DNA of 64,000 bases, taken from a virus. The position numbers were made by a program, and so were the translations under genes. The stretch covers positions 1 through 64,000 of IMG/VR virus record IMGVR_UViG_3300036791_000264. One strand, given 5' to 3'. Each line of letters starts with the position of its first letter. The first letter of the stretch is position 1. The notes under the pieces were generated by a model. That model was not told the origin of the DNA. It saw only the letters and a list, made by a program, of their open reading frames with translations, and ran no database searches. Positions 1-64,000 of this stretch are shown in pieces.

Positions 1-329
1 TGCATGAGGAAGCTGGCATAGGGGCCGTCTTCCATGAAGCAGATTAAGCCCTCTTCGTCTTGCACCTTGTAGAGCTTGGTGAACTGAGAGGGGGCGTTGG
101 CCTTGGTGCGGCGGTAGCCGCTCCAGCCCTTGGCTACGGCCAGGCCGCGGTCATCGTCGGCGTCGTCACGAGCCGGCGCCCGCTTGGTCTCAGTCGGGTG
201 GGGGCGGGATGAGCGCAGGGTGCTGGGCGGCTCCTCACGCCGCAGGCGGCGTTGGGGTTGGGGTTCGGCTGGGGTCTCGTCGTACTCTTCGGCTGGACGA
301 GGACGAACCAGCCTTCTTGGCTGTGCCAT
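1..329 (-). CDS. Possible ssDNA-binding protein, N-terminal part (cut by window edge)
   Basis: The gene starts at an ATG at 329 behind a good ribosome site (AAAGGAGCC) and reads off the left edge, so only about 109 residues are visible. The first 65 residues are Arg/Pro/Glu-rich and look disordered. Then comes KGWSGYRRTKANAPSQF and, near the cut, LICFMEDGPYASFLM. This layout (charged linker, then a Trp-Gly-Tyr segment and a 'FLEDGPFASY' motif) recalls ssDNA-binding-type proteins of actinophages. That is recollection and was not checked by search. It is the last visible gene of the replication operon, which fits the role. Its start lies inside the end of the upstream reading frame. Confidence 0.55.
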   Translation of the reverse strand, partial: MAQPRRLVRPRPAEEYDETPAEPQPQRRLRREEPPSTLRSSRPHPTETKRAPARDDADDDRGLAVAKGWSGYRRTKANAPSQFTKLYKVQDEEGLICFMEDGPYASFLM

Positions 330-639
330 GTTGGCTCCTTTGTATTGGTGCAGATGACAGGGGTGCAGAGTGCAGGAAGTCGTCAGCAAGGTTGGGTGAG
401 ATCTCGGTCCAGGAAGCAACGGTTTGCAGTTCTTCTCGGGCCAGTTTTTCCACTTCGGTGATGACCAGTAGCTCAAGCTGGTCGGTCCAGGAGGCGCGGG
501 TCTCTCGGAGGGCAGCCCAGTCCTCGTCGGACCAGCCCAGGTCGTGGTGGTCAGCCTCGGCCCCCACCTCCACCTGGACGATCTCGTAGTCGCGGACCCG
601 CACGGTGTAGCGGATGTTCTTGGAGAGCTTCACCGCCAC
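235..639 (-). CDS. Conserved-type small phage protein, unknown function
   Basis: 134 codons from ATG at 639. The first ~95 residues look like a real small acidic protein (RVRDYEIVQVEVGAEADHHD, then a helical segment ELLVITEVEKLAREEL). After about residue 102 the frame runs for 95 nt on top of the next gene in another frame, giving a Ser/Arg/Pro-rich tail that looks like a by-product of the overlap. Either the tail is dual-coded or the original stop was lost. It overlaps the MerR-like gene by 10 nt at its start, as expected in a coupled operon. No function is recognised. Confidence 0.6.
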   Translation of the reverse strand: MAVKLSKNIRYTVRVRDYEIVQVEVGAEADHHDLGWSDEDWAALRETRASWTDQLELLVITEVEKLAREELQTVASWTEISPNLADDFLHSAPLSSAPIQRSQHGTAKKAGSSSSSRRVRRDPSRTPTPTPPAA

Positions 640-1100
640 GACCTCCAGGCGGCGATGACACGAGCCGTGAAGTTGGTCTCACGAGGTGACACCGCTACCG
701 GCCACTGGACAGGCAACAGGCCCTCCTCTTGGGCGATGGCAACGATGCCCTCGATCTGGGCGCGGGTGAACAGGCGCCGGCCCGCGTTCCCCCTGGACCC
801 GACCACCGGATTGGTCTGGTAGCTGTTGCGGGGCAGCCAGCCCTTCCGCTGCCAGGCCCGGATGGTGACCGAGTCCCGGTCCAGGGCCTTGGCGAGCGCC
901 CCGACCCGGAACATCTCGTACTCGACGCCCTTGATCCAGACCTTCAAGGGGTGTGCGTCCCAGGGTTCCTCCTCACGGGTCAGCCGGCGTTCCTCCACCA
1001 ACCGCTCGTGGCGCATCTCCTGGGACTCCCGGCGCTTGCGCTTGGAGCCGGGGTAGTACTCGTCCTGGAGAGGGGCGAAGGCTCCCATCAGTTCGCTCAT
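630..1100 (-). CDS. MerR-like helix-turn-helix DNA-binding protein
   Basis: 156 aa. The C-terminal half holds a winged HTH of MerR/excisionase type: FRVGALAKALDRDSVTIRAW (about residues 63-83) followed by RKGWLP and GRRLFTRAQIEGI, the usual 'choose a helix, then wing, then R-x-F/Y-T' pattern. The N-terminal 50 residues are highly charged and lack the classical MerR effector domain. It overlaps the previous gene by 4 nt (ATGA). It probably acts as a DNA-binding accessory or regulator of the replication operon. A recombination directionality factor is less likely because no integrase is visible in this window. Confidence 0.75.
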   Translation of the reverse strand: MSELMGAFAPLQDEYYPGSKRKRRESQEMRHERLVEERRLTREEEPWDAHPLKVWIKGVEYEMFRVGALAKALDRDSVTIRAWQRKGWLPRNSYQTNPVVGSRGNAGRRLFTRAQIEGIVAIAQEEGLLPVQWPVAVSPRETNFTARVIAAWRSWR

Positions 1101-1561
1101 GCGCGCACCGGCTTCTCGTCCTCGTCCAGGAGGAAGAAGCGGTAGGACGTGACCGCCGGGAACATGCGGGCCAACTCGTCGTCGCTGATCTTGTTGTCGT
1201 AGTAGGCAGCTTGGATCCGGCTCTGATCGGGCACCCGGACGACCTCAGTCATGTCCTCCCACATGCCCTTCTCGGAAAGGATCTGCTCAGCCACCTCATC
1301 ATTGATGACGTTCTTCGACGTCACGCACAGGCTCTTCAGGAATCGGATCCGCTCGTCCCCTATCGGTTCCCCCAGATCCAAATAAATAGAGCCGTCCGCG
1401 GGATCCTTGTCACCATATTTTGCCAACAGGGCCTTGAACCGGTCGGTGCCCTTCTTCAGCTTCGGGGCCACCAGAGCTTCCTGGCGCTTGAGGGCATACC
1501 ACTCCCGCACCTCCCCCCTCAGGGCCAGTAGATCCAGCTTTGCGGCTCGCTTCGTCGGCAT
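1097..1561 (-). CDS. Hypothetical protein in replication operon
   Basis: 154 aa from ATG at 1561. Soluble, mixed alpha/beta composition with a Lys-rich N-terminus (MPTKRAAKLD) and a C-terminus TSYRFFLLDEDEKPVRA. I see no catalytic motif, zinc site, signal peptide or membrane segment. It overlaps the next gene by 4 nt (ATGA), so it is cotranslated with the MerR-like protein. A 30-nt gap separates it from the gene upstream. The family is not recognised. Confidence 0.7.
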   Translation of the reverse strand: MPTKRAAKLDLLALRGEVREWYALKRQEALVAPKLKKGTDRFKALLAKYGDKDPADGSIYLDLGEPIGDERIRFLKSLCVTSKNVINDEVAEQILSEKGMWEDMTEVVRVPDQSRIQAAYYDNKISDDELARMFPAVTSYRFFLLDEDEKPVRA

Positions 1562-1591
1562 GTCTACCAGGGTAAGCGGGGGGTGAGACCG

Positions 1592-1954
1592 TCAAGATGG
1601 CGCTGGGGGATCGCCTCCCTTGCCGTACATGTCGTTGGCGCTGCCGATGACGAACCAGGGGCGCAAGTTCTTCTCAGCGACCGCCAGCAGCCGCTCAGAG
1701 GCGCGGTTATGGCTCATACGGTCCATGAAGCAGAGAACGATGTTGGGATCCTCCCAGCCGTCGACCACCCGGTGCTGGAGGTACTTGAACTGCTCTACCT
1801 CAAACTCCAGGCCCTCCAGGGTGCCGTTGTCCTGGATGGTGATGACCTCACTCCACTGGCGCGACCAAGTGTTGAGGCCCTCCAGCAGGAGCCGTAGGAC
1901 GAAGGTGTCGTCGGTCAGCCGGCTGCCACAGAACAGGTACTGGGGGCCTTTCAC
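1592..1954 (-). CDS. Hypothetical protein with GSR motif (possible SLOG/Rossmann-like fold)
   Basis: About 120 aa. I chose GTG at 1954 because it overlaps the helicase stop in the tight form GTGA. The ATG at 1975 would overlap the helicase by 25 nt. The N-terminus YLFCGSRLTDDTF resembles the first strand and GSR loop of SLOG-type nucleotide-binding proteins. Later pieces (NIVLCFMDRMSHNRASERLL, RPWFVIGSANDMYG) would fit further strands of a small Rossmann fold. The usual GADxLA motif is not evident, so the fold call is tentative. It is coupled to the SNF2-type helicase. Confidence 0.65.
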   Translation of the reverse strand: MKGPQYLFCGSRLTDDTFVLRLLLEGLNTWSRQWSEVITIQDNGTLEGLEFEVEQFKYLQHRVVDGWEDPNIVLCFMDRMSHNRASERLLAVAEKNLRPWFVIGSANDMYGKGGDPPAPS

Positions 1955-3525
1955 ACCGCACTCTCCCGGAGCCACTCCGACAGGCTCTTCAGATCCAGGG
2001 TGATGCTGCCCTTGGGGTTGATGCCCTTGCCGTCCACCACGGCGTCAGCCACCTTCTTCTTCTGGCCCAGGAGCCGGAACTGGTACTCCTCGATGGTGCC
2101 AGTGGCCTGGACCGTCAGGAGGGTGACCTGGGGGAATCGGCTGGACAGGCGCACGATGCGGGCCTGGCGCTGGGCGTAGGCGCCGGCTGACCAGGGCAGG
2201 TCGTAGCTGATCAGGAAGTTCGCCACCGGCAGGTCGAGGCCGATGCCCCCGGCGTCGGAGGAGAGGAAGAGCCGGGTGTCAGGGTCGGTGGCGAACTGGG
2301 TCTTGGCCTGGTCGCGCTTGGTGACCGACACGGCCCCGGTGAACAGCACTGATTTGGTCAGGCCCTTGGTGGCGTCGGCCACGAGATCGAGCATGTCCTT
2401 GAAGAAGGAGAAAAAAACCACCTTGTTGCGCGGATCTGCCTCCAGGATCTCGCATATAAGGCCAGGGCGATCCCTGGTACCTACAACGGCATCCAGCTTG
2501 GGCGCCTTGGGCAGCTTTTCCAGCTTGCCGGCTTGGTGTAGCTCTTCGGCGTACTCGCTCCCGGTGCGGTTGCCGGGTAGTACCCCACGAAAGTGCGCTG
2601 CTGACAGGCGCAGTAACTCGGGATGATCGCAAAGCATCCTCATGCACACCAGCTTGCTCATGATCCGGCCACGGGCCTCGCCCTGCTCCTCGCCCCGGTA
2701 GAACCCACCCAGGGAGAAGTTGCCCCAGGTGTTCAGGGCCTCAGCCAGTTCGGCCTGGAGGTCATGCACCATGCGCCTATACAGGACCGCCGCGCTGGCG
2801 TCAAGGTCAACCAGGATGGGCGCCGGGGCCACCACCGCTGGTAGCTGATCAGCCACTTCTGCTCGGGTACGGCGCACCATGTGATCGGACAGCAGCCGGT
2901 GCAGGGTGGGCAGGTTCCGATAGGAGCGGACACGTCCAAAGTGGTCCCGCTTCACGAAGGCGGCGTCAAAGGTCTTGAAGTGGCCCAGGACGCTGGAGTC
3001 CACCCACTGCATAATGCTGAAGACCTCTTCGGCCCGGTTTTCAATGGGCTGGCCGGTGAGCGCCCAGCGGTAGGTGGCCGTGAGCCGCTTGATTTTTTTC
3101 GACCGTTGGGGCTTGAAGTTTTTGAACCATGTCGCCTCGTCGGCCACGATGTAGTCGCGGGGCAGCCGGCTCACGATCTCCCAGTCGTTGGTCATCTGCT
3201 CCGGGTTGATGATCAGGTACTCAGCGTCACCCCGCTTGTAGCGCTGGTACTGGGCCTCGCGCTGGGGCGCCGTGCCGTTGACGACGATGACGTTGGCCTC
3301 CGGGGCGAACTCCTCGATCATGTGCCGCCATTGCAACTTGATGCTGGCTGGGCAGATGATCAGGCCCCCGCCGATCTTGCCGGCGTCGATCAGATCCTCG
3401 ATGGCGGCGATGGTGATGACGGTCTTGCCCAGGCCCATCTCATAGGCCACCAGCAGGGTCTTCATGTCGAGCATGCGCTCGACGGCCTGCTCCTGGAACT
3501 CGTACAGCGTGCCCTTGAAGACCAT
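1951..3525 (-). CDS. SNF2-family DNA helicase/translocase
   Basis: 524 aa from ATG at 3525, which shares one base with the primase stop (TAATG). All helicase motifs are visible: motif I MGLGKT (residues 30-35), Ia ICPASIKLQW, motif II DEAT (129-132) followed by WFKN, motif III ALTGQPIENR (about 155-164) and, in the second RecA lobe, SSDAGGIGLDLPVAN and QRQARIVR (motifs V-VI). The DEAx box plus TGTP-like motif III and the spacing place it in the SNF2 branch of SF2. It likely remodels or translocates on DNA during phage replication or recombination. It sits directly downstream of the primase. Confidence 0.93.
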   Translation of the reverse strand: MVFKGTLYEFQEQAVERMLDMKTLLVAYEMGLGKTVITIAAIEDLIDAGKIGGGLIICPASIKLQWRHMIEEFAPEANVIVVNGTAPQREAQYQRYKRGDAEYLIINPEQMTNDWEIVSRLPRDYIVADEATWFKNFKPQRSKKIKRLTATYRWALTGQPIENRAEEVFSIMQWVDSSVLGHFKTFDAAFVKRDHFGRVRSYRNLPTLHRLLSDHMVRRTRAEVADQLPAVVAPAPILVDLDASAAVLYRRMVHDLQAELAEALNTWGNFSLGGFYRGEEQGEARGRIMSKLVCMRMLCDHPELLRLSAAHFRGVLPGNRTGSEYAEELHQAGKLEKLPKAPKLDAVVGTRDRPGLICEILEADPRNKVVFFSFFKDMLDLVADATKGLTKSVLFTGAVSVTKRDQAKTQFATDPDTRLFLSSDAGGIGLDLPVANFLISYDLPWSAGAYAQRQARIVRLSSRFPQVTLLTVQATGTIEEYQFRLLGQKKKVADAVVDGKGINPKGSITLDLKSLSEWLRESAV

Positions 3526-4400
3526 TACCAGAATGTTGCCAGGACGGCCTTCTCTAGGCCCTTGCGAACCTCCAGCGGTGATAGCTCCCCTGGATCCTTG
3601 CCGCTCAGGCCCCGGTAGTTGAACACCGTCATAGGGATCCGATGGTGCCACTTCTCGCGAAGAATCCGGCTGGTCTCCGCGAGACCAGCCCGGTCGTCGT
3701 CCAGGGCCAAGGTCAACCGGTCGAGCCGCTCCACCAGGAGCTTCAACTGCATGTCGGAGATCTGACAGCCGAAGGCAGCGACCGCCGGCACGTCCAGGGT
3801 GTCGAGGTAGGCCACGTCGAGAGGGGACTCCACCAGGACCGCCTCGTCAGCGCGCAGCACGTCGAGACCGAAGAGGGTCTTGCCCTTCTTGATGCCCGGA
3901 GGGTGGTTGCGGATCTCGGTGCCCTTGGTCTGCCAGCCCCACTTTTCCCCAGTTGGGGAGAAGATGGGGATAACCCAGGCAGCCTCCTCGCAGTCCCAGC
4001 GCAGTTGGTAGCGGTCGCACACCTCCGGGGTCAGGTGCCGGCGCTCCAGGGCGCGGGATGGGGGCGGGCCGAACTCCTCCAGCTTGCTCTCGATCACCAG
4101 GCCGATGGGCGGCTCCCAGGGGGCCTCGTCGTCGGACAAGTCCACGTCGAAGCGCCGCATCAGGCCACGGGCGTCCCACAGGCTGACCTTGGTGACGTCC
4201 ATGATGAGCCGGGTCAGGGAGCCTGAGTACTCGCAGGAGAAGCAGTGGTGGGCGCCTGAGTGCCGGTTGATGCTCCAGTGGTCTGGCCGGCGCTCCTGCT
4301 CCCCGGTGCGCTTCTCGTGCATGGGGCAGCGGGCTTGCACCTCGGCGCCCAGGGAGCGGATGTCCTCGACGCCGATGTACTCCAGCAGATCCTCGATCAC
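3525..4400 (-). CDS. DNA primase (CHC2 zinc finger plus Toprim)
   Basis: 291 aa. An N-terminal zinc-binding domain has C25-x2-H28 and C53-x2-C56 (RCPMH, HHCFSCEYSG), the CHC2 signature of DnaG primases. A central domain ends in a Toprim fold with AVLVESPLDVAYLD (catalytic Glu about 191) and ALDDDRAG (Asp about 234-236). It would make RNA primers at the replication fork. It overlaps the DnaB-like gene upstream by 4 nt (ATGA) and abuts the helicase downstream (TAATG). It is shorter than bacterial DnaG because it lacks the large C-terminal helicase-interaction region, as in many phage primases. Confidence 0.93.
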   Translation of the reverse strand: MIEDLLEYIGVEDIRSLGAEVQARCPMHEKRTGEQERRPDHWSINRHSGAHHCFSCEYSGSLTRLIMDVTKVSLWDARGLMRRFDVDLSDDEAPWEPPIGLVIESKLEEFGPPPSRALERRHLTPEVCDRYQLRWDCEEAAWVIPIFSPTGEKWGWQTKGTEIRNHPPGIKKGKTLFGLDVLRADEAVLVESPLDVAYLDTLDVPAVAAFGCQISDMQLKLLVERLDRLTLALDDDRAGLAETSRILREKWHHRIPMTVFNYRGLSGKDPGELSPLEVRKGLEKAVLATFW

Positions 4401-5665
4401 TTCATGTCGCGCACGTCGTCGTCTTCCTCGTACTCAATCTCCCCGGTCTCCATGATGGAGCCATGGTCAAGGTCGACCAACAGCATGACATCCCTGGGCG
4501 AGCAGTTCCGGGACGCCAGGATCCGCAGCAGGGCTTCGTTGTCGTTGGTCTGACCTTCCCCATCCCTGGTTGCCTCGACGCCAAAAACCACGTCGCTGTC
4601 CTGGCCGAATGACGAGGAATATCCGATGGAGTTAAGGCTCAGCTTGCCCCTGGGAGTTTTCCAGGTCAGGGCCTGGGTGGTCTGGCAGATGGGCACATCA
4701 GCCTGTTGGGCCAACCGTTTTAGAGATCGGGTGATGCTGGTCAGGGCCTGAGCCGAGTTAGGTGTGATCCCTGGATCCTCGCAATCCATCATGTAGGCCC
4801 CGTCGATGTAGACGGCATTGGGTCGGTGCTGGGCGACCTTGGCCCGGATGGCTGAGACTGTCGTAGTACTGGTGGGGTCATGCACCAGAGTCAGGGTGGG
4901 CCGGTCCTCTAGCTCGTGCATCATGCGTTGGAGCTTCTTCCACTCCCAGTCGAGCATCTGGGCCGGGGCCTGGAGGTGGGACAGGCTGATACCGGCGCGC
5001 AGGGCATCGTGGCGGGTATGTTGCTCTCGGTTGGACATCTCAAAGCTGATGTACATCGTCCTGGCGCCGGCCTGGTTGGCGGCGACCATCATCCACATCA
5101 GTAGCAGGGACTTCTTGACCTTGGGGTTGCCAGCCAGGGTTACTAACTGCCCTTTCTGAAGGCCGCTGGTGGCCTGATCCATGGAGGGGAACCCGGTGGG
5201 CCAACCCAGGAGACCCTTGCGGGTGGTCAAGTCCCGGTAGTAGTCCATTCGTTCCTCCCAGTCGTTAAGTGGCTCGTCCAGTAGCTCGGTGACCTCTAGT
5301 TGGATGCCCTCCAGGCCAGTAGCTAAGAGCCTCACGGCGATGTCGCTGTCCTGGTTTATGAGCGAGTCCTTGACGCCGTCGAGCATGTCGGTGAGCATGG
5401 CGTACTTGCGTTGATCGCGTAGCTCATCGATGTAGTAGGCCAGCGGCTCAGGGGTCTCGATCAGGTTGTCAGCGGGATATTCCCGGTGGAAAGCCTCCTC
5501 ACTGGGAGACTCCCCGTACTTGGCCCAGTGGTCTCGCGCCCAGTTGAACATGGCGGCATTGTCGGGATCGAGGAAGAAGGCGGTAGTGATCCGGGCATGG
5601 GCCAGGGCGTCGAAGTTGCGCTCCTGGAGGGTGCGGCAGATGGTCTGGTACTCGATGTCGGGCAT
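4397..5665 (-). CDS. DnaB-like replicative helicase / RecA-fold ATPase
   Basis: 422 aa. The N-terminal helical domain (residues 1-130) is followed by a RecA-fold core with GWPTGFPSMDQATSGLQKGQ (the usual DnaB 'G(F)xxLD..tgG' entry), a Walker A-like loop at 179-186, Walker B NAVYIDGA (Asp about 288), a sensor segment VPICQTTQALTW and a C-terminal acidic tail. The loop reads GNPKVKKS, with Lys where the P-loop Gly normally precedes Lys-Ser. ATP binding may therefore be altered or use a variant geometry. The neighbours (DnaC-like loader, primase) support the role of fork helicase. The ATG at 5665 is followed downstream by an ATGA overlap with the primase. Confidence 0.87.
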   Translation of the reverse strand: MPDIEYQTICRTLQERNFDALAHARITTAFFLDPDNAAMFNWARDHWAKYGESPSEEAFHREYPADNLIETPEPLAYYIDELRDQRKYAMLTDMLDGVKDSLINQDSDIAVRLLATGLEGIQLEVTELLDEPLNDWEERMDYYRDLTTRKGLLGWPTGFPSMDQATSGLQKGQLVTLAGNPKVKKSLLLMWMMVAANQAGARTMYISFEMSNREQHTRHDALRAGISLSHLQAPAQMLDWEWKKLQRMMHELEDRPTLTLVHDPTSTTTVSAIRAKVAQHRPNAVYIDGAYMMDCEDPGITPNSAQALTSITRSLKRLAQQADVPICQTTQALTWKTPRGKLSLNSIGYSSSFGQDSDVVFGVEATRDGEGQTNDNEALLRILASRNCSPRDVMLLVDLDHGSIMETGEIEYEEDDDVRDMK

Positions 5666-5668
5666 CGC

Positions 5669-6118
5669 TTACTCCACTGTGAGGGGGGTGTCGGGACCGA
5701 TGTGGTAGCCGTGGGGGCCGAAGATCCAGCGGTGGTCTTCCAGGCCGTAGTAGATGCGTGCGATGTCAGGGGCGTGGGCCAGGGACCGGCCCAGGTCTTC
5801 GGCCTGGGCGCAGTAGACGTACTCCACCGGCCAGTTCTCCTGGAGGATCTTCTTGCTCACCGCCTGGGTGAAGCCGGGGCCGCGGCTGGTGACGCAGATG
5901 TCGATGCGGTAGAAGGTGCGGGCGAACAGGGTCCACATCAGGCCGAGTGATCGCCCGGAAACCTGCCAGTACCCCAGGGCCTGGTCGTGCAGCGTCAGCC
6001 GCTCCTTGTAGCGCTCTAGCATCCGCACGGTGTAGCGATCTGGGAGAGAGGCCACCGCTCCCTCCCAGATGAAGATGACGCGCTGCTTGGCTTCGGTGCC
6101 TAGTTCTCCACGGCGCAT
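5669..6118 (-). CDS. Hypothetical protein, possible degenerate HAD-like fold
   Basis: 149 aa from ATG at 6118, overlapping the loader gene by 19 nt. The first strand reads RVIFIWEGAVASLPDRYTV, where an active HAD enzyme would have DxDGxx. Later parts (RIDICVTSRGPGFTQAV and PDIARIYYGLEDHRWIFGP) resemble the central and final strands of that fold. No nucleophilic Asp is present at the expected place, so if it is a HAD relative it is probably not a phosphatase. A second phage gene at 53514 shows a similar 'xxxEGVL' start. It lies between loader and helicase, so a replication accessory role is possible. Confidence 0.65.
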   Translation of the reverse strand: MRRGELGTEAKQRVIFIWEGAVASLPDRYTVRMLERYKERLTLHDQALGYWQVSGRSLGLMWTLFARTFYRIDICVTSRGPGFTQAVSKKILQENWPVEYVYCAQAEDLGRSLAHAPDIARIYYGLEDHRWIFGPHGYHIGPDTPLTVE

Positions 6119-6729
6119 CGGTAGTCCTCGCCCTCCATCACGACCAGGATCGTGGCCTCATGGAGGAAGCTGGACAGTCCTTCGGAGTATCGAACATCGA
6201 TCTTGTCGAGCGGCTGGTTAGTGGTGACGATTGACGGGAGACCACGGTTGTGGCGGAATCGCAGCAGATCGAACACGCGCCCATTAGACCAACCTGACTG
6301 GGACTCGGTCTCGCGACCCAGGTCGTCCAGTAGCAGGAACTTGGCCCGCATCTCGATGTAGCGGATGCGCTCTTCCAGTTCATGGTGTCGGTCTTCCCAC
6401 TTTTCGTAGTACTGGGAGTCCTGTCCAATCCGCTGAAGGCGGGCGTTGAGGTCGAACATCTCTGTATTCAGGGAGATGTACGTGCTGAGTTCGATGCACT
6501 CGTAGCGATAGCCGGCGTCCTCTACCGCATGCAACACGGCGCAGGCCAGGTGGGTCTTGCCCACCCCGTTCGGACCCACGAAGGTGATGCCCATACCCTG
6601 ATCCATCATGGCCTTCAGGTCAGCGGTGTAATCGCGGACGATCCTGACCGCCTCAGTCAGGCTGGGGTTATCGCCAGTCTCAAAGTCATCGAGGGTCTTG
6701 TCCCGATAGTGTGGAAATACTTCTTTCAT
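6100..6729 (-). CDS. DnaC-like AAA+ helicase loader
   Basis: 209 aa. Walker A GPNGVGKT at 52-59, Walker B LLLDDLG at 132-138 and sensor-1 SIVTTNQP are all present in the spacing of DnaC/IstB-type AAA+ proteins. The start DKTLDDFETGDNPSL is also typical of phage loaders. Between the P-loop and Walker B lies a charged helical insert (about residues 90-128). It would load the DnaB-like helicase encoded one gene downstream. Its ATG overlaps the WhiB-like gene stop by 4 nt. Confidence 0.9.
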   Translation of the reverse strand: MKEVFPHYRDKTLDDFETGDNPSLTEAVRIVRDYTADLKAMMDQGMGITFVGPNGVGKTHLACAVLHAVEDAGYRYECIELSTYISLNTEMFDLNARLQRIGQDSQYYEKWEDRHHELEERIRYIEMRAKFLLLDDLGRETESQSGWSNGRVFDLLRFRHNRGLPSIVTTNQPLDKIDVRYSEGLSSFLHEATILVVMEGEDYRCAVEN

Positions 6730-7256
6730 AGTTCCTCTCCTAGGAAGTTACGGTTGCAGGTACGACAGTGATAGCGCTGGCGGTCAGGCAGCACGCTGTT
6801 GGTCTGGCGCCCGTTGCGGGACACGCTGGCCCGTTGATCACAGAAGGGGCAGAGCGGCATCCCATCCTTGGACCGGGAGCGCTTGCGTTGCCCAGCCCGG
6901 TAGTTCTCCCGGAGGGTCTTGGCCGCGAGCCGTGCCTTCCAGTGGCGGCGGTTCCATTCCTGGCGCCAGTCGTAGTAGATCTCCTTGCCCTGGTAAATCC
7001 GCCTGCGAACGTCCTGGGTCAGGCCGGCGAAGGTGCCGTACTCCAGGTTGTCGTAGTTTCCCAGGGTCCACCGGGTGCAGTCCCTGAACACCGGGCAGCG
7101 TACACAGACGGCCTGGCATGCGGCCAGGGCCTCGATGGTGTCATCGAAGTAGATCTCGTTGAGCCTGCCAGTGGGAGTGATGCAGGCCCGCCGGGGGTCG
7201 TTGATGAAGTCCGGATCCAGTTGGCCCCGGACCCAGAGCGGCGTGCGCCGGGTCAT
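6726..7256 (-). CDS. WhiB-like [4Fe-4S] regulator fused to a C-terminal zinc ribbon
   Basis: 176 aa. Residues 20-90 match WhiB: C25, then C51-x2-C54-x5-C60 (AVCVRCPVFRDC), and GTFAGLTQDVRRRI in place of the G(V/I)WGG turn plus basic tail. An extra Cys lies at 47. A basic linker (about 95-131) follows. Residues 135-170 then form a second metal site, CPFC...RYHCRTCNRNF, the pattern of the zinc beta-ribbon found in IS1 InsA-like and related DNA-binding proteins. WhiB proteins usually end soon after the basic tail, so this is a two-module regulator. It probably controls phage or host transcription together with the host sigma factor. Confidence 0.88.
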   Translation of the reverse strand: MTRRTPLWVRGQLDPDFINDPRRACITPTGRLNEIYFDDTIEALAACQAVCVRCPVFRDCTRWTLGNYDNLEYGTFAGLTQDVRRRIYQGKEIYYDWRQEWNRRHWKARLAAKTLRENYRAGQRKRSRSKDGMPLCPFCDQRASVSRNGRQTNSVLPDRQRYHCRTCNRNFLGEEL

Positions 7257-8014
7257 GTCGCGTAGTTAACACGGGGTGTGTGACGGCCAAGCCAAAACTC
7301 TTTACCGCTACCAGACCAGCGACGGTTCGATGGGTCTTTCGTTTTTCGGAAGGCGACGATGCTGGCGATCTCATCACGTCTACCCACGAAGACCCGCCAG
7401 GGGGGTCTACGCGCTCCTCGGCACCATTCCGGGTGTCGAGCAAACTCCTCCATCATCAGTTGAATGGTGAGCATGTCGACGCCCTGGAGCCTCCATCGGT
7501 TCAGGTGTTGGGTCAGGGCAGCCCCGTTGGTCTGGAGAGGGTTCATCTGAATCCCCGCCGCTCGGACTATGGCTGGAAAAAAACATTTCGACAGGTAGAC
7601 CGTCGAGACTGGTTTTTGGGCAGACTCCGACTTAACCCCGTTAGGAACATCAACATCACCAACTGACACCGACTCATTAACCGAAACAACAGGGCGGTCG
7701 TCAAGCCGCAGGCTATACTCCCTCCGCAAAGCGGGGGAGGAGGTTGGGGAATCACCTCCCCCGCAACTACAGGAGACCAGCACGCGATACCGGTGGCTGT
7801 CCCCGATGGAGACTCTCTCGATCCAGCCGCCGTCTTCCAGGTGCTGGAAGGTCTCCATCCCTGCACCAGGCATCTTCTTCAACTGGTACTCCAGCTTGTT
7901 CCCACTCATGGTCACCAGGCCCTGACGCCCGGTATGCCTCCCGGCCCAGGCCAGGAGCCGGTGTTCCGGCCCGTTACCCAGTTCCAGGCATGGTGGAACC
8001 ACACCTCTGTCCAT
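7253..8014 (-). CDS. Winged-helix DNA-binding protein, possible replication initiator/organiser
   Basis: 253 aa. I start at ATG 8014 because GGGAGGAGG precedes it by 6 nt. An ATG at 8107 has no ribosome site. Residues 20-75 (RLLAWAGRHTGRQGLVTMSG through QHLEDGGWIERV) look like a winged helix. A Ser/Asp-rich linker with a run of Cys and Gly follows. The C-terminal domain (about 150-235) contains MEEFARHPEWCRGARRPPW and WRVFVGRRDEI. This two-domain plan resembles phage replication organisers. It is the first gene of the leftward replication operon, so initiation or autoregulation is plausible. It overlaps the WhiB-like gene by 4 nt. Confidence 0.75.
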   Translation of the reverse strand: MDRGVVPPCLELGNGPEHRLLAWAGRHTGRQGLVTMSGNKLEYQLKKMPGAGMETFQHLEDGGWIERVSIGDSHRYRVLVSCSCGGGDSPTSSPALRREYSLRLDDRPVVSVNESVSVGDVDVPNGVKSESAQKPVSTVYLSKCFFPAIVRAAGIQMNPLQTNGAALTQHLNRWRLQGVDMLTIQLMMEEFARHPEWCRGARRPPWRVFVGRRDEIASIVAFRKTKDPSNRRWSGSGKEFWLGRHTPRVNYAT

Positions 8015-8103
8015 ACTGCCTCCTCCCGGCCAGCCCCGCGAACAGGGCTTCCTATGCTCCAGCCCACCTGGCTCCCTGTCGGGGGTCATGCAGGTAACCG
8101 GAT

Positions 8104-8132
8104 ACACTGCCCTTCCCGGTGGCGGCTGTCAA
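8104..8132 (-). promoter_or_regulatory. Putative early promoter for leftward replication operon
   Basis: On the minus strand a perfect TTGACA (8132-8127) is followed after 17 nt by CAGTGT (8109-8104), which differs from the actinobacterial -10 pattern TAnnnT at one position. Transcription would start near 8097 and give a leader of about 80 nt before the winged-helix gene. It is the only consensus -35 box I found in the control region between the two divergent operons. Confidence 0.45.
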
Positions 8133-8348
8133 GCCCGAATGGAAAGAAGTTTGAGGCGAACAAATGACAAAGATGTGTCTATCGTGAGCCATGTAAATGA
8201 TGCAAATCAGCGCACGCTGTGGCTTGCATTCCACAGCGCCGCCTGTGACCGCCTACAAGCGCGTTAATCATTTCGCCAGGCTTCCCGCCAGATGAACGCC
8301 GATAACCGCAGCCAGAAAAAACCTAGCCGGTTCTGCCGGTTCCCGCAA
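8133..8348. other. Non-coding divergent control region
   Basis: About 380 nt between the leftward start at 8014 and the rightward start at 8395 carry no convincing gene. This core part is less GC-rich than its surroundings (for example 8140-8210), holds the inverted repeat at 8215-8238 and lies between the leftward and rightward promoter candidates. A TTTTCCACA string at 8356-8364 is one mismatch from a DnaA box, so an origin or operator role is possible but unproven. Confidence 0.5.
8215..8238. repeat. Inverted repeat, possible operator
   Basis: CGCTGTGG (8215-8222), an 8-nt spacer, then CCACAGCG (8231-8238): a perfect 8-bp inverted repeat between the early and late operons. The size and spacing fit a dimeric repressor site better than a terminator, as no T-run follows. 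The winged-helix, MerR-like and WhiB-like proteins of the leftward operon are candidate binders. Confidence 0.5.
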
Positions 8349-8385
8349 GGGTGGTTTTTTCCACAGGTTGTCCCCTTCCTACGCT
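8349..8385 (+). promoter_or_regulatory. Putative GGGTGGT-N24-TAnnnT promoter before terminase
   Basis: GGGTGGT at 8349-8355 and TACGCT at 8380-8385 are separated by exactly 24 nt, the same spacing as at 10129, 22694 and 53002. The hexamer ends only 9 nt before the terminase ATG, so the mRNA leader would be very short. The interior is T/C-rich here, unlike the G-rich interior of the other sites, so this is the weakest of the plus-strand copies. Confidence 0.4.
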
Positions 8386-8394
8386 GGAGGGGGT

Positions 8395-10047
8395 ATGACC
8401 TACGTAGACGATCCTAGCCTCGCTGGTCCGGAGGAAGACGACCGCCCCGATGCGAACGAGGGCCTGTCTGATGATCTGGCCCAGTACGCCCCTGCTGTCC
8501 TTGATCCCGGTCAGCAGGGCTTTGTGGATCACCTTGTGGACAAGGTGTGGGACTTCACCGTGATCTTCAGCGGGATGGCGATGTTCCCCTACCAGGCTGC
8601 CCTGGGCCGGCGCATCATCGAGAGCGTGATCAGTGGAGATGGCGCCACTATCACTGGGGAACTCAGCCGTCAGAGCGGCAAGACAGAGGTGGTTGCTAAC
8701 GTCGCCGCCAGCCTCATGATCCTGCTGCCGCGCCTGGCTGAGATGTTCCCGGAGTTTGAGCCGTTGCAGAAGTTCATCAAGGGCGTGATGGTGGGATGCT
8801 TCGCTCCCGTTGAGCAGCAGGTCGAGACTCTGTTCGGACGTGTGGTCGACCGTCTGACCTCGGAGCGTGCCCTGGAGATGCTGGAGGATCCAGAGATCGA
8901 TGATCAGGTGCGCCCTGGCTCGCGGAAGGTGCGCCTGAAAAAATGTCAGTCGTTCTGTGCCATGCAGACCGCCAACCCCCGCGCCAAGATCGAGTCCAAG
9001 AGCTACCACATCATCTTTGTGGACGAGTCTCAGTCGGTGGACGAGTACGTTTTGAATAAATCCATCGCCCCCATGGGTGCCTTTTACCTGGCAACTATGG
9101 TCATGACCGGCACTCCAGACATCGTGAAGGGTGTTTTTTACAAGACCATTCAGCACAACCGGCGCATGGAACTGCGTCGGGGTGGCAAGAAAAACCACTT
9201 CCGCTTCGACTGGCATTACTGCGCCCGATTTAACAAAAACTATGCCTCCTACGTCCGGGGCGAGGCCATGCGTACCGGGGAGGACTCCGACGAGTTCCGC
9301 CTCAACTACCGGCTGGAGTGGCTCCTGGAGCGGGGCATGCTCATCACCGAGAGCCGGATGGATGAGCTTGGTGACCCCACCATGCCCATCGTCCAGGCGT
9401 ACTGGAGATCGCCCCTGGTGGCGGGCATTGACTTCGCCAGACGCATGGACTCCACCGTGGTCACCATCGTCTGGGTGGACTGGGACAGGCCCGATGAACT
9501 GGGCTTATACGATCATCGGATACTCGCATGGCTGGAGATGCACGGGGAGGAGTGGGAAGACCAGTACTTCCGGATTGTCGATTTCCTGTCCAACTACTCG
9601 GTGGTAGCCATCGGCGTGGACGCCCAGGGCGTGGGCGACGTGGCCGCGGACCGGCTGAAGCGGTTGCTGCCCCGCATTCAGGTGGAACCCCTGTCGTCCC
9701 AGATCGGGGACCAGTCGGCCCGGTGGAAGCACCTCCAGCAGCTATTACAGCGGGGGCTGATGTCCTGGCCGGCGCACCCCAGGGCCAAGAAGACAAAGAC
9801 CTGGCGCCGGTTCCGCCAGCAGATGGTGGATGTCGAGAAGAGCTACAAGGGTGCCCACCTCGTGGTGTCAGCCCCCAACGAGGTCGGTGTCCACGATGAC
9901 TACGTGGACTCTCTGTCCTGCGCCACCATCATGAGCCAGGTGATGATGGTGCCTGAGGTGGAGATGATGTCGACGCCGTGGGCGTCGTCTGCTCGTCGGG
10001 CGAGGGCTGCTCATCCGCGCCAGCGGGGGAGGCAGAGGACAGCATAG
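8395..10047 (+). CDS. terL: Terminase large subunit
   Basis: About 550 aa. ATG 8395 follows GGAGG, and an upstream TTG at 8368 is possible. The N-terminal ATPase has a Walker A-like SRQSGKTE (residues 91-98, the Gln/Arg-rich form common in terminases) and Walker B IIFVDES (206-212). The C-terminal RNase H-like nuclease has AGIDFARRMDS (Asp about 346), AIGVDAQGVGD (Asp about 409) and HDDYVDSLS, giving the acidic metal-binding triad. It packages and cuts the DNA at the portal. The last 20 residues are Arg-rich. No small terminase subunit was recognised near it. Confidence 0.94.
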   Translation: MTYVDDPSLAGPEEDDRPDANEGLSDDLAQYAPAVLDPGQQGFVDHLVDKVWDFTVIFSGMAMFPYQAALGRRIIESVISGDGATITGELSRQSGKTEVVANVAASLMILLPRLAEMFPEFEPLQKFIKGVMVGCFAPVEQQVETLFGRVVDRLTSERALEMLEDPEIDDQVRPGSRKVRLKKCQSFCAMQTANPRAKIESKSYHIIFVDESQSVDEYVLNKSIAPMGAFYLATMVMTGTPDIVKGVFYKTIQHNRRMELRRGGKKNHFRFDWHYCARFNKNYASYVRGEAMRTGEDSDEFRLNYRLEWLLERGMLITESRMDELGDPTMPIVQAYWRSPLVAGIDFARRMDSTVVTIVWVDWDRPDELGLYDHRILAWLEMHGEEWEDQYFRIVDFLSNYSVVAIGVDAQGVGDVAADRLKRLLPRIQVEPLSSQIGDQSARWKHLQQLLQRGLMSWPAHPRAKKTKTWRRFRQQMVDVEKSYKGAHLVVSAPNEVGVHDDYVDSLSCATIMSQVMMVPEVEMMSTPWASSARRARAAHPRQRGRQRTA

Positions 10048-10128
10048 AGGCCACATTGCTGCCGGTGGCCCGCTGCATCGAGGTGTGATGCGCCCACTGG
10101 TCTGAGATCGACACGCTTTCAGGGTACT

Positions 10129-10165
10129 GGGTGGTCAGGGGGCGCGTGGGTGACGTCACTAGCCT
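10129..10165 (+). promoter_or_regulatory. Putative GGGTGGT-N24-TAnnnT promoter before head genes
   Basis: GGGTGGT at 10129-10135, 24 nt, TAGCCT at 10160-10165. The segment following the box, CAGGGGGCGCG, is nearly identical to that at 22701. A perfect TGACGTCA palindrome (10151-10158) lies just before the -10 hexamer. The 155-nt gap between terminase and the next gene otherwise holds no gene. A start near 10172 would give a leader of about 30 nt containing the GGGAGGAG ribosome site. Confidence 0.5.
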
Positions 10166-10202
10166 CGTAGACAGCCCTGAATCCCCTATGGGAGGAGCAG
10201 AT

Positions 10203-10604
10203 ATGTCTCTTGGCCCTGAGCCACAGTTCCCGGAGCGGGGACGGTACCAGTACGACCAGACTGTGGGTCCGAACCAGCCCGGTGGCCGTGGTCCCCTTCG
10301 CTTTGAGGAAGGGCTGGGCACTGACACCGACATCCCCACAGATTTTCAACGGGGCATGACCGAGTTCATGATCTCCGCGCCCGGTCGCATCAACCACGTC
10401 GATCCGAACACCCAGTTCAAGATGCCTGAGGAGACCATGGCTGAGCGCGCCCACGTCGGCTCCGCGGCCTGGATCGACGCCCCCACCATGCTGGGGGAGT
10501 TCGCTCACGGTTCTTTCACGGACCAAGCTGAGGTGCGCTACGAGGAGGTGTACCGCTCGGGAGGCATCCAGAAGCGCCGCGCCCCTGAGGTTGTCACCGA
10601 CTGA
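10203..10604 (+). CDS. Hypothetical head-region protein
   Basis: 133 aa. ATG 10203 is preceded by GGGAGGAG at 7 nt, and the longer frame from 10131 has no ribosome site. Hydrophilic protein rich in Gly, Pro and Arg at the N-terminus (MSLGPEPQFPERGRYQYDQ), ending RSGGIQKRRAPEVVTD. No known domain was seen. It is the first gene after the terminase and the promoter-like site at 10129. It could be a small virion or packaging protein. Confidence 0.65.
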   Translation: MSLGPEPQFPERGRYQYDQTVGPNQPGGRGPLRFEEGLGTDTDIPTDFQRGMTEFMISAPGRINHVDPNTQFKMPEETMAERAHVGSAAWIDAPTMLGEFAHGSFTDQAEVRYEEVYRSGGIQKRRAPEVVTD

Positions 10605-10605
10605 G

Positions 10606-10881
10606 ATGGCGCCTGAAGGTAGCTTCCGGCATGACCTTGCCTGGGGTCTTCGCGGGCTTCGTAGGTCGAGTCCCCTTGAACCGATTGTTCAGGGCGCTCG
10701 TGTGCTTCGCGGGTGGGGTCAGGATCTCTCTGACCTCCACCATGACCGACGTGTGGAGGGCCGTAGGAATACGCCCACAGATCGCAACGCTCTGCACGCT
10801 GAGGGAAAAAATCCCAGCTTCGGCTTCGGTGCGACCGGGATGGGTGGGGGAGGAGACACGATGGGCGGGAGAGGCTGGTAA
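10606..10881 (+). CDS. Hypothetical protein
   Basis: 91 aa from ATG 10606. Its TAA shares an A with the next gene's ATG (TAATG at 10879), which argues that it is translated and coupled. The protein is Arg- and Gly-rich (LAWGLRGLRRSSPLEPI, later a GATGMGGGGDTMGGRGW tail). Third-position GC is lower than in neighbouring genes, so this is a moderate-confidence call. An antisense frame across the same stretch is also open but has no supporting start. Confidence 0.55.
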   Translation: MAPEGSFRHDLAWGLRGLRRSSPLEPIVQGARVLRGWGQDLSDLHHDRRVEGRRNTPTDRNALHAEGKNPSFGFGATGMGGGGDTMGGRGW

Positions 10882-12677
10882 TGCCACGTCGTAGTACCCA
10901 GGGACCGGCGGCACCCTCCGGGGTGCTTCAGGTCGAGGATCTCAGCCGCAGTAGTCTCCGCGCCGCCAAGGAGAACTGGGCTGAGATGGGCATGGCGAAG
11001 CAGCGCATCGGTGGTGCCATCGAGGAGGCTGGACGAGCCAAGGCATCGGCAAAAGAGCGCCATGGTTCCCCTGAGGGAGAAGAGGACGAAACTCCTGGCG
11101 ACTACGAGAAGAAGATGGGCCACCGGGAGTCCACTCTCAAGGCCGTCGAGCCTCATGTGGAGGACAAGCCCATCACCATGCGGGGAGCCATCTCCCAGCG
11201 ACTCAAGTTGGCTGAAGCGGGCCGGCAGCGGGCGCGCCAGGAAGGTGGGATTGGCGAGGCTGACTGGTTCTTCACCCACCACAACCTGATCAGGGGAGCG
11301 GCTCGGGAGACCGGTACTGCGACCGGGACCGCCATCAGATCCACCACTGGTATGTCTCCGATGAACCCACCGGAGACAGAGCGTGCTGCTGGTCACGGCA
11401 TGATGCGCCTGGTCAATGAGCCGCACACGGTGGAGATGACGCCAGAGCTTCACAAAGCCACCAAGGCCAAGGTGAAGAAGCTGGGTGGCCCTCCCATCCC
11501 GGAGGAGCAGATCGGCCAGACGGTCAAGACCAAGGATCTTCACCACACCCACCTGGCCGCTATTGGGTCGGTGGACGCCTCCATGCGGAAGAAGGGCACC
11601 CCGATCCAGTCGACCGCGCCCGAAGCCTTCACGGCCCTAGGAGCCACCCGGCAATCCGCGGCTGCCGCCAAGGGCATGCAGCACCTCCGGGGACAGACGC
11701 CACCAGGGCAGCAGGTCATCCATCCCTGGACAAGTCCCAAGGTGAAGAGCTACGAGGAGTCCACCCAGGAGGCAGAGCCAGGATCTGCGGAGCATGGTGA
11801 GTTGGGGGTCCGACTGCACCACTGGATCCATGGCGACCCCAACCAGGGTGTGCTGGATCTGTGGGGTAAGCGCCACTCCGAAGAGGGCATGCTGAGTTCA
11901 GGCCGGAAGCCTGGCCCTGGTAGCCATACACCGGAGGACACCTGGATGCAGTCGGTGTCAACCGGGCAGACCCCGAAGAACATCGGGGGCGGGGGCCGTG
12001 GTGTCAGTGTCGCCAAGACGGTGGGCAGCGAGTCTCGGCTGGCCGGCGCGGAGGCCATGACCAAGACGACCCCCTCAGGCGGGAAGATCGACGTCGACCC
12101 CCTCATCGGTGGCTACGCCGTCACCCACGCCCTGAACAACTTCGCCACCCGGCAGGCATCTCAACGTGTTCCCATCCGAATGGGCGCTGAGTACCCGAAG
12201 GGCAAAGAACCCAAGGTCGAGACCTATCGCGGCGAGGGTGGTGAGGAGCGGAAACGGCTGGTGGGCGGGGAGGCTCAGCTGGTGACCACCAACATGCCGG
12301 TGCGTGCCCTGCACCCCATCGTGTGGAGCGAGATGCGCCGTCAGGCTGACAAGGATCCGGAGTACAGGAAGGCTCAGGAGTCCACGGCCAGGCGGGCTGA
12401 GGTCGGTGGCCGGCAGTTTGAGGCAGAGCAGTTGACCACCCACAGGAAGGTCGAGAGAAGGAAGGCCGGCGTGCCCGCACCGACCCAGACCCAGATGCCG
12501 GGTGAAGTTCAGCGAGGTCAGCGGGGCCAGGTCAGGACGCGGCGAGGTGAGGTCGTACGAGGGCCGGCGCGCACGGTGCCGTTGCCCAAACGGGCAACTC
12601 AGCCGGCCATGTTCGCTGAGAGCGGGGAGCCGACAGCCGCGGCCAGGATCCCCAAGAGGAATCAGAGAGGTGCGTAA
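10881..12677 (+). CDS. Large hydrophilic head-region protein, unknown function
   Basis: 598 aa, very rich in Lys/Arg/Glu/Gly/Ala, with long disordered-looking ends. A folded central part (about residues 110-260) contains ADWFFTHHNLIRGAARETG, STTGMSPMNPPETERA and KTKDLHHTHLAAIGSVDASM. The 'xTGMSPxxPPE' segment recalls a small family of phage proteins with a 'gxaSPxxpw' motif near an HTH-like helix, but I cannot assign an activity. It lies between terminase and portal and so may be an internal virion protein. Start and stop overlaps (TAATG on both sides) show a coupled operon. Confidence 0.75.
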   Translation: MPRRSTQGPAAPSGVLQVEDLSRSSLRAAKENWAEMGMAKQRIGGAIEEAGRAKASAKERHGSPEGEEDETPGDYEKKMGHRESTLKAVEPHVEDKPITMRGAISQRLKLAEAGRQRARQEGGIGEADWFFTHHNLIRGAARETGTATGTAIRSTTGMSPMNPPETERAAGHGMMRLVNEPHTVEMTPELHKATKAKVKKLGGPPIPEEQIGQTVKTKDLHHTHLAAIGSVDASMRKKGTPIQSTAPEAFTALGATRQSAAAAKGMQHLRGQTPPGQQVIHPWTSPKVKSYEESTQEAEPGSAEHGELGVRLHHWIHGDPNQGVLDLWGKRHSEEGMLSSGRKPGPGSHTPEDTWMQSVSTGQTPKNIGGGGRGVSVAKTVGSESRLAGAEAMTKTTPSGGKIDVDPLIGGYAVTHALNNFATRQASQRVPIRMGAEYPKGKEPKVETYRGEGGEERKRLVGGEAQLVTTNMPVRALHPIVWSEMRRQADKDPEYRKAQESTARRAEVGGRQFEAEQLTTHRKVERRKAGVPAPTQTQMPGEVQRGQRGQVRTRRGEVVRGPARTVPLPKRATQPAMFAESGEPTAAARIPKRNQRGA

Positions 12678-12880
12678 TGGCTGAGGTACAACCGCTGAAG
12701 ACCAAGGGCGTACCGGTCGACTACATGGATCTCCAGACCCTGTGGAACGACCGGCGTGACCCCCATGCCAGTCCCCTCTCGTCATCGCCCCGACGAGAGG
12801 GGGGCCGTGCTTCTGGCGCCAGTTCCCTGGGTGGCCTGGTCGAGCAGATCTATCGGGGTAAGCCTGAGAAGGGCGAGTGA
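12677..12880 (+). CDS. Small hypothetical protein
   Basis: 67 aa. ATG at 12677 shares its A with the stop of the previous gene. Hydrophilic, with a short N-terminal conserved-looking stretch (GVPVDYMDLQTLWNDRRDP) and a Ser/Gly/Arg-rich middle. No membrane segment or motif. Probably a minor head or portal accessory protein, judged by position only. Confidence 0.65.
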   Translation: MAEVQPLKTKGVPVDYMDLQTLWNDRRDPHASPLSSSPRREGGRASGASSLGGLVEQIYRGKPEKGE

Positions 12881-13089
12881 TGCCTGAAGTCGAGCTTCAG
12901 ACAGCACCACCCATCATCTTGGCGACGTCGACCCTGGGCCAGGTGATGAAGCCTCGTCATGCCGCCATGGCGGCTCAGTCTGAGACCAAGCAACTCCAGA
13001 AGCAGGCGGCGCGCCGGCTGCTACAGCAACAGCAGCGCCGCAGTTTGCCCATCACCCAGGTGGACTTCTACAACAAGCTGGCCCGCTGA
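12880..13089 (+). CDS. Small Gln-rich protein upstream of portal
   Basis: 69 aa. I choose ATG 12880 because it forms TGATG with the previous stop. The middle is a Gln/Lys/Arg-rich helix (TKQLQKQAARRLLQQQQRRS) of coiled-coil character, ending ITQVDFYNKLAR. It sits 3 nt before the portal gene. Function unknown. A portal- or packaging-associated role is suggested only by context. Confidence 0.65.
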   Translation: MPEVELQTAPPIILATSTLGQVMKPRHAAMAAQSETKQLQKQAARRLLQQQQRRSLPITQVDFYNKLAR

Positions 13090-13092
13090 TAA

Positions 13093-14859
13093 ATGTCGAT
13101 CCAGTTCCAGTCCCCTAGCTATCGAGCGGCGTCGTCAGACCTGACGATCCAGATCAGCCCGCTCGGGCTGGTGGAACTCGCGGACGAAGAGTTTGAGGTA
13201 CATGGCCCCAGGCTGAATCGCTATGCCATGAACTGGGCCTTCTACCTGGGTTACCACTGGGCGCAGCGACCGGACCTGGGTGAGCCACAACTCACGTTCA
13301 ACTGGACTCGTGCCCTCAGTGACTTCACCACCAACTTCGTCTTCGGCAAGGGGGTGGGCTTCCGCTCCCCGGATGCCACCAGCGCCATCGTGCCCACCCG
13401 ATTGCAGCGCATCTGGGAGAGGGACAACAAGAAGGACTCCCTGCTGTGGGAGATGGGGTCCATGGGGTCGGTCACGGGCGACTGCTTTGTGAAGGTGGCC
13501 TACGAGGAACCGTGGGAAGATCCATCAGGGATGCCACATCCGGGCAGGGTGCGGATTCTGCCCCTGAACTCTGCGTTCTGCTTCCCGGAGTGGCATCCCC
13601 ACGACAGAAAAAGGCTCATCCGCTTCAAACTCAAGTACCGATTTTGGGGGACCACCCAGGAGGGCACGCGCCAGGTCTTCACCTACACCGAGTTGCTCAC
13701 TGAGGAGAACATCGAGGAGTACGTCAACGACGAGTTGATCGACCAGCGTGAGAACCCGCTCGGTGAGATTCCCATTGTCCACATCAGCAACTTGCCAATC
13801 GCTTCATCGCCCTGGGGAATGCCTGACATCCAGGACGTGACCGTCCTGAACCGGACCTACAACGAGGTCGCTACCGACATCACCGACATCGTGAACTATC
13901 ACGCTGCTCCGGTGACGGTGGTGATCGGCGCTCGGGCCTCCAACCTGGAGAAGGGGAGCCACCAGACCTGGAGCATCCCCAACAAGGAAGCCAAGGTCGA
14001 GAACCTGCTCTTCGATCCTCGTGGCGTCGAGTACTGCATCAAGCTGTTGGACGTCCTCAAGCAGGCCATGCACGAGATGACTGGCGTCCCCAAGACCGCC
14101 CTGGGTGAAGAGCAGGCCATCTCCAACACGTCTGGTGTGGCCCTGGCGATTCAGTACCAGCCCCTCATGAACCGGTTCAACCTCAAGAAGACCCAGTACG
14201 GGGAAGGCTTCGCAGAGGTCAACCGGTTGGCCCTGAAGACCCTGTTCATGAAAGAGCCTGAGACCCTGGTCTACAACCCCACCTGGGATCCGCCCATCCA
14301 GGATGACCAGATGCCCATGCTCGATCCCATGGACCCGATCACCTACGAGAACACGGTCCACTTCCAGCCGCCGCTCCCGGTGGACAAGCTGGTGCTGCTC
14401 AACGAGCTACAGGTGAAGATGGCCCTGGGCCTGGAGTCCAAGCGTGGCGCCCTGGAGGAACTGGGCGAAGAGTTTCCCGAAGAAAAGCTCCAGGAACTCT
14501 TCCACGAGCTACTCGATGACTCGGAGCAACAGGCCGCGCTGGAGCTACTCAAGGCCCAGGTGGCGTCCCTTGTCGCCAACATGACCGGCATGGTCAGCCC
14601 AGAGGGTCCGCAGCCCATACCACCTCCACCTCAGAATGGCAATGGCAACGGGAAGAGCAAGAGCGACGGCGGTGGTGTGAAGTCGGCGGGTGGCCCCAAC
14701 GTGAGCAGCGCCCCAGGCTCGGCCCCGAAGATCGGCGCCTTGCCTGGGATCGACCTCACCAACAGCGACGACGTGAAGAAGATGTTTGAGCGGGTAGTGG
14801 CGTTGGCTCACGGCACCACGATCCCGCAGCGCCGAGTACCAGAGGAGGACGAAGCCTAA
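13093..14859 (+). CDS. Portal protein (SPP1 gp6-like family)
   Basis: 588 aa. The pattern is that of phage portals: an N-terminal wing (NRYAMNWAFYLGYHW), a core with DFTTNFVFGKGVGF and WEMGSMGSVTGDCFVKVAYEE, a stem/clip region, then QAMHEMTGVPKTALGEEQ and NTSGVALAIQYQPLMNRF, the conserved portal helix and crown entry. The C-terminal ~100 residues are Gly/Pro-rich and end in an acidic tail. The dodecameric ring forms the DNA entry channel and docks the terminase. The order terminase, small proteins, portal, scaffold, capsid is canonical. Confidence 0.92.
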   Translation: MSIQFQSPSYRAASSDLTIQISPLGLVELADEEFEVHGPRLNRYAMNWAFYLGYHWAQRPDLGEPQLTFNWTRALSDFTTNFVFGKGVGFRSPDATSAIVPTRLQRIWERDNKKDSLLWEMGSMGSVTGDCFVKVAYEEPWEDPSGMPHPGRVRILPLNSAFCFPEWHPHDRKRLIRFKLKYRFWGTTQEGTRQVFTYTELLTEENIEEYVNDELIDQRENPLGEIPIVHISNLPIASSPWGMPDIQDVTVLNRTYNEVATDITDIVNYHAAPVTVVIGARASNLEKGSHQTWSIPNKEAKVENLLFDPRGVEYCIKLLDVLKQAMHEMTGVPKTALGEEQAISNTSGVALAIQYQPLMNRFNLKKTQYGEGFAEVNRLALKTLFMKEPETLVYNPTWDPPIQDDQMPMLDPMDPITYENTVHFQPPLPVDKLVLLNELQVKMALGLESKRGALEELGEEFPEEKLQELFHELLDDSEQQAALELLKAQVASLVANMTGMVSPEGPQPIPPPPQNGNGNGKSKSDGGGVKSAGGPNVSSAPGSAPKIGALPGIDLTNSDDVKKMFERVVALAHGTTIPQRRVPEEDEA

Positions 14860-14862
14860 GCC

Positions 14863-15669
14863 ATGACCGTCACCGATCCAGGAACCGCCCCGCCCGAAGG
14901 CGACCCGCCGCAGCCGCCTGACCCCAACAGCATCACCGTCCCTGTCACTCCACCTGAGCCAACGGCGCCCACCAGTGGCAATCGCTCCCAGCGCTCCGGT
15001 GAGCCGCCTCAGGCGTTCACCAGTGAGGATGTCGAGCGGATTCGCCAGGAGGAGCGCAATCGGGTACTGGCAGAGCAGCAGCGTGCGGACCAGCTAGAAA
15101 ATGAGTTGGCTCAGTACCGCAAGGATGCTGAGGATCGCCAGGCCGCAGAGGCCAAGGCCCAACGGGACGCGGCCCGTGTCCAGAAGAAAAAAGAAGAGGA
15201 CGAGATGGAGCTTCGTGACCTGATCCAGAAGAAGGATCAGGAGTGGGAGGCTCGTCTTCAGGAGGAGCGGACTGAGAGGGAAAAAGCCTTTGTCATGCTG
15301 GAACAGGAGCGCCGGCATGCCTCCCTTCAGACCTACCTGGCCCAGCGCATGGCAGAAATGGGTGAGGAAATCTCGCCCGAACTACGTGATCTTGTAGCCG
15401 GAAACTCAGAGCAAGAGATCGACGCTTCCATCCAGATTCTCGTGCAAAAATCTGAGTTGATCAAAAATAACGCCGTGTCGGCTATGCGGAATATCAACGC
15501 TGGCCGTCCTATGGTGGGAGTCACCGCGCCCCCAGTCGGTCCCATGGAAACAAGCGGGACGACACGCACGTATACAGCCGATGAACTCAAGGCGATGACC
15601 CCCGAAGAGTACGCTGCTGAACGAGACAACTTGCTTCGTGCAGCGTCGCAAAGCCGTCGAGGACAATAG
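14863..15669 (+). CDS. Capsid scaffolding protein
   Basis: 268 aa. The Pro/Thr-rich N-terminal 55 residues are followed by a long charged coiled coil (about 60-165, Glu/Lys/Arg/Gln-rich), a helical hairpin (QTYLAQRMAEMGEEISPELR) and a C-terminal region with YTADELKAMTPEEYAAERDN. This composition and the position between portal and major capsid protein are those of a scaffold. No protease catalytic motif is seen, so head maturation by a fused protease is not evident. ATG 14863 is 4 nt after the portal stop. Confidence 0.87.
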   Translation: MTVTDPGTAPPEGDPPQPPDPNSITVPVTPPEPTAPTSGNRSQRSGEPPQAFTSEDVERIRQEERNRVLAEQQRADQLENELAQYRKDAEDRQAAEAKAQRDAARVQKKKEEDEMELRDLIQKKDQEWEARLQEERTEREKAFVMLEQERRHASLQTYLAQRMAEMGEEISPELRDLVAGNSEQEIDASIQILVQKSELIKNNAVSAMRNINAGRPMVGVTAPPVGPMETSGTTRTYTADELKAMTPEEYAAERDNLLRAASQSRRGQ

Positions 15670-15699
15670 AGGTAGTACCCGAAATCAGGAGGTAGGCAA

Positions 15700-16710
15700 G
15701 TGCCGTCCAGCATCACTGGAACCCCACTGCTGAGTGCGTCACCCACCGGTTATCCGGGTACGAACTCACAACTTTCCCCGGCCATCCAGGTCATCTGGTC
15801 GAAAGAGATCCTCTTCCAATCGATGCCCGTACTGCGTTTTGAGCAGTTCGCTGTCAAGAAGACCGAACTCGGTGTACAACCGGGTCTTCAAGTGAACTTC
15901 ATGCGTTATAACAACCTGGGTGACGCCACGCAGTTGGTTGAAGGTGTCCGCATGCAGACCGCCGCCCTCACGGCCAGCCAGTACGCCATCACGGTGGCTG
16001 AGCAGGGCTACGCCGTGGCCGTGAGCGAACTGCTGCTCAACTCGTCCTTCGATGACGTCATGGCCTCGTCCTCGCGGCTCCTGGGCCGCAACATGGCGAA
16101 GTACCTGGATGGGTCCGCACGAGACACCCTGTACCAGTCGTCATCGGCCATCTTCGGCTATGCCCTGCCGACTGGCACCATCACCCCGCTGTCGCCCTAC
16201 GACGCTGGTGTGGTGGCTGCCAACTACAGCGCTCTGGCCGGCACCCAGTTCATGTCTGTCAATGTTTCCAAGGACGCCGTCGAGACCTTGGCTACCAAGA
16301 ACGTGCCGCGCATCGGTGAGACCTACGTGGCCTTCATCGACCCGCACCAGTCCCGGCGCCTGCGTGACAACCCTGAGTTCATCGAGATGACGAAGTACGC
16401 CGCCGCCGGCAACTTCATGATCGGTGAGATCGGGCGCTTGAACGACGTGGTGTACATCGAGACCACGCAGATCCGCCAGTACGCCGTCAACACTGGCCCT
16501 CCGGGCATGGGCGCCACCACCAACGCTGGCGTCACCCACGGGGCTATGTTCCTGGGTGATAACGCCTTCGGTCACGCCATCGCATTGCCGGTGGAACTTC
16601 GTGATGGTGGCGTCCTTGACTTCGGTCGTGAACACGCGTTGTGCTGGTACGCGATATGGGGTTTCGGACTGATCACCGATCAGAGCGTTGTCATCGCCTG
16701 GACGAACTGA
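15700..16710 (+). CDS. Major capsid protein (N4-gp56-type, HK97 fold)
   Basis: 336 aa from GTG 15700 with a strong AGGAGG site. Features of the N4-gp56-type capsid family are visible: WSKEILFQSMPVLRFEQFAV near the N-terminus, RYNNLGDATQLVEGV, then SELLLNSSFDDVMASSSRLL and a core with VNVSKDAVETLATKNVPRIG and YVAFIDPHQSRRLRDNPEF. It forms the icosahedral shell. No delta-domain-like extension precedes it. The 30-nt gap upstream carries GGTAGTACCC at 15671-15680. Confidence 0.92.
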   Translation: MPSSITGTPLLSASPTGYPGTNSQLSPAIQVIWSKEILFQSMPVLRFEQFAVKKTELGVQPGLQVNFMRYNNLGDATQLVEGVRMQTAALTASQYAITVAEQGYAVAVSELLLNSSFDDVMASSSRLLGRNMAKYLDGSARDTLYQSSSAIFGYALPTGTITPLSPYDAGVVAANYSALAGTQFMSVNVSKDAVETLATKNVPRIGETYVAFIDPHQSRRLRDNPEFIEMTKYAAAGNFMIGEIGRLNDVVYIETTQIRQYAVNTGPPGMGATTNAGVTHGAMFLGDNAFGHAIALPVELRDGGVLDFGREHALCWYAIWGFGLITDQSVVIAWTN

Positions 16711-16714
16711 CGGC

Positions 16715-17245
16715 ATGCCTAGAGGAGCGCAACGCGGTGACTTCACTGGTAGCCAGCGGCAACGACTGGCTGAGGAAAACGCCGCAGAGTTAGCAGAGCG
16801 TCAGCAGCAAGTCGGCCTGGTGAATCAGGTTGATACGGTGCGTGAGGAAGAGGGGATTTGGGATCCTTCGACGGGTCAGGTGATGGAGTTATCACCTGAG
16901 ACTGAGGATAGGATCCGCGAGCTTGAGGAGCCGGTAACGGTTGACACTGACCCGATCCTGGATCCCTCTGTCCCTGTGCCAGGCTACGACCCCATGAGGG
17001 ATCTCCAGCCAGTCGGGGTGCAGCAGCAGGCCAGGCCGGCGACTGCTAATCCTCTGGAGGTGCAAGACCTGGGGCCTGAGCCGATGACCGTCGAGAGCGA
17101 GTGGCGGGTCATCCGGGTCAACACCGACATCGAGGACATGACCTACGGTGTCGGCACCAGCTACACCTTCCTGCGAGGCCGGCGCTATCGCGTCCCGTAT
17201 CCGCTGTACCAGTGGCTGGAGAGTCGTGGTGTCATCTACCACTGA
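16715..17245 (+). CDS. Hypothetical head protein (possible head-tail joining role)
   Basis: 176 aa from ATG 16715, 4 nt after the capsid stop. The N-terminal half is Gln/Glu-rich and helical (QRQRLAEENAAELAERQQQ). The C-terminal ~50 residues look folded and end RGRRYRVPYPLYQWLESRGV. Proteins of this shape behind the capsid gene are often minor head or connector proteins, but no family is recognised. Confidence 0.75.
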   Translation: MPRGAQRGDFTGSQRQRLAEENAAELAERQQQVGLVNQVDTVREEEGIWDPSTGQVMELSPETEDRIRELEEPVTVDTDPILDPSVPVPGYDPMRDLQPVGVQQQARPATANPLEVQDLGPEPMTVESEWRVIRVNTDIEDMTYGVGTSYTFLRGRRYRVPYPLYQWLESRGVIYH

Positions 17246-17549
17246 GCCAGCCCCTGAGCCAGTAGAGCGCACCTGTGCCAAGTGTGGGGCCTCTGACACT
17301 GAGCCGCACCACGTCAACTACGTAGCTCTCACACACCCGATCAGCGGTCAGGGCGTGGACTTGTCCGTAAGCAAGCACGTCCAGTGCTGCGCCGAAGACG
17401 GTTGCCCTATCTGCTCGGCTGACGTCGAGCGCGCTGCTGAGGAAGGGGCTGATCCCTCCCGGCTACGGGACTTCCTCCAGAACCGTCCTGCTGATCACCA
17501 GGGGATGCTCCAGGAACAGTTCGGAGTAGCAGTTGCCCAGGAGGGCTAA
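17229..17549 (+). CDS. Zinc-ribbon-like protein in head operon
   Basis: About 106 aa. I place the start at GTG 17229, 7 nt after GGAGAG and overlapping the previous gene by 17 nt. The longer frame from 17148 is a shadow of that gene. It contains TCAKCGASDTEPHHVNYVAL and later HVQCCAEDGCPICSADVE: a CxxC, paired His residues and a CC..C..C cluster that together can bind one or two zinc ions. The C-terminus is helical and acidic. It may be a small DNA- or protein-binding factor, since nothing marks it as structural. Confidence 0.72.
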   Translation: MSSTTEPAPEPVERTCAKCGASDTEPHHVNYVALTHPISGQGVDLSVSKHVQCCAEDGCPICSADVERAAEEGADPSRLRDFLQNRPADHQGMLQEQFGVAVAQEG

Positions 17550-17947
17550 TGGCGAACCTCGTCACAACTGAAGCTGGGAATATCCTGGCGGCAAGCTCAG
17601 GCCAGGCCAGCTACATCGCTCCGGTTTTGCCCGTCCAGGTGGCCCTGGTGACGGCCATGGGCACGGCCTCTACGCCTGGTACAGAGGTGGTGAACACCAC
17701 CACTCCTGCCAGTCAGTACGCCCGTCAGAACATCACCTTCGCTGCGCCTAATGCCGGCAGCATCGCCTCCAGCAATGCTCTGACGTTCGTCAACTGCCCT
17801 GCCGCGACCATCGTGGGAATCGATGAGTTCGACAGTGCTGCCCCACCGGTTAGACGCTGGTTCGGCCCACTGTCGACCACTAAGTCAGTGAACGCGGGTG
17901 ACACCTTTAGCATTAGTATCGGTAGCTATAGCAAGAGCATGTCCTGA
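17549..17947 (+). CDS. Probable virion protein (decoration- or tail-like)
   Basis: 132 aa, ATG 17549 overlapping the previous stop. The sequence is Ala/Ser/Thr-rich beta-structure (TTPASQYARQNITFAAPNAG, SNALTFVNCPAATIVGIDEF) and ends VNAGDTFSISIGSYSKSMS. This profile matches small beta-sandwich proteins encoded next to actinophage capsid genes, often taken as capsid decoration or minor tail proteins. I base the call on composition and position only. Confidence 0.65.
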   Translation: MANLVTTEAGNILAASSGQASYIAPVLPVQVALVTAMGTASTPGTEVVNTTTPASQYARQNITFAAPNAGSIASSNALTFVNCPAATIVGIDEFDSAAPPVRRWFGPLSTTKSVNAGDTFSISIGSYSKSMS

Positions 17948-18139
17948 ATGGCCGTCGTCAGCGGCGTGGTCAACATGTCGGTGACGACGTCAATGGCCGT
18001 GGTGGGTAACTCGCACATCACCACGACCCCCCTGGTCGACCAGATCGCCGCTCTCGCTGGTCAGGATCCCGCTCTGCTCGGAGCTACTGGGTACGCGGAC
18101 GACGTCTTTACGACGCGTCTGGCTGGAGACATCAACTAG
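17948..18139 (+). CDS. Small hypothetical protein ending the head operon
   Basis: 63 aa. The ATG directly follows the previous stop. The N-terminal 25 residues are mildly hydrophobic (VVSGVVNMSVTTSMAVVGNS), and the rest contains PLVDQIAALAGQDPALLG. Not recognised. Its stop lies 5 nt from the end of the converging holin-like gene, with no room for a terminator. Confidence 0.55.
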   Translation: MAVVSGVVNMSVTTSMAVVGNSHITTTPLVDQIAALAGQDPALLGATGYADDVFTTRLAGDIN

Positions 18140-18144
18140 CGCAC

Positions 18145-18390
18145 CTACCGCTTCAGTTCGTCTTCTGGGTGAGTCCGGGTAGCTTTACGGTCCACTCGGA
18201 TCCTGATCCAGTTCTCGATGGGGAGTACTCCCAGTAGAATCAGACCACAGATCAGGAAGGCAACGTCGTGCCCTGGACTGATGAGGGCATAAAGGATCAC
18301 CACCACGCCCAGGATGAAGATGATGGCTCGCCGGATCAGATCGAACCAGATCGGGCCGTTGATGCTGGCTAGGTTACCGGGGCGGTCCAA
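18145..18390 (-). CDS. Putative holin / two-helix membrane protein
   Basis: About 81 aa if TTG 18390 is used. It overlaps the endolysin end by 22 nt. Two hydrophobic segments are clear: IIFILGVVVILYALI (about 27-41) and VAFLICGLILLGVLPI (about 47-62), followed by a basic-then-charged tail (RIRVDRKATRTHPEDELKR). Two helices, a charged C-terminus and a location directly behind the amidase fit a class II holin. The start is uncertain because no ATG or GTG lies in range and the longer frame reads as an endolysin shadow. Confidence 0.65.
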   Translation of the reverse strand: MDRPGNLASINGPIWFDLIRRAIIFILGVVVILYALISPGHDVAFLICGLILLGVLPIENWIRIRVDRKATRTHPEDELKR

Positions 18391-19211
18391 CTTGCTGCCC
18401 AGGTGTTTGGTCCCACCAGACCATCCACACCCAGCCCCTTCTCCTCCTGGAAGCTGCGGCAGACCCCATACGACTGATCTCCATACTGACCATCTATGCC
18501 GATGGCCCATCCCCGGTTCGCCATCTGCTGTTGCCAGGTACGTACGTTCGTCGTATCCACACCGCCGTAGAAACCGGAATGACAATGTGGATCGGGGTCT
18601 GGTCTGCCGAGATAGTGGTCAGCCGGGTAGGGAAAGGGTGGCGCGGGGCCTCCTGGCTTGGGAGGAGTCGTAGGAGGAGTCGGTCCAGGAGCGATGGGCG
18701 CTTCCCCAGAGGCCATCGAGAGAACCGAATCCATGGGAAAGCCAGGGCCGCAGTCCCAGTGCCCTCCTCCCCAACTGCCGAGATCGACGTGCTGACATAC
18801 ACCCCGGCCTCCACCCTGGGCCTGACTGGCTGACAGCTTCACGATGGGGATGCCAAAGGCGGCGGCTTCCTCCTTGACCCACTGGGCACAGTTGTTGAGC
18901 ATGTTGGGGTGCCTGTTCCACTCGGCAGTGTCCCACTTGGCGAAGGCACATAGCTCTGTCTGAACGGCCACAGGATTGGCGTTGCTGGCCGTCCAGGCTT
19001 TGTTGCCCCTGTCGACATATTCCCCGCAGATACCGGCCTTGTCATCGATGCCGGTGTGTGAGGACACGCCACTACTGGGATTTTGGAAAAAACTTCCCAA
19101 TGACTCGATGCTGGTCGATCCCTCAGCGGTATGCAGCACTATCAGGCGCACACTGCTACCACCCCGGCTGGAGTAGTTGGGACTCATGATGCGCTTCCGC
19201 TGTAGGGCCAT
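18369..19211 (-). CDS. Endolysin: N-acetylmuramoyl-L-alanine amidase with peptidoglycan-binding domain
   Basis: 280 aa. An amidase_2 domain covers about residues 15-165: LIVLHTAEGS (zinc His 27), VCQHVDLG (His 141) and HWDCGPGFP (Cys 154 or Asp 153). A Pro-rich linker (about 175-205) leads to a C-terminal PG_binding_1-like domain with VRTWQQQMANRGW, IDGQYGDQS and GVDGLVGPNTW. It would cleave the stem peptide from MurNAc at lysis. It lies on the minus strand in the reversed block between head and tail genes, with the holin-like gene directly downstream. Confidence 0.93.
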   Translation of the reverse strand: MALQRKRIMSPNYSSRGGSSVRLIVLHTAEGSTSIESLGSFFQNPSSGVSSHTGIDDKAGICGEYVDRGNKAWTASNANPVAVQTELCAFAKWDTAEWNRHPNMLNNCAQWVKEEAAAFGIPIVKLSASQAQGGGRGVCQHVDLGSWGGGHWDCGPGFPMDSVLSMASGEAPIAPGPTPPTTPPKPGGPAPPFPYPADHYLGRPDPDPHCHSGFYGGVDTTNVRTWQQQMANRGWAIGIDGQYGDQSYGVCRSFQEEKGLGVDGLVGPNTWAASWTAPVT

Positions 19212-19349
19212 TCATTCCTCCTCAGGTGGTACTGCACCGGGGGTACCATCGTCGGCCAGGGACTCGGCAGGCTCTTCCGCTGGCTCGGGCACCGGCTCAG
19301 GGGCTGGCTCAGGCTCGGGGGCCGGGGTGGGTTCTTCGGTAGTGGACAT
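19212..19349 (-). CDS. 45-residue Pro/Glu-rich protein
   Basis: ATG 19349 with an AAGGAA ribosome site. The stop TGA abuts the endolysin ATG, and the GAGGAGGAA encoding its last residues doubles as the endolysin ribosome site. The protein is almost only Pro, Glu and Ala (EPTPAPEPEPAPEPVPEPAE) and must be disordered. It may be a leader peptide whose translation sets endolysin expression, or a small linker-like protein. Confidence 0.55.
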   Translation of the reverse strand: MSTTEEPTPAPEPEPAPEPVPEPAEEPAESLADDGTPGAVPPEEE

Positions 19350-19363
19350 GGTGTTCCTTTCAG

Positions 19364-20179
19364 TTAGCTCGCCCAGAACTCAGCGTAGATAGTGGAGAAG
19401 CCTGCCGTGAGCGCGGTGTATTGCCACAGGACTACGGTCTCTGTGGGTCGCAGGACTACCGTCGCAGGAGTTCGGATGTAGGCACCGGCATAAACGCCCC
19501 CACCCGAAAGCTCTGCTGATGCGACGATGTTCGCCCCGGTGTCACGGGTGATCACCCATATCTGGTCGCCGGTCTCATCTGCTGTGACAACGTGCAGGAA
19601 CGAGGTGAAGACCGAATGCAGGTTGCCGTCGTTGGGCGCCGTCCAGAAGAGTAAATCCTTCGACCCGGTGGTGGAGGGAGTCACGCCATTTATTCCGGTC
19701 GTGGCTGTTAGTGCTAGTGGGCTGGTGGGTCCGGTAGGCCCCGCAGGACCGGTGCCACCAGTAGGTCCGACTGAGCCTTGCGCTCCGGTGGGACCGACTA
19801 CTCCTTGGGGACCGGTCGGACCCGCGGTACCAGTTGGGCCGGCAGGCCCCTGGGGACCAGCCACCATGTTGAGTGCTTGCCAGGCCGTCCCGTTCCACCA
19901 GTAGACGACGTAGCTGGTGGTCCCCACCAGCCATACCATGCCCTGCTGTTCGGTGGTGGGAGCCGCCGGCAGATGGCTGGTGTCTGGCACCACACCAGCG
20001 ACGGTGAAGCCTCCAGGAGGGCCATGGACACCTGTGGGACCGACTGGGCCTGCTGGACCGGTTGGTCCCTGCACACCACCTGGACCCCGTGGGCCTGGTG
20101 CGCCTGGAGGCCCCGGCAATCCAGGGACGGTGATCTCGATCACGTCCGCAGTAGGCCCGGTAACCGTGATGTCACTCAT
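19364..20179 (-). CDS. Collagen-like fibre protein
   Basis: 271 aa from ATG 20179, which overlaps the previous stop by 8 nt. Two blocks of Gly-x-y triplets (about residues 20-53 and 101-145, e.g. [13 protein letters not shown]) flank a small domain with TSYVVYWWNGTAWQAL. The C-terminal ~120 residues are a beta-rich head. The collagen repeats imply a trimeric rod. Similar domains occur in the tail fibres encoded at 32901 and 34680. Its position with neck genes suggests a neck or head fibre, and a tail fibre is the alternative. Confidence 0.8.
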   Translation of the reverse strand: MSDITVTGPTADVIEITVPGLPGPPGAPGPRGPGGVQGPTGPAGPVGPTGVHGPPGGFTVAGVVPDTSHLPAAPTTEQQGMVWLVGTTSYVVYWWNGTAWQALNMVAGPQGPAGPTGTAGPTGPQGVVGPTGAQGSVGPTGGTGPAGPTGPTSPLALTATTGINGVTPSTTGSKDLLFWTAPNDGNLHSVFTSFLHVVTADETGDQIWVITRDTGANIVASAELSGGGVYAGAYIRTPATVVLRPTETVVLWQYTALTAGFSTIYAEFWAS

Positions 20180-20624
20180 AGCTGCCCCGCTCTCCGATGG
20201 TAAGGGCCAGGTTGGTGCTGGGACTGAGGGGCCGGCTGATGTTCGGGTCCACGTTGAAGAAGCCGCGCATGATGCGATCCTGCACTCCACTGGCCGCGTA
20301 GGTGGCGAAGATGTCGTACACGTAGGACCGCCCGATACCCCAGAACCCAACGGCCTGGACGGCGCCGGGATAGTTGCCCTGGGCGAAGTAGACCAGCGAA
20401 TCCTCCGCGCTGATGTGAAGCTGGATGGTGGCGCCATCCCCCAGGATGGTGCAGCGGCTGCTGGCGGCATCGAGGCGCAGCACTAGCACCCAGTTGGTGT
20501 TGCGGATCTCCATGACCGCGTTACTCAAGGGCACCAGCCGTCCGGTCTGGGAGTCCCTGATCCCCACGGTCCTCTGCCAGTCGGCCCAGGAGTCGAGATT
20601 GAAGTCGTATTGCGCCAATGGCAT
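20172..20624 (-). CDS. Probable structural protein (fibre attachment or neck)
   Basis: 150 aa. All-beta composition with PLAQYDFNLDSWADWQRTVG at the N-terminus and FGGIGRS-like aromatic segments in the middle (VGFWGIGRSYVYDIF). It ends SPSTNLALTIGERGSYE. It is translationally coupled to the collagen-like fibre, so it may anchor that fibre. No database family is recalled. Confidence 0.65.
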   Translation of the reverse strand: MPLAQYDFNLDSWADWQRTVGIRDSQTGRLVPLSNAVMEIRNTNWVLVLRLDAASSRCTILGDGATIQLHISAEDSLVYFAQGNYPGAVQAVGFWGIGRSYVYDIFATYAASGVQDRIMRGFFNVDPNISRPLSPSTNLALTIGERGSYE

Positions 20625-20628
20625 CTGA

Positions 20629-21135
20629 TCACCAAGTCATCGTTTGAACGAAGAAGTCCTGTTGCTGGGTGTCGTTGACCACCTCTTCGGCCTTGACCTG
20701 TTCGCCCAGTGCAGAAATGGTCAGGTAGGTGCCATGAACGAAGCCTTGTTTTTCGTACTTCGTCACCTTGTAGACGATGTTGTCGTAGCTGAAGCGGTCA
20801 CGAAAATGGTTGGCTGTGAAGAGCGGGCTGGTGCGGAAGCGATCCACAGCCGCAGTCACCTGGAAGACGACGCTGGCGGTGGAGAGGACGTAGAAGCCCT
20901 CGTCGGTCTCCAAGGGGTCGTCCTGGCGGAAGTCCACGAACATGACCGGCAGCACCACGGGCTGGTACCAGGCGCGGCTCGGTCCCTCGTCGTAAACCCC
21001 ATTCTTGGTCGAAGCCATGGCGTCGTACTCGGCCCACAGGACGCTCTCGCCCCAGTAGCGCTGGTAGTTCTGCATGACCTCGTTCATGCGGATGATCTGG
21101 TCTTTCTGGAACCAGGCTGGTGTGTAGAGGGGCAT
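20629..21135 (-). CDS. Probable neck / head-completion protein
   Basis: 168 aa. ATG 21135 shares its A with the upstream stop (TAATG). Its features are PLYTPAWFQKDQIIRMNEVM, VLPVMFVDFRQDDPLETDEG and HFRDRFSYDNIVYKVTKYEK. The size, aromatic beta-strands and partner gene (21564-22676) resemble paired neck proteins that link portal and tail in myoviruses. The function is inferred from context. Confidence 0.6.
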   Translation of the reverse strand: MPLYTPAWFQKDQIIRMNEVMQNYQRYWGESVLWAEYDAMASTKNGVYDEGPSRAWYQPVVLPVMFVDFRQDDPLETDEGFYVLSTASVVFQVTAAVDRFRTSPLFTANHFRDRFSYDNIVYKVTKYEKQGFVHGTYLTISALGEQVKAEEVVNDTQQQDFFVQTMTW

Positions 21136-21563
21136 TACCAGGCCAACCTCGACGCCACGGTGCGGTGGTGACCCTCTGCGATCCACTCTTGACCACCGTG
21201 GTGGTAGGTCTCTGGTTCGTAGGGGACGTGTGGCCCTTCGTGTTCATCGATGTCGTAGTCGGGGTCAAGCTCTGGGACGTGACCCTGGGCGTATCGCTTC
21301 AGGGTGGGGACGTGCAGATGTCGCTGGGAGGTCATGACTGATCCACTGGGATAGCCCCGGCTCTCTCCATAGCCCTGAGTCACTCCGACGATGTGCGGAG
21401 CGTCCACGTCCTCTCTGGTCTGGTGGACATCAGCCCGGTGCATGACGTGCTTTGCCACTCGGCCTTCGATCACATCAGGCACCTTGCTGCCACCCAGTGA
21501 TGGGTGCAGTCCACCGACCTGAGCTAGGTCGAACTGCTGAGGGCTGAGAGCGCGGTGGCTCAT
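21135..21563 (-). CDS. QF-tagged ParB-like protein encoded among neck genes
   Basis: 142 aa. It starts MSHRALSPQQFDL, the N-terminal tag shared by seven other proteins in this window. A His/Pro/Gly-rich middle follows (PHVPYEPETYHHGGQEW), and then IAEGHHRTVASRLAW, the GHHR core of ParB/sulfiredoxin-like folds. It is much shorter than true ParB and lacks an HTH domain. Being wedged between two neck-type genes and coupled to one of them (TAATG) argues that it is made with, and perhaps built into, the virion. Confidence 0.72.
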   Translation of the reverse strand: MSHRALSPQQFDLAQVGGLHPSLGGSKVPDVIEGRVAKHVMHRADVHQTREDVDAPHIVGVTQGYGESRGYPSGSVMTSQRHLHVPTLKRYAQGHVPELDPDYDIDEHEGPHVPYEPETYHHGGQEWIAEGHHRTVASRLAW

Positions 21564-22676
21564 CTACCACCAGCCCACCCAACCAGTATTGATGGTCGTC
21601 CAGGCCCAGTAGTACCCGTAGCCGGTCTCCGGATTGACGTCCCTGGTGGGGTCGATGTCGGTGCTGGGCTGGAGGGCCACGTAGCGCCGGCCCTCGTAGT
21701 CGATGAGATCCTGGGGCTGGTAGGTGATCTTGGAACCCCACAGGCCCTGGTAGGTGTACATCTTCTGGGTGACGTCGATCTGCGGCATCTCCCGCTGGGG
21801 CCAGGTCAGGTCGTCGTACTCCTTGGAGCGGTAGATAGGCACCAGCCTCTTCGTGGTGCGCGAGACCCGCCGCAGCCTCGACTGGGTGATGCGGTACAGG
21901 CCCACGCCCAGGGCGCTCGACAGGGCCATGTACTGACCGTTGAGCCGGTCGATCATCTGGGTGATCTGGTTGAAGGTCTGGCTGATGGGGATGGTCACCC
22001 CATCAGGAGTATGGACGTCGTGCTGTTGGGCCACTCCGGTGGCGATGTCCCACAGCGCCATGACGGTGACCAGGATCGAGATGGGGTACTCCTCGACCTC
22101 ACTGATCATCATGGGAGCCGGCGTGCCGTAGGTGACAGGCTGGCCCGTAGTACCCAGTTGTGGAGGCATGCTCGGGGGGTAGCCGGTGTCGATGTCGCCG
22201 GTTGGACTGGTGCCGTAGGTGTGCTGGATATAGGCCGTCCGCACGTACAGATCAAGCTCGGGAGGGAGCAGGTCGCGGTAGTAGGTGCCCTGGGCCACCA
22301 GGAGCAGGCCGGCGGCTGGCGCCTGCGTGAAGACCAGGACGCCACCATGCTCGTCCAGGACGAAGTCAAAGCCCAGGTTGGCCTGGGTAGTACCCCCCAC
22401 CGTGGTGTCGGTCAAGACCACTTGGAGGTTGGGCGACGACACGTTCTCGACGGGAAGCTCAAAGCGAAAGGCCACGCCAGAGCAGGTCTGCCGGCAGATG
22501 AAGGGCCGGGGCAGATCCCGTAACCGGAGCCGCGCCATCTGGGAGATTCGCTGCGTCGATGCAGGGTTGACCGGAGGATAGGGCAGCCCTTGGTCGGTGT
22601 CGGGGTACTGCCCCGGCTGGCCTGCGGTGATGTCGTATGGGTTCGGAAGCCCGGAGACTGGCCCAGTTACTGACAC
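21564..22676 (-). CDS. Probable neck/connector structural protein
   Basis: 370 aa from GTG 22676, which lies 6 nt after TAGCCT, so the mRNA is probably leaderless. A Pro/Gly/Tyr-rich N-terminus is followed by a beta-rich domain (FRFELPVENVSSPNLQVVL), a region with EVEEYPISILVTVMALWDIA and long helices (FNQITQMIDRLNGQYMALSS). The C-terminal module carries DLIDYEGRRYVALQPSTD, like a small carbohydrate-binding repeat. It is the first gene of the reversed block and probably a head-tail connector or collar protein. Confidence 0.68.
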   Translation of the reverse strand: MSVTGPVSGLPNPYDITAGQPGQYPDTDQGLPYPPVNPASTQRISQMARLRLRDLPRPFICRQTCSGVAFRFELPVENVSSPNLQVVLTDTTVGGTTQANLGFDFVLDEHGGVLVFTQAPAAGLLLVAQGTYYRDLLPPELDLYVRTAYIQHTYGTSPTGDIDTGYPPSMPPQLGTTGQPVTYGTPAPMMISEVEEYPISILVTVMALWDIATGVAQQHDVHTPDGVTIPISQTFNQITQMIDRLNGQYMALSSALGVGLYRITQSRLRRVSRTTKRLVPIYRSKEYDDLTWPQREMPQIDVTQKMYTYQGLWGSKITYQPQDLIDYEGRRYVALQPSTDIDPTRDVNPETGYGYYWAWTTINTGWVGWW

Positions 22677-22682
22677 AGCACC

Positions 22683-22719
22683 AGGCTACGTCCGGGTGGT
22701 CAGGGGGGGCGCGACACCC
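22683..22719 (-). promoter_or_regulatory. Putative leaderless promoter of the reversed neck/lysis block
   Basis: Minus strand: GGGTGTC (22719-22713), 24 nt, TAGCCT (22688-22683), 6 nt, GTG start at 22676. The box and spacing match the plus-strand promoter that overlaps it, and together they form an inverted pair (CCGGGTG at 22692-22698 and CACCCGG at 22715-22721). One regulator could therefore control both directions. Confidence 0.5.
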
Positions 22720-22730
22720 GGACCTAGCAT
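22694..22730 (+). promoter_or_regulatory. Putative GGGTGGT-N24-TAnnnT promoter of tail operon
   Basis: GGGTGGT at 22694-22700, 24 nt, TAGCAT at 22725-22730. The interior CAGGGGGGGCGCG matches the site at 10136. A start near 22737 would give a leader of about 64 nt that carries GGTAGTAC (22761-22768) and ends with GAGGAAAAA before the ATG at 22801. Confidence 0.5.
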
Positions 22731-22800
22731 TGTCGCTATCCGGTCTGCTTTCACCGGTCAGGTAGTACAGCCAGAAAATGCCTAGCTTTGTGAGGAAAAA

Positions 22801-23217
22801 ATGCCTTCCTCGTCGTACAACTGCGTCAAAAAATCAGACGTGGCAAAGCTGGGAAAAGCTGTCTCCCAATACAAGAGGATCTCGGATCCAAAGACGATCA
22901 GGAAGCAAGCGTCGAAGGCCGGCGGGCCGTTGCTGGAGCAGATGCAGGGCCTGATCCGGAACGAACCCAGCCTGTCTGAGTACGGTCACATAGCCGACGC
23001 CATGAGCGTCTTCAGCCACGAGGACAACGTCAGTGTCGGCCTGCCCGCGGATCACCCTCTGTTGCCCCAGGCCCAGCAGATGCATGACACCTATCAGGTC
23101 AGCGACGTGGCCTTCGACCTGGCCCAGCAGAGCGGTGACATCGAGGGCGCCTTCCACGACAACCTGGGCCTGCGGTCCCAGCCCTGGTGGCGACGCATGG
23201 TGGAGGCGATGCGATGA
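22801..23217 (+). CDS. Probable tail-completion/neck protein
   Basis: 138 aa. ATG 22801 sits behind a GAGGA site. The protein has a basic start (SSSYNCVKKSDVAKLGKAV) and helical segments (GGPLLEQMQGLIRNEPSLSE, QAQQMHDTYQVSDVAFDLAQ). It is the first gene of the tail operon and coupled (ATGA) to the next. The position before sheath and tube suggests a head-tail joining factor. No family motif was seen. Confidence 0.65.
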   Translation: MPSSSYNCVKKSDVAKLGKAVSQYKRISDPKTIRKQASKAGGPLLEQMQGLIRNEPSLSEYGHIADAMSVFSHEDNVSVGLPADHPLLPQAQQMHDTYQVSDVAFDLAQQSGDIEGAFHDNLGLRSQPWWRRMVEAMR

Positions 23218-23885
23218 CCATGACCAACCCGGTCAACGACGTCGTCCCCAACCCTCCCTTCCTGGGCCTCTACACCGAAGAGGACATGGGCCTGAAGACA
23301 TTGCTCCAGGGCCTCAGGGTCAGTGATCTGAACGCTCCCGACGAGACTCGCCCGGTGCCGGTGTGGTTTCACAATCCAGAGAGAGAAGAGCGTCGCATCA
23401 CCTACCCCAACATCGTGATCAACTTCACGGGCGAGCGGGTGGCCCATGAGCGCGAGCATCGTGGCTGGGTTGGCATCGGTTACCGGTACCTCCAGGACGT
23501 CCCCTTCGACATCGGGCCGATGCAGGCGCCGCCCTCCATCGAGTGGCCGATCCCGATGGACTTCGACTACACCGTCACGGCCAGCGCCCGGATCAACCAG
23601 CACATCTCTCAGATCTCTGGCAGCTTGGCGTTGAGCAAGCTCCACCCTCGCCTTGCTCAGATGACCTGTCCAGGCGGCACGGTGCGTCGCATCACCATCC
23701 AGGGGGTGACCCGCACCAACAGCATGGAGGCCGACAAGCGGCTCTTCCGGCAGATTTACCAAGTCCGGATCTCTACAGAGGTGGAGGACGTCGTCCTCTT
23801 GCTCAACACCAGGGTGCGTCATGTGGCTCTGAGCATTATGGACATGCAGGGCCACCGTCTGTTGACTCCGGACACCACACCATAG
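23214..23885 (+). CDS. Probable tail terminator / sheath-proximal structural protein
   Basis: 223 aa from ATG 23214 (ATGA overlap). It contains NPPFLGLYTEEDMGLKTLLQ, an Arg-rich segment VPVWFHNPEREERRITYPNI and a beta-rich core (DFDYTVTASARINQHISQIS). The order and size match the protein encoded just before the tail sheath in many myoviruses, which caps the tail tube. Identity is by position and shape. Confidence 0.65.
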   Translation: MTMTNPVNDVVPNPPFLGLYTEEDMGLKTLLQGLRVSDLNAPDETRPVPVWFHNPEREERRITYPNIVINFTGERVAHEREHRGWVGIGYRYLQDVPFDIGPMQAPPSIEWPIPMDFDYTVTASARINQHISQISGSLALSKLHPRLAQMTCPGGTVRRITIQGVTRTNSMEADKRLFRQIYQVRISTEVEDVVLLLNTRVRHVALSIMDMQGHRLLTPDTTP

Positions 23886-23898
23886 GAAGGAATAGCGC

Positions 23899-25716
23899 AT
23901 GCCCACCTTGACCAGGCCGGGGGTCTACGTCGATGAGTCGTCGTTCCCCACCTACGTCAGCGCCACGCCGGGTACGGCAGCGGCCTGCTTTGTCGCGCCA
24001 TGCCCTCGTGGTCCGCTGACGCCCACCAGGGTCAACTCCTGGAGAGAGTTCACCGCTAGTTACGGTGGCTTTGAAACGGCCTACCCGCCCAGTCTGTTGC
24101 ATCTGGCTGTCTTCTGCTTCTTCTCCGCGGGCGGTACTAGCGCCACCATCATCCGCGCCTACCGGCTCGACGCCTCAGGTCCGACTACGGCGAGTACGAC
24201 ACTGCACGACACGCAAACCGTAGCGCCCCGAACTGTGACTGATGGTGTGACCACTAACAACTCGGCCACGGTCACGTCGGCTACCGCCAACTTCACCAGT
24301 AATGACGTGGGGAGGGGAATCGCAGGAAACGGGATCCCTGCGGGTGCCACGATTCTCACGATCAACAGCCCCAGCAGTGTGGTCATCTCCGCGAATGCCA
24401 CGGCTACCGGTGCTGCGGTCTCCTTGACGATCAGCGGGGGAGGCTTGCCGTCCCTGCAAATCCAGGCTGACAACCCAGGGGCCTGGGCTTCCGGGACGCC
24501 TGCGAATCCCGGTGGTGGACTGTGGATCGACATTCTGCCGGGGAACATCAAGGATTCCAACCAGAACATCATCAGCTTCACCATCCAGGTGAAGTACCAG
24601 GGCAACGGCCCGACGAATGTCGTAGAACACTGGCCGGATTTGTCCATGATCCCTGGCTCGACCAACCTGGGTCAGAACAACTACGCCCCTACCATCGTCA
24701 ACAACCCTTACACCGGGTCCAAGTACATCGAGTTGGTGGACGTCGGGAATACGCCTACGCCCCCGGCGATTCGGGATTACACCTGGAACCCATCCACGAC
24801 CACAGCCCCTGTGCAGTTGGTCGGCGGTACGGATGGTTCGGCTATTACCTTCCAGGATCAACTTACCGCCCTGCACCTTCTGGATCAGTTCCCGGATCAG
24901 CCCTTCGTAATCAACATGCCGGGACTGATCACCGGATCGGACATCTCCAGTGTGGTGGGCTACGCCCAACAGCGTGGTGACGCCTTCGTGGTCATCGATT
25001 GCCCGCCTGGCTACTCCCCGGCCTCCATGGTCACCTTTGCCCAGGGCCTGTCGTCTAGCGCTCAGTGCGCCATCTACTACCCCCAGGTGCAGATCTCTGA
25101 TCCCTACTCGTCGGTGCCTGGTGTGACGCGGATGGTGCCGCCGGGTGGCTTCGTTGTCGGGCAGTACATCGCCACTGATGCCAGGCGAGGAGTGCAGAAG
25201 GCTCCTGCTGGGTTGGGCAACTCTCTCTTAGGGGCTTATGGCCTGGAGACCACGTTGACCAACACTGACCAGGGCAACCTGACTCAGGCCAACGTGAACT
25301 GCTTGGTCTCCATCCCTGGCTCGGGCGTGGTGATCTGGGGTGCCCGTACCCTGTCGCCTTATCTCGTCACCCGGTACGTGCCCGTCGAGCGCACTCTCAT
25401 CTTCCTCTCCACTCAGTTGGTGGCGCTGACGAAGTTCGCGGTCTTTGAACCGAACGACTGGGTGCTGTGGAACATGATCACGTCGATACTGAGCCAGTTC
25501 CTGACGTCGTTCTGGCAGAGTGGTGGTCTTTCGGGGACGAGCGCGGCAGAGGCGTACTACGTCACCTGTGACGCCTCTGTTAACACGCCACAGTCCATTC
25601 AGCAGGGCATCGTCAACATCGAGGTCGGTGTGGCGCTCCAGTACCCAGCCGAGTTCGTCATCATCGCCATCGGCCAGTGGGCCGGCGGTCAGAGCGTCAG
25701 TGTCACCACGGCCTGA
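23899..25716 (+). CDS. Tail sheath protein
   Basis: 605 aa. The N-terminus TRPGVYVDESSFPTYVSATP is the classical sheath start ('PGVYV.E'), and VNSWREFTASYGGFE is the conserved 'f.s..df...fGg' segment. A variable insertion (about 90-180, Thr/Ser-rich) precedes the conserved core. The C-terminal third has RVPVERTLIFLSTQLV-like and FAVFEPNDWVLWNMITSILS segments, as in all sheath proteins. It forms the contractile helix around the tube. This gene sets the morphology as myovirus. Confidence 0.95.
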   Translation: MPTLTRPGVYVDESSFPTYVSATPGTAAACFVAPCPRGPLTPTRVNSWREFTASYGGFETAYPPSLLHLAVFCFFSAGGTSATIIRAYRLDASGPTTASTTLHDTQTVAPRTVTDGVTTNNSATVTSATANFTSNDVGRGIAGNGIPAGATILTINSPSSVVISANATATGAAVSLTISGGGLPSLQIQADNPGAWASGTPANPGGGLWIDILPGNIKDSNQNIISFTIQVKYQGNGPTNVVEHWPDLSMIPGSTNLGQNNYAPTIVNNPYTGSKYIELVDVGNTPTPPAIRDYTWNPSTTTAPVQLVGGTDGSAITFQDQLTALHLLDQFPDQPFVINMPGLITGSDISSVVGYAQQRGDAFVVIDCPPGYSPASMVTFAQGLSSSAQCAIYYPQVQISDPYSSVPGVTRMVPPGGFVVGQYIATDARRGVQKAPAGLGNSLLGAYGLETTLTNTDQGNLTQANVNCLVSIPGSGVVIWGARTLSPYLVTRYVPVERTLIFLSTQLVALTKFAVFEPNDWVLWNMITSILSQFLTSFWQSGGLSGTSAAEAYYVTCDASVNTPQSIQQGIVNIEVGVALQYPAEFVIIAIGQWAGGQSVSVTTA

Positions 25717-25727
25717 GAGGAGGACAC

Positions 25728-26363
25728 ATGACCAGGCCCTTGAACAGTGACCCATTGCGGAACTTCCGCTTTTTGGTCACCATTACCCCACCCCACCCCT
25801 CGGCTGTTCCCACCACTATCGGTCGTATGGGATTCATGGCTGTCTCCGGTTTATCGGTAAACAACGAGGTCATTCCTTACCGTGAAGGCGGCAACAACAC
25901 GACGACCCGTAAGATGCCCGGACAATCTGATTTCGGCCCGCTAACTCTCACAAGAGGGTTCATGGCCGTCCCTGTCAATGGCGGGAATGGCGGCACCGAT
26001 GAGATCTATAAGTGGTTTGAGATGATCTTCGCCGTGGCTGGAGCCTCAGGCAGTGGCACTGGCACACCTGGCATGAACTTCAGAAGCGGCGTGACCATTG
26101 ATGTCCTGGAACACCCCATCACCAAGGGGCCGTCCGCTGCCGGTGTGGATCAGACCCCACCCATCAAGGCACGCTTTGCTGTCTACAACGCCTGGCCTAT
26201 GGGCTACAGCTTCAGCGACCTGGAGGCTGGGGGCAACGCTGTCTTCATCGAGAACCTAACCCTGGCTCACGAGGGATTCGGGGTGGTCGTTTCCACCAGC
26301 AACGATCCGGCCATCTTCGTTGGTGGCTCTCAGTATCCAGCGGCAGGTAATCCTGGTGCCTGA
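25728..26363 (+). CDS. Tail tube protein
   Basis: 211 aa. ATG 25728 follows GAGAGGAGG. The start LNSDPLRNFRFLVTI and the segment GLSVNNEVIPYREGGNNTTT, followed by RKMPGQSDFGPLTLTRGFM, are hallmarks of the T4 gp19-like tube family ('F.v.i.......vsGl....e...y.eG.n......pg......i.l.rG'). It stacks as rings inside the sheath and directly follows the sheath gene. Confidence 0.93.
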   Translation: MTRPLNSDPLRNFRFLVTITPPHPSAVPTTIGRMGFMAVSGLSVNNEVIPYREGGNNTTTRKMPGQSDFGPLTLTRGFMAVPVNGGNGGTDEIYKWFEMIFAVAGASGSGTGTPGMNFRSGVTIDVLEHPITKGPSAAGVDQTPPIKARFAVYNAWPMGYSFSDLEAGGNAVFIENLTLAHEGFGVVVSTSNDPAIFVGGSQYPAAGNPGA

Positions 26364-27192
26364 GGATCCACTCGCGGAGTTCACTGGGACGATCATTGAT
26401 CCTGCTGTCAATCCGGAGCAGGCCAATAAGGCCGTTAGGGAACTGACCAGGCCCCCTGTACCACTCATGCCCTCGTTGCCGGCTGACACGGTGACGCTTC
26501 CAGGTGGGTTCCTGGATGACGACGGCGTGTTGCATACAGAGGCACGCATCCGGGAGATCAACGGGTCGGACGAAGAGGCCATGGCTCGTGAGCTTCGTAA
26601 CCCCACCGTCAACATCCCGAAGGTGGTGGATCTCATTCTCAAGAGGTGCGTGCTGTCAGTGGGCACTCATGGATCCACCCCTCAGTTGCTGCTACAGATG
26701 CTGACCGGTGATAGGTCCGCGCTCATGCTGGCGATCCGGATCCTGACCTTTGGCTCGGACTGGGAAGTGCCTGACTTTCCCTGCCGGCTGTGCAACCGAA
26801 CCTTCGGTGTCGTGGTGGAACTCGACAAGGACATCTCCATCCAGGAGATGGAGAACCCCAGGGTGCAGGACATCGAGGTGTCACTACGCAACGGTCACCT
26901 AGCGCTCGTTCACATGCTGACTGGCGCCGTGCAACTGGAGATGGTGGGTGACGGCAACAGGACCGGTCCAGAGGAGGCGACCATCGCCATCGACCGCAGC
27001 ATCCGCTCACTCGATGGCAACCCGGTGATGGGCCACGTCGCCCAGAAGATGAGCATGGCTGACCGCCGCAAGATCATCCAGGCCATGACTGACGCGCAAC
27101 CTGGCCCGCGGATGGAGGAGGTGATGGTGACATGCACCGAGTGCGGTCAGGAAGCCGCCTACCAGTTCAATCTGGTCGATCTCTTTCGCTAA
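26356..27192 (+). CDS. Tail assembly chaperone-like protein with zinc cluster (upstream frame)
   Basis: 278 aa from GTG 26356, overlapping the tube gene by 8 nt. Conserved-looking pieces are PSLPADTVTLPGGFLDDDGV and TEARIREINGSDEEAMAREL, then a Cys pair FPCRLCNRTF and a second pair VTCTECGQEAAYQF that together may bind zinc. It has the LP-x-G and DE motifs seen in T4-type baseplate/tail assembly proteins. It precedes the tape measure, the usual position of tail assembly chaperones, and its end carries a likely frameshift site (TTT CGC TAA). Confidence 0.75.
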   Translation: MPEDPLAEFTGTIIDPAVNPEQANKAVRELTRPPVPLMPSLPADTVTLPGGFLDDDGVLHTEARIREINGSDEEAMARELRNPTVNIPKVVDLILKRCVLSVGTHGSTPQLLLQMLTGDRSALMLAIRILTFGSDWEVPDFPCRLCNRTFGVVVELDKDISIQEMENPRVQDIEVSLRNGHLALVHMLTGAVQLEMVGDGNRTGPEEATIAIDRSIRSLDGNPVMGHVAQKMSMADRRKIIQAMTDAQPGPRMEEVMVTCTECGQEAAYQFNLVDLFR

Positions 27193-27331
27193 CTACGTCA
27201 CCCCATTCGATCTTCTCTATCTCCAGTACCGCCGGATCGCTGAGCGGTTCTCGGGTTGGAGCCTGTCCGAGATCAAAGCCATGAGCTACCCGGAGCGCAT
27301 GCACTGGGTCGACGTCGTTCTGGAGAAGTAA
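27185..27331 (+). CDS. Frameshifted extension of the chaperone (+1 frame)
   Basis: A second frame with no ATG, GTG or TTG near its beginning continues directly over the chaperone stop and codes for 48 residues (FANYVTPFDLLYLQYRRIAE, then FSGWSLSEIKAMSYPERMHW) up to TAA 27331. The tape-measure start follows immediately. A tRNA-Phe that slips from TTT to TTC at 27184-27187 would give the fusion ...DLF-ANYV... This is the arrangement of tail assembly chaperones that make a long and a short form. The shift is +1 (or -2), not the commoner -1. Confidence 0.75.
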   Translation, partial: FANYVTPFDLLYLQYRRIAERFSGWSLSEIKAMSYPERMHWVDVVLEK

Positions 27332-30166
27332 GTGCCGCCTGGTGGTGGATACGGCATCGGGCTGTTCGACTCCGAAGGCCCTGAGAACTTCGCGAAGTCA
27401 ATCGGGAAGATCACCGCGGCCCTGACCGGGGTCCAGTCCGGTTTCACTAACTTCGGCAGTGCTGCCAACAAGAGCCTCAGTGGCCTGGGGCAACTCATCG
27501 ACAGCCTGACCAAGAAGCTGGGTGACTTCCAGAAGGCCGCTCAGCAAGCCGGTGGTGCCATGCCCGGTGGTGGAGGCGGCGGTGGTGGTGCTACTGCCGC
27601 TGGCCCTGGAGGGAGTGGTAACACCGGGGCACGGGATGGCTCGTGGACACCACCCAGTTCCAAGGGTAACGCTGGCGGCTTCAACCAGGGTCCGCTCGAT
27701 ACGGGTCAAGGCACGCAACCGGATGGGAGTGCTGCCGCAGCCCAGACGAAGGATATATGGGGTCGCATGCCTGAGCAGACTCCGAAGCCTGACACCCAGA
27801 ACTCCATGGTCAGCCCTGGTAATGACCAGAGCAGTGTGCTGGGTAGAGCAGCCGGCTCCATGATCCCGGCTGCTGCTGGGAAGCTGGCAACTTCTTTGCA
27901 GCAGGGCGCGGCTGGCAATCTGATGGCTTCCGCTATCCAGGGCGCCACCATTGGTCAGATGCTCGCCCCGGCCTATGGGGTGAGTGCCAGGAGCATCTAC
28001 ACCTTCGGTACTGGTACGTGGGCGCAGAACCCCCAGGATGTAGCTCAGTCCAATATGTACGCCGCTTCCTACATGGGTGCTGGCCCTGGTACCACGAACT
28101 GGTCGACCGTTCAGCGTGGTGGCAACGAGATGATGGCGTTGATGCCTGGCGCCACCCGGCAGCAAGCGTTCACCACCATGAACCAGATGCAGCAGCCGGG
28201 GGCGCTCAACGCCGGCCTGATGTTCGGCCTGAACTTCAAGCCTGGTGGGAAAATGATGGACCCCCAACAGCAGTTCGGCATGATTTACCAGAAAATGTTT
28301 GCCAACTACCCAGGTGGCAAACCAACTGCTGATCAGTTCTCGGCGTACATGGCGCCTGGTGGACCGGGTGAGAACAACCTCTCTGCTATGGGCATCACCC
28401 CTGGTAGCGATCAGTACACGGCTTTCATGGCGTATGCCACTACCCGTCTGGGAGTGGCTAACAAGGGCAAGTCCATAACCAATATGGATCTCAGCACGAA
28501 AAAAGGAGTGAAGCAGGCTGGCCTCGACACACCGGCTTTTGCCCAGTTGCAGGCTCAGACCGCCAAGGCTTCGACGTTGTCACAGGCTGAGCCTGGCCTC
28601 GCCGCAGCTTCCAAGAACCTCAACGACGCCGCTGCTGCATTGCTGAAGGCTGTCGGCCCCCTGAGCAGCCTGGGTGGTGGCCTCATCGGCAAGGTGCTGG
28701 GTGGCGGTAGTGGTCTGCTGGGCAGCATTCCTGGCCTGGGCATGATGGGCAGCATCGGTGGTCATCTACCGGGTGTCGGCGGGATCATCAAGAGCATCTT
28801 CCAGCAGGGTGGACAAGTCCCAGGAACCGGCCCCCAGTTGGCTGTCGTCCATGGTGGCGAGTATGTCCTGACCAAGGACGACGTCGACAAGATGCAGGGC
28901 AAGAAGGGCGGTCATGGAGCCGGCGCGGGTGGTGTCCTGGGCAGTGTCAAGGGCTTGACGAAGGGTGGGGACGGTAAGGGTGGTGCTGACACCATTATCG
29001 GGCTGCTCTCGGCCAAGCCTTCTGATAACCCCACCCTTGCCCTGTCTGTGCTGCTGTCACCCGCTCCTCCGGGGTCTCCCCTGGCGGCGCTCACCAAGGG
29101 GGGTGCTGCTCATCAGCTAGGTGCAGGCAAGACCGCGGCTCCTGCCCAAACCGGTGGAAAGGGGAATGCTGGTGTAGGCGGTGTGCCCGGTCAGTGGGTG
29201 GTGAACGGCGCCCTCACTCCCGCCGGCCTCGCAGCCTTGGCGGGAGGAGCGGGACTGATGGGTCAGGCGGCGGCACCGTCGTTGCCAGGAGCCGCCACTG
29301 GGACAGCGGGGGGTCAGCCAGCAACTGGCGCCAGCGCTTGGCAGTACAAGTCGGCTGGCCTGGGGGCGAGCGACTTGTCAGGGATGTTCATGTCGTCGGG
29401 CACGACCAAGAGCCAGTCCTCTGATGGCTCCGGTAGCGGGTCGGGTGGTTCAGGTGGGACCGGCTCTGGTTCGCCCACCAAGCTGAACGGCAGTGGCAAC
29501 GTCGCTCAGGCGTACAACTTCTTCCTTGGCAAGGGCCTGAAGGATTTCCAGTCCGCGGGCATCGTGGGCAACCTGGCCCAGGAGTCAGGCGTTAGTGCGA
29601 CATCGAAGTCACCGGGTGCCTTCGGGGTGGCGCAGTGGACCCCACCGGATGCCCTGTACGCCTGGGCTAAAGCCCAGAACCGTGACCCCAGCAGCCTCGC
29701 CACTCAGTTGGATTTCCTCTGGTACCAGTTGAACTCCAACGAGAAGGGGGCGCTCGTGATGGTTCAGGGATCCACCGATGCCTCCTCAGCCGCGCAGGCT
29801 TTTGAGAAAGGCTATGAGCGGGCTGGGATCCCGGCCATGGAGAACCGCATCAAGTACGCCCAGAACGTGCTGTCCTCCAAGGGTGGCAACTACGCCCGTG
29901 GCACTCAGCTTGTGGCCCGTACCCAGCTTGCCATGCTCCACCGGGGTGAGGCCGTGGTGCCGGCGGCTGACAACTACTCCTCTGCCCCCTACAACAAGGG
30001 TGGCGCCCAGGGCAGCAGCCCTATCGTTCAGATGAACTTCAAGCCAGGCTCGATAGTGCTGCAAGTGCCGGCCAACTCCAACCAGCAGGACATGGACAAC
30101 CTGGCGAAGCAGTTCATCGCCGCGGTGTCCAAGCCTCAGAATCTGGCCTCGGTGAGGAGTTCATAG
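27332..30166 (+). CDS. Tape measure protein with embedded tail lysozyme domain
   Basis: 944 aa from GTG 27332. The N-terminus has an amphipathic helix (FAKSIGKITAALTGVQSGF). Long Gly/Ala/Pro-rich stretches and hydrophobic patches follow. Two copies of a tape-measure motif, LAVVHGGEYVLTKDD and LAMLHRGEAVVPAADN, lie near residues 510 and 870. Residues about 715-850 (AYNFFLGKGLKDFQSAGIVG, NLAQESG, AFGVAQWTPPDALYAW, FLWYQL) form a phage-tail-lysozyme domain with a probable catalytic Glu in AQESG. It sets tail length and can cut peptidoglycan during DNA entry. Confidence 0.92.
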   Translation: MPPGGGYGIGLFDSEGPENFAKSIGKITAALTGVQSGFTNFGSAANKSLSGLGQLIDSLTKKLGDFQKAAQQAGGAMPGGGGGGGGATAAGPGGSGNTGARDGSWTPPSSKGNAGGFNQGPLDTGQGTQPDGSAAAAQTKDIWGRMPEQTPKPDTQNSMVSPGNDQSSVLGRAAGSMIPAAAGKLATSLQQGAAGNLMASAIQGATIGQMLAPAYGVSARSIYTFGTGTWAQNPQDVAQSNMYAASYMGAGPGTTNWSTVQRGGNEMMALMPGATRQQAFTTMNQMQQPGALNAGLMFGLNFKPGGKMMDPQQQFGMIYQKMFANYPGGKPTADQFSAYMAPGGPGENNLSAMGITPGSDQYTAFMAYATTRLGVANKGKSITNMDLSTKKGVKQAGLDTPAFAQLQAQTAKASTLSQAEPGLAAASKNLNDAAAALLKAVGPLSSLGGGLIGKVLGGGSGLLGSIPGLGMMGSIGGHLPGVGGIIKSIFQQGGQVPGTGPQLAVVHGGEYVLTKDDVDKMQGKKGGHGAGAGGVLGSVKGLTKGGDGKGGADTIIGLLSAKPSDNPTLALSVLLSPAPPGSPLAALTKGGAAHQLGAGKTAAPAQTGGKGNAGVGGVPGQWVVNGALTPAGLAALAGGAGLMGQAAAPSLPGAATGTAGGQPATGASAWQYKSAGLGASDLSGMFMSSGTTKSQSSDGSGSGSGGSGGTGSGSPTKLNGSGNVAQAYNFFLGKGLKDFQSAGIVGNLAQESGVSATSKSPGAFGVAQWTPPDALYAWAKAQNRDPSSLATQLDFLWYQLNSNEKGALVMVQGSTDASSAAQAFEKGYERAGIPAMENRIKYAQNVLSSKGGNYARGTQLVARTQLAMLHRGEAVVPAADNYSSAPYNKGGAQGSSPIVQMNFKPGSIVLQVPANSNQQDMDNLAKQFIAAVSKPQNLASVRSS

Positions 30167-31461
30167 TGGCAGTGACATCGAAGCAGATAGACGACATGGT
30201 GGCCTGGGCGCTCAGCAAGGTGGGCTTGTCGTACTCCGAAGCTCAGGGCAAAAGGTGTGGTCCGGACTCATACGACTGCTCCGGGTTTGTCTACTCAGCC
30301 TGCGTCGCTGCCGGCATCCGGCCCCCTGGTGGGGTTCAGTCAAGCTGCACTGCTACCTTCTCCCAGTGGCCTGACAGGAACTCCAACGGTAACAAGGAAG
30401 TCCAGCCACCCTTTGCCAAGGGAGTCTTGATCTACTTCGACACCGGCAGTGGGGCGCAGCCGGGTCATACAGCCATCTCCCTGGGCGACGGGACGATGGT
30501 GAATGCGTACGACACCCAGGCCGGTGTCATTACCTGCCCTCAAAGCCAGGGCGGGACGCCCATGGGTGGCATCGATCTCACCGGTACTGGTGTCGCCGGC
30601 AAAGATACGACATCCTCCACCCAGGGAACCGGCTCTGGTAATGACTCCACCCAGGGATCTGGCGATCAAAGCACCACAGGTGCGACCTGGCAGCAGGAGG
30701 TGGCTGCTCAGCAGGCCATCGTGGCCGCGCTCCCCGACCCTCGTAACAATCTGCCCTTCTCCAAGTATTTCCAGTCGATGCACATCGATCCCGCCAACCA
30801 GCTTGTGCGAGGTGGGATTGCTGACCTGACTACCAAGCAGTTCCGCTGCTACTTCATGATGAACCCGCAGCAGATCTCGATGGGGTCCAACATCGACACC
30901 AGCAATCTGACCTCCCCCTTGCAACAGGATCCCTCGGTCATGCAGATGGGCAGCTACTGGGTGACTAACCAGACCATCAGCTTCACCATCTACTTCAACC
31001 GCATGTACGAGGTGTGGCAAGGGGGGATCAAGGGGCCGTCCGACATCGGGTGTCGTTGGGACATCCGCGCCTTGGAACGACTCATGGGGATCTTCGACGC
31101 CCAGACCAAGGGCGGCGCCTCAGTCGGTGTGGGTAACTACGGGGCCGGGGGCTACCCGCCCATGACCTATCCGCTCCAGGTGGTCTTCGGTGGGTCCAAC
31201 TCGTATCAGTTCCAGGGCACGATTGCCGGCATGGACTACTACTACACGCTCTTCTCCAAGGACATGATCCCCATCGAGGCTTACGCCGATCTTCAGATCA
31301 TGCGGATCTATCAGCCCAGTATGTCCAGTCCTGATCTGGTGAACGCTACGTACATGACGGCTACGACTGGGAAGCAGTACGCGGTTAACACGATCAAGGC
31401 ATCGAACTTCAACAACGCTCCCTTCAACCTGCCGAAGAAAGGCACGGGGAAGAAGAAGTGA
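30166..31461 (+). CDS. Tail hub/baseplate protein with N-terminal NlpC/P60 peptidase
   Basis: 431 aa, GTG 30166 overlapping the tape-measure stop (TAGTG). Residues 1-130 are NlpC/P60: YDCSGFVYSACVAAG (catalytic Cys) and QPGHTAISLGDGTMVNAY (catalytic His). A Ser/Thr/Gly-rich linker leads to a structural domain (about 190-430) with FRCYFMMNPQQISMGSNIDT and beta-rich segments such as YPLQVVFGGSNSYQFQGTIA. It would cut stem peptides at the tail tip, complementing the lysozyme in the tape measure. Confidence 0.9.
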   Translation: MAVTSKQIDDMVAWALSKVGLSYSEAQGKRCGPDSYDCSGFVYSACVAAGIRPPGGVQSSCTATFSQWPDRNSNGNKEVQPPFAKGVLIYFDTGSGAQPGHTAISLGDGTMVNAYDTQAGVITCPQSQGGTPMGGIDLTGTGVAGKDTTSSTQGTGSGNDSTQGSGDQSTTGATWQQEVAAQQAIVAALPDPRNNLPFSKYFQSMHIDPANQLVRGGIADLTTKQFRCYFMMNPQQISMGSNIDTSNLTSPLQQDPSVMQMGSYWVTNQTISFTIYFNRMYEVWQGGIKGPSDIGCRWDIRALERLMGIFDAQTKGGASVGVGNYGAGGYPPMTYPLQVVFGGSNSYQFQGTIAGMDYYYTLFSKDMIPIEAYADLQIMRIYQPSMSSPDLVNATYMTATTGKQYAVNTIKASNFNNAPFNLPKKGTGKKK

Positions 31462-31733
31462 TCGTCAACGGTTCGCGCTACATGGGGCAGCCCGTGGTCA
31501 CCGTGCCCCTCAGTACCACGGGTGACAACGCGGTAGCGGTATTCGGCCCTCCTGTAGCCGGTCCCTCCCAGTTCGCCTACTACATAGTGGTGGATGGGGA
31601 CCGCTTCGACACGATCTCTTCCCAGGTGTATGGCCTCCCTGATTATTGGTGGAAGATCGCCAACGCCAACCCTGAGGTGTTCTACCCGGACTACCTCGTC
31701 CCTGGCGCCATCCTCAGGATCCCCACCTCATGA
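31458..31733 (+). CDS. LysM-like baseplate protein (P2 gpX / T4 gp53-like)
   Basis: 91 aa from GTG 31458 (GTGA overlap). The C-terminal half is a LysM module: VVDGDRFDTISSQVYGLPDY and WWKIANANP, then YLVPGAILRIP. Baseplate LysM proteins link the hub to the wedge or help bind the wall. The order (NlpC protein, LysM protein, hub, spike) is typical for contractile injection systems. Confidence 0.88.
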   Translation: MIVNGSRYMGQPVVTVPLSTTGDNAVAVFGPPVAGPSQFAYYIVVDGDRFDTISSQVYGLPDYWWKIANANPEVFYPDYLVPGAILRIPTS

Positions 31734-32917
31734 CCATTCAGGCCACGGCGTACACGATCTTCGATCCTGGTGGCATCGCGTCCAAGAAGACGGTCAACAC
31801 CGTCAAGGTGATGATGACTGAAGGGATGCATGACACCGCTGTCATCACCTTGCGAGCAGAGCCGTCTGACGCCCCAGAACTTCAGCCAGGCACCCCGGTG
31901 CAGATGCAGTACGGCTGGAATCCTCTCGACACCGACTGGTTCTACGGCTATGTCGATCACATCGAGACCCAATACAATAAATCCCTTCCTGATCAGTCCA
32001 CCTTTGGGGACGTGGTTTGCCTGGGGGCCAGTTACTGCCTCAAGGATCCTTTCGCTGGGGCCTGGGCACATGTACAGGCGTCGGGTCTCGTGCAGCAGAT
32101 GGCGAATACGTATTTCCTAGCTTCGTTGATCGAGAACGACGACTACATCTGGCCGCAGTTATCGAACCCTGGTTCCTCGGCCTGGTCGTTCCTCATCCAG
32201 CTTGCCAACAAGAACGGCTACAGCCTGGCGGTGAACCAGACGCTGCTGCGCTTCCTCTCCATCGACGCTGCCGTGCGCTGCTATGGGCCATCCATGCCCG
32301 TGTTCAAGACTCGTAACACCGCGGCCAGTCTGGCTCAGCAGGGGATCTCGTCCTTTCAGGCCGTGACTGGCGAGACCTTCACCAGTCCGAAATCCAACAA
32401 GGCCACCCGCACCATCGCTGGCCTCGACCTCAGCACAGGCAACATCGTCGGGGCTGTCAATACTGGCACAGAGACCATTCTGGGCCAGGACGTGGTCTAC
32501 CCCTTCTTCACTCAGCAGGTCTCTGATCAGGTGGTCAACTCTCAGGGCACGGCTCAGAATGTGCTGATCGGCATGGCTGAGTACAACCGATTCAACTACC
32601 GCGCTACGGCCACTCTCACTGGTATGACCACGGTCAAGCAGGGCACGCCCATCATTCTCAACGGGATTGATTCCAACAATGACGGGATGTGGTGGGTCAT
32701 GGAGGTCATCCACAAGATCTCGTCGGTGGGTTACTCCATGGATGTCTGCCTGGGCCGTGGCTCTAAGGGTGACAGCGGCATGCGCCCTGTCCAACATCCA
32801 TCTGTGGCCTTCTCGCCCATGAACCCCATGTCCTACGCCGTCAAGAACGCCCCGACCACCAAGCTAGTGAACAATCGCTGGCGCGCCTCCAACCATTTCA
32901 ATGTCAACGTCAGTTAG
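31730..32917 (+). CDS. Baseplate hub protein (gpD/gp27-like)
   Basis: 395 aa, ATG 31730 in an ATGA overlap. Beta-barrel start with [20 protein letters not shown], a pattern common to hub proteins, and [21 protein letters not shown]. Later segments are [20 protein letters not shown] and [20 protein letters not shown], matching the second barrel. It forms the trimeric platform on which the spike sits. Confidence 0.85.
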
Positions 32918-34670
32918 CCCCACTACCGGTCAGCTTTACCCTGGCGTCTACCCCGCCAAGGTCTACGCCAACAACGACCCGCAGCACAAGAGCCGGATCC
33001 AGATGTACATCCCCCAGATCTACGGCACCACGCCGGTCAAGGTCTGGGCGCCCCCGGTCTCTCAGGCTGGCAGTGTGCCGGTGATCGGCAGCGTGGTGTG
33101 GTGCCTGTTCCAGGGTGGTGACCCCTCTTACCCCACCTACCTGCCCCAGACGTCGGGAGGAGGCCCAGCCGGTTCCACCGGTCCTACCGGTCCCGCGGGT
33201 CAGCCGGGTATTCAGGGACCAGCGGGGCCGGCAGGACCGACTGGGGCGACAGGAAACGTAGGCCCTGTTGGCCCCACAGGGCCTTCAGGAGGGCCTCCTG
33301 GACCCACAGGGCCAACAGGACCGATGGGTACCCCTGGTACAACAGGGCCTGCTTCCACGGTCCCTGGGCCTACCGGTCCTACTGGTGGGGTTGGGGCCAC
33401 TGGTCCCACTGGACCCTCAGGGCCGGCAGGAGGGCCAACGGGTCCGACAGGCCCTGCCGGTCCACCCGGACTGACCTTCATCTACAGGATCGTTTCTCCC
33501 ACCGTCGCAGGATCGCCCTACACCGTCGCGCACAACCTGAACACCAGCTACCCCCTGGTGGAGCTATGGGACGCCGTCAATGGGCAGATGCTGACGGCCA
33601 ACGTCACTGTGGTCAATGCCAACACCATCAATGTCATCTTCACTCAGAACGCCCCGCATGACGTCGAGGTAGTGGTGACAGGTGGGGCGACTGGGACTAC
33701 CGGCCCCACTGGTCCGACCGGACCCACCGGAGCAGCCTCCACTGTGCCTGGTCCCACAGGGCCTACCGGTTCTACTGGCCCCACTGGTGCGACAGGAACA
33801 GCCGTCACCATCAAAGGCTCGGTGCCCAACGCGGCCAGTCTCCCCACCACTGGCAATCAGCCAGGTGATGGGTGGATCACCGCTGATACCGGACACCTGT
33901 GGGTATGGGACGGGACCAAGTGGGTGGATGCTGGTTTGGTTCAGGGACCAGCCGGCGTCACTGGCCCAACAGGACCGACTGGCGCCACTGGCTCTACCGG
34001 AGCGGCCTCTACCGTGCCGGGTCCAACGGGTCCGACAGGAGCTACAGGAGCGGTCTCCACCACGCCTGGGCCGACTGGTGCCACTGGGCCGACTGGCGCC
34101 TCTGGGCCTACGGGCGCAGCCTCTACCGTGACTGGACCCACCGGTCCTACTGGTCCGAGTGGATCAACTGGTCCCGCTGGCACTGGTCTCGCGTACACAA
34201 CCACGCTCACCGCTCCCACGGTGGCCGGCTCCCCTTACACCGTCACTCACAACCTGGGCGCCTCATACCCGTTGGTTGAACTGTGGGACGCCGCCAATGG
34301 CTCGATGCTTCAGGCCGACATCACGGCGATAAATGCCAACAGCATCACGATCACCTTTCGTCAGAATGCCCCTCACAACGTCACTGTGGTGGTCACTGGC
34401 TCGACTACGGGGAGCGGCCCACCTGGACCCACCGGTCCTACAGGACCGACTGGTGCTGCCGGTTCAGCGGGCGGGGGCACCTTGACCTGGAGCCAGGCCA
34501 CGGCCAGCACCATCTGGACGATCCCTCACAACCTTGGCTACTACCCCAACGTGACGGCGGTGGACTCTGCTGGCACTGAGATCTTTCCTGGCAACGTCAA
34601 ATACACCAGTGCCACCACCGTTGAACTTGACTTCTCGGCTGCCGTGGGCGGCTCGGCGTATCTGAGTTAG
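32901..34670 (+). CDS. Baseplate spike-base protein with collagen-like fibre
   Basis: 589 aa. Residues 1-85 form a gp5/VgrG-like OB fold ([20 protein letters not shown], then [19 protein letters not shown]). The remainder alternates long Gly-Pro-Thr triplet blocks with two copies of a small beta domain ([20 protein letters not shown] and [20 protein letters not shown]) and ends in a third related unit. It probably combines the spike base with a trimeric collagen rod, so a secreted-adhesin-like fibre may hang from the tail tip. It starts within the hub gene (17-nt overlap). Confidence 0.85.
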
Positions 34671-34679
34671 GAGCGAACC

Positions 34680-36086
34680 ATGCCCACCTTCTACGGTGCC
34701 GTCGACCTGATCAAGAACGAGCTTCGCAACGCTGTCGTTCAGAACCTGGGATCGGCCCCGGCCTCACCGTTGCCGGGGCAGCTTTACTACGACACCACAT
34801 CGAACACTCTGTTCTGGTGGAACGGCACGGCCTGGCAATCGGCCAAGAGCCTGGCGCTCTCGTCCACGGTCACTACCGCGGCTATTGGTGACGCACCCGT
34901 AGTCGGTGTTGCGAATACAGCTAGTGCAGGCGACCACAAGCACGGCATGCCGGCCTTCTCTACCACCGTCATCGCGGAGACAACGTACGGCCTGGGGTCA
35001 GGGGTCGGTAGCGCGGCCACGTTGCCTCACGGTGATCACACTCACGGCACGCCGGCATTGACCGCCAACGCCCCTGTGATCCAAGCCATTTCCGACGTGG
35101 CAACGGTGGGTGTTTCGACCTTCCCGGCGCGTGATGACCACCGGCATGGAATGCCGGCGTTTGGAGCGCCCACGGCTCAGGCCGCGTTCGGTCTGGCGAC
35201 GGCTACTGGTAGCGCGGTCACGGTCCCGCACTCTGACCACGCGCACGGCACTCCTGCTTTGCCCGCGGTGAACGCCCTGGCGACCACGTCGGGTGCGCTC
35301 AACATGAACTCGTTCCAGATCAATGCTCTGGCTGATCCCACCAACCCCCAGGACGCCGCCACCAAGAACTACGTCGACAATGCCATCGCCGGCTTGTCCT
35401 GGAAGGAAGCAGCGAGAGCCGCCACCACGGTCAACATCACCCTGTCGGGCACCCAGACCGTTGACGGCATCGCCCTGAACGTGGGTGACCGGGTGCTGGT
35501 CAAGAACCAGGCCACGGCATCGGCCAATGGCCTCTACCTCGTGGCCGCAGCGGCTTGGACCCGGACCACCGACGCTACAACCGGCGCACAACTCGCTGGC
35601 ATGGCGGTGTTCATCGAGCAGGGCACCACTAACGGCACCACGTCGTGGACCCTCTCCACACCGCCACCGATCACGGTCGGTACCACCAACCTGACCTACT
35701 CCCAGTTCGGGGCCAATAGCACCTACACGGCTGGCAATGGTCTGCAACTCACTGGCAACGTCTTCTCGGCCCTGAATGCTGACACCAGCATCACCGTGAC
35801 GGCGGGTGGGATCGCGGTCAACACCGCGGTCATCGCCACCCAGGCATACGTCAATACTGCTGTCACCGGGGTCACGAAGAAGTACGCCACCACCCTGGCG
35901 GGTACGGCCTCGCCTGAAACGATCACCCACAACCTGAACACGAGGGATATAGAGGTGGCTGTCATCAACGGCAACTCGCCATACGGCACAGTCCAGGTGG
36001 ACTGGCAAGCAGTCACGGTCAACACCGTCAGCATCATCTACAACCCGGCCCTGGGCGCCGGCTACCGAGTGGTGGTGATCGGATAA
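34680..36086 (+). CDS. Tail fibre protein
   Basis: 468 aa, ATG 34680 behind TTAGGAGCG. The N-terminus has LPGQLYYDTTSNTLFWWNGT, a shaft attachment motif seen in many fibres. Three His-rich repeats follow (GDHKHGMPAF, GDHTHGTPAL, DDHRHGMPAF, and a fourth SDHAHGTPAL), typical of metal-binding fibre shafts. Then come AATKNYVDNAIAGLSWKEA and a C-terminal unit ITHNLNTRDIEVAVINGNSP related to the beta domains of the spike protein. It likely binds the host surface. Confidence 0.88.
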   Translation: MPTFYGAVDLIKNELRNAVVQNLGSAPASPLPGQLYYDTTSNTLFWWNGTAWQSAKSLALSSTVTTAAIGDAPVVGVANTASAGDHKHGMPAFSTTVIAETTYGLGSGVGSAATLPHGDHTHGTPALTANAPVIQAISDVATVGVSTFPARDDHRHGMPAFGAPTAQAAFGLATATGSAVTVPHSDHAHGTPALPAVNALATTSGALNMNSFQINALADPTNPQDAATKNYVDNAIAGLSWKEAARAATTVNITLSGTQTVDGIALNVGDRVLVKNQATASANGLYLVAAAAWTRTTDATTGAQLAGMAVFIEQGTTNGTTSWTLSTPPPITVGTTNLTYSQFGANSTYTAGNGLQLTGNVFSALNADTSITVTAGGIAVNTAVIATQAYVNTAVTGVTKKYATTLAGTASPETITHNLNTRDIEVAVINGNSPYGTVQVDWQAVTVNTVSIIYNPALGAGYRVVVIG

Positions 36087-37259
36087 ATGCCTCGCACCTA
36101 TGGCACCACCAATATCGCCCCCTACGCGGCTGCCCCGGCGGTAGGCCCAGCCGGGGACACCTACTACAACACGGGCAACAAGGCCCTCTACATCTCGGAC
36201 GGTGCAGCCTGGAACCCCATCCAGGGTGGAGGGGGAGGAGCGCCCTATGCTCCGGTCACCGGTACCGCCCCGCCCCCCAGCACTCCCACCGTCACACCTC
36301 CCACTGGTCTGCTCTGGGTGGACACGTCCACCACGCCCTCCTGGACGCCGTCTGCCGGCCCTGGTGTCCCTCCTGGTGGCACCACCGGCCAGTACCTCCA
36401 GAAGAGGTCGAACACCGACTACGACACCCTGTGGTCAGGTGCTTCCCGCCTCATCTTCTACCAGACGCTCACGGCTCCCACCGCGGCCTCTTCGCCCTAC
36501 CCCGTCACCCACAACCTGGGCACGCAGTACGTCCAGGTGCAGTTGTGGGACGCGGTGACCGGTCTGCTGGTGGGCGCTCAGGTGCAGGTAGTCAACGTCA
36601 ACACCATTCAGATCGCCGTCGCCCAGAACATGCCCAACAATGTCAACGTGGTGGTCATAGGGGCGGCGAACCTCGCGCCTCCGGTGAACCCACCGGACAT
36701 CGCCAGCAAAAGCTATGTCGATGCGCGTACCCCTAACCTGCCGCCTTCGATCACGTCTGGGTCAGGAGTACAGAGCTTTACCGACGTGCTGGGCACCGTG
36801 TGGGTGGCTGCCAACGGTGTGAATGGTGGCGCTTGGAAACAAGCCAGGGATGTTCTGTATAGCAAGTGGTTCCGTAGTTCTGCTCTTACCATGGCAGCAG
36901 CAGGCGGTCTCGTACCACTTGATACATCGGTCAGAGACCAATACGCTCTCTATTTGTCCGCGAACTCAGGCTGGACTATCCCGGTTAGTGGTCTTTGGCA
37001 GTTCACATTCTCTCTGGGTGCTGTTTCTACTGCTGCTGGTCAAGCCTACAACTGTCGGCTGTACCAGAACAGTGGAGTTATAACCGTCTATACTTCACAA
37101 AGTGGACTAGCGGGAAACTTGTCTGCCATTTCTGTTCTTGAGCAGTTCTGTTCTGTTGGTGATCTTGTTCAGACTTATGCTGTTTCCGCTAACGCGCTTG
37201 CGGTCATAACTGGTCAGGTTTGGACTTATGGTGTTGCACAATACGTAGGGACGGGCTGA
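36087..37259 (+). CDS. Tail fibre protein with exchange module and C1q-like tip
   Basis: 390 aa. N-terminal fibre motif AGDTYYNTGNKALYISDGAA, a beta unit YPVTHNLGTQYVQVQLWDAV, then the shared module QSFTDVLGTVWVAANGVNGG (about 225-245) ending in WKQARDVL. The last ~135 residues form a C1q/TNF-like tip ending YVGTG. From about 36830 on the DNA becomes clearly less GC-rich and uses A/T-ending codons, a sign that the tip was acquired separately. Confidence 0.85.
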   Translation: MPRTYGTTNIAPYAAAPAVGPAGDTYYNTGNKALYISDGAAWNPIQGGGGGAPYAPVTGTAPPPSTPTVTPPTGLLWVDTSTTPSWTPSAGPGVPPGGTTGQYLQKRSNTDYDTLWSGASRLIFYQTLTAPTAASSPYPVTHNLGTQYVQVQLWDAVTGLLVGAQVQVVNVNTIQIAVAQNMPNNVNVVVIGAANLAPPVNPPDIASKSYVDARTPNLPPSITSGSGVQSFTDVLGTVWVAANGVNGGAWKQARDVLYSKWFRSSALTMAAAGGLVPLDTSVRDQYALYLSANSGWTIPVSGLWQFTFSLGAVSTAAGQAYNCRLYQNSGVITVYTSQSGLAGNLSAISVLEQFCSVGDLVQTYAVSANALAVITGQVWTYGVAQYVGTG

Positions 37260-39142
37260 TGACAACACTGAGATATTACGATGGGGCTGCCTACCAGCCC
37301 TTGCCAGGAATGCCCGGTCCCACCGGTCCTATCGGCCCCGCGGGACCGACCGGGGCGCAGGGTCCAGTCGCGCCTGGAGTGACCCTGAACTATGTGGCTC
37401 AGGGCTGGGGGCCAGCATCTCCACCGTATACAGGGACGCAGCCGCTCACGGTGGTTGCCACTGGCTTGAAGGCCAGTCATAACTATCTGGTCACCGGCTA
37501 TGCCATCGCTCAGAACACCTCAGCCGCTGCTGCCACATGTAGAATATATGTTACGACCACTGCTGGTAATAATGTTGGTCCGAATGTAGGGGCCTGGATT
37601 ACTTATGAGGCCAACTTGGCAGCTAACCAAGTCCCTGCTACTGGTTATTCGCATGGTACTACCGGCAGTTTTATTTACACGCCTGCTGTTGACGGTGATG
37701 TCTCCTTCACCATCTATAGTTCCGGTACTGCGGGTGCCATGAGCTTTGGCCCTAACAACTGCGCCATCTTCGTTGCTGACCTGACGGGTACGCAGGGGCC
37801 GATAGGAGCGACAGGTCCGGTGGGGCCTGCGGGGCCTGCTGGTGGCGGCAGCATCATTGTCAGCGTGCGAGCCTATCGTAGTGCTGCTTTCACAACGTCG
37901 ACAACACTCACATCGTTCATCTTCGATACAGACAGTGGTACAAACTTTTGGGATACACAGAACGCCTTCAATAACGGGGTGTTCACCTGTCCCGTAGCTG
38001 GCAAGTATCGGGTTACTTGTTCGTATGTCATGGCTGTTGGTACTGGTTACTGGGTTGAAGCGGTCATCGCCAAGAACGGCGTACAATACGCTTGGAACTT
38101 TTCTGGTCCCTCTGGCGGTGCGAGTACATATACGACTGCTGCTGTGACAGATACGATGGATCTGGCTGTCGGTGACACTATTGGGACCATGATCCAGGCC
38201 AGCGGTGCCTTTGCTTTGCTGAATGATGCCAGAGGCACCTTCCTGACTATTGACTTGATTGGTGGGACGGGACCACAAGGAGCAACTGGCCCCACCGGGC
38301 CGGCGTATGCAGCAGGGCAGATGTACAGCCTGGTCTACTACCAGACCATTCCCGCCCCGAAGGTCGCCTCCAATCCGTACACGGTTACTCATAACCTGGG
38401 CACCACCTTCCCCATGGTGCAGCTATGGGATGCGCTCACGCTCCAGTTGGTGAACGCCCAGGTGCAGGTTGTTGACGCCAACCGTGTTCAGATCTCGGTG
38501 GCAGCAGACATGCCCAACCCGGTGAACGTGTCGATTATGGGTGTCGCGGCCTCGCCGGTCCCTATCAACCCTGGAGATCTCGCCACCAAGGCGTACGTGG
38601 ATGCCAAGACGGCGACGCTGCCGGCCCCAGTCACGTCGGGTACCACCATCCAGTCCTTCACCGACGTCCTGGGCGACGTGTGGGTAGCCAAGAACGGCGT
38701 GAATGGTGGAGCCTGGAAGCGAGCCAGAGATGTCGTCCACTGCGAGTACTACCGGGCTGCGGCCCATACGTTCCCGACTGCCTGGACAGCCTTTAGCTTT
38801 GACGGCCTGCTCTCCGATGCCTATGGATTGTATGTCGCGCCCCTCTTCACACCGCCAGTGGCTGGGTTGTACGACTTCACCATGGTTCTGACTGCCAACC
38901 CGACTGCTACCGGACAGCATGTAGATATTTCGCTGTACAACACCACGACCGCCGGCTACCTATTGGCACTCAATCAGCAATCGGCTCAGGCTAGCTGGGG
39001 GGTTGCTCCTATGCTGCACGCGAAAAGGGTGCTAGCTGCAACTGATGTTATTCAGACTCGCAACCTCGCCGCCGCAGCCTTGACAGGACAAACCGGGGGC
39101 TTGTCCACACTTCTTGCTATTGCCTATCTAGGGACGGGCTGA
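37259..39142 (+). CDS. Large tail fibre protein with two C1q-like domains
   Basis: 627 aa from ATG 37259 (overlapping the previous stop: GGGCTGATG). A short collagen stretch ([17 protein letters not shown]) leads to a first beta domain. A C1q-like domain comes next (about 200-350, with FDTDSGTNFWDTQNAFNNGV and CPVAGKYRVTCSYV), followed by another collagen stretch, the [20 protein letters not shown] unit and the shared module QSFTDVLGDVWVAKNGVNGG. A second C1q-like tip ends in YLGTG. Mixed GC content marks a mosaic origin. It is probably the main receptor-binding fibre. Confidence 0.85.
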   Translation: MTTLRYYDGAAYQPLPGMPGPTGPIGPAGPTGAQGPVAPGVTLNYVAQGWGPASPPYTGTQPLTVVATGLKASHNYLVTGYAIAQNTSAAAATCRIYVTTTAGNNVGPNVGAWITYEANLAANQVPATGYSHGTTGSFIYTPAVDGDVSFTIYSSGTAGAMSFGPNNCAIFVADLTGTQGPIGATGPVGPAGPAGGGSIIVSVRAYRSAAFTTSTTLTSFIFDTDSGTNFWDTQNAFNNGVFTCPVAGKYRVTCSYVMAVGTGYWVEAVIAKNGVQYAWNFSGPSGGASTYTTAAVTDTMDLAVGDTIGTMIQASGAFALLNDARGTFLTIDLIGGTGPQGATGPTGPAYAAGQMYSLVYYQTIPAPKVASNPYTVTHNLGTTFPMVQLWDALTLQLVNAQVQVVDANRVQISVAADMPNPVNVSIMGVAASPVPINPGDLATKAYVDAKTATLPAPVTSGTTIQSFTDVLGDVWVAKNGVNGGAWKRARDVVHCEYYRAAAHTFPTAWTAFSFDGLLSDAYGLYVAPLFTPPVAGLYDFTMVLTANPTATGQHVDISLYNTTTAGYLLALNQQSAQASWGVAPMLHAKRVLAATDVIQTRNLAAAALTGQTGGLSTLLAIAYLGTG

Positions 39143-39708
39143 TGTCAACCATTGAAATCCCAATCTATGTACCGACCATCCCGCTTCCCGCGCCTGTCAC
39201 CTCTGGCAGCGGTGTCCAGAGTTACACTGACCCCTACGGTGACGTGTGGGTGGCTCTCAACGGTGTGAATGGCGGGAACTGGAAACGGGCCAGGGACGTG
39301 TTGCAGGCAAAGGTCAGTAAGGGTGGTGCGTACACCACTTCAACATCGGCTACAGCGATTCCTTGGACTGCTGTGAGTTTCGACTCATACGGAATGTGGA
39401 ATGGGTCAGCTTCGTTCATTGCTCCGATTGCTGGCATTTATCAGGTAAAAGCTGCGGTCGGAATCAACTTTACCGCTGCGGGGCAGTGGAGTCTTCTTTA
39501 CATGACTCAAAGCAGCGTCGGAGGAAATGCTCAAGGATTCCAGACTCTTCTCAGTGGAACGGCAACGGCATCCCTCATTACTGAGGACTTACTACAATGC
39601 ACTGCTGGCGACATCATCACGGCGTTTCTCCAGACTTCTGCGGCCTTGGCCTTGTGGACGAACTCTGCCGCTAACCGGTTCCATCTCTCTTATCAAGGAA
39701 CAGGCTGA
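39142..39708 (+). CDS. Fibre tip paralogue, short
   Basis: 188 aa. It starts almost directly with the shared module (VQSYTDPYGDVWVALNGVNG, then WKRARDVLQAK) and carries one C1q-like tip with FDSYGMWNGSASFIAPIAGI, ending YQGTG. It lacks the shaft of the two genes before it. It may be a free-standing tip that trimerises on a fibre, or a reservoir for exchange. ATG overlaps the previous stop. Confidence 0.82.
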   Translation: MSTIEIPIYVPTIPLPAPVTSGSGVQSYTDPYGDVWVALNGVNGGNWKRARDVLQAKVSKGGAYTTSTSATAIPWTAVSFDSYGMWNGSASFIAPIAGIYQVKAAVGINFTAAGQWSLLYMTQSSVGGNAQGFQTLLSGTATASLITEDLLQCTAGDIITAFLQTSAALALWTNSAANRFHLSYQGTG

Positions 39709-40271
39709 TGAGCATCCAAACCTACGCGGTTCTCGACAATCTGCCTGCGCCTCTAGCCGCTGGCGCACTCTTCCAGAGCTTTACTGATGTCACCGGTGAT
39801 GTGTGGGTGGCTCAGGGTGGTGTGTACGGGGGAGCCTGGAAGAGAGCCAGAGATGTACTGAAGGCACGGGCGTACCCCAACGCCAACGTGGCGATAACCA
39901 CTGCCGGGTGGGTGGTCATAGGTCTGACCAATATCTCGTTCGACAGCTATGGGCTGATGTCCTTGTCTAACAACCGCTTCATTTGCCCGATACCAGGAAT
40001 CTACCGTGTTCACGGCACTGTTGGTTACACGGCTGTGGTAGCCAGGTACATCGCCAGCCTTTACAAGAACGGTGTCGAAATGGGTCGTGGTAACGATCTT
40101 TACAACAGCACGGCTCAGATCATTAGCCTGGTCGTCAGTGACATGATGGTGTGTGCCGCCGGGGATTTCATTCAGCTATACGGTTACGCATCCGGTGCCA
40201 CCAGTACGTACTACGGCGGCGGCACGGCATCACTGACCTTCCTCAGTGTGGCTTACGATGGCACTGGCTAA
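39708..40271 (+). CDS. Fibre tip paralogue, short
   Basis: 187 aa, same plan as the gene before: LFQSFTDVTGDVWVAQGGVY, WKRARDVLKARA, then a C1q-like tip (FDSYGLMSLSNNRFICPIPG) ending YDGTG. The two short paralogues agree well in the module but poorly in the tip, as expected if the tips diversify for receptor range. It ends the coupled fibre series. Confidence 0.82.
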   Translation: MSIQTYAVLDNLPAPLAAGALFQSFTDVTGDVWVAQGGVYGGAWKRARDVLKARAYPNANVAITTAGWVVIGLTNISFDSYGLMSLSNNRFICPIPGIYRVHGTVGYTAVVARYIASLYKNGVEMGRGNDLYNSTAQIISLVVSDMMVCAAGDFIQLYGYASGATSTYYGGGTASLTFLSVAYDGTG

Positions 40272-40293
40272 GAGAGCATAATCAAGGAGGAAC

Positions 40294-40632
40294 ATGAGTT
40301 ACCTGACCTACTCCCTGTTGACTGAGGACGTGAACTTCGGCAGGCGATCTCGGGCCTGTATCATTGAGCAGAGCAATACCTTCCAGACTGACGCCAACCT
40401 GGCCGTCGCTGCTCTCGCCAAGGCTCTGTTGAAGGGTGAGCCGGCTCAGACCCAAGTCATGCTGCAAGGGATTGCGGCGGGACCACAGTTCGACACCCAG
40501 GTGGATCTGGGTGATGGCACCATCGACTCCACCAAGATCACTGACGAGGAGATCCTGGCTCAGACCCAGGCCATCTTCCCCACCGTGGCTGCTCTGTACT
40601 ACGACGACACCGGGGCACCCATCCCCGCCTAA
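40294..40632 (+). CDS. Hypothetical tail-region protein
   Basis: 112 aa. Very strong ribosome site AAGGAGGAAC before ATG 40294. Helical and acidic (NLAVAALAKALLKGEPAQTQ, DSTKITDEEILAQTQAIFPT) and starting MSYLTYSLLTEDVNF. The site strength suggests abundant expression, perhaps as a fibre chaperone or minor virion protein. No motif recognised. Confidence 0.7.
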   Translation: MSYLTYSLLTEDVNFGRRSRACIIEQSNTFQTDANLAVAALAKALLKGEPAQTQVMLQGIAAGPQFDTQVDLGDGTIDSTKITDEEILAQTQAIFPTVAALYYDDTGAPIPA

Positions 40633-40641
40633 AATCCTGAC

Positions 40642-40983
40642 GTGATCGACGGCCCGCGCCCGGTGCGCCTGCAAAATAGCGGGGACATCTACCGAGAACT
40701 CGGCCCCAACTATTCCTCCCAGGAGCTACTGGTCACGGCTGCCCTGCGGACGGCCATGATCCCCGGTCAGGAGATCGTGGCTGAGGTACGCCCGCCCATC
40801 CCCTCCCTGGGCCACCCCTTCCCGCCCCGTTACGGGTACCCCGACTACCAGGAGCGCCAGGCTGACATCTCCCAGGTGCTGGACGTGAACCGGAGCTACC
40901 CCAACCGGCGTTGGGACTTGTCCGGAGGGGTCGCCGGCTGGCAGGGGGCAGCGCGTAACGTGGGTGTCGAGGACGTCTGGTAG
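40642..40983 (+). CDS. Hypothetical protein
   Basis: 113 aa from GTG 40642. Pro/Arg/Tyr-rich (VRPPIPSLGHPFPPRYGYPD), with a central helix ELLVTAALRTAMIPGQEIV. No membrane segment, zinc site or known domain. It lies in a run of small genes with strong ribosome sites after the fibres. Confidence 0.62.
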   Translation: MIDGPRPVRLQNSGDIYRELGPNYSSQELLVTAALRTAMIPGQEIVAEVRPPIPSLGHPFPPRYGYPDYQERQADISQVLDVNRSYPNRRWDLSGGVAGWQGAARNVGVEDVW

Positions 40984-40991
40984 GAGGAAGC

Positions 40992-41282
40992 ATGTCTGAT
41001 CTGTTCGGTGGTGGAGGACGAGGGGCGCCCGGTATCGAGGCTATTGGACCCATCATGGGCATCGCACCGTCACCGGGGGCTGGTCGGGGGCGTGTCCTGG
41101 GCCTCCCCCAGGCCCTCAGGTTCGCGGGTGACGTGGGTGGACCCTTGGCTGAGGCTGCCATCAACCGGAAGAAGGCACGCAAGAACTACAACGACGCCCC
41201 GGTGGATGACATCGACGGGCAGGCGGGTGGCAAGCTGGTGAATACCGGCGCTGGACCCATGGCGCCTGCCGCAGCGCCCTAG
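40992..41282 (+). CDS. Gly/Pro/Ala-rich small protein
   Basis: 96 aa, ATG 40992 with AGGAGGAAG. It starts MSDLFGGGGRGAPGIEAIG. A short helix (LAEAAINRKKARKNYNDAPV) precedes a disordered tail. It resembles the small Gly-rich protein at 44207 in composition. Function unknown. Confidence 0.62.
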   Translation: MSDLFGGGGRGAPGIEAIGPIMGIAPSPGAGRGRVLGLPQALRFAGDVGGPLAEAAINRKKARKNYNDAPVDDIDGQAGGKLVNTGAGPMAPAAAP

Positions 41283-41290
41283 GAGGGCAC

Positions 41291-41602
41291 ATGTCTGAGA
41301 ACAGAGACCGCAGCATGAACGCCGAGTTGCTCGATGGCATGGTCGATGGCACCTACAAGCGGGTCATCCGCGACCGTTCCCTCTACCCGGACCCTGACCG
41401 CCGGCTTCAGCGGGCTGACCGGATCGCTCTCTTCCATGGCACGGGTGGCTATGGCGTAGCTGAGGCCCCGGAGAAGCGCACCCCGGATGGTCGCTACTCC
41501 CATGACCAGGGGTTTGTCCCGCCCCTGTTCCCGGAGGTGACCGTGCGGGCGGCGATGACGCCCGAAGCTCGTGCGGTGATTGCCAGCGAGAGGATGACCT
41601 AA
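41291..41602 (+). CDS. Hypothetical basic protein
   Basis: 103 aa from ATG 41291 with TAGGAGGGC. Charged (NRDRSMNAELLDGMVDGTYK, RDRSLYPDPDRRLQRADRIA) and containing ALFHGTGGYGVAEAPEKRTP. Its end, GAGAGGATGACCTAA, supplies the only ribosome-site-like sequence for the next gene. Unknown function. Confidence 0.65.
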   Translation: MSENRDRSMNAELLDGMVDGTYKRVIRDRSLYPDPDRRLQRADRIALFHGTGGYGVAEAPEKRTPDGRYSHDQGFVPPLFPEVTVRAAMTPEARAVIASERMT

Positions 41603-41603
41603 G

Positions 41604-42155
41604 ACGCCTCGCCTCCTGGTATGCAGGGAGTGCAAGACCATCGAGGAACTCCCCCTCTACAACGGCCCTCCCCAGCTTGAGGCCCAGGATCCTCTCCTGG
41701 ACAACCTCGTGCGCCGGCACGTCCAGCTTCATGGTGACATCGGCCCGGACTCTGCGGCCCTCCTGGTGGCCTCGGAGGATCCCTGCCACTGCGGCGAGAA
41801 GACCACGGTGGACGTGAACGGCAGGATCCAGGCGAACCCCCTCAGGATCCGGACACAGCACACCTTCTGGGAGGGGCACAAGGACGACGTCCTGAAGGGC
41901 CTGGGTGAGCGCTGGACTGGGTTCCACCCGGAGTACTACGCCACCAAGGACACCTACAAAGAGGACGCCATGCGGTGCTACAACCTGCACCGCCGGCCCA
42001 AGGGCACCGACTGCATCGACTATCGGGATGACAACCGCAAGCTCACGGGGAAAAGCTGGCCCAAGGACAGGGCTGTCTACCTCTGTGATTTTTGCCCTGT
42101 GTCCAGCCAGGTGACCACGGCTATCCGCGCCGCGGCAGGGATGTACAAGAGATGA
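41604..42155 (+). CDS. Zinc-binding actinophage protein family, apparent ACG start
   Basis: About 183 aa. The frame is open from 41598 and contains PRLLVCRECKTIEELPLYNG before the first standard start (GTG 41709). Relatives I recall begin M-x-R-x-LVC-x-x-C, so the true start is most likely ACG 41604, which encodes the expected first position ahead of PRLLVC. Cys clusters CREC, CHCG and CDFC may form a zinc site, and the middle has GFHPEYYATKDTYKEDAMRC. The role in phages is unknown. If only GTG 41709 is used, the first zinc half-site would be lost. Confidence 0.6.
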   Translation, partial: TPRLLVCRECKTIEELPLYNGPPQLEAQDPLLDNLVRRHVQLHGDIGPDSAALLVASEDPCHCGEKTTVDVNGRIQANPLRIRTQHTFWEGHKDDVLKGLGERWTGFHPEYYATKDTYKEDAMRCYNLHRRPKGTDCIDYRDDNRKLTGKSWPKDRAVYLCDFCPVSSQVTTAIRAAAGMYKR

Positions 42156-42412
42156 GCGACGTCAACGGCTCGGAGCCACCGCCTCAGCAGGTACTCACCC
42201 TGTTCATGGTCGTGATCGACCTGGACGGCTCCTCCAGGGCCGTCTTAAACACCGAAGAGCGGTTTATAGCCCAGCGAATCGCCACCCCCAAGGACATCTA
42301 CCCGGCGGTGATGAACGTGGCCGCGGACTTCCAGGGCCTGAAGACAGCAGAGGCCATCGCCAGCTTCCAGTTCCAGATGGCACGCCAGGCTGCCGCCCAG
42401 CAGGAAGAGTGA
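42152..42412 (+). CDS. Hypothetical protein, last gene of tail operon
   Basis: 86 aa from ATG 42152 (ATGA overlap). QVLTLFMVVIDLDGSSRAVL followed by a helical, Gln/Ala-rich C-terminus (FQFQMARQAAAQQEE). It looks like a small soluble protein related by pattern to phage proteins with a 'vv.d.dG.......l' strand. Function unknown. A hairpin follows 10 nt after the stop. Confidence 0.65.
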   Translation: MSDVNGSEPPPQQVLTLFMVVIDLDGSSRAVLNTEERFIAQRIATPKDIYPAVMNVAADFQGLKTAEAIASFQFQMARQAAAQQEE

Positions 42413-42421
42413 GGATCGTCT

Positions 42422-42445
42422 ACAGAGGCCCCTGAAGGCCCCTGT
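42422..42445. terminator. Bidirectional hairpin between converging operons
   Basis: ACAG-A-GGCC (42422-42430), a 6-nt loop CCTGAA, then GGCC-C-CTGT (42437-42445), with a single mismatch in the stem. It lies between the end of the rightward tail operon (42412) and the end of the leftward operon (42452). No U-run follows, as is common for hairpin terminators in GC-rich genomes. Confidence 0.55.
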
Positions 42446-42451
42446 GACCGC

Positions 42452-42652
42452 CTACGACCGACTCTGGGCTGTCCAGCCCTCTGTGTACTGGTAGGCGTCC
42501 TCCAGGGACACTGAGGCGCCATGATCATGTCCACAGATCCACTCCCCCCAGCGGTCCCGGAAGCAGGGAGGACCGCTGGCGTCGTCAACGAGGAACGAAC
42601 GTCCGGAAGGGCGAAGCTCCTGGGGAGTGACGATCCCGCGCTGGACTGCCAT
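42452..42652 (-). CDS. Small hypothetical protein
   Basis: 66 aa. ATG 42652 forms TGATG with the stop of the IPT protein. QELRPSGRSFLVDDASGPPC and FRDRWGEWICGHDHG suggest a small fold with two Cys and two His that could hold a metal. The longer frame from 43108 in this reading frame is a shadow. It is the last gene of the leftward operon and precedes the hairpin. Confidence 0.6.
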   Translation of the reverse strand: MAVQRGIVTPQELRPSGRSFLVDDASGPPCFRDRWGEWICGHDHGASVSLEDAYQYTEGWTAQSRS

Positions 42653-43194
42653 CAGGTGTAGACGAAGCCGCCCAGGGTGCCGGTGCCTGCCGGTGTAGTC
42701 ACGGCCACGCTGGCGGTCCCCGCTACTGATGTCGCAGGCGTGGTACAGGTGATCGTACTGTCGTTGACCACAACCACAGCGGTGCAGGCAATCCCGCCGA
42801 TGGTCACGGCAGTGGCTCCGGTGAAGCCGTACCCGGTGATGGTGACCGGGGTGGCGACGGCGTGGACCGCGGTGCCTGGGCTGACCCCGGTGGTAGTGGG
42901 TACCTTCGTGGCCTGGCGGTCCGCAACCAGGGCGTCGGGCCAGGAGCAAGAAGCGGTGGAGACAGGGCTGGCGAGGTTCGGGACTGGCGTGGTGGTGACG
43001 TTGGGCGGGACCAGCATGCTGCCCCAGTTCGGGGTGGTGAAGGGGGAAGCGGCCCAGTTGGCAGGGGCTACGTAGGCAACGCCGGTCGCGGGGTCGATGG
43101 TGTTCCACTTCGGGACGGCAGCAGCAGCCGCCGGGTTGCTGGGCAACTCCCTTGGGTTCATGGTGTAGGGATTGGCGCCGGGGTTGTAGGGCAT
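42652..43194 (-). CDS. IPT/TIG-domain protein
   Basis: 180 aa. The N-terminal ~100 residues are Pro/Ala/Thr-rich and probably disordered. The C-terminal ~80 residues form one IPT/TIG immunoglobulin-like domain: TPVTITGYGFTGATAVTIGG and VVVVNDSTITCTTPATSVAG, ending VAVTTPAGTGTLGGFVYT. Such domains decorate capsids and tails of many phages and bind surface sugars weakly. GAGGAG precedes ATG 43194. The next gene upstream carries a second IPT domain. Confidence 0.82.
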   Translation of the reverse strand: MPYNPGANPYTMNPRELPSNPAAAAAVPKWNTIDPATGVAYVAPANWAASPFTTPNWGSMLVPPNVTTTPVPNLASPVSTASCSWPDALVADRQATKVPTTTGVSPGTAVHAVATPVTITGYGFTGATAVTIGGIACTAVVVVNDSTITCTTPATSVAGTASVAVTTPAGTGTLGGFVYT

Positions 43195-43204
43195 CGGTTA
43201 CTCC

Positions 43205-43885
43205 TCAGGTCTGGGTGACGACGAATGGTGGGCCGTCATAGGTGGTTCCCGCCACGGTCACCCTGACGGCGTACGTTCCATTCTTCAGGTTGTTCGGCGT
43301 GGCGCAGGTCACGGTGCTGTCATCCACCACCACCAGATCGGTGCAAGGCGTGCTGATCCTCACCTGGGTTGTTCCTGTCAAGGTTGTGCCGGTCACTGTT
43401 ATCGATACTGCTGTGTCCATGGGGCCAGTGTTTGGAGTTACTCCGGTAACGCTGACCCCCTCAGGAGGGTTTTCCCCACCACCTCCTCCTCCTCCCAGGC
43501 GTGGATCTTCGACGGTGACGCCCGCCGCAGCCATCGTGTCTACGTGATCCTGGATGTTGGCGACGGCCAGGTCTTGACGGTCTGGATCCAAGGTCAAGGT
43601 GGGATCAACGGCTTCCGGGTTGGCGGTCTGGAATGCTTGAGCCGCTGCCGTGTTCGCTGGTAGTTCGTAGGGGCTGTAGACCCTGAGTGGGTAGTAGTCC
43701 GGAACCTCGTCAGTAGCTGCGACCTCTTCTTCACCCTCCTCTGTGCCGGCTGCCGTGGCGTCGTCCTCCTCCAGGCGGGCCACCAACTCATCCTTGTGAC
43801 CCGATGTGGGGAGATCCCTGGCTCTAAGCTCGTCCCGCAACTCTTCCACGGTGTTGTTGTGATATGACGCTTCTACGTCTGTCAT
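43205..43885 (-). CDS. SAP-domain plus IPT/TIG-domain protein
   Basis: 226 aa. Residues 11-40 (TVEELRDELRARDLPTSGHK, then DELVARLEE) form a SAP-type helix-extended-helix motif. A long acidic region, a Pro/Leu segment and a run of seven Gly (about 130-136) follow. The C-terminal ~85 residues are an IPT/TIG domain (VTGVTPNTGPMDTAVSITVT, VVVDDSTVTCATPNNLKNG). In phages, short SAP-like motifs are often found in virion proteins, so a capsid-anchored decoration protein is plausible. A DNA-binding role for SAP is the alternative. Confidence 0.8.
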   Translation of the reverse strand: MTDVEASYHNNTVEELRDELRARDLPTSGHKDELVARLEEDDATAAGTEEGEEEVAATDEVPDYYPLRVYSPYELPANTAAAQAFQTANPEAVDPTLTLDPDRQDLAVANIQDHVDTMAAAGVTVEDPRLGGGGGGGENPPEGVSVTGVTPNTGPMDTAVSITVTGTTLTGTTQVRISTPCTDLVVVDDSTVTCATPNNLKNGTYAVRVTVAGTTYDGPPFVVTQT

Positions 43886-43888
43886 GCC

Positions 43889-44194
43889 CTAAGTTTTACC
43901 CATGGCCTGCTCACCCCCTGTGTCACCCCAGGGATCCTCGGTGACCACTCCGAAAATCATGGGCGGCGTCGGTCCAAAGAAGGGCAGGGTTATGCAGGAG
44001 TTGTGCATCCGGGCCATGACCAGGCCCTCAGGGAGAGTTGGCCCTCCTGCCCAGGCCAGGTTGAGCGGCCAGTTCACCCCCTGACTGAAGGACAGCACCC
44101 CCAGGTGGCGGAAGCAGGCTCGCAGGGGCGGCTCGGGGGAGCGGTCGATCAGGAAGGCGTCAGCCCAGTCGCATGGCTCTCGCCAGTCGCACAC
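43889..44194 (-). CDS. Hypothetical protein
   Basis: 101 aa from GTG 44194. The reading frame extends up to 44578 but that part is antisense to the gene at 44207. CDWREPCDWADAFLIDRSPE at the start and PLNLAWAGGPTLPEGLVMAR in the middle suggest a compact fold. It ends PWGDTGGEQAMGKT. No ribosome site, so a leaderless start is possible. It is 3 nt upstream of the SAP-IPT gene. Confidence 0.6.
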   Translation of the reverse strand: MCDWREPCDWADAFLIDRSPEPPLRACFRHLGVLSFSQGVNWPLNLAWAGGPTLPEGLVMARMHNSCITLPFFGPTPPMIFGVVTEDPWGDTGGEQAMGKT

Positions 44195-44206
44195 TAGGCT
44201 TGCACT

Positions 44207-44449
44207 ATGCCAGAGATCGCAGCACTTCCTGAGCTTCTGGGGGCTGGTGAGGCTGCTGGGGGGGCTGGTGAGGCCGCTGGGGGCATGGGTCGCATGGGCA
44301 GCATGTTGAAGGATTTCAATGACAATCCTGTCACTAAGATCGCCGGCCACATCGGTGGCAACCTCGTCCACGAGTTCATGGGGTCCATCGGTACCGGTGG
44401 CGGTGACCAGGAGAAAGCCAACATCGGACCTATCGGAAATCTGGCCTGA
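44207..44449 (+). CDS. Small Gly/Ala-rich protein, probably leaderless
   Basis: 80 aa. ATG 44207 lies 6 nt after TAGGCT and has no ribosome site. Gly/Ala/Met-rich N-terminus (LGAGEAAGGAGEAAGGMGRM), then MLKDFNDNPVTKIAGHIGGN and a charged end. Third positions are mostly G/C. A strong hairpin follows 20 nt after the stop, which supports a one-gene transcript. It runs opposite to its neighbours. Confidence 0.6.
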   Translation: MPEIAALPELLGAGEAAGGAGEAAGGMGRMGSMLKDFNDNPVTKIAGHIGGNLVHEFMGSIGTGGGDQEKANIGPIGNLA

Positions 44450-44469
44450 TTTTTCACAGGCTGGACGCG

Positions 44470-44496
44470 AAGAGGCCCCCCTGGAGGGGGCCTCTT
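44470..44496. terminator. Strong hairpin terminator
   Basis: A perfect 11-bp stem AAGAGGCCCCC / GGGGGCCTCTT with a 5-nt loop CTGGA, between the rightward gene ending at 44449 and the leftward gene ending at 44575. The 125-nt gap holds nothing else. No T-run follows, but the A/T ends of the palindrome would serve both strands. Confidence 0.75.
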
Positions 44497-44574
44497 GCAT
44501 GGCTACATGGCTACCACACCATGACCGCAACACCGTCCTAGGAGAACCGATGCCGTGTTTTTCAGTGTAGCGGA

Positions 44575-44964
44575 TCAAGATGCCTGTCGCACCAGCACCC
44601 GGCGCCGTGCTGGCACGGTGGTCTCTTCCCCTTTGTCCTCTGCCAGAGCTTCAGCGACGGTCTTCTCCTGGATGCGCTCGTTGACGTCCCACTCCTGGAG
44701 GCCCCGGCGCGCCAGGGTCTGCTGGACGTACTGGTAGGGCCAGTTGTTCAGGTTGCGGGAGATCTCCATGATCCCCTGCCCGTCGAGGAACATGGCGACG
44801 ATGGTCTCGTCCCGGATCTGGGACTCGTCCCACTTCGCCATGGGGGTCTCGGAGCAGTCCTCGCTACACCAGAACACGAACCGTCCTATGCGGCGCCGGT
44901 AGCCCATGAACACGCCGCAGCAGCGGCAGCGCATCTCCTGAAGGTCATCATCCTGGTCTGCCAT
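44575..44964 (-). CDS. Zinc-finger and helix-turn-helix protein
   Basis: 129 aa. Residues 12-37 hold a Cys4 site (CRCC, then FWCSEDC). A resolvase-like HTH follows (ETIVAMFLDGQGIMEISRNL, then YQYVQQTLARRGL). The C-terminus is Glu/Arg-rich. It probably binds DNA. The layout 'Cys cluster, then HTH counting on a spaced repeat' is common in small phage regulators. TAATG couples it to the gene upstream. Confidence 0.78.
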   Translation of the reverse strand: MADQDDDLQEMRCRCCGVFMGYRRRIGRFVFWCSEDCSETPMAKWDESQIRDETIVAMFLDGQGIMEISRNLNNWPYQYVQQTLARRGLQEWDVNERIQEKTVAEALAEDKGEETTVPARRRVLVRQAS

Positions 44965-45206
44965 TAGCTGGCCTTCCTGAGGGCGGCGATGACCTCGTCC
45001 AGGTAGCTGGCCGGGAAGACGGCGCCGCTCATGTTCTGCCCATTGGGGAGCAAGTTGATGCCAACTCGGATGTAGTCGTCACCACCTCCGGTGGCGATCC
45101 GGGTGATCCGGACCTCGCGGCTGTCGCCCAGCTTGACCCGGCTCAGGATCTTGGGGGGTCGGATCGTCCTGGTGGGGCCTGGCTTGGTGGTCTTACTTTC
45201 TGACAT
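44964..45206 (-). CDS. Hypothetical basic beta-strand protein
   Basis: 80 aa, overlapping the upstream gene by 14 nt. A Lys/Thr/Pro-rich N-terminus (SESKTTKPGPTRTIRPPKIL) is followed by an alternating beta pattern (DSREVRITRIATGGGDDYIR, NMSGAVFPASYLDEVIAALR). The strand-strand-helix order loosely resembles PC4-type ssDNA-binding proteins, but the match is not good enough to name it. It is cotranslated with the zinc/HTH protein. Confidence 0.65.
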   Translation of the reverse strand: MSESKTTKPGPTRTIRPPKILSRVKLGDSREVRITRIATGGGDDYIRVGINLLPNGQNMSGAVFPASYLDEVIAALRKAS

Positions 45207-46209
45207 GGAATACTCGATCTTTCTCTATGAGGGGGAGGTGATCTGGCCCCTTGACGCAGGCCGATACGGTGGTCTCACGGTAGTTGCCGTGCTTGTCTAT
45301 CCAGCGGCGCTTGTGTTCACGCACTCGCCAGCGATGCGACCACACCACTAGCTGGGGGACATGGTCGGGGTCGGTGATGGTGGGCGGTCGATCCACGGGA
45401 CGCAGGTCGACCACGGTTACCTCTGACAGCGGGCTGTGCGCCCGCTTGAGCCGCTTCAGCATGGGCCGGTCAGCCGGCATGCGGAAGGGGATCTGCTCCT
45501 GCACGAACTCCCACAGGGAGATCACGAAGGCATTGAATCGGTTGACCGAGAAGGCGTAGCTCTCCTTGTGCTTCTCGTACTCCTCACGGTCCCCGGCGGC
45601 GCCATGGAACTCGGCTAGTTCCTCAGGCTTGGACATGTCTTCATCAGTGAGGTTCTGTACCTTCTTGCCCCACGCCCAGGGGACGATGTGCAGGATGGGC
45701 AGGTCGCCACAGACTGAGGTGACTCCCTCCTTGCTACCGAACTCGGCGTACTCCATCTGGTTGATCTCATCCAGTTCGTCGTGGGCGTCGCTGAACTCAG
45801 TCATGACCACGCCCGCCCGTTCCTCTGACCACAGGATGGCCTTGACTGAGGTGACCCGACCACGGGCGTCCAGGATGTGGATGGGACGCTCCAGGTAGAT
45901 GAATCCTCTGGGACAGGGCAAGTCCTGGGGTAGGACGACCTCATGCTCGTGGGCCTCGTAGACATCGGTGAAGTCCCACAGGCGGGCGATGATCGGGCTG
46001 CGGACGTAGAAGGTCTCGGCGCTGTCGAGCCGGCTGATCAGGTACTCGTCCACCTTCCAAGGCTCGTCCAGGTCGCGCATGGTCACGTAGTTGTCGACCA
46101 TGCCCTGGAAGGTTTTGATAAACCCGTCCCGGTACTGGCTCGACTTCCACCAGCGCATCAGCTTGACCTGTTCCTCCAGCACATCGATGGGTCGGTAGAC
46201 GGTAGCCAT
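45193..46209 (-). CDS. Conserved-type phage protein of unknown function
   Basis: 338 aa from ATG 46209 (TGATG with the previous stop). Helical N-terminus (PIDVLEEQVKLMRWWKSSQY), a middle with RPIHILDARGRVTSVKAILW and acidic helices, and a C-terminal WSHRWRVREHKRRWIDKHGN followed by VSACVKGPDHLPLIEKDRVF. The last part matches a recurring 'hWRr...rr.w...kGP...p...k..v' ending in actinobacterial phage and mobile-element proteins whose role is not known to me. Confidence 0.75.
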   Translation of the reverse strand: MATVYRPIDVLEEQVKLMRWWKSSQYRDGFIKTFQGMVDNYVTMRDLDEPWKVDEYLISRLDSAETFYVRSPIIARLWDFTDVYEAHEHEVVLPQDLPCPRGFIYLERPIHILDARGRVTSVKAILWSEERAGVVMTEFSDAHDELDEINQMEYAEFGSKEGVTSVCGDLPILHIVPWAWGKKVQNLTDEDMSKPEELAEFHGAAGDREEYEKHKESYAFSVNRFNAFVISLWEFVQEQIPFRMPADRPMLKRLKRAHSPLSEVTVVDLRPVDRPPTITDPDHVPQLVVWSHRWRVREHKRRWIDKHGNYRETTVSACVKGPDHLPLIEKDRVFHVRK

Positions 46210-46667
46210 CAGGGCCACACCATCGTGGGGCGAACGTCGATCAGCTTGAGCCGGTACCGGCTGTAGGGCACCCACACGGGCTGACCGGTGCGCTCGATCT
46301 CCTGGAGGACGGCGTAGTACTGGTCGTAGCGGCGCCGGTAGCGTGCCCGCACACTCAGGTACCAGATGGCGTAGATGGGCAGCACCAGGAAGATGAAGAC
46401 GGCGTCGACCCCGGCGAAGACAGCGGCGCTGCCGGCTACGATCAGGAAGCCGGTGTACCACTTGCTCCAGAGATCCTTCTGGTTCTGCATCAGGCCCATG
46501 CACCCGAAGGGGTCCATGTAGCGGCCCAGCTTCTGCTTGCCCTTGACCAGGCGGTACGAGGGAGCCGGCGGATCCGCAGAGCCGCGTAGCTGGGACCAGT
46601 AGTCCTGAGAGTCCAGCAGGTAGTTGGCGTACTTCGGATTCGGCTGCGGTGGTAGTTGGTTTGCCAT
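46209..46667 (-). CDS. Membrane protein, leaderless
   Basis: 152 aa. ATG 46667 is 6 nt after TATACT, so the transcript probably begins at the start codon. Two adjacent hydrophobic segments (FLIVAGSAAVFAGVDAVFIF and LVLPIYAIWYLSV, about residues 70-105) are followed by an Arg/Tyr-rich region (RARYRRRYDQYYAVLQEIER). No signal peptide. It may be an inner-membrane host-takeover or superinfection factor, but nothing in the sequence specifies this. Confidence 0.72.
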   Translation of the reverse strand: MANQLPPQPNPKYANYLLDSQDYWSQLRGSADPPAPSYRLVKGKQKLGRYMDPFGCMGLMQNQKDLWSKWYTGFLIVAGSAAVFAGVDAVFIFLVLPIYAIWYLSVRARYRRRYDQYYAVLQEIERTGQPVWVPYSRYRLKLIDVRPTMVWP

Positions 46668-46673
46668 GTCTCT

Positions 46674-46679
46674 AGTATA
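46674..46679 (-). promoter_or_regulatory. -10 element of leaderless promoter
   Basis: TATACT on the minus strand (46679-46674) followed by 6 nt and ATG. A TGTGG run directly upstream resembles an extended -10. No -35 consensus or GGGTGGT box was found at the expected distances. It would drive the leftward operon 46667 to 42452. Confidence 0.55.
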
Positions 46680-46715
46680 CCACAGTTCGCTCATACATGT
46701 GGGAATGAACACGAG

Positions 46716-46740
46716 GGTGGGAGGGGTCAGCCCTCCCACC
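46716..46740. terminator. Hairpin terminator
   Basis: GGTGGGAGGG (46716-46725), loop GTCAG, CCCTCCCACC (46731-46740): a perfect 10-bp stem just after the stop of the leftward gene at 46751. It separates the GHKL operon from the promoter at 46674. Confidence 0.7.
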
Positions 46741-46750
46741 TCCCATGGGT

Positions 46751-47026
46751 CTAGTAGTCCTCGTCTTCGTCTTCGTCCTCGTCCTCGTCGTCTGGATCCA
46801 GTTCGGTCCAGCCCCTGGCTGAGCCGATCTGGTCTCCGACGTAGTAGACGTGTGACTTGAAGGGGTTGATGGCCTTGTCGACCATGTCCTTTTGCTCCAT
46901 GACTGCTTCCATGGCTTCGGCCTCAGTGACCGGCTGCTCGCTGCCGTTGTAGTAGTTCTCCATCAGGTAGCGGACCACCTGGCTGCGGCTGGTTGTTTCC
47001 TCACCTCCGAGATAGCGCTTGCTCAT
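46751..47026 (-). CDS. Small acidic protein, partner of the GHKL-zincin
   Basis: 91 aa. ATG overlaps the GHKL-zincin stop (ATGA) and has GGAGG ahead. Helical start (SRSQVVRYLMENYYNGSEQP), TEAEAMEAVMEQKDMVDKA, then YYVGDQIGSARGWTELDP and a tail of 14 almost unbroken Asp/Glu residues. The acidic tail could mimic nucleic acid or keep a partner protein soluble. Tight coupling suggests it acts with the upstream ATPase-protease. Confidence 0.75.
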   Translation of the reverse strand: MSKRYLGGEETTSRSQVVRYLMENYYNGSEQPVTEAEAMEAVMEQKDMVDKAINPFKSHVYYVGDQIGSARGWTELDPDDEDEDEDEDEDY

Positions 47027-48483
47027 TTCTCACCTCCCCTGTACTGCTCTAGTTGAGTCGGGCAGGAGCGCATGCTGGCGCCGATGGTGGCGATGTCATG
47101 GATGAACCGGTCGGTGAAGTGGTCATCGGCGGTGGCATGGGTGAACTCGTGGATGATGAGGGCGTCCAGGGTCTCCTGGTCGACCCCATCGGGCCAGCCC
47201 TTGCCCAGGTGTCGCAGGTAGAAGGTGACCGTGCCATCACTCCAGGACGCCGGGTAGCGCTTGCCCCCGGTGCCGCAGTTGGTGGGCATGAACTTGACGT
47301 CTGGCTTGTACCCCAGGATGAAGTGCCCCACCTCCTGGACGTACCCGGCCACCGCATGCATGCCTTCGGTCCACTGCTCCACCGGGATGGGCGGGATGCC
47401 GTCCGGTGAGGTGGGAACTTGGGTCTGGATGACCTGGCCTGCCGGCTTGAAGGTCTCTCGCTCCCGTATGCGGTCTCGTATGTCACCGCTCAGGGACCGA
47501 CTGTGGATGATCGTGCGGTTCTGGTCGACGGCTCGCTTGGTGGCCTCCCAGTTGGAAGGGTCTGCGATGACAGCGTCCTTGCCGTAGGTGCCCACCATGA
47601 CTGAGTCGAACGCTTCGTCAGTGGCAATGGCAACGACGTCCTTGACCCAGGTGGACTTCTGATCGACAGAGGTCAGCAGGTCGAAGGTGGAGTTGAGCAT
47701 GATCTCCCGCAGCTTGCGGAGGTACGCAGGCTTGACGTTGTCACGGGCGCTGTTGAGGGGCACCTTCTGCCCCACGTTGATGTGGAACCGTCCATCGTGT
47801 TCCACCACCGGGATGCCTAGCTCGTAGATGTAGGGCCGATTGCCGGCTGCCTCAAACAGTTCGACGCTGGTGAGGCGCCTGGTGTCGCGCATGTTGCCCT
47901 CGGCGTCCCAGATAACGGTGTCGAGGGTCTCTTGTGTTGTCCGCACTGGCTCAGTCCGCTCGATGATCTCGTCGTTGAACTTGAAGACCACACCCTTGGG
48001 CACGATGATGGCCCGCATCAGGGTGACGAACTCAGCCGCCTCGGTCTTGTTCAGCTTGAGCCTGGCCTCCAGGATGGTGCCGTGCGGTGTCTTGGCTGCC
48101 TCTTCGACGCGTCCTGCCTTGGTGAAGCGGACACTGCCCTTGGTGGAGGTGATGGAAAGTAGACCGCCGTCGACAGCAATGGCAATCAGTTCCTTCTCCC
48201 CCTGGCCGAAACGGCCACGAGCCTCAGGATCCTCGCGCCGGTTCGATGCTGCGAACAGAGTCCAGGCGTCCTTGAGATTGGTGAACCCATCGGGGTCGTT
48301 GTCCTTGATGACGAGGTCAGCCCAGCCATCCTTCTGTGCGAAGGTGACCAGGACGACGTCGGTGTGGGTGTCGAAGGCGTTGGACAGACCTTCAACCAGG
48401 ATGCGCGGCTTGCCCTTGTTCTGCAAGGTTTGCCGGTACCCTTGGATGTCGATCTCCAACACCTGGGTGGTGTATTTAGCCAT
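47023..48483 (-). CDS. GHKL (Hsp90/MutL-type) ATPase fused to HExxH zincin domain
   Basis: 486 aa from ATG 48483, 6 nt after TATGAT. The N-terminal domain has the Bergerat ATP fold: N-box EGLSNAFD (Glu31, Asn35), G1 loop DNDPDGF (61-67) and G2 loop GRFGQGEKE (90-98). A second alpha/beta domain follows (about 110-330). The C-terminal ~110 residues contain ALIIHEFTHATADDH (HEFTH 445-449), the zinc motif of metallopeptidases, after GTVTFYLRHLGKGW. The third zinc ligand is not certain. GHKL proteins usually act as conformational clamps, so an ATP-gated protease is conceivable but unproven. Confidence 0.82.
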   Translation of the reverse strand: MAKYTTQVLEIDIQGYRQTLQNKGKPRILVEGLSNAFDTHTDVVLVTFAQKDGWADLVIKDNDPDGFTNLKDAWTLFAASNRREDPEARGRFGQGEKELIAIAVDGGLLSITSTKGSVRFTKAGRVEEAAKTPHGTILEARLKLNKTEAAEFVTLMRAIIVPKGVVFKFNDEIIERTEPVRTTQETLDTVIWDAEGNMRDTRRLTSVELFEAAGNRPYIYELGIPVVEHDGRFHINVGQKVPLNSARDNVKPAYLRKLREIMLNSTFDLLTSVDQKSTWVKDVVAIATDEAFDSVMVGTYGKDAVIADPSNWEATKRAVDQNRTIIHSRSLSGDIRDRIRERETFKPAGQVIQTQVPTSPDGIPPIPVEQWTEGMHAVAGYVQEVGHFILGYKPDVKFMPTNCGTGGKRYPASWSDGTVTFYLRHLGKGWPDGVDQETLDALIIHEFTHATADDHFTDRFIHDIATIGASMRSCPTQLEQYRGGEK

Positions 48484-48601
48484 GTGTACATCATAGCATG
48501 TCACATGTGAAGAGTGTTGGCAGCATGTGGACAGATTTGTGTGACACACGTCACACCAAGGGTGCTCACACCTAACTGCTCACTCTGATATGCTATCAGT
48601 C
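48484..48601. promoter_or_regulatory. Divergent control region with palindromes
   Basis: Between the GHKL-zincin (leftward) and the gene at 48602 (rightward). It contains TATGAT 6 nt before the leftward ATG and TATGCT 7 nt before the rightward ATG. It also holds the palindrome TCACATGTGA (48501-48510), the inverted repeat GTGTGAC-acac-GTCACAC (48539-48556) and TGATA-tgc-TATCA (48586-48598) lying on the rightward -10. The repeated TGTGA/TCACA half-sites suggest an operator for one dimeric repressor. Confidence 0.6.
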
Positions 48602-49144
48602 ATGGCAACTACCACACCCAAGCCAGACATCCGGTTCATCGTTGATGTCAGGCCAAGAAAGTACAGTGACCACGGTGGCCTTGAGGCCGTGGCCTACCCA
48701 ATCATCATGGAGGGCGGCAAGATCCGCAACTGCTCCTGGACGTCCCTGACTAACCAGGGTGCTCAGTACGCAGACCTTCGCGTCGAGGGCTGGGTCGACC
48801 GGGACTCGGGCAACAAGGAGGACTTCTACTACGGCTACGAGCCGCTGGAGTATCGGGAGGTTTTCACCTTGACCCTGCCCAGGGCTGAGGTCATGGTGAA
48901 GACTCTCCGGAGTCTCAACAAGAAGGTGGAGGCCCTTAGCAACAAGTTCGGTCGACCCACTGACTTCGCCGGCTTCCTGGGCTATCTTGCCATCGCAGTC
49001 GGCGGTGACGGCACGGCCATGTTCGCTCGCAAGACGAGTGGACATGGCTGGACCCACGACGAGTGCGAGTACCGCTGGCTGGATGTCGACGGTCTCCGGT
49101 ATTACTTCCAAGACGAGCTACGCAAGTGGAGAGGTGATGACTGA
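48602..49144 (+). CDS. Hypothetical protein, leaderless
   Basis: 180 aa from ATG 48602, 7 nt after TATGCT (the ATG at 48590 would lie within the -10). Beta-rich beginning (PDIRFIVDVRPRKYSDHGGL), YYGYEPLEYREVFTLTLPRA, a long helix (MVKTLRSLNKKVEALSNKFG) and a C-terminus DGTAMFARKTSGHGWTHDEC. No catalytic motif is recognised. First gene of a three-gene operon. Confidence 0.72.
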   Translation: MATTTPKPDIRFIVDVRPRKYSDHGGLEAVAYPIIMEGGKIRNCSWTSLTNQGAQYADLRVEGWVDRDSGNKEDFYYGYEPLEYREVFTLTLPRAEVMVKTLRSLNKKVEALSNKFGRPTDFAGFLGYLAIAVGGDGTAMFARKTSGHGWTHDECEYRWLDVDGLRYYFQDELRKWRGDD

Positions 49145-49457
49145 AGTCCACACCTACGAAGACGAGTTCCCCAGGCATCTTGGCCCGCCTCCGGTCCCCA
49201 ACGGGACCGGGGCCAAGCTGCACGACACCACCAAGCCCACCTACCTCCTCCAGATTGACTCTGGAGCCTTCATGGCTGTGTGGGAACACATGGAGGCTGA
49301 GGCCAAGCATCGCTTCCCTACCAATGGCACCTACGCTCACGTTCGCGCCTACCTCCGGGCTGTGGCCGCGTTCCGCCATTGTTACTGGGCCAACCACGAG
49401 GCCCCGGAGCCTCCCAAGCCATCAGTCCGCAAGCTGGTGAGAAGGGCACGCAAGTGA
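49137..49457 (+). CDS. Hypothetical protein
   Basis: 106 aa, ATG 49137 behind GGAGAGG and overlapping the previous gene by 8 nt. TKPTYLLQIDSGAFMAVWEH and RAYLRAVAAFRHCYWANHEA show a helical core with a basic end (VRKLVRRARK). No domain recognised. Confidence 0.68.
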   Translation: MTEVHTYEDEFPRHLGPPPVPNGTGAKLHDTTKPTYLLQIDSGAFMAVWEHMEAEAKHRFPTNGTYAHVRAYLRAVAAFRHCYWANHEAPEPPKPSVRKLVRRARK

Positions 49458-49654
49458 GTTACGACAAGTACATCGCATGGCGTCGACTGACCAACAATGG
49501 CCGGCGTGGCCGGGACGAGATGTCTCCGGAGTCCCAGGCTGAGTACGACAGTCATGGCTTCCAGGAACTATCGGCCCCTGACTTTGAAGAGGCCAAGCGC
49601 GCCTACGAGGAGGTCACGCGACGTTCTGACCCTGGATCCTCTTCATCCTCTTGA
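49454..49654 (+). CDS. Small hypothetical protein
   Basis: 66 aa from GTG 49454 (GTGA overlap). SYDKYIAWRRLTNNGRRGRD, then ESQAEYDSHGF and LSAPDFEEAKRAYEEVTRRS, ending in a poly-Ser tail. Its last 41 nt are antisense to the end of the converging gene at 49614, so the two transcripts overlap tail to tail. Confidence 0.62.
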   Translation: MSYDKYIAWRRLTNNGRRGRDEMSPESQAEYDSHGFQELSAPDFEEAKRAYEEVTRRSDPGSSSSS

Positions 49655-50060
49655 CCGGGTCGTCCATGTGCGCCGGGTTCTTGATCTCGGCATCCTTGGT
49701 GACGTGGTAGGCAGCCTTCTGGAAGTTCGCCACCATCCTGACGTAGGACTTGCTCTGCCCCCAGGGTGACTCCGGGTAGTGGGTGGAGCGGTCTAGGTAC
49801 GCCTGTTGAGGCTTGGCCTCCTTGTCAGCCCAGCCGCCCAGGAACCGGTGGGGGCCAGTTAGCCGCTTCCCCTTCTTCTGCTCCGCATACGCCTGGATGT
49901 CCCGCCCGGTGGTGCCACGCAGTGGCTGCTTCTTCTCGCCCTGGAGGTCTGACACCATGTACCCGCTGGTGGGTCGCTCCCCGGTGTGTACGTTGACCGA
50001 GAAGCCGCCCTTGCTGCGTAGCTCACCACTGAGGCCGCTGAACTGACGAGGACTAAGCAC
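49614..50060 (-). CDS. QF-tagged protein of unknown function
   Basis: 148 aa. GTG 50060 is 6 nt after TAGCCT and an in-frame stop lies 12 nt upstream, so the start is well fixed and the mRNA leaderless. It begins MLSPRQFSGL, the short form of the shared N-terminal tag. The body has RGTTGRDIQAYAEQKKGKRL, FLGGWADKEAKPQQAYLDRS and WGQSKSYVRMVANFQKAAYH, which look like one small folded domain. I recognise no enzyme motif. Compare the tagged proteins at 21135 and 53045-56122. Confidence 0.7.
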   Translation of the reverse strand: MLSPRQFSGLSGELRSKGGFSVNVHTGERPTSGYMVSDLQGEKKQPLRGTTGRDIQAYAEQKKGKRLTGPHRFLGGWADKEAKPQQAYLDRSTHYPESPWGQSKSYVRMVANFQKAAYHVTKDAEIKNPAHMDDPVKRMKRIQGQNVA

Positions 50061-50066
50061 ACCCCA

Positions 50067-50103
50067 AGGCTAGATCTGCCAGCACTGCCCCCCTGGGTCA
50101 CCG
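50067..50103 (-). promoter_or_regulatory. Putative G-box/-10 promoter, leaderless
   Basis: Minus strand: CGGTGAC (50103-50097), 24 nt beginning CCAGGGGGGC, then TAGCCT (50072-50067), 6 nt and GTG 50060. Box, G-run and spacing match the sites at 22694 and 53002 closely. Confidence 0.5.
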
Positions 50104-50145
50104 AAAACTGAGGGTGTGGGAGGGGGATCTGGGTAGTACCTAGAC

Positions 50146-50349
50146 ATGACTCAGCCTGTCCAGCCCCGCTATCGCTGGACCGTATCGGAGCCGGTGTCTC
50201 TCCTGCTGCGAGTGGTGGCCGTTGCCTGCGTGATTGCCATCCTGCTCGTCGGTTTTATCGTGCTGAGTGACAGCAAGGTGACCGTCGACCGCGTCGCCAC
50301 TGGCTTCATCTCAACTGGTGTACTGGGGGCGATTTTGATCATCATCTAG
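50146..50349 (+). CDS. Small two-helix membrane protein
   Basis: 67 aa. Two hydrophobic segments: SLLLRVVAVACVIAILLVGF (about 18-37) and ATGFISTGVLGAILIII (about 51-67), ending right at the C-terminus. TAGTAC lies 6 nt before the ATG within GGGTAGTACC (50131-50140). Size and topology are holin- or antiholin-like, but it is far from the endolysin. A membrane stress or exclusion factor is an alternative. Confidence 0.65.
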   Translation: MTQPVQPRYRWTVSEPVSLLLRVVAVACVIAILLVGFIVLSDSKVTVDRVATGFISTGVLGAILIII

Positions 50350-50603
50350 TCAGGGATGACGTTCTCCAGCATGCCCAGGCTCGCCTCTAGCTGGAGGCGT
50401 AGCTCTCGTAGCTGATCGAGTTGGTTCTCCCGGTTACCGGCAAGCTGTCGGTACCGGGAGATGCTCGCGCCCATGGTCATGACCGTGGTGTCGATCTCGT
50501 TGACGATCTCTGGCTCCCGCAGGGAGGCTGAGCGGTCTCTGGCCCTCTTCCAGTAGCCAGTGTCACGCCTGTCTCGTCGCCAGATTTTAAGAGCCGACGC
50601 CAC
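50346..50603 (-). CDS. Coiled-coil protein
   Basis: 85 aa from GTG 50603, overlapping the AT-hook gene by 17 nt. Basic start (ALKIWRRDRRDTGYWKRARD) and a C-terminal heptad-like helix (LAGNRENQLDQLRELRLQLE). It converges with the membrane protein gene with a 4-nt overlap. Unknown function. Confidence 0.65.
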   Translation of the reverse strand: MASALKIWRRDRRDTGYWKRARDRSASLREPEIVNEIDTTVMTMGASISRYRQLAGNRENQLDQLRELRLQLEASLGMLENVIPD

Positions 50604-51450
50604 TGGCCTTGTTGCCCACCCTCACCAGGCGCCGCCTGGGAAGCTCAGTGACGGTAGCTATGGGTTCGTGCTGGCTGCTCCTGCCAGCACCGGCAGCTAC
50701 GAGCTTCCGTACTCGCTTGGCAGGAGTCTTCGGCTTGGCCTGCTCTCGCTCCTTGAGTCGCTTGGCTCGTGCCCTCTCCAGGCTCCGCTGCTTGGCCTTG
50801 TCAGCCGCCCTGGCCTCCTTGGACCCAGGTGGCAACCCGTCCTTCCTGGGGCGCCCACGAGGTCGCACAGACCCCTCTGGTCGGTTCTTGGCGGCTCCAG
50901 GCGGCGGTGTGGAAAATGCTGTCTTGGTGAAGGCGTGTCGAGGACCGAACTTTGTCCGGGATCCAGGGCTGTTGAAGTCCAGGGTGGCCTTGGACTCGGA
51001 CTCCAGGGGGACCGCCGGCAAGACGTACTGAGGGCTGGGCCTGGTCTGCACCACGATCTTGAAGCTGGTGTTAGCCAGGGCCAGGGCGTCCTCGACATGC
51101 ACCGGCAGCCCGTTCGTTGGCCCGGTGTTGAAGATCGAGTCAGCCCACGCCTCGACGTCCTCCTGGGTCTTGATCTGCTTGTTCAGCAGGGCCTTGACCC
51201 GTACCCCTAGCTTCTCTAGCTGGGGGATGGTGTCAGGGAAGGCTTCCAGCAGCTTGACGGCACTCTGTCGCAGCTTGTCGACCCGCTCAGGGTCAGACGA
51301 GTACTCCATGCCAGGCCAGATGACGGCAGTGTTCTTGAACCACGTCCAGGTGTCGTCGTGGAACACCGGGATGTAGCCCACACGCCCCAGCTTGATGGTG
51401 CCATTGAAGCCTGCGATTTTTTGCCAAGCCTCAGTTTCGTTCAACTCCAC
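50587..51450 (-). CDS. AT-hook DNA-binding protein with histone-like tail
   Basis: 287 aa from GTG 51450, overlapping the previous gene by 20 nt. The N-terminal ~170 residues look folded and helical (VDKLRQSAVKLLEAFPDTIP). From about 190 on the chain is Lys/Arg/Ala/Pro-rich with one clear AT-hook core, PRGRPRKDG, and a H1-like stretch (KQRSLERARAKRLKEREQAK). It probably binds the minor groove of A/T tracts and may compact or mark DNA. AT-hooks are unusual in a genome this GC-rich. Confidence 0.78.
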   Translation of the reverse strand: MELNETEAWQKIAGFNGTIKLGRVGYIPVFHDDTWTWFKNTAVIWPGMEYSSDPERVDKLRQSAVKLLEAFPDTIPQLEKLGVRVKALLNKQIKTQEDVEAWADSIFNTGPTNGLPVHVEDALALANTSFKIVVQTRPSPQYVLPAVPLESESKATLDFNSPGSRTKFGPRHAFTKTAFSTPPPGAAKNRPEGSVRPRGRPRKDGLPPGSKEARAADKAKQRSLERARAKRLKEREQAKPKTPAKRVRKLVAAGAGRSSQHEPIATVTELPRRRLVRVGNKASGVGS

Positions 51451-51784
51451 TCTCCAGATCACTAGCTCTAGCAACGGTCTCATGCAAGTTCCGCTCTAGG
51501 GGTGAGTCGCTCAGGATACGCGGAGCCTTCCCACGAATCCAGACGCCTAGCGCGAAGGCATGATGTTTTTTCCGAAGCATAATACCCAGGCCACGCCGCC
51601 AGGGTGGGGTGATCTCTCGGGTGAGGGCTATGGAGAGGCGCCGCTGGTGGGGGTTCGGCTGGCCGCTCCAGGTGTAGAAAATCCACCAGGACTTGGTGTT
51701 GTCAGGAACTGAAGAGGCGTCGGGCAGGCTGGGTAGTACCCAGTCGTTTTCCTCCGGATCTCGGCTGTCGGGGTGGATCTCCAA
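51431..51784 (-). CDS. Hypothetical protein, uncertain start
   Basis: 117 aa if TTG 51784 is used, which overlaps the next gene upstream by 83 nt. WWIFYTWSGQPNPHQRRLSI and REITPPWRRGLGIMLRKKHH suggest a real basic, Trp-rich protein. The first ~30 residues are less certain. It contains GGGTAGTACCC (read on the plus strand, 51731) within a GTA CTA codon pair. Function unknown. Confidence 0.55.
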   Translation of the reverse strand: MEIHPDSRDPEENDWVLPSLPDASSVPDNTKSWWIFYTWSGQPNPHQRRLSIALTREITPPWRRGLGIMLRKKHHAFALGVWIRGKAPRILSDSPLERNLHETVARASDLESGVERN

Positions 51785-51890
51785 GAACCTTTTCGTTCTC
51801 TGCTAGGGCTTCATCGATCTGGGCTAAGAGAGCGTCAATCCGCTCATTCAGCACAGGGGCTTTTTTCGGCGGATCGCACTTTTTCGGCAT
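51702..51890 (-). CDS. Small coiled-coil protein
   Basis: 62 aa from ATG 51890, 2 nt after the KTSC gene stop. Lys/Pro-rich start (MPKKCDPPKKAPVLNERIDA), then an acidic helix (LLAQIDEALAENEKVLG) and a basic tail. The 3' half overlaps the next gene in another frame, so one of the two extents may be wrong. Confidence 0.5.
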   Translation of the reverse strand: MPKKCDPPKKAPVLNERIDALLAQIDEALAENEKVLGDPPRQPRSGGKRLGTTQPARRLFSS

Positions 51891-51892
51891 GG

Positions 51893-52375
51893 CTACTCAA
51901 TGCTCCCCCAGCCTCCGCGTCCATACGGGTAAGCGTTCAGGACGGCGTTGATGTACCTCCCAGGACTCTCCACTCGCTTGAAGCGGTTCCAGATCCTGGG
52001 GGGCACATTTTCGTAATGCCAGGGAGTCCCGTCGCGAAAAATAACCTCCAGTTGTTGCCGATTGCGGGAATACCTGGCTTGCAGCGTCCGGGGCCTAGGA
52101 GGGTTGATCGTCCTCGTCGGCCAGTAGTAGTCCCAGGCCGGATCCGGTGTGGGGCCGAATGGGCCTTGTGTGCCGTGTGGCTCCTCGTCGGAAACCAGGG
52201 GGAAATCCTCAGGCCGCACGTACTGGGGGTGCAGCCTGAGCATGGCATTACGGGCGCGCTCCTCCCGTGCCTGGGAGTAGCTGTCGTAACCGCGGGCCTT
52301 CTCCCGTTCGTTGCGTACTGCGAAGTAGCTGATGCCCCTCCGGGTCGCCTCGCCCCGGATGGACTCTCTGGGCAT
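51893..52375 (-). CDS. KTSC-domain protein
   Basis: 160 aa. The C-terminal ~60 residues, ARYSRNRQQLEVIFRDGTPW then HYENVPPRIWNRFKRVESPG and RYINAVLNAYPYG, match the KTSC domain ('Y....L.v.F..G..Y.Y..VP...w..f..a.S.G.yfn'), a small nucleic-acid-associated fold often found with ligases or tRNA synthetases. The N-terminal part is Arg/Glu-rich and helical. It may bind DNA or RNA. Confidence 0.8.
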   Translation of the reverse strand: MPRESIRGEATRRGISYFAVRNEREKARGYDSYSQAREERARNAMLRLHPQYVRPEDFPLVSDEEPHGTQGPFGPTPDPAWDYYWPTRTINPPRPRTLQARYSRNRQQLEVIFRDGTPWHYENVPPRIWNRFKRVESPGRYINAVLNAYPYGRGGWGSIE

Positions 52376-52379
52376 GCTG

Positions 52380-52688
52380 CTAAGGGGCGGTCAGGCCAGG
52401 GATGGAGGGTCTCATGACCGGCACCTGTGCCCCAGCCGAGTTCAGCACGAATGCCTTCTGGTCGGTCCAGCCTCCGAAGGGGTCGACGGCATTGATCGTG
52501 ACCCAGTTGCCGGGGCTGGCAAGGCCGGGGTACGGCGGGATCGAGGTGGTCATGTTGATGAGGTCGGGGATCGGCCCCACGCCGGGGAATACAGAGTTCG
52601 GTACATAGGGAGTGCCAGGCGGGTTGGGAGCAGTCGGCATGCTGCCGCCGCCTTGTGCCGTCCAGGCCCTCCAGTCCGCTACGCCCAT
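52380..52688 (-). CDS. Pro/Gly-rich hypothetical protein
   Basis: 102 aa from ATG 52688. Almost entirely Pro, Gly and small residues (GGGSMPTAPNPPGTPYVPNS) with a short ordered part (NWVTINAVDPFGGWTDQKAF). Composition resembles virion surface or linker proteins. No ribosome site stronger than AAGGATGAC precedes it. Function unknown. Confidence 0.6.
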   Translation of the reverse strand: MGVADWRAWTAQGGGSMPTAPNPPGTPYVPNSVFPGVGPIPDLINMTTSIPPYPGLASPGNWVTINAVDPFGGWTDQKAFVLNSAGAQVPVMRPSIPGLTAP

Positions 52689-52689
52689 G

Positions 52690-52989
52690 TCATCCTTCTT
52701 TCACTCGCATCACGGGGGTGCCCTTCATTTGGGCCAGTCTGGCTCGGACGAGGTAGAGATCCTGAAGCACCCCGTCGATGATGTCGATCTGCCGGCCTGG
52801 GTCGGTTTCCTCCACCATCTGGTTCAACTCGCCCAGGACGTTTCTTGTCCGCTGATCCCAGGACAACATCGGCACCTTGGGCTTGACGGCCCGTGCTTGA
52901 TGCTCCTGGTCGAAATGGGCCTGGACGTCGGTCTCGATGGAGGTGTTGCAGAGGTAACACCAGCCCTTGAGTACCTGGGTGTCAGACAC
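52690..52989 (-). CDS. C2H2-like zinc-finger protein, leaderless
   Basis: 99 aa. I choose GTG 52989 because it lies 7 nt after TAGGCT. A GTG at 53031 would leave only 13 nt to the divergent gene. KGWCYLCNTSIETDVQAHFD with a following EH gives a CxxC...HxxxxH finger near the start. The rest is helical (RNVLGELNQMVEETDPGRQI). It probably binds nucleic acid. First gene of the leftward operon down to 50346. Confidence 0.68.
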   Translation of the reverse strand: MSDTQVLKGWCYLCNTSIETDVQAHFDQEHQARAVKPKVPMLSWDQRTRNVLGELNQMVEETDPGRQIDIIDGVLQDLYLVRARLAQMKGTPVMRVKEG

Positions 52990-52996
52990 GGGATCA

Positions 52997-53038
52997 AGCC
53001 TAGGTGGTCGGGGTGGCGCGACCTGGGGCACTTAGGCT
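52997..53038. promoter_or_regulatory. Overlapping divergent promoters
   Basis: Rightward: AGGTGGT (53002-53008), 24 nt with GGCGCG, TAGGCT (53033-53038), 6 nt, GTG 53045. Leftward: TAGGCT (53002-52997), 7 nt, GTG 52989, with only a weak GTG-type box at the matching distance. Both genes would be leaderless, and the two promoters share the same bases. Confidence 0.5.
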
Positions 53039-53044
53039 TGAGGC

Positions 53045-53314
53045 GTGTCCATCCCCTTCTCAACCAAGCAGTTTGAGAAAAAACCCAACCCGAAAATGCC
53101 CCGCACCACGGTGCGTTTAGACAAGCTCGACGCCACCCAGGGCAAGCTCGATCAGAAGAAGGTTCAGAGCATCGCTCAGAGGGGGGCTGACGATGGCACT
53201 GACCCGATAGTGGCCCCGTTCAAGGGCAGGTATCGAGTCCTCGACGGCCACCACCGAGTGGCCGGCGCCATGGAGCGCGGTGACACCAAGATCAAGGTCA
53301 AGAGGGTCAAGTGA
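53045..53314 (+). CDS. QF-tagged ParB-like protein
   Basis: 89 aa from GTG 53045. Starts MSIPFSTKQFEKK, a variant of the shared N-terminal tag. The remainder is a minimal ParB-like domain: VRLDKLDATQGKLDQKKVQS, then DPIVAPFKGRYRVLDGHHRV with the GHHR core and KIKVKRVK at the end. ParB-like folds bind or cleave nucleotides (CTPase or nuclease), but no HTH is present. It heads the operon that contains most of the tagged proteins. Confidence 0.78.
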   Translation: MSIPFSTKQFEKKPNPKMPRTTVRLDKLDATQGKLDQKKVQSIAQRGADDGTDPIVAPFKGRYRVLDGHHRVAGAMERGDTKIKVKRVK

Positions 53315-53517
53315 AGAAGCCGCCCCCAGGCCGCACGCCTAGGGCCACGAACATCTCCAGCTTCTACGACGGCGCCAACGGTTCCCGTCACCCTGGTGAC
53401 TGGCCCACGCTGCTGCGTCGTTCCTGGGAGGAACGCTTCGGCCAGACCCAGCCCTACCCGCACGCGTCCGACAACATCGAGAGCCGCGGCGCCAGAGCCA
53501 GTCAGTACACGAGTTGA
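53311..53517 (+). CDS. Small basic hypothetical protein
   Basis: 68 aa from GTG 53311 (GTGA overlap). Pro/Arg-rich start (KKPPPGRTPRATNISSFYDG), then DWPTLLRRSWEERFGQTQPY. No motif is recognised. It carries no QF tag although both neighbours on the 5' side and later genes do. Confidence 0.62.
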   Translation: MKKPPPGRTPRATNISSFYDGANGSRHPGDWPTLLRRSWEERFGQTQPYPHASDNIESRGARASQYTS

Positions 53518-54035
53518 GCGTCGTCCTGGTCGCCATCGAGGGGGTGCTGGGGGAGAGCAGTGTCATCCACGGCTTCTATCCCATCCCGGACGGGGTCAAG
53601 CTGGCCCACGCTCTGCGCTCGGGCTACCGCCTGCACTTCAGCAGTGTCCAGGCCGGCGCGGAGGCGGTTGAACACTGGCTGCTGATCAACGGCATGAGCC
53701 AGCCGGCCTTCTACGAGAACTTGATAGTCAGGGACTCAAGATGGACCGATTTGTCCGATTCCATGCTCAGGGCAGAGCATGCCGCCCACCTGAGGCGCAC
53801 GGGGGTTGACCTGGGCTTGGTCGTGTCCGGAGACCCCGCCACCATCCTCCTGGTGAGCGAAATGGGGGTGCCGGCGCTGCTGTTCACCAACCCCACCTAT
53901 CGCTGGGGTGAGTACCGGCCCGACAAGAAGAGGATGCCCAAGCCCTGGCAGGACATCGATGACGAGATGGTCCGACAGATGGAGCTAAAGGCCGGTGATC
54001 CCCGGCTCAGGGAGTACGAGGGAGAGCAAGTATGA
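53514..54035 (+). CDS. HAD-like protein with degenerate active site
   Basis: 173 aa from TTG 53514 (TTGA overlap). The first strand reads SVVLVAIEGVLGESSVIHGF, where HAD phosphatases have DxDG. LHFSSVQAGAEAVEHWLLIN and LGLVVSGDPATILLVSEMGV correspond to the next strands (the latter like the GD-x-x loop), followed by LLFTNPTYRWGEYRP. Loss of the nucleophile Asp suggests a binding or structural role. It resembles the replication-operon protein at 5669 in its first strand. Confidence 0.65.
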   Translation: MSVVLVAIEGVLGESSVIHGFYPIPDGVKLAHALRSGYRLHFSSVQAGAEAVEHWLLINGMSQPAFYENLIVRDSRWTDLSDSMLRAEHAAHLRRTGVDLGLVVSGDPATILLVSEMGVPALLFTNPTYRWGEYRPDKKRMPKPWQDIDDEMVRQMELKAGDPRLREYEGEQV

Positions 54036-54268
54036 GCATGGAAGCCCTGTCCAACAAGCAGTTCAACACCGAGAAGTCGATGCTGTCCCAGGGCAACGAG
54101 GACGAGCTTGCCACCAGGGTCCGCGGCATCCAGAACCTGACCTCCAACGTCTTCCGGCCCGCCTTCTCCTCCGACTACACCAAGGTTCACTCGATGCCCT
54201 CTGGCACCCAGTTCGGTGAAAACCGCCAGATGTCAGAGGGCATGGCAGAGGGAGAGGAAGAGGAGTGA
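54032..54268 (+). CDS. QF-tagged small acidic protein
   Basis: 78 aa, ATGA overlap. It begins MSMEALSNKQFNTEKSMLSQ, with the tag, and continues ELATRVRGIQNLTSNVFRPA. It ends in a Glu-rich tail (EGMAEGEEEE). A second QF occurs in GTQFGENRQ near the end. Too small for an enzyme. It could be a spacer, inhibitor or scaffold partner of the other tagged proteins. Confidence 0.72.
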   Translation: MSMEALSNKQFNTEKSMLSQGNEDELATRVRGIQNLTSNVFRPAFSSDYTKVHSMPSGTQFGENRQMSEGMAEGEEEE

Positions 54269-54271
54269 GTC

Positions 54272-55252
54272 ATGAGCGCGCTGGAGTCCCTTGGCGCCCA
54301 GTTCCACGGGTTCACGGGCGGGCCTGCTGAGGCCCACGCCATTGTCAACCCGCCACGACAGGATCGTGACCAGGAGTACTCGCTAGAACATGGGTGGCGC
54401 GACAAGCCGAAGGCTGAGCAGGGCAGGCTGTTCTCTCCTGAGTCGGTAGCTCGGCCTGAGGCCCACCAGCAGACTCCAGAGCGGTTCGCTGCTGATCCTC
54501 GGACGTGGTGGCATGGACGTGTCACAAAGGGCGGTCCTCAGGGCCGGCTGGGCGGCAGTGGCGTAGGTCGAGGGGAGGGCTTCCACGCCGGCACAGAGGG
54601 CGCCGCCCGCCAGCGCGTCACTCAGAACATCAAGCGTCGGGGCCTCAAGGAGGGCATGTCCGGTCACATGTATCCTCTGCGGATCACGGGACCGGTAGAG
54701 GGGCCAGAGAACTTGCAGCCCGACGTCAACGTCCATCGGGAGCTTGGTCCGCATCGGTATGGAGCCTGGGGTGGAGCATCCACCGGGGGTCGCTCTACGG
54801 GCTATCTCTACGAGAACAAAGTCGAAGGTGCCGGTTCGATCTCGGTCGGAGTGCCACAACGTAAGGGCTTTATGTCCACTCACCGGGAGATGGTCAAGTC
54901 CGCACAGCAGCGCGGTGAGAAGGTTCACCCCAACATCGCCTGGGCAGCCAAGACGGCCCCGGAACATACCGGGGAGAAGATCAAGGAGGTGCGTAGATAC
55001 AGCAGCACGCCGCCCCAGGGTCATCAACAGGGACTGCACGAACAGTTCCCTGAAGGCAATCGCATAGTGGATCAGGGTGGAACATACGATCCTCGCCGTA
55101 GGGAAGCCTTCATGGGGTTGCATCCCGAACCCACCAGGACGCACCGGACCAGCTACACCACCGAGTCCGGTCGACAGAAGGGCGTTTACGCCTTCAGTAC
55201 CGATCAGCCCGGTAGCGCTCTGCTGAGTAAGCAGTGGCAGCCAATGTCATGA
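54272..55252 (+). CDS. QF-tagged protein, possible ADP-ribosyltransferase-like fold
   Basis: 326 aa from ATG 54272. It starts MSALESLGAQFHGFTGG, a looser form of the tag. The chain then has TWWHGRVTKGGPQGRLGGSG and GEGFHAGTEGAARQRVTQNI, the 'HG....G.GfHaGt..aA..r' pattern seen in some ART-like and related toxins, and later GHMYPLRITGPVEGP and GVYAFSTDQPG. The catalytic Arg-Ser-Glu triad cannot be placed with confidence. It could be a virion-delivered effector. Confidence 0.6.
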   Translation: MSALESLGAQFHGFTGGPAEAHAIVNPPRQDRDQEYSLEHGWRDKPKAEQGRLFSPESVARPEAHQQTPERFAADPRTWWHGRVTKGGPQGRLGGSGVGRGEGFHAGTEGAARQRVTQNIKRRGLKEGMSGHMYPLRITGPVEGPENLQPDVNVHRELGPHRYGAWGGASTGGRSTGYLYENKVEGAGSISVGVPQRKGFMSTHREMVKSAQQRGEKVHPNIAWAAKTAPEHTGEKIKEVRRYSSTPPQGHQQGLHEQFPEGNRIVDQGGTYDPRRREAFMGLHPEPTRTHRTSYTTESGRQKGVYAFSTDQPGSALLSKQWQPMS

Positions 55253-55647
55253 GTCACCGCGCCCTCAACTCGGAGCAGTTCCGGTCCTTCAAGGCTGACC
55301 CCGACGAACCCGGTGGTAGGGGGTACCACACTGTCGAGGTCTGGCATCCCGAACATGTCGGGACTGAGTGGGCACAGGCTCGCCCCCAGGAACGTGACCG
55401 GTACACAGGATCGAGTGCGGATCCTGGGCACCGTCCCATCGGCTCGATCTCATGGCACCACCGGACTGGTGAGATCCTTGGCATGCATGTGGTGCCCGAA
55501 CATCAACGCCAGGGCGTAGCGACGGCTATGCACCGTCACGCCCATGAACTCGCGGCCACGAGTGGCGTCGTTCATCCTGAACACTCCTCCTATCGCACCC
55601 CTGCTGGTGACGCCTGGGCACGTTCGACTGGGGAGCGGCTTCCATGA
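55249..55647 (+). CDS. QF-tagged GNAT acetyltransferase
   Basis: 132 aa, ATG 55249 in an ATGA overlap. The tag MSHRALNSEQFRSF is followed by a compact GNAT fold: PIGSISWHHRTGEILGMHVV (beta4) and VPEHQRQGVATAMHRHAHEL, whose RQGVAT is the acetyl-CoA pyrophosphate loop (Q/RxxGxA). The end HSSYRTPAGDAWARSTGERL is like the C-terminus of its neighbour. Substrate unknown. Phage GNATs can modify host polymerase, ribosome or toxins. Confidence 0.83.
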   Translation: MSHRALNSEQFRSFKADPDEPGGRGYHTVEVWHPEHVGTEWAQARPQERDRYTGSSADPGHRPIGSISWHHRTGEILGMHVVPEHQRQGVATAMHRHAHELAATSGVVHPEHSSYRTPAGDAWARSTGERLP

Positions 55648-55994
55648 GCCAGCGCGCCCTAAATAACGAGCAGTTCGGGGACTACACCTTGGAGTACGCC
55701 AAGCCGGATATGTACATCCCTAGGCACCGTATTGTGGCGAGTAAGGAGGGGCAACGGGCCGGGGAGATGACCTGGCATCCCAAGACCCATGCTGTCACTG
55801 GCATCAATGTGGAGGAGGGTGAGCGTCGCCAGGGACTGGCTACGGCCATGTGGAAGATGGGCCAGAACGTGCGCCCTAAGCCGGTGCATTCCGCTGATCG
55901 CACCACCGCTGGGGAAGCCTGGGCCAAGTCGGTGGGAGGACGCTTGCCTCGTCGTAAGCCGGTGCTGGACCCGATCTCCAGGAGGGAAGTGTGA
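55644..55994 (+). CDS. QF-tagged GNAT acetyltransferase, paralogue
   Basis: 116 aa, ATGA overlap. Tag MSQRALNNEQFGDY, then AGEMTWHPKTHAVTGINVEE and GERRQGLATAMWKMGQNV with the acetyl-CoA loop RRQGLAT, and TTAGEAWAKSVGGRLPRRKP. It aligns with the gene before over its whole length (same WH....G, RQG.AT and GdAWA/GeAWA positions), so the pair arose by duplication. The shorter N-terminal half may alter substrate choice. Confidence 0.83.
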   Translation: MSQRALNNEQFGDYTLEYAKPDMYIPRHRIVASKEGQRAGEMTWHPKTHAVTGINVEEGERRQGLATAMWKMGQNVRPKPVHSADRTTAGEAWAKSVGGRLPRRKPVLDPISRREV

Positions 55995-56122
55995 GCCGGC
56001 GCGCCCTGAGTCCGCAGCAGTTCGACCTCATGGTGACCAACGAGCGCGAGGTGGAACAGAAGAGGCGCGAGGATAGGGCTGGGATCCAGTGCCCAGAGGA
56101 CGAGGATAAGGATGAGCGTTGA
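55991..56122 (+). CDS. QF-tagged 43-residue peptide
   Basis: GTG 55991 (GTGA overlap) to TGA 56122. It starts MSRRALSPQQFDLMVTNERE, eleven residues of tag followed by a charged helix and an acidic end (CPEDEDKDER). The tag and the next two residues are nearly identical to those of the protein at 21135, but codons differ at third positions, so the peptide is under selection as protein. It is little more than the tag itself, which may make it a competitor or chaperone for tag binding. Confidence 0.7.
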   Translation: MSRRALSPQQFDLMVTNEREVEQKRREDRAGIQCPEDEDKDER

Positions 56123-57539
56123 GCTTTACTTCGGTGGCGCAGAGGTGCCCACCTGGCGCAAGCTGCTGGCCCAGGAGCGCGTCCCCCACATCGGCATCAA
56201 CTACCTCCACCTGAAGGCTCGCCTGCCCCAGGAGAAGCCCTGGAGCCTGGCTCAGCACTTCCCTGAGGAAGCCAAGCTGTTCCTGGTGTCAGGCGCCTCA
56301 GGCACCGAGAAGAAGGGCTGGAGCCAGGATCAGCACGAGGCGTTCTTCGCCGGCTACTTCGACTTCGTCCGGGCCAACATTGAGCGGCTGGCCTACTTCA
56401 CCGAGTACGACCCCCTGGGCCTGGGCCTGGAGTGGGTGCTGGGCCAGCGCGAGGTCTGGGCGGGCCTGGCCGACGACAAGCTGGTGCCCATCTGGCACGA
56501 GACCTGGGGTGCGCCTCTGCTCAGGGACATGGTCGAGGCGCACCCCAATCTGGGGGTGCCTCCTGTCACGCCCAGGCTCCAGAACGTACTGGGGAGCCTG
56601 GTCAGGCGCACGAGGATTTCCCTGCACGGGCTGTCCTTCGGCCACCCCTATGATGCTCCTGGCGGTCTTTATCGCACCATTGTCTCCTCGTCGTGGATCT
56701 CCCCCACCCGCTTCGGGGAGACCGTGGTGTGGGATCAGAACCGCCTGCGGCGCTATCCCGCCGACGAGAAGGCCAAGATCCGCATCCGGCATGCCCAGCA
56801 CTTCACCCAGGCCGGCTTCGACGCGAAGAAGATCCAGGCTGACGACCGCAAGGAGGTGGCCCGGTACACCATCTGGGCTTGGCGGCAGATGGAGGAGTCC
56901 ATGGTGGGTCCAGGATCAACTCACGAAGGCAACGGGCGAGTCTCGGATAACGGCTCTGTGCCCGTCGATCTAGTTGGTCACGGTGCCGTGGAACGACACC
57001 AAAACGGTTCTGATGGCCGAGAGGTCATGCCGGTGTTCGGCTTCCGCCCGGTGACCTCCACGATCCCCAACCCGGACGGCGCCGGCACCGTCGAGGTGAC
57101 CAGCCAGGTGGCGGTAATGGGGCAGGCCAGCCTACGTAGCTGCAACTCCTGCTCCCTGGCCGTGGTGTGCCCGCTGCACGAGCCAGGCTCGGAGTGCAAG
57201 TACTCGATCCCGGTCGAGATCCGCAACCGTGATCAACTGTTGGGCATCCTGCACTCGCTCCTGGAGATGCAGGGCCAGCGCGTGGCCTTCGGCTTCTTCA
57301 CAGAGCAGCTTCAAGGGGGCTATCCCGACGCTAACCTGTCGATGGAGTTGGACCGGTTCATGAAGATGACCCAGTCGGTTAAGGACATCCAGGACAACCG
57401 GGACTTCTTGAAGGTGACGGTGGAGGGGCGTGCCCAGGCGGGAGTGTTATCCAGGCTGTTCGGAGCCGAGAGAGCCGAGTCGTTGCGTCGAGTCGATCCC
57501 GACAAGGCCGAGAACGCTGTCCGCAGAACGATGGAGTAA
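56112..57539 (+). CDS. Large phage protein, N-terminal barrel-like domain plus Cys cluster
   Basis: 475 aa from ATG 56112. The start SVELYFGGAEVPTWRKLLAQ and the segments LFLVSGASGTEKKG, FFAGYFDFVRANIERLAYFT and KLVPIWHETWG look like successive strand-helix units of a TIM-barrel-like domain similar in outline to phage TGT/DpdA-type enzymes, but the catalytic residues of those enzymes are not identified. A Gly/Ser linker (about 265-300) leads to a C-terminal region with CNSCSLAVVCPLHEPGSECK, a four-Cys metal site, and a helical end. A role in base modification is a guess only. Confidence 0.65.
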   Translation: MSVELYFGGAEVPTWRKLLAQERVPHIGINYLHLKARLPQEKPWSLAQHFPEEAKLFLVSGASGTEKKGWSQDQHEAFFAGYFDFVRANIERLAYFTEYDPLGLGLEWVLGQREVWAGLADDKLVPIWHETWGAPLLRDMVEAHPNLGVPPVTPRLQNVLGSLVRRTRISLHGLSFGHPYDAPGGLYRTIVSSSWISPTRFGETVVWDQNRLRRYPADEKAKIRIRHAQHFTQAGFDAKKIQADDRKEVARYTIWAWRQMEESMVGPGSTHEGNGRVSDNGSVPVDLVGHGAVERHQNGSDGREVMPVFGFRPVTSTIPNPDGAGTVEVTSQVAVMGQASLRSCNSCSLAVVCPLHEPGSECKYSIPVEIRNRDQLLGILHSLLEMQGQRVAFGFFTEQLQGGYPDANLSMELDRFMKMTQSVKDIQDNRDFLKVTVEGRAQAGVLSRLFGAERAESLRRVDPDKAENAVRRTME

Positions 57540-57567
57540 GCGCGCCCTCTACTGGACCCTCTTCGTC

Positions 57568-57636
57568 ATGGCTACGGCGGTGGTGGTGCTACTGGGACTC
57601 TGCCTGGGGATCCTCCTCGCCTTGATGACCTCCTAG
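57568..57636 (+). CDS. Possible single-helix membrane microprotein
   Basis: An open frame downstream of the previous gene contains MATAVVVLLGLCLGILLALM, one hydrophobic helix, up to TAG 57636. The first standard start in range is ATG 57568 (22 aa). Just upstream the frame reads SKRALYW after a Trp codon, with no start codon. It overlaps the converging gene at 57572. Weak call. Confidence 0.3.
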   Translation: MATAVVVLLGLCLGILLALMTS

Positions 57637-57781
57637 GCGGGTCCATGAAGATCTGATCGGCGTGGTGCTTGGCCCGTGCGAACTGGCCCCAGCCGCCTCG
57701 CTCCTCCAGGTAGTCCACCCAGGCTTTCCACTCCCAGTGCCTGGCTCGCCACAGCCGCCATCTCCACCGTATTTTTTTCAC
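57572..57781 (-). CDS. Small Trp/Arg-rich protein
   Basis: 69 aa from GTG 57781 (TAGTG overlap). KKIRWRWRLWRARHWEWKAW at the start, then DYLEERGGWGQFARAKHHAD and a Pro/Arg/Ser-rich tail. The Trp-Arg pattern resembles cationic amphipathic peptides. Coupled to the gene upstream. Function unknown. Confidence 0.5.
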   Translation of the reverse strand: MKKIRWRWRLWRARHWEWKAWVDYLEERGGWGQFARAKHHADQIFMDPPRRSSRRGGSPGRVPVAPPPP

Positions 57782-58047
57782 TAGTCAGGCAGCCTTTTGT
57801 TCTTGATTTTCTGAGACTCTACCGCTTTCTGGTGGAAGTAGTCGGCTATGTCGAGTTGCTGCTGGTACACGTCAGGGTCCATGTCATCGGCCATGAGATC
57901 GAGGACGGTCAGGATGGCGTTGGTGTAGGCATGCAGGGCACTGCTGGCGTAAACATCCTTGAGGCGGATAACCACAGCGTCATCCACAAGTTCTCCACTG
58001 ATCTTGTGGACAACGTACTTGGCTTGCTCTTCTTCGATCTGAGTCAT
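57781..58047 (-). CDS. Hypothetical helical protein
   Basis: 88 aa from ATG 58047, which follows CAGGCT by 6 nt (a near match to TAnnnT). DDAVVIRLKDVYASSALHAY, TNAILTVLDLMADDMDPDVY and a final basic helix. Soluble, and no motif recognised. Divergent from the gene at 58118. Confidence 0.62.
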   Translation of the reverse strand: MTQIEEEQAKYVVHKISGELVDDAVVIRLKDVYASSALHAYTNAILTVLDLMADDMDPDVYQQQLDIADYFHQKAVESQKIKNKRLPD

Positions 58048-58117
58048 GGCGCCAGCCTGACAGGACGAGCCGGCGCGACAGGGGCCTGGGGGGAATCGCC
58101 TCCGGAGGTAATCCCCG

Positions 58118-59158
58118 GTGCCCACGGCTACCCAGGTGGCCGTCGTTACGCTCGGAGCTATGGCCGTGAAGATGATCCTCCAGGATGGGCCGCTCGCTGG
58201 GGAACAGCAGCTAGTCGAGAACCTCAACACCACCCCTGGGTACGAGATGCAGTTCAACATCCCGAACTACCAGACCTTCGACGCTGCTGGTGAGTCGGTG
58301 GTGGGCCAGGGCCTGGTGGCGGTCTACAGCTATCTGGGGCCTGGGCCGGCTCCAGGAGGAAGTGACACCTGGACGTCGTCCTCGATCTACGAGTTCACAG
58401 GTGAGTACTTCGTGCAGCCACCTGGGCCGGTGACGCCTCCTGGGCCATTGCCGCTGCCGCCCGCGGTGTTCCTGAACGCCTTGAGCGGTATGACGGTCAA
58501 TGCCGACGACCCAGCGGCGGGGGTCCAGCTTGTTGGCCTCGCCGGCATGACGGTCGACGCCACAACTACCTCAATCGGCTACGCCACTGTGGCTCTGTTG
58601 GCTGAGACCGTCATGAGCATTACCCGCCAGTCCTGGTCGAACGTGGTCAGCATGAGCGCCCAGACAACTCTGCAAGTGACAGGGTCTGGTCCGGTCAATG
58701 TTCTGACTGCGGAGGACACTTCGTTTGAGGGTGGCACCACAGGTGATTGGACCGCCGCACTCAACTGCACGATTGCCAACTCCACCGCTCAGGCTCAGGA
58801 CGGTACTCATTCATTAGCAATGACCGCTACCGCGGCTGGGAACATGATGGTGGCGCTCCCGCACGCGGTTTCTGGGATCTCGGTCATACCGGGCACGACG
58901 TACACCTTTCGATGTGGATTTTTCCCCGCCGCCCAGGTCAGATCAGTCGTCGCGTATATCCAGTGGTACAACGCTGCCGGTACCAACATAAATCAGTCAC
59001 AGGCAAGTGCTACTGAGGTGGCTGGGCAGTGGGTCTCTGTGAACGCCACAGGGGTAGCCCCAGCCGGGGCGGTAACGGTCGATTTACAGGCCATGGTCAG
59101 CAGTGCTGCGATCAACGGGGTCCACTACATCGATTTGATCGAGTTCTTCTCCCACTAA
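58118..59158 (+). CDS. Probable surface/adhesin-like protein
   Basis: 346 aa from GTG 58118 behind CCGGAGG (ATG 58160 with GGAGCT is an alternative). The N-terminal ~100 residues are a small domain (AVKMILQDGPLAGEQQLVEN). A Pro-rich linker (PPGPVTPPGPLPLPP) and Thr/Val/Ala-rich beta repeats follow (SGMTVNADDPAAG, AGMTVDATTTSIG). The C-terminal ~150 residues form a jelly-roll-like carbohydrate-binding domain (EDTSFEGGTTGDWTAALNCT, YTFRCGFFPAAQVRSVVAYI). It probably binds host or environmental glycans. Confidence 0.72.
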   Translation: MPTATQVAVVTLGAMAVKMILQDGPLAGEQQLVENLNTTPGYEMQFNIPNYQTFDAAGESVVGQGLVAVYSYLGPGPAPGGSDTWTSSSIYEFTGEYFVQPPGPVTPPGPLPLPPAVFLNALSGMTVNADDPAAGVQLVGLAGMTVDATTTSIGYATVALLAETVMSITRQSWSNVVSMSAQTTLQVTGSGPVNVLTAEDTSFEGGTTGDWTAALNCTIANSTAQAQDGTHSLAMTATAAGNMMVALPHAVSGISVIPGTTYTFRCGFFPAAQVRSVVAYIQWYNAAGTNINQSQASATEVAGQWVSVNATGVAPAGAVTVDLQAMVSSAAINGVHYIDLIEFFSH

Positions 59159-59172
59159 CCCTAAGGAAAAAC

Positions 59173-59400
59173 ATGAGCAGCTTGATTACCCTCCGGACCA
59201 CCGATGGCCGGGTCATCCATGGCATCAACTACACGGTCAACACCACCGGCCTGCCCACCGATCCAGTGAGGTTGGCTGCGGGTATGCCAGGTGGGTTGGC
59301 CTATGGCGTGTACCACGTCCAGACCCCTAGTGGCTGGCAGTACATCCCGGCCAGTCAGATCGCCGCTGTCCTGCAAACCAAGGCCGGCGCCCCCACATGA
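59173..59400 (+). CDS. Hypothetical protein
   Basis: 75 aa from ATG 59173 with AAGGAA. SLITLRTTDGRVIHGINYTV, GLAYGVYHVQTPSGWQYIPA and SQIAAVLQTKAGAPT suggest a small beta-barrel with a final helix. It overlaps the dCTP deaminase by 4 nt. Unknown. Confidence 0.65.
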   Translation: MSSLITLRTTDGRVIHGINYTVNTTGLPTDPVRLAAGMPGGLAYGVYHVQTPSGWQYIPASQIAAVLQTKAGAPT

Positions 59401-60128
59401 GCGGCGAACACACCCATCCCACCCATGGTGTGGGACTGCTGGAGTCCTCAGATATTTTCCACCGAGTGATCAACGAGAAGGGGTCACAGCGCATAGGCAT
59501 CACGCCGTGGGAGCAGGAGCGTCTGCAACCGGCCAGCTATGAGATGGCGCTCGGATCCAAGTTCCGGGTGTTCAGCCCGGTGATGACCGAGATCGACCCG
59601 GAGTTCCCTGGGGACTACACCCAGTTGATCGACATCGATGACAACGAGCAGGAGTGGTACGACCAGGGTTACTACCTGCTCTTGCCAGGGGAGTTCATCC
59701 TGGGTAGCTCGGTGGAGACCTTCACCTTCCCATCCGATGTGGCAGGAGAACTCACCGGGAAATCATCCATCGGACGCCTGGGCCTCCAGGTACACGCCAC
59801 TGCTGGCTTCTTCGATCCCGGTTTCCGGGGTACGGCCACCCTGGAGATCTCCAACCTGGCTCGGGTACCGATCAGGTTGCGCTCTGGCCTGGTCATCGCT
59901 CAGATGCGCTTCGTCACCTTGTCCAGGCCCAGCGAGTGGGCCTACGGACACCCGTCGCGTCACTCCCACTACCAGGGTCAGAATGGCCCCACACCCAGCC
60001 GGCACGGCTCGCGACTGACCATCAAGAGGCCGGAAGAGGTTCCAGAGCAGATCGCAGAGCAGCTACAGATCCCCGGAGAAGACTGGTCGAAGTATGAGCG
60101 CCATGAATGGAGCGGGACTGGACATTAG
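59397..60128 (+). CDS. dcd: dCTP deaminase
   Basis: 243 aa, ATGA overlap. The trimeric dUTPase/deaminase fold is evident: LQPASYEMALGSKFRVF near the start, GKSSIGRLGLQVHATAG (121-137), FFDPGFRGTATLEISN with the catalytic Glu about 150, and a C-terminal Gly/His/Tyr-rich tail (GHPSRHSHYQGQNGP). The family converts dCTP to dUTP, or to dUMP in the bifunctional form, for dTTP supply. It is longer than the bacterial enzyme (about 190 aa), mainly by an insert after residue 60 and a C-terminal extension. Confidence 0.92.
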   Translation: MSGEHTHPTHGVGLLESSDIFHRVINEKGSQRIGITPWEQERLQPASYEMALGSKFRVFSPVMTEIDPEFPGDYTQLIDIDDNEQEWYDQGYYLLLPGEFILGSSVETFTFPSDVAGELTGKSSIGRLGLQVHATAGFFDPGFRGTATLEISNLARVPIRLRSGLVIAQMRFVTLSRPSEWAYGHPSRHSHYQGQNGPTPSRHGSRLTIKRPEEVPEQIAEQLQIPGEDWSKYERHEWSGTGH

Positions 60129-60513
60129 CTGCGGTTGCTACAGCGGCACCTGTGAGGCTTTCGACGCCCTGCGGATCATGCTGTCAATGTCAGCCGGCTA
60201 TGGCGTCCTGGATCATCGCCACCAGGGTGGCCCGGTGATGCCCGATCTCCCCTACTACACCTACAGCACTGATGACTTGCTCGGGGAGTGGCCCAATGGC
60301 GCCCCTGATGATCCCTTGATCATCCTCCTGGCTCACCACGAGCATGAGGGGCGGATCAAGCGGGAGCATGCCTCTTATCTGGCTGATCGCCTGGAGGAGC
60401 TAAGCGCGGTCCTCCTGGGGCACCCGGACATGCGTTGGGCACTGATGACCCAGCAGTTCGTGCGGGGCCTGCGCTACGCCGTGAGCAATCACATGGATGT
60501 TCAGTTCAACTAA
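60094..60513 (+). CDS. Hypothetical phage protein
   Basis: 139 aa from ATG 60094, overlapping the deaminase by 35 nt (ATG 60103 is an alternative). LDISCGCYSGTCEAFDALRI, MLSMSAGYGVLDHRHQGG and a C-terminal helical region (REHASYLADRLEELSAVLLG). The 'GCYSGTC' start recurs in actinophage proteins of unknown role, and its two or three Cys may bind metal. Confidence 0.68.
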   Translation: MSAMNGAGLDISCGCYSGTCEAFDALRIMLSMSAGYGVLDHRHQGGPVMPDLPYYTYSTDDLLGEWPNGAPDDPLIILLAHHEHEGRIKREHASYLADRLEELSAVLLGHPDMRWALMTQQFVRGLRYAVSNHMDVQFN

Positions 60514-60523
60514 TGTGCGGACC

Positions 60524-60766
60524 ATGACTACCACTGAGGGCACTCTGGATGATGGATGGGACTTCGCCACTGATCCTCTCAATCCCCAGCCCTACATCTA
60601 CCCCGTTTGCCCTGACTGCAAGGAGGCGTGGGTCTACACCCGTTGCCTCAGCCTTTCTCGGGGCGGCTATTACTGGGCGTGGATGCGGCCTCAGCCGGTC
60701 ACGAAGGGGTGTCGTCACAAGGGCCACCCTCAGATGCAGAACGACAGAGAGAATCCCGGTGACTGA
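60524..60766 (+). CDS. Small zinc-binding protein, possibly leaderless
   Basis: 80 aa from ATG 60524, 7 nt after TAATGT, with no ribosome site. IYPVCPDCKEAWVYTRCLSL and KGCRHKGHP give a CxxC plus C and C-x-H, a plausible zinc site. Rich in Trp/Tyr in the centre. Function unknown. Heads a run of coupled genes to 62028. Confidence 0.65.
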   Translation: MTTTEGTLDDGWDFATDPLNPQPYIYPVCPDCKEAWVYTRCLSLSRGGYYWAWMRPQPVTKGCRHKGHPQMQNDRENPGD

Positions 60767-60950
60767 CGAATACCACCAGAAGCTGGACGAGCATTCCTTC
60801 GTTCACCGCGTGGATCCCCTGCGAGATGCAGCCCGCAGGGCGGTGTCGGTCTGGCATCAGGAAGACAACCAAGAGAAGAACGATCTGAGTGAGGAGTTCT
60901 GGTCAGCTATGGGTGAGCTAGAGACAGTCCTGGAGTCGGTGAAGAGATGA
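60759..60950 (+). CDS. Small hypothetical protein
   Basis: 63 aa from GTG 60759, overlapping the previous gene by 8 nt. TDEYHQKLDEHSFVHRVDPL, then RDAARRAVSVWHQEDNQEKN and a helical end. Charged and soluble. Not recognised. Confidence 0.65.
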   Translation: MTDEYHQKLDEHSFVHRVDPLRDAARRAVSVWHQEDNQEKNDLSEEFWSAMGELETVLESVKR

Positions 60951-61444
60951 GTGATGAAGCTGTCGACGTTAAGCCAATCGTGGTCGGTGCCCGTAGCCTG
61001 GGGTTGGACAACGATCCTCAGTTCTGGCAGGAGGTCAACACCAGTCCCTACCTACAGGCGGCAGTCACAGCCCTGGGGCAGCACCTGGAGAGGGTGCCTG
61101 AAGTCGAGGTGACCGCAGATGTCCGCTCGCTCATGCATGTGGAAGCTGCTGAGAGGCCCCCAGCAGCCCGCAGGAGCGCCGCAAAAAATGTTTCCTCCCC
61201 ACACCTCCAGAACGCATTTATTGACGAGGCACGGCATTCTATGGGCCAGCCCTCCCTGGAGGACTGCCACCGGCTTCTCGACGCCTTCGTGGAGATCGAC
61301 TTCAATGACGACAAGCCTTCGGTACGAGGCGTCGTGACCCTTGTCACCCAGCCATCTGTTGGCCCCGCCTACGTGATGCTCGACAACGACACGAAGCTGA
61401 TGTACCCGCTCAACTCGATCCAGGCCATAAGGAGGATGCCCTGA
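60947..61444 (+). CDS. Hypothetical protein
   Basis: 165 aa, ATGA overlap. An N-terminal helical part (DPQFWQEVNTSPYLQAAVTA) is joined by a short basic linker (ERPPAARRSAAKN) to a C-terminal part with FIDEARHSMGQPSLEDCHRL and a beta-rich end (VRGVVTLVTQPSVGPAYVML). No known domain. Confidence 0.68.
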   Translation: MSDEAVDVKPIVVGARSLGLDNDPQFWQEVNTSPYLQAAVTALGQHLERVPEVEVTADVRSLMHVEAAERPPAARRSAAKNVSSPHLQNAFIDEARHSMGQPSLEDCHRLLDAFVEIDFNDDKPSVRGVVTLVTQPSVGPAYVMLDNDTKLMYPLNSIQAIRRMP

Positions 61445-62028
61445 TGGATCTGCCCACCATTGAAGTCACTGAGGAAGAGGCCCAGGCCAAGCTGGCTGAG
61501 TATGAGAAGATGCTGGCTCAGGACCGCACCGTCGAAGACGAGGCCATCGCCCAGGCGTACCGTGCGGCCAAGCGTGGCCTCCAGGTGGTGCGCTTGACCG
61601 AAGCCGTCAAGATGGCCGGTTACTTCGACACTGGTCTGCCTCGCATCGCCATCGCGGGCGCCACCTGGCCTGAGTGCTTTGTGGTCTGGAGTGGGGATGA
61701 CCTCGTCTTCACCGATGACGGGGGCTGGTCTCACAACCGCGGTGCCCTGGTGGGGCGTGGTTCAGTGCGGGTGCCCATGCATGATGTGGGAGTTGCCCCC
61801 GTGCGGAACTGGCGACGTGGTCAGGCTCCTATTCCTCTGGTGCCGCCCCGCTGCCGCCCCAGACCTCGCCGGCTGAAGCACTGTCACGTCCTGTGGGAGG
61901 TGGAGGCGTGGAACAACGTGCCCGCCAAGGATCCCGCTCTGCTGCGTCATATACGTGGTGACCTCTGGGCGGTGCTGGCGGTGTGGGATCTGACAGATTT
62001 GGAAAGGGCTATCCTTGCCCAGCGCTGA
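61444..62028 (+). CDS. Hypothetical protein
   Basis: 194 aa, ATG 61444 forming TGATG. A helical start (EEEAQAKLAEYEKMLAQDRT) and a central beta region (RIAIAGATWPECFVVWSGDD, LVFTDDGGW). A Pro/Arg-rich stretch (PIPLVPPRCRPRPRRLKHCH) and a C-terminal helix follow. Looks like a two-part soluble protein. Unknown. Confidence 0.68.
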   Translation: MDLPTIEVTEEEAQAKLAEYEKMLAQDRTVEDEAIAQAYRAAKRGLQVVRLTEAVKMAGYFDTGLPRIAIAGATWPECFVVWSGDDLVFTDDGGWSHNRGALVGRGSVRVPMHDVGVAPVRNWRRGQAPIPLVPPRCRPRPRRLKHCHVLWEVEAWNNVPAKDPALLRHIRGDLWAVLAVWDLTDLERAILAQR

Positions 62029-62683
62029 CCTAGGAGGCGAGGCGGGAGGGCCGGCGAGCGGGATTGATCACCCGCCACGAGTCAGCGACGAAACGGCTGA
62101 CCCCTCCCGTCTTGACCTTGACTCGTTCACTGTCGAGGCCATCCCTGGCTTCAACGTGACCATCTGGCCCACGCGGGACCATCTACACCATCTGGTCGCC
62201 ACCAGGGTCATGGTGGCTGCTCTGGATCCAGCCCACCCCGTCAATGGCACCATCATGCGCCGGGTCTCAGTGGCTCGCCTGTTGGAGGAGCATGACCACC
62301 CGGACAGCAAGCCGTGGTTCGACGTACAAACCAGTCATGGTGAAATATCGCGAAGCCAGCACGATAATCCCTCACGGCTGCCAAGCGGACGACTTGAGGG
62401 ATCTGCTGAAGAGGATCGAGGAGCAGGGGATGCCAACGATCAACCGCAGGACACGACGCCAGGCCCAGAGAGTGGGGGACAGAGCCAGGAGAGCAAAGGC
62501 CAAACGATGAGGTTCTTCAATCTGCTGCCCAGGGAGTTGGCCCCAGGAGACCAGTGGGACGACGGTCAGATCGTGGAGAGCATTGAGCCGTGGGAGTCCT
62601 CGTCGCAGTGCCTCATCATGTTCCAGGATGGCACCAGCATCGTCTGGCCCTGGGAAGCACCCAGGAGGATCTACCGGCCATGA
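62015..62683 (+). CDS. Hypothetical protein, long frame spanning an overlap zone
   Basis: 222 codons from TTG 62015 (GGAAAGGG upstream). Residues 1-105 look genuine (LDLDSFTVEAIPGFNVTIWP, HHLVATRVMVAALDPAHPVN). From about 62330 to 62506 third-position GC drops and the frame overlaps a better-looking frame (62337-62510), then becomes convincing again at MRFFNLLPRELAPGDQ. There may be two genes joined by an accidental open stretch, or a lost stop. The extent is uncertain. Confidence 0.5.
   Translation: MPSADLGGEAGGPASGIDHPPRVSDETADPSRLDLDSFTVEAIPGFNVTIWPTRDHLHHLVATRVMVAALDPAHPVNGTIMRRVSVARLLEEHDHPDSKPWFDVQTSHGEISRSQHDNPSRLPSGRLEGSAEEDRGAGDANDQPQDTTPGPESGGQSQESKGQTMRFFNLLPRELAPGDQWDDGQIVESIEPWESSSQCLIMFQDGTSIVWPWEAPRRIYRP
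62337..62510 (+). CDS. Small basic protein in the overlap zone
   Basis: 57 aa from ATG 62337. MVKYREASTIIPHGCQADDL, LLKRIEEQGMPTINRRTRRQ and a basic end (RVGDRARRAKAKR). Its third positions are richer in G/C than the competing frame, and its TGA forms ATGA with the ATG at 62507. Both points favour it as the real gene in this stretch. Confidence 0.55.
   Translation: MVKYREASTIIPHGCQADDLRDLLKRIEEQGMPTINRRTRRQAQRVGDRARRAKAKR
62507..62683 (+). CDS. Small hypothetical protein (internal start)
   Basis: 58 aa from ATG 62507, in the same frame as the long ORF from 62015. MRFFNLLPRELAPGDQWDDG, QIVESIEPWESSSQCLIMFQ, then DGTSIVWPWEAPRRIYRP: a compact beta-type mini-domain. The ATGA overlap with the gene before and with the microprotein after supports independent translation. 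Confidence 0.52.
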   Translation: MRFFNLLPRELAPGDQWDDGQIVESIEPWESSSQCLIMFQDGTSIVWPWEAPRRIYRP

Positions 62684-62760
62684 CCCTCTTCTTTGTTGCT
62701 GCTGGCTTCACCGTCTGTGGCTATCTGCTCATGATTATCGAGAAACTGCGCCACTCATGA
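62680..62760 (+). CDS. 26-residue membrane microprotein
   Basis: ATG 62680 to TGA 62758-62760, with ATGA overlaps on both sides. MTLFFVAAGFTVCGYLLMII is a single hydrophobic helix followed by EKLRHS. Coupling to the glycosyltransferase suggests it is translated. It may be a membrane anchor or a coupling leader. Confidence 0.5.
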   Translation: MTLFFVAAGFTVCGYLLMIIEKLRHS

Positions 62761-63809
62761 CCATCGGCCTGGTGATGATCGTCAAGGACGAGGCGTTGAT
62801 CCTGCCTCGTCTGGCCGACAGCGTGCGCGACCACATCGATTACTGGACGGTGGTGGACACCGGTAGCACCGACGACACCCTGGAGGTGCTGGACCGGATC
62901 TTCACCCCGATCCCAGGCCATGTGGCGATCCATCCCTTCGACGGGTTCGGCCCATCTCGCACCTTCGCCCTCCAGGAGGCAGAGCCACATACTGACTGGA
63001 TGCTGTGCCTGTGCGCCGATGAGACCTTCCATGGTGCCATCGAACTGATCGACGCTGACATCATCGAAGCAGAGCAGCACAATGGCGATCTCCGGTTCTG
63101 GCTGCCCCGGTTGCTGAAGTCAGGCCGGGGCTGGGAGTCGAGAGGTCGGGCACATGAGTACTACTGGTCCCCGGTAGGCAGTGCCACCTGGCCGGCGCGC
63201 ACCGACACCTTCTACGTCGAGCATCACGGTGACGGTCACGACCAGCCCAACAAGTTCCGACGCGACGCCGAGTTGCTCCTCCAGGACTGGGCTGAGGACA
63301 GCGCCAATCCCAGGACGGCCTTCTACCTGGGCCGCACCTATGACTGCATGGGTGAGCCGGCAGAGGCAGTGGGCTGGTACCGCCAGCACATCAACATGGG
63401 AGGCTGGATCGAGGAGGTCTTCTACTCCCGGTTCCGCCTGGGTGTGTGCCTGCTCAACCTGGGCGCCAAGGAGGAAGGTGCGGGGCATCTGTGGGAAGCC
63501 TGGGGCATGATCCCCCACCGGGCTGAGCCTATGGTGGCCCTGTCGGAGCATTATCGCCTCGCCAACCAGTGGACCCTGGCCTGGCATGTCGCCAACCTGG
63601 CCCAGGAGTACATGGATCTGGATGAGCCTGGCCTGTTCGTGGACAAGTCCATGGAGTGGCGGGTGACGTATGAGATCTCCATCAGTGCCTGGTACACCGA
63701 TCACAAGGACTGGGGCAAGCTGGCCCTCAACCGGCTGCTGCGCTACCCCGACATCCCGGAGCCGTTCTATAGCTCGATCCGCTCCAACCAGGAGTTCTAC
63801 TTCACATGA
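62757..63809 (+). CDS. Family-2 glycosyltransferase with C-terminal TPR-like repeats
   Basis: 350 aa, ATGA overlap. The GT-A start TIGLVMIVKDEALILPRLAD and the loop YWTVVDTGSTDDTLEVLDRI are the nucleotide-sugar binding signature. CLCADETFHGAIELID is in the position of the DxD-type motif. Residues about 180-330 form helical pairs (TAFYLGRTYDCMGEPAEAVG, RFRLGVCLLNLGAKEEGAGH) of TPR type, common in this GT2 subfamily. It may glycosylate a virion or host surface component. Confidence 0.88.
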   Translation: MTIGLVMIVKDEALILPRLADSVRDHIDYWTVVDTGSTDDTLEVLDRIFTPIPGHVAIHPFDGFGPSRTFALQEAEPHTDWMLCLCADETFHGAIELIDADIIEAEQHNGDLRFWLPRLLKSGRGWESRGRAHEYYWSPVGSATWPARTDTFYVEHHGDGHDQPNKFRRDAELLLQDWAEDSANPRTAFYLGRTYDCMGEPAEAVGWYRQHINMGGWIEEVFYSRFRLGVCLLNLGAKEEGAGHLWEAWGMIPHRAEPMVALSEHYRLANQWTLAWHVANLAQEYMDLDEPGLFVDKSMEWRVTYEISISAWYTDHKDWGKLALNRLLRYPDIPEPFYSSIRSNQEFYFT

Positions 63810-63970
63810 GTCAGGCCAGTCTGCCACCCATCACTGGCCCGGACCCAGAGCCACCGGACGGTGAGCAGTTAGCACAGATCACGGTGCGGATAAAACGCAG
63901 CGAGCTACGCATGTTCCTGCTCCTCCTGCCGGAAACGGTGGACTACCTGGAGGTGCAGTTTCTTGAGTGA
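63806..63970 (+). CDS. Small hypothetical protein
   Basis: 54 aa from ATG 63806 (ATGA overlap). A Pro-rich start (SLPPITGPDPEPPDGEQLAQ) and a basic/hydrophobic helix (RIKRSELRMFLLLLPETVDY). It ends LEVQFLE. Coupled on both sides. Unknown function. Confidence 0.6.
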   Translation: MSQASLPPITGPDPEPPDGEQLAQITVRIKRSELRMFLLLLPETVDYLEVQFLE

Positions 63971-64000
63971 CAGCTTCACCTGTCCCCGGTGCGGCATGAC
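63963..64000 (+). CDS. Start of zinc-ribbon-like protein (cut by window edge)
   Basis: TTG 63963 overlaps the previous gene by 8 nt (the previous stop is at 63968). The visible residues are MSDSFTCPRCGM, the first CxxC half of a zinc ribbon. It runs off the right edge, so nothing more can be said. Confidence 0.5.
   Translation, partial: MSDSFTCPRCGM

Follow-up and report, generated by a model that had tools for sequence, protein, structure and literature searches.

The gene described here lies on the minus strand of a window of 64,000 nucleotides, which is the whole stretch of viral DNA that was analysed, and it encodes a protein of 486 amino acids in which an N-terminal GHKL-type ATPase region is fused to a C-terminal zincin-like domain (Table 1). 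The ATG is at 48483 and the stop at 47025..47023, and the plus strand across 47023-48483 is broken by stops. The residue numbers N35 and E446 used in an earlier note on this DNA agree with this start. The source record is a 114.5-kb virus, and since it carries a terminase, an SPP1-type portal, a sheath-like protein, a DnaB-type helicase and a SNF2 helicase it is a genuine tailed phage.

The fusion gene heads a minus-strand run in which it is followed by the genes at 46751, 46209, 45193, 44964 and 44575, and the same order is found in L001, a contig carrying one of the closest relatives. The earlier note had placed the gene alone with a small ORF encoding an acidic tail; this ORF does adjoin it, but the gene is the first of a longer run and does not stand alone. 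Gene 46209 encodes a 157-aa protein with hydrophobic stretches and gene 44964 an 80-aa protein. The 338-aa product of 45193-46209 has as its sole match phrog_15934 (unknown function), which covers the last ~85 residues, and the 129-aa product of 44575-44964 presents paired cysteines and a helix-turn-helix-like segment and is without a Pfam or PHROG match.

The region upstream had been described as a palindrome-rich promoter. This description needs correction: it comes down to one inverted repeat of 10 nt (90% complementary, 4-nt gap, 48536-48559), several inverted repeats of 6-7 nt and a weaker 18-nt pair (72%), and no sigma-70-like match was found. The 10-nt repeat, TTTGTGTGAC-4-GTCACACCAA, lies in the gap separating the fusion gene from the divergent gene at 48590 and is operator-like.

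Table 1. Features of the fusion gene and of its immediate neighbour, in window coordinates
Feature	Position	Strand	Basis
GHKL ATPase-zincin fusion gene	47023..48483	-	486 aa, stop included; family alignments, AF2 pLDDT 90.6
GHKL/Bergerat ATPase domain, residues ~10-180	47944..48456	-	HATPase_c_3 in 68/84; hhalign rIIA 1.7e-6, MutL 5.2e-6
N-box E31-xxx-N35-xx-D38	48370..48393	-	Invariant 84/84
G1 motif DNDPDGF, residues 61-67	48283..48303	-	D61, G66 invariant
G2 motif GRFGQGEKE, residues 90-98	48190..48216	-	G90, G95, K97 invariant
Transducer-like middle domain, residues 181-300, Q239-K/R240-x-P-L...R247	47584..47943	-	Q239, R247 invariant; high AF2 confidence
Connector, residues 301-363	47395..47583	-	G301, D308, E313 conserved; AF2 low confidence ~351-360
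C-terminal zincin-like domain, residues 364-486	47026..47394	-	AF2 alone pLDDT 93.0, pTM 0.87; hhalign YgjP prob 94.6
HEFTH, residues 445-449, two proposed His ligands and proposed catalytic Glu446	47137..47151	-	H445, E446, H449 in 84/84
His455, proposed third zinc ligand (HExxH-x5-H)	47119..47121	-	83/84; aligned with NH of YgjP
91-aa protein with acidic tail	46751..47026	-	ATGA overlap with fusion gene; lineage-specific neighbour, homologue only in L001/L002

The ATPase region and the zincin-like domain

No curated cut-off in Pfam, PHROGs, PADLOC or NCBIfam was passed by the window protein alone, and the argument is therefore built on its relatives; the conservation counts given here refer to 84 full-length aligned members. 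The N-box, G1 and G2 motifs had been read as marks of a GHKL ATPase, and the family strengthens this reading, its conservation putting the N-box, G1, G2 and HEFTH motifs well outside what chance would give. Residues E31, N35, D38, D61, G66, G90, G95 and K97, together with Q239 and R247 of the middle domain, are invariant in all 84 members, and position 240 is Lys in 81 and Arg in three. Pfam HATPase_c_3 was found in 68 members (best E 4.8e-8), the window copy being too divergent to match it. Beyond HATPase_c_3, HATPase_c and SACS there was no family-level Pfam match for the GHKL part, and HSP90 (PF00183) was matched by 0/84 at E <= 0.05. Profile-profile comparison of the N-terminal part (hhalign) gave 1.7e-6 for rIIA, 5.2e-6 for MutL and 1.1e-4 for HtpG. 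Assignment of the domain to one GHKL clade was considered and set aside, as rIIA and MutL score about the same and Hsp90 somewhat lower.

The AlphaFold2 model of the whole protein, built on the 84-member alignment, reached a pLDDT of 90.6 and a pTM of 0.75, and its N-terminus is predicted to be of Bergerat type, so that the failure to form such a fold, named in the earlier note as one possible refutation, did not occur. The top Foldseek matches are Hsp90/TRAP1 (1.5e-11), topoVI-B (1.4e-7) and MORC3 (1.7e-7), and among viral proteins RIIA-like phage proteins and the unnamed A0A1B1ITP9 (7e-31) were matched. Judged by its motifs and relatives, the N-terminal part is a member of the GHKL ATPase superfamily and would be expected to hydrolyse ATP.

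With Hsp90/TRAP1 as best PDB matches, the protein might act as an Hsp90-like chaperone or processing factor for phage proteins in virion assembly or maturation, with the peptidase built in. Jumbo phages do carry chaperone-peptidase combinations, for example MoxR together with a metallopeptidase-vWA fusion (PMC7824862). However, the fusion gene lies outside the structural genes of the window, and it is sporadic and has varying neighbours, unlike maturation proteases, and we regard this role as very unlikely.

In the C-terminal part, HEFTH had been taken as the sign of a zincin. H445, E446 and H449 are present in all 84 members and the site has the consensus LLIHEFGHxYxxDHLSxxYxxALxxLGA, that is HExxH-x5-H. 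The third His, ten residues past the first His of HExxH, is conserved (His455, 83 of 84) and in register with that of YgjP, which makes it the candidate third zinc ligand. In an alignment of 105 rows the few C-terminal exceptions are truncated or frame-broken contigs or differences in placement. The GHKL residues and HExxH are kept even in rows at 24-27% identity and in the fast-evolving branch of the window and L001, and Picosynechococcus members, at 20-21% to the window protein, retain both the GHKL and the HExxH-x5-H sites. With both sites intact over a broad phage family, the proposed fusion of a GHKL domain to an HExxH-type domain holds.

Comparison of the C-terminal domain with YgjP (hhalign) gave a probability of 94.6 and an E-value of 7.2e-8, with HExxH, the third His and also the preceding strands and helix in register, and the negative controls, in which the domain profile was run against rIIA, HtpG and MutL, stayed below a probability of 1. 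Pfam at E <= 0.05 detected WLM weakly in 6/84 (best 0.0016) and YgjP in 1/84 (1.4e-4), and at the curated level the Picosynechococcus member L008 scores 17.1 bits for YgjP against a cut-off of 26. AlphaFold2 predicted the C-terminal 123 residues alone with a pLDDT of 93.0 and a pTM of 0.87. The objection foreseen in the earlier note, that HEFTH falls in a helix with no zinc geometry, did not arise: a helix modelled with confidence, 436-448, has HExxH at its end, and since zincins carry HExxH at a helix end this helix is not evidence against zinc. The best Foldseek matches of the domain are mostly zincins, M4 enzymes and YbeY among them, with no match to a solved structure individually significant (selecase, E 0.016; VgrG2b effector, 0.085; vibriolysin, 0.29; PprI, 0.5; Wss1, 0.77). 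Spacing, alignment and helix point to a putative zinc site in a probable single-domain, zincin-like module, and the fusion protein is predicted to be proteolytic. A metzincin does not fit well: the site is spaced as in HExxHxxGxxH, yet the family does not keep the Gly, and the chain continues for only ~30 residues after His455.

At ~120 aa the domain is minimal, little of it lies beyond the third His, and it could be imagined as a zinc-stabilised recognition module devoid of peptidase activity. A purely structural zinc site would not need Glu446, yet this residue is invariant in 84/84, and we consider such a module extremely unlikely.

The HExxH-x5-H spacing is that of Wss1/WLM and YgjP. Together with the WLM and YgjP matches in Pfam, the appearance of Wss1 in the Foldseek list and MutL and MORC among the GHKL relatives, it would fit a DNA-linked protease of the Wss1/SPRTN style, in which the GHKL clamp would sit on DNA, as MutL and MORC clamps load on DNA, and the zincin would remove proteins bound or crosslinked to the phage DNA, host restriction or silencing proteins included. 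This is nevertheless unlikely: no DNA-binding domain was seen in the fusion protein, the clamp region is not basic (the net charge of the middle domain averages -6.7 and the family pI is 6.1) and replication or repair genes are not a conserved neighbour. YgjP-like and WLM (Wss1, SPRTN-related) zincins further differ from the fusion in that the WGSC motif of YgjP is absent from the family and that its zincin is joined to an ATPase.

Distribution of the family and its genomic contexts

Six aligned members were used for a pattern search, which returned 193 relatives in IMG/VR, on contigs of up to 458 kb, and ~30 on bacterial and archaeal contigs; the 80 best IMG/VR relatives were retained. A few plasmids of Methylibium, Rhodovastum and Bosea carry homologues, as do more distantly those of Picosynechococcus (21-25%). 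The closest relatives, at 65-66% identity, are found on two IMG/VR contigs, L001 and L002, and the 485-kb uncultured phage LR745208 has a homologue at 32% identity. When four different members were run by tblastn against 50,697 named phage records, this phage alone matched along most of the query length. Among cellular genomes the family was present in 2/398 Pseudomonadota, the seed genome counted, and in 1/296 Actinobacteria, this one being the seed genome itself. The large terminase phrog_2 was detectable in 8/16 virus records tested. In a quick tree the viral and cellular copies interleave, forcing at least six changes, and the window and L001 are on a long branch of 1.84 changes per column. 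The family is large and unnamed, and its carriers are for the most part uncultivated phages, often of very large size; because bacterial copies exist, the gene is not purely viral.

The fusion was not described in the literature searched for GHKL with HExxH, metallopeptidase or WLM and for paraMORC with metallopeptidase, a scope from which preprints and many subscription journals fell out. The GHKL-zincin family is real and widespread, a new combination of known parts and apparently undescribed.

No neighbour is conserved family-wide over ~120 loci, shared neighbours being confined to close clades. The acidic protein adjoins the fusion gene in the window, L001 and L002 only, and in L001 the stop/start overlap between the two genes is lost. 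It was accordingly dropped as a general component, and with it the three-part system of ATP clamp, protease and acidic partner put forward in the earlier note. The note's suggestion of an anti-host function is plausible. As there is no conserved neighbour, the protein most likely works as a functional unit by itself and is probably self-sufficient.

Some individual loci are worth describing. In LR745208 a second HExxH ORF, VFAHEMGHHVYK, of 454 aa (L003 4197-5561) adjoins the family gene and is apparently unrelated to it. A SIR2-HerA anti-phage pair is located ~3 kb from the Rhodovastum plasmid copy (L005 5770-13449, identical in sequence to L017 in IMG/VR), whose element also carries phage tail genes. 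Picosynechococcus plasmids (L008 11385-17856, L009 11383-16660) have an operon on one strand in which a diadenylate cyclase (DAC) is followed by a distant GHKL/HExxH protein and then by a CHAT-TPR protein, possibly a cyclic-dinucleotide-linked protease system. These two contexts give a hint of conflict biology.

Such bacterial and plasmid copies would suit a defence or superinfection-exclusion effector of mobile elements, in which the GHKL domain senses an invading phage and the peptidase hits a cell target, comparable to the nuclease of paraMORC3/VcSduA. VcSduA, a GHKL protein with a nuclease, is the precedent, as its ATPase and nuclease mutants both lose anti-phage activity (PMC12137116). 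It shares with the fusion a GHKL domain and a C-terminal effector enzyme, but its effector is a PD-(D/E)xK nuclease and that of the fusion a zincin, and the Shedu nuclease domain DUF4263 was matched by 0/84 members in Pfam. Most copies found, however, sit in viral contigs, and genomes rarely carry the family (besides the seed, one match in 398 Pseudomonadota and none in 296 Actinobacteria), which leaves the effector reading distinctly unlikely.

Proposed mechanism and relation to known GHKL proteins

GHKL ATPases power topoisomerases, mismatch repair, chaperones and gene silencing. Hsp90/HtpG/TRAP1, MutL, MORC and topoVI-B share the Bergerat fold and transducer with the fusion at a low identity of 8-12%; we know of none that carries a peptidase, nor of any GHKL ATPase that drives a protease within the same chain. 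If the reading preferred here, an ATP-gated metalloprotease, is true, the fusion would be the first GHKL machine with proteolysis as output.

In the GHKL cycle, ATP binding orders the lid and makes the N-terminal domains dimerise, while the middle domain supplies a basic residue that touches the nucleotide. In the fusion protein, ATP would be bound by the N-terminal GHKL domain, and transient dimerisation of the GHKL domains would close the clamp, as in other GHKL machines, with Lys240 and Arg247 of the middle domain as candidate nucleotide sensors for which known GHKL enzymes suggest a catalytic role. Closure of the clamp may capture a client, either protein or protein-DNA, and may present it to the C-terminal zincin or unmask the latter, in which His445, His449 and His455 would hold the Zn and Glu446 would be the general base. 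The data show the identity of the domains, the conservation of the two sites and the spread of the family, and from there we infer ATP hydrolysis, the dimer clamp, zinc binding, proteolysis and also the target.

As biochemistry, an ATP-gated metalloprotease is likely. A host protein is suggested as the target by the patchy distribution, the lack of fixed partners and the parallel to rIIA and GHKL-nuclease proteins; most likely it would be one involved in defence or one hit during takeover. We lean slightly towards a stand-alone ATP-gated metalloprotease of phages that would act on some host protein. Counter-defence or host takeover as the role, taken alone, is a tentative proposal drawn by analogy, and the combination of this role with the ATP-gated metalloprotease is somewhat doubtful. 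With some reserve we also put forward that the fusion may represent an undescribed enzyme class, a GHKL clamp gating a zincin, which serves as a single-gene weapon of counter-defence or host reprogramming in many uncultivated phages and is nearly absent from cultivated ones. At least 193 viral relatives against one match in the 50,697 named phage records amount to a large blind spot. The family moreover offers two clean active sites for mutation. Confirmation of ATP-gated proteolysis would give a direct handle on the clients captured by GHKL clamps, and possibly an answer to the role of the variable C-termini in rIIA-like counter-defence proteins.

The rIIA orthologues of jumbo phages are described as counter-defence proteins which consist of GHKL and a highly variable C-terminus (PMC7824862), and the classical rII phenotype of T4 is its exclusion by RexAB (PMC11077077). 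Like the fusion, rIIA (the T4 'protector from prophage-induced early lysis') has an N-terminal GHKL domain followed by a different C-terminal module and occurs in large phages, and its profile finds family members directly (G013, 3.5e-6; LR745208, 1.9e-4). Nevertheless rIIA has 725 aa against 486 aa, the zincin C-terminus is found only in the fusion, and the GGFGLGSKSPF-type motif of rIIA (G[GA]xG[LV]G[SC]KS) is replaced by GRFxxGEK in the fusion family. Orthology with rIIA was rejected, given the absence of this motif and the separate true rIIA of G011. Replacement of rIIA by the fusion as a general rule was likewise discarded: in G011, a 458-kb virus, the true rIIA is a separate gene at 299734-300693 (L163) and coexists with the GHKL-zincin gene.
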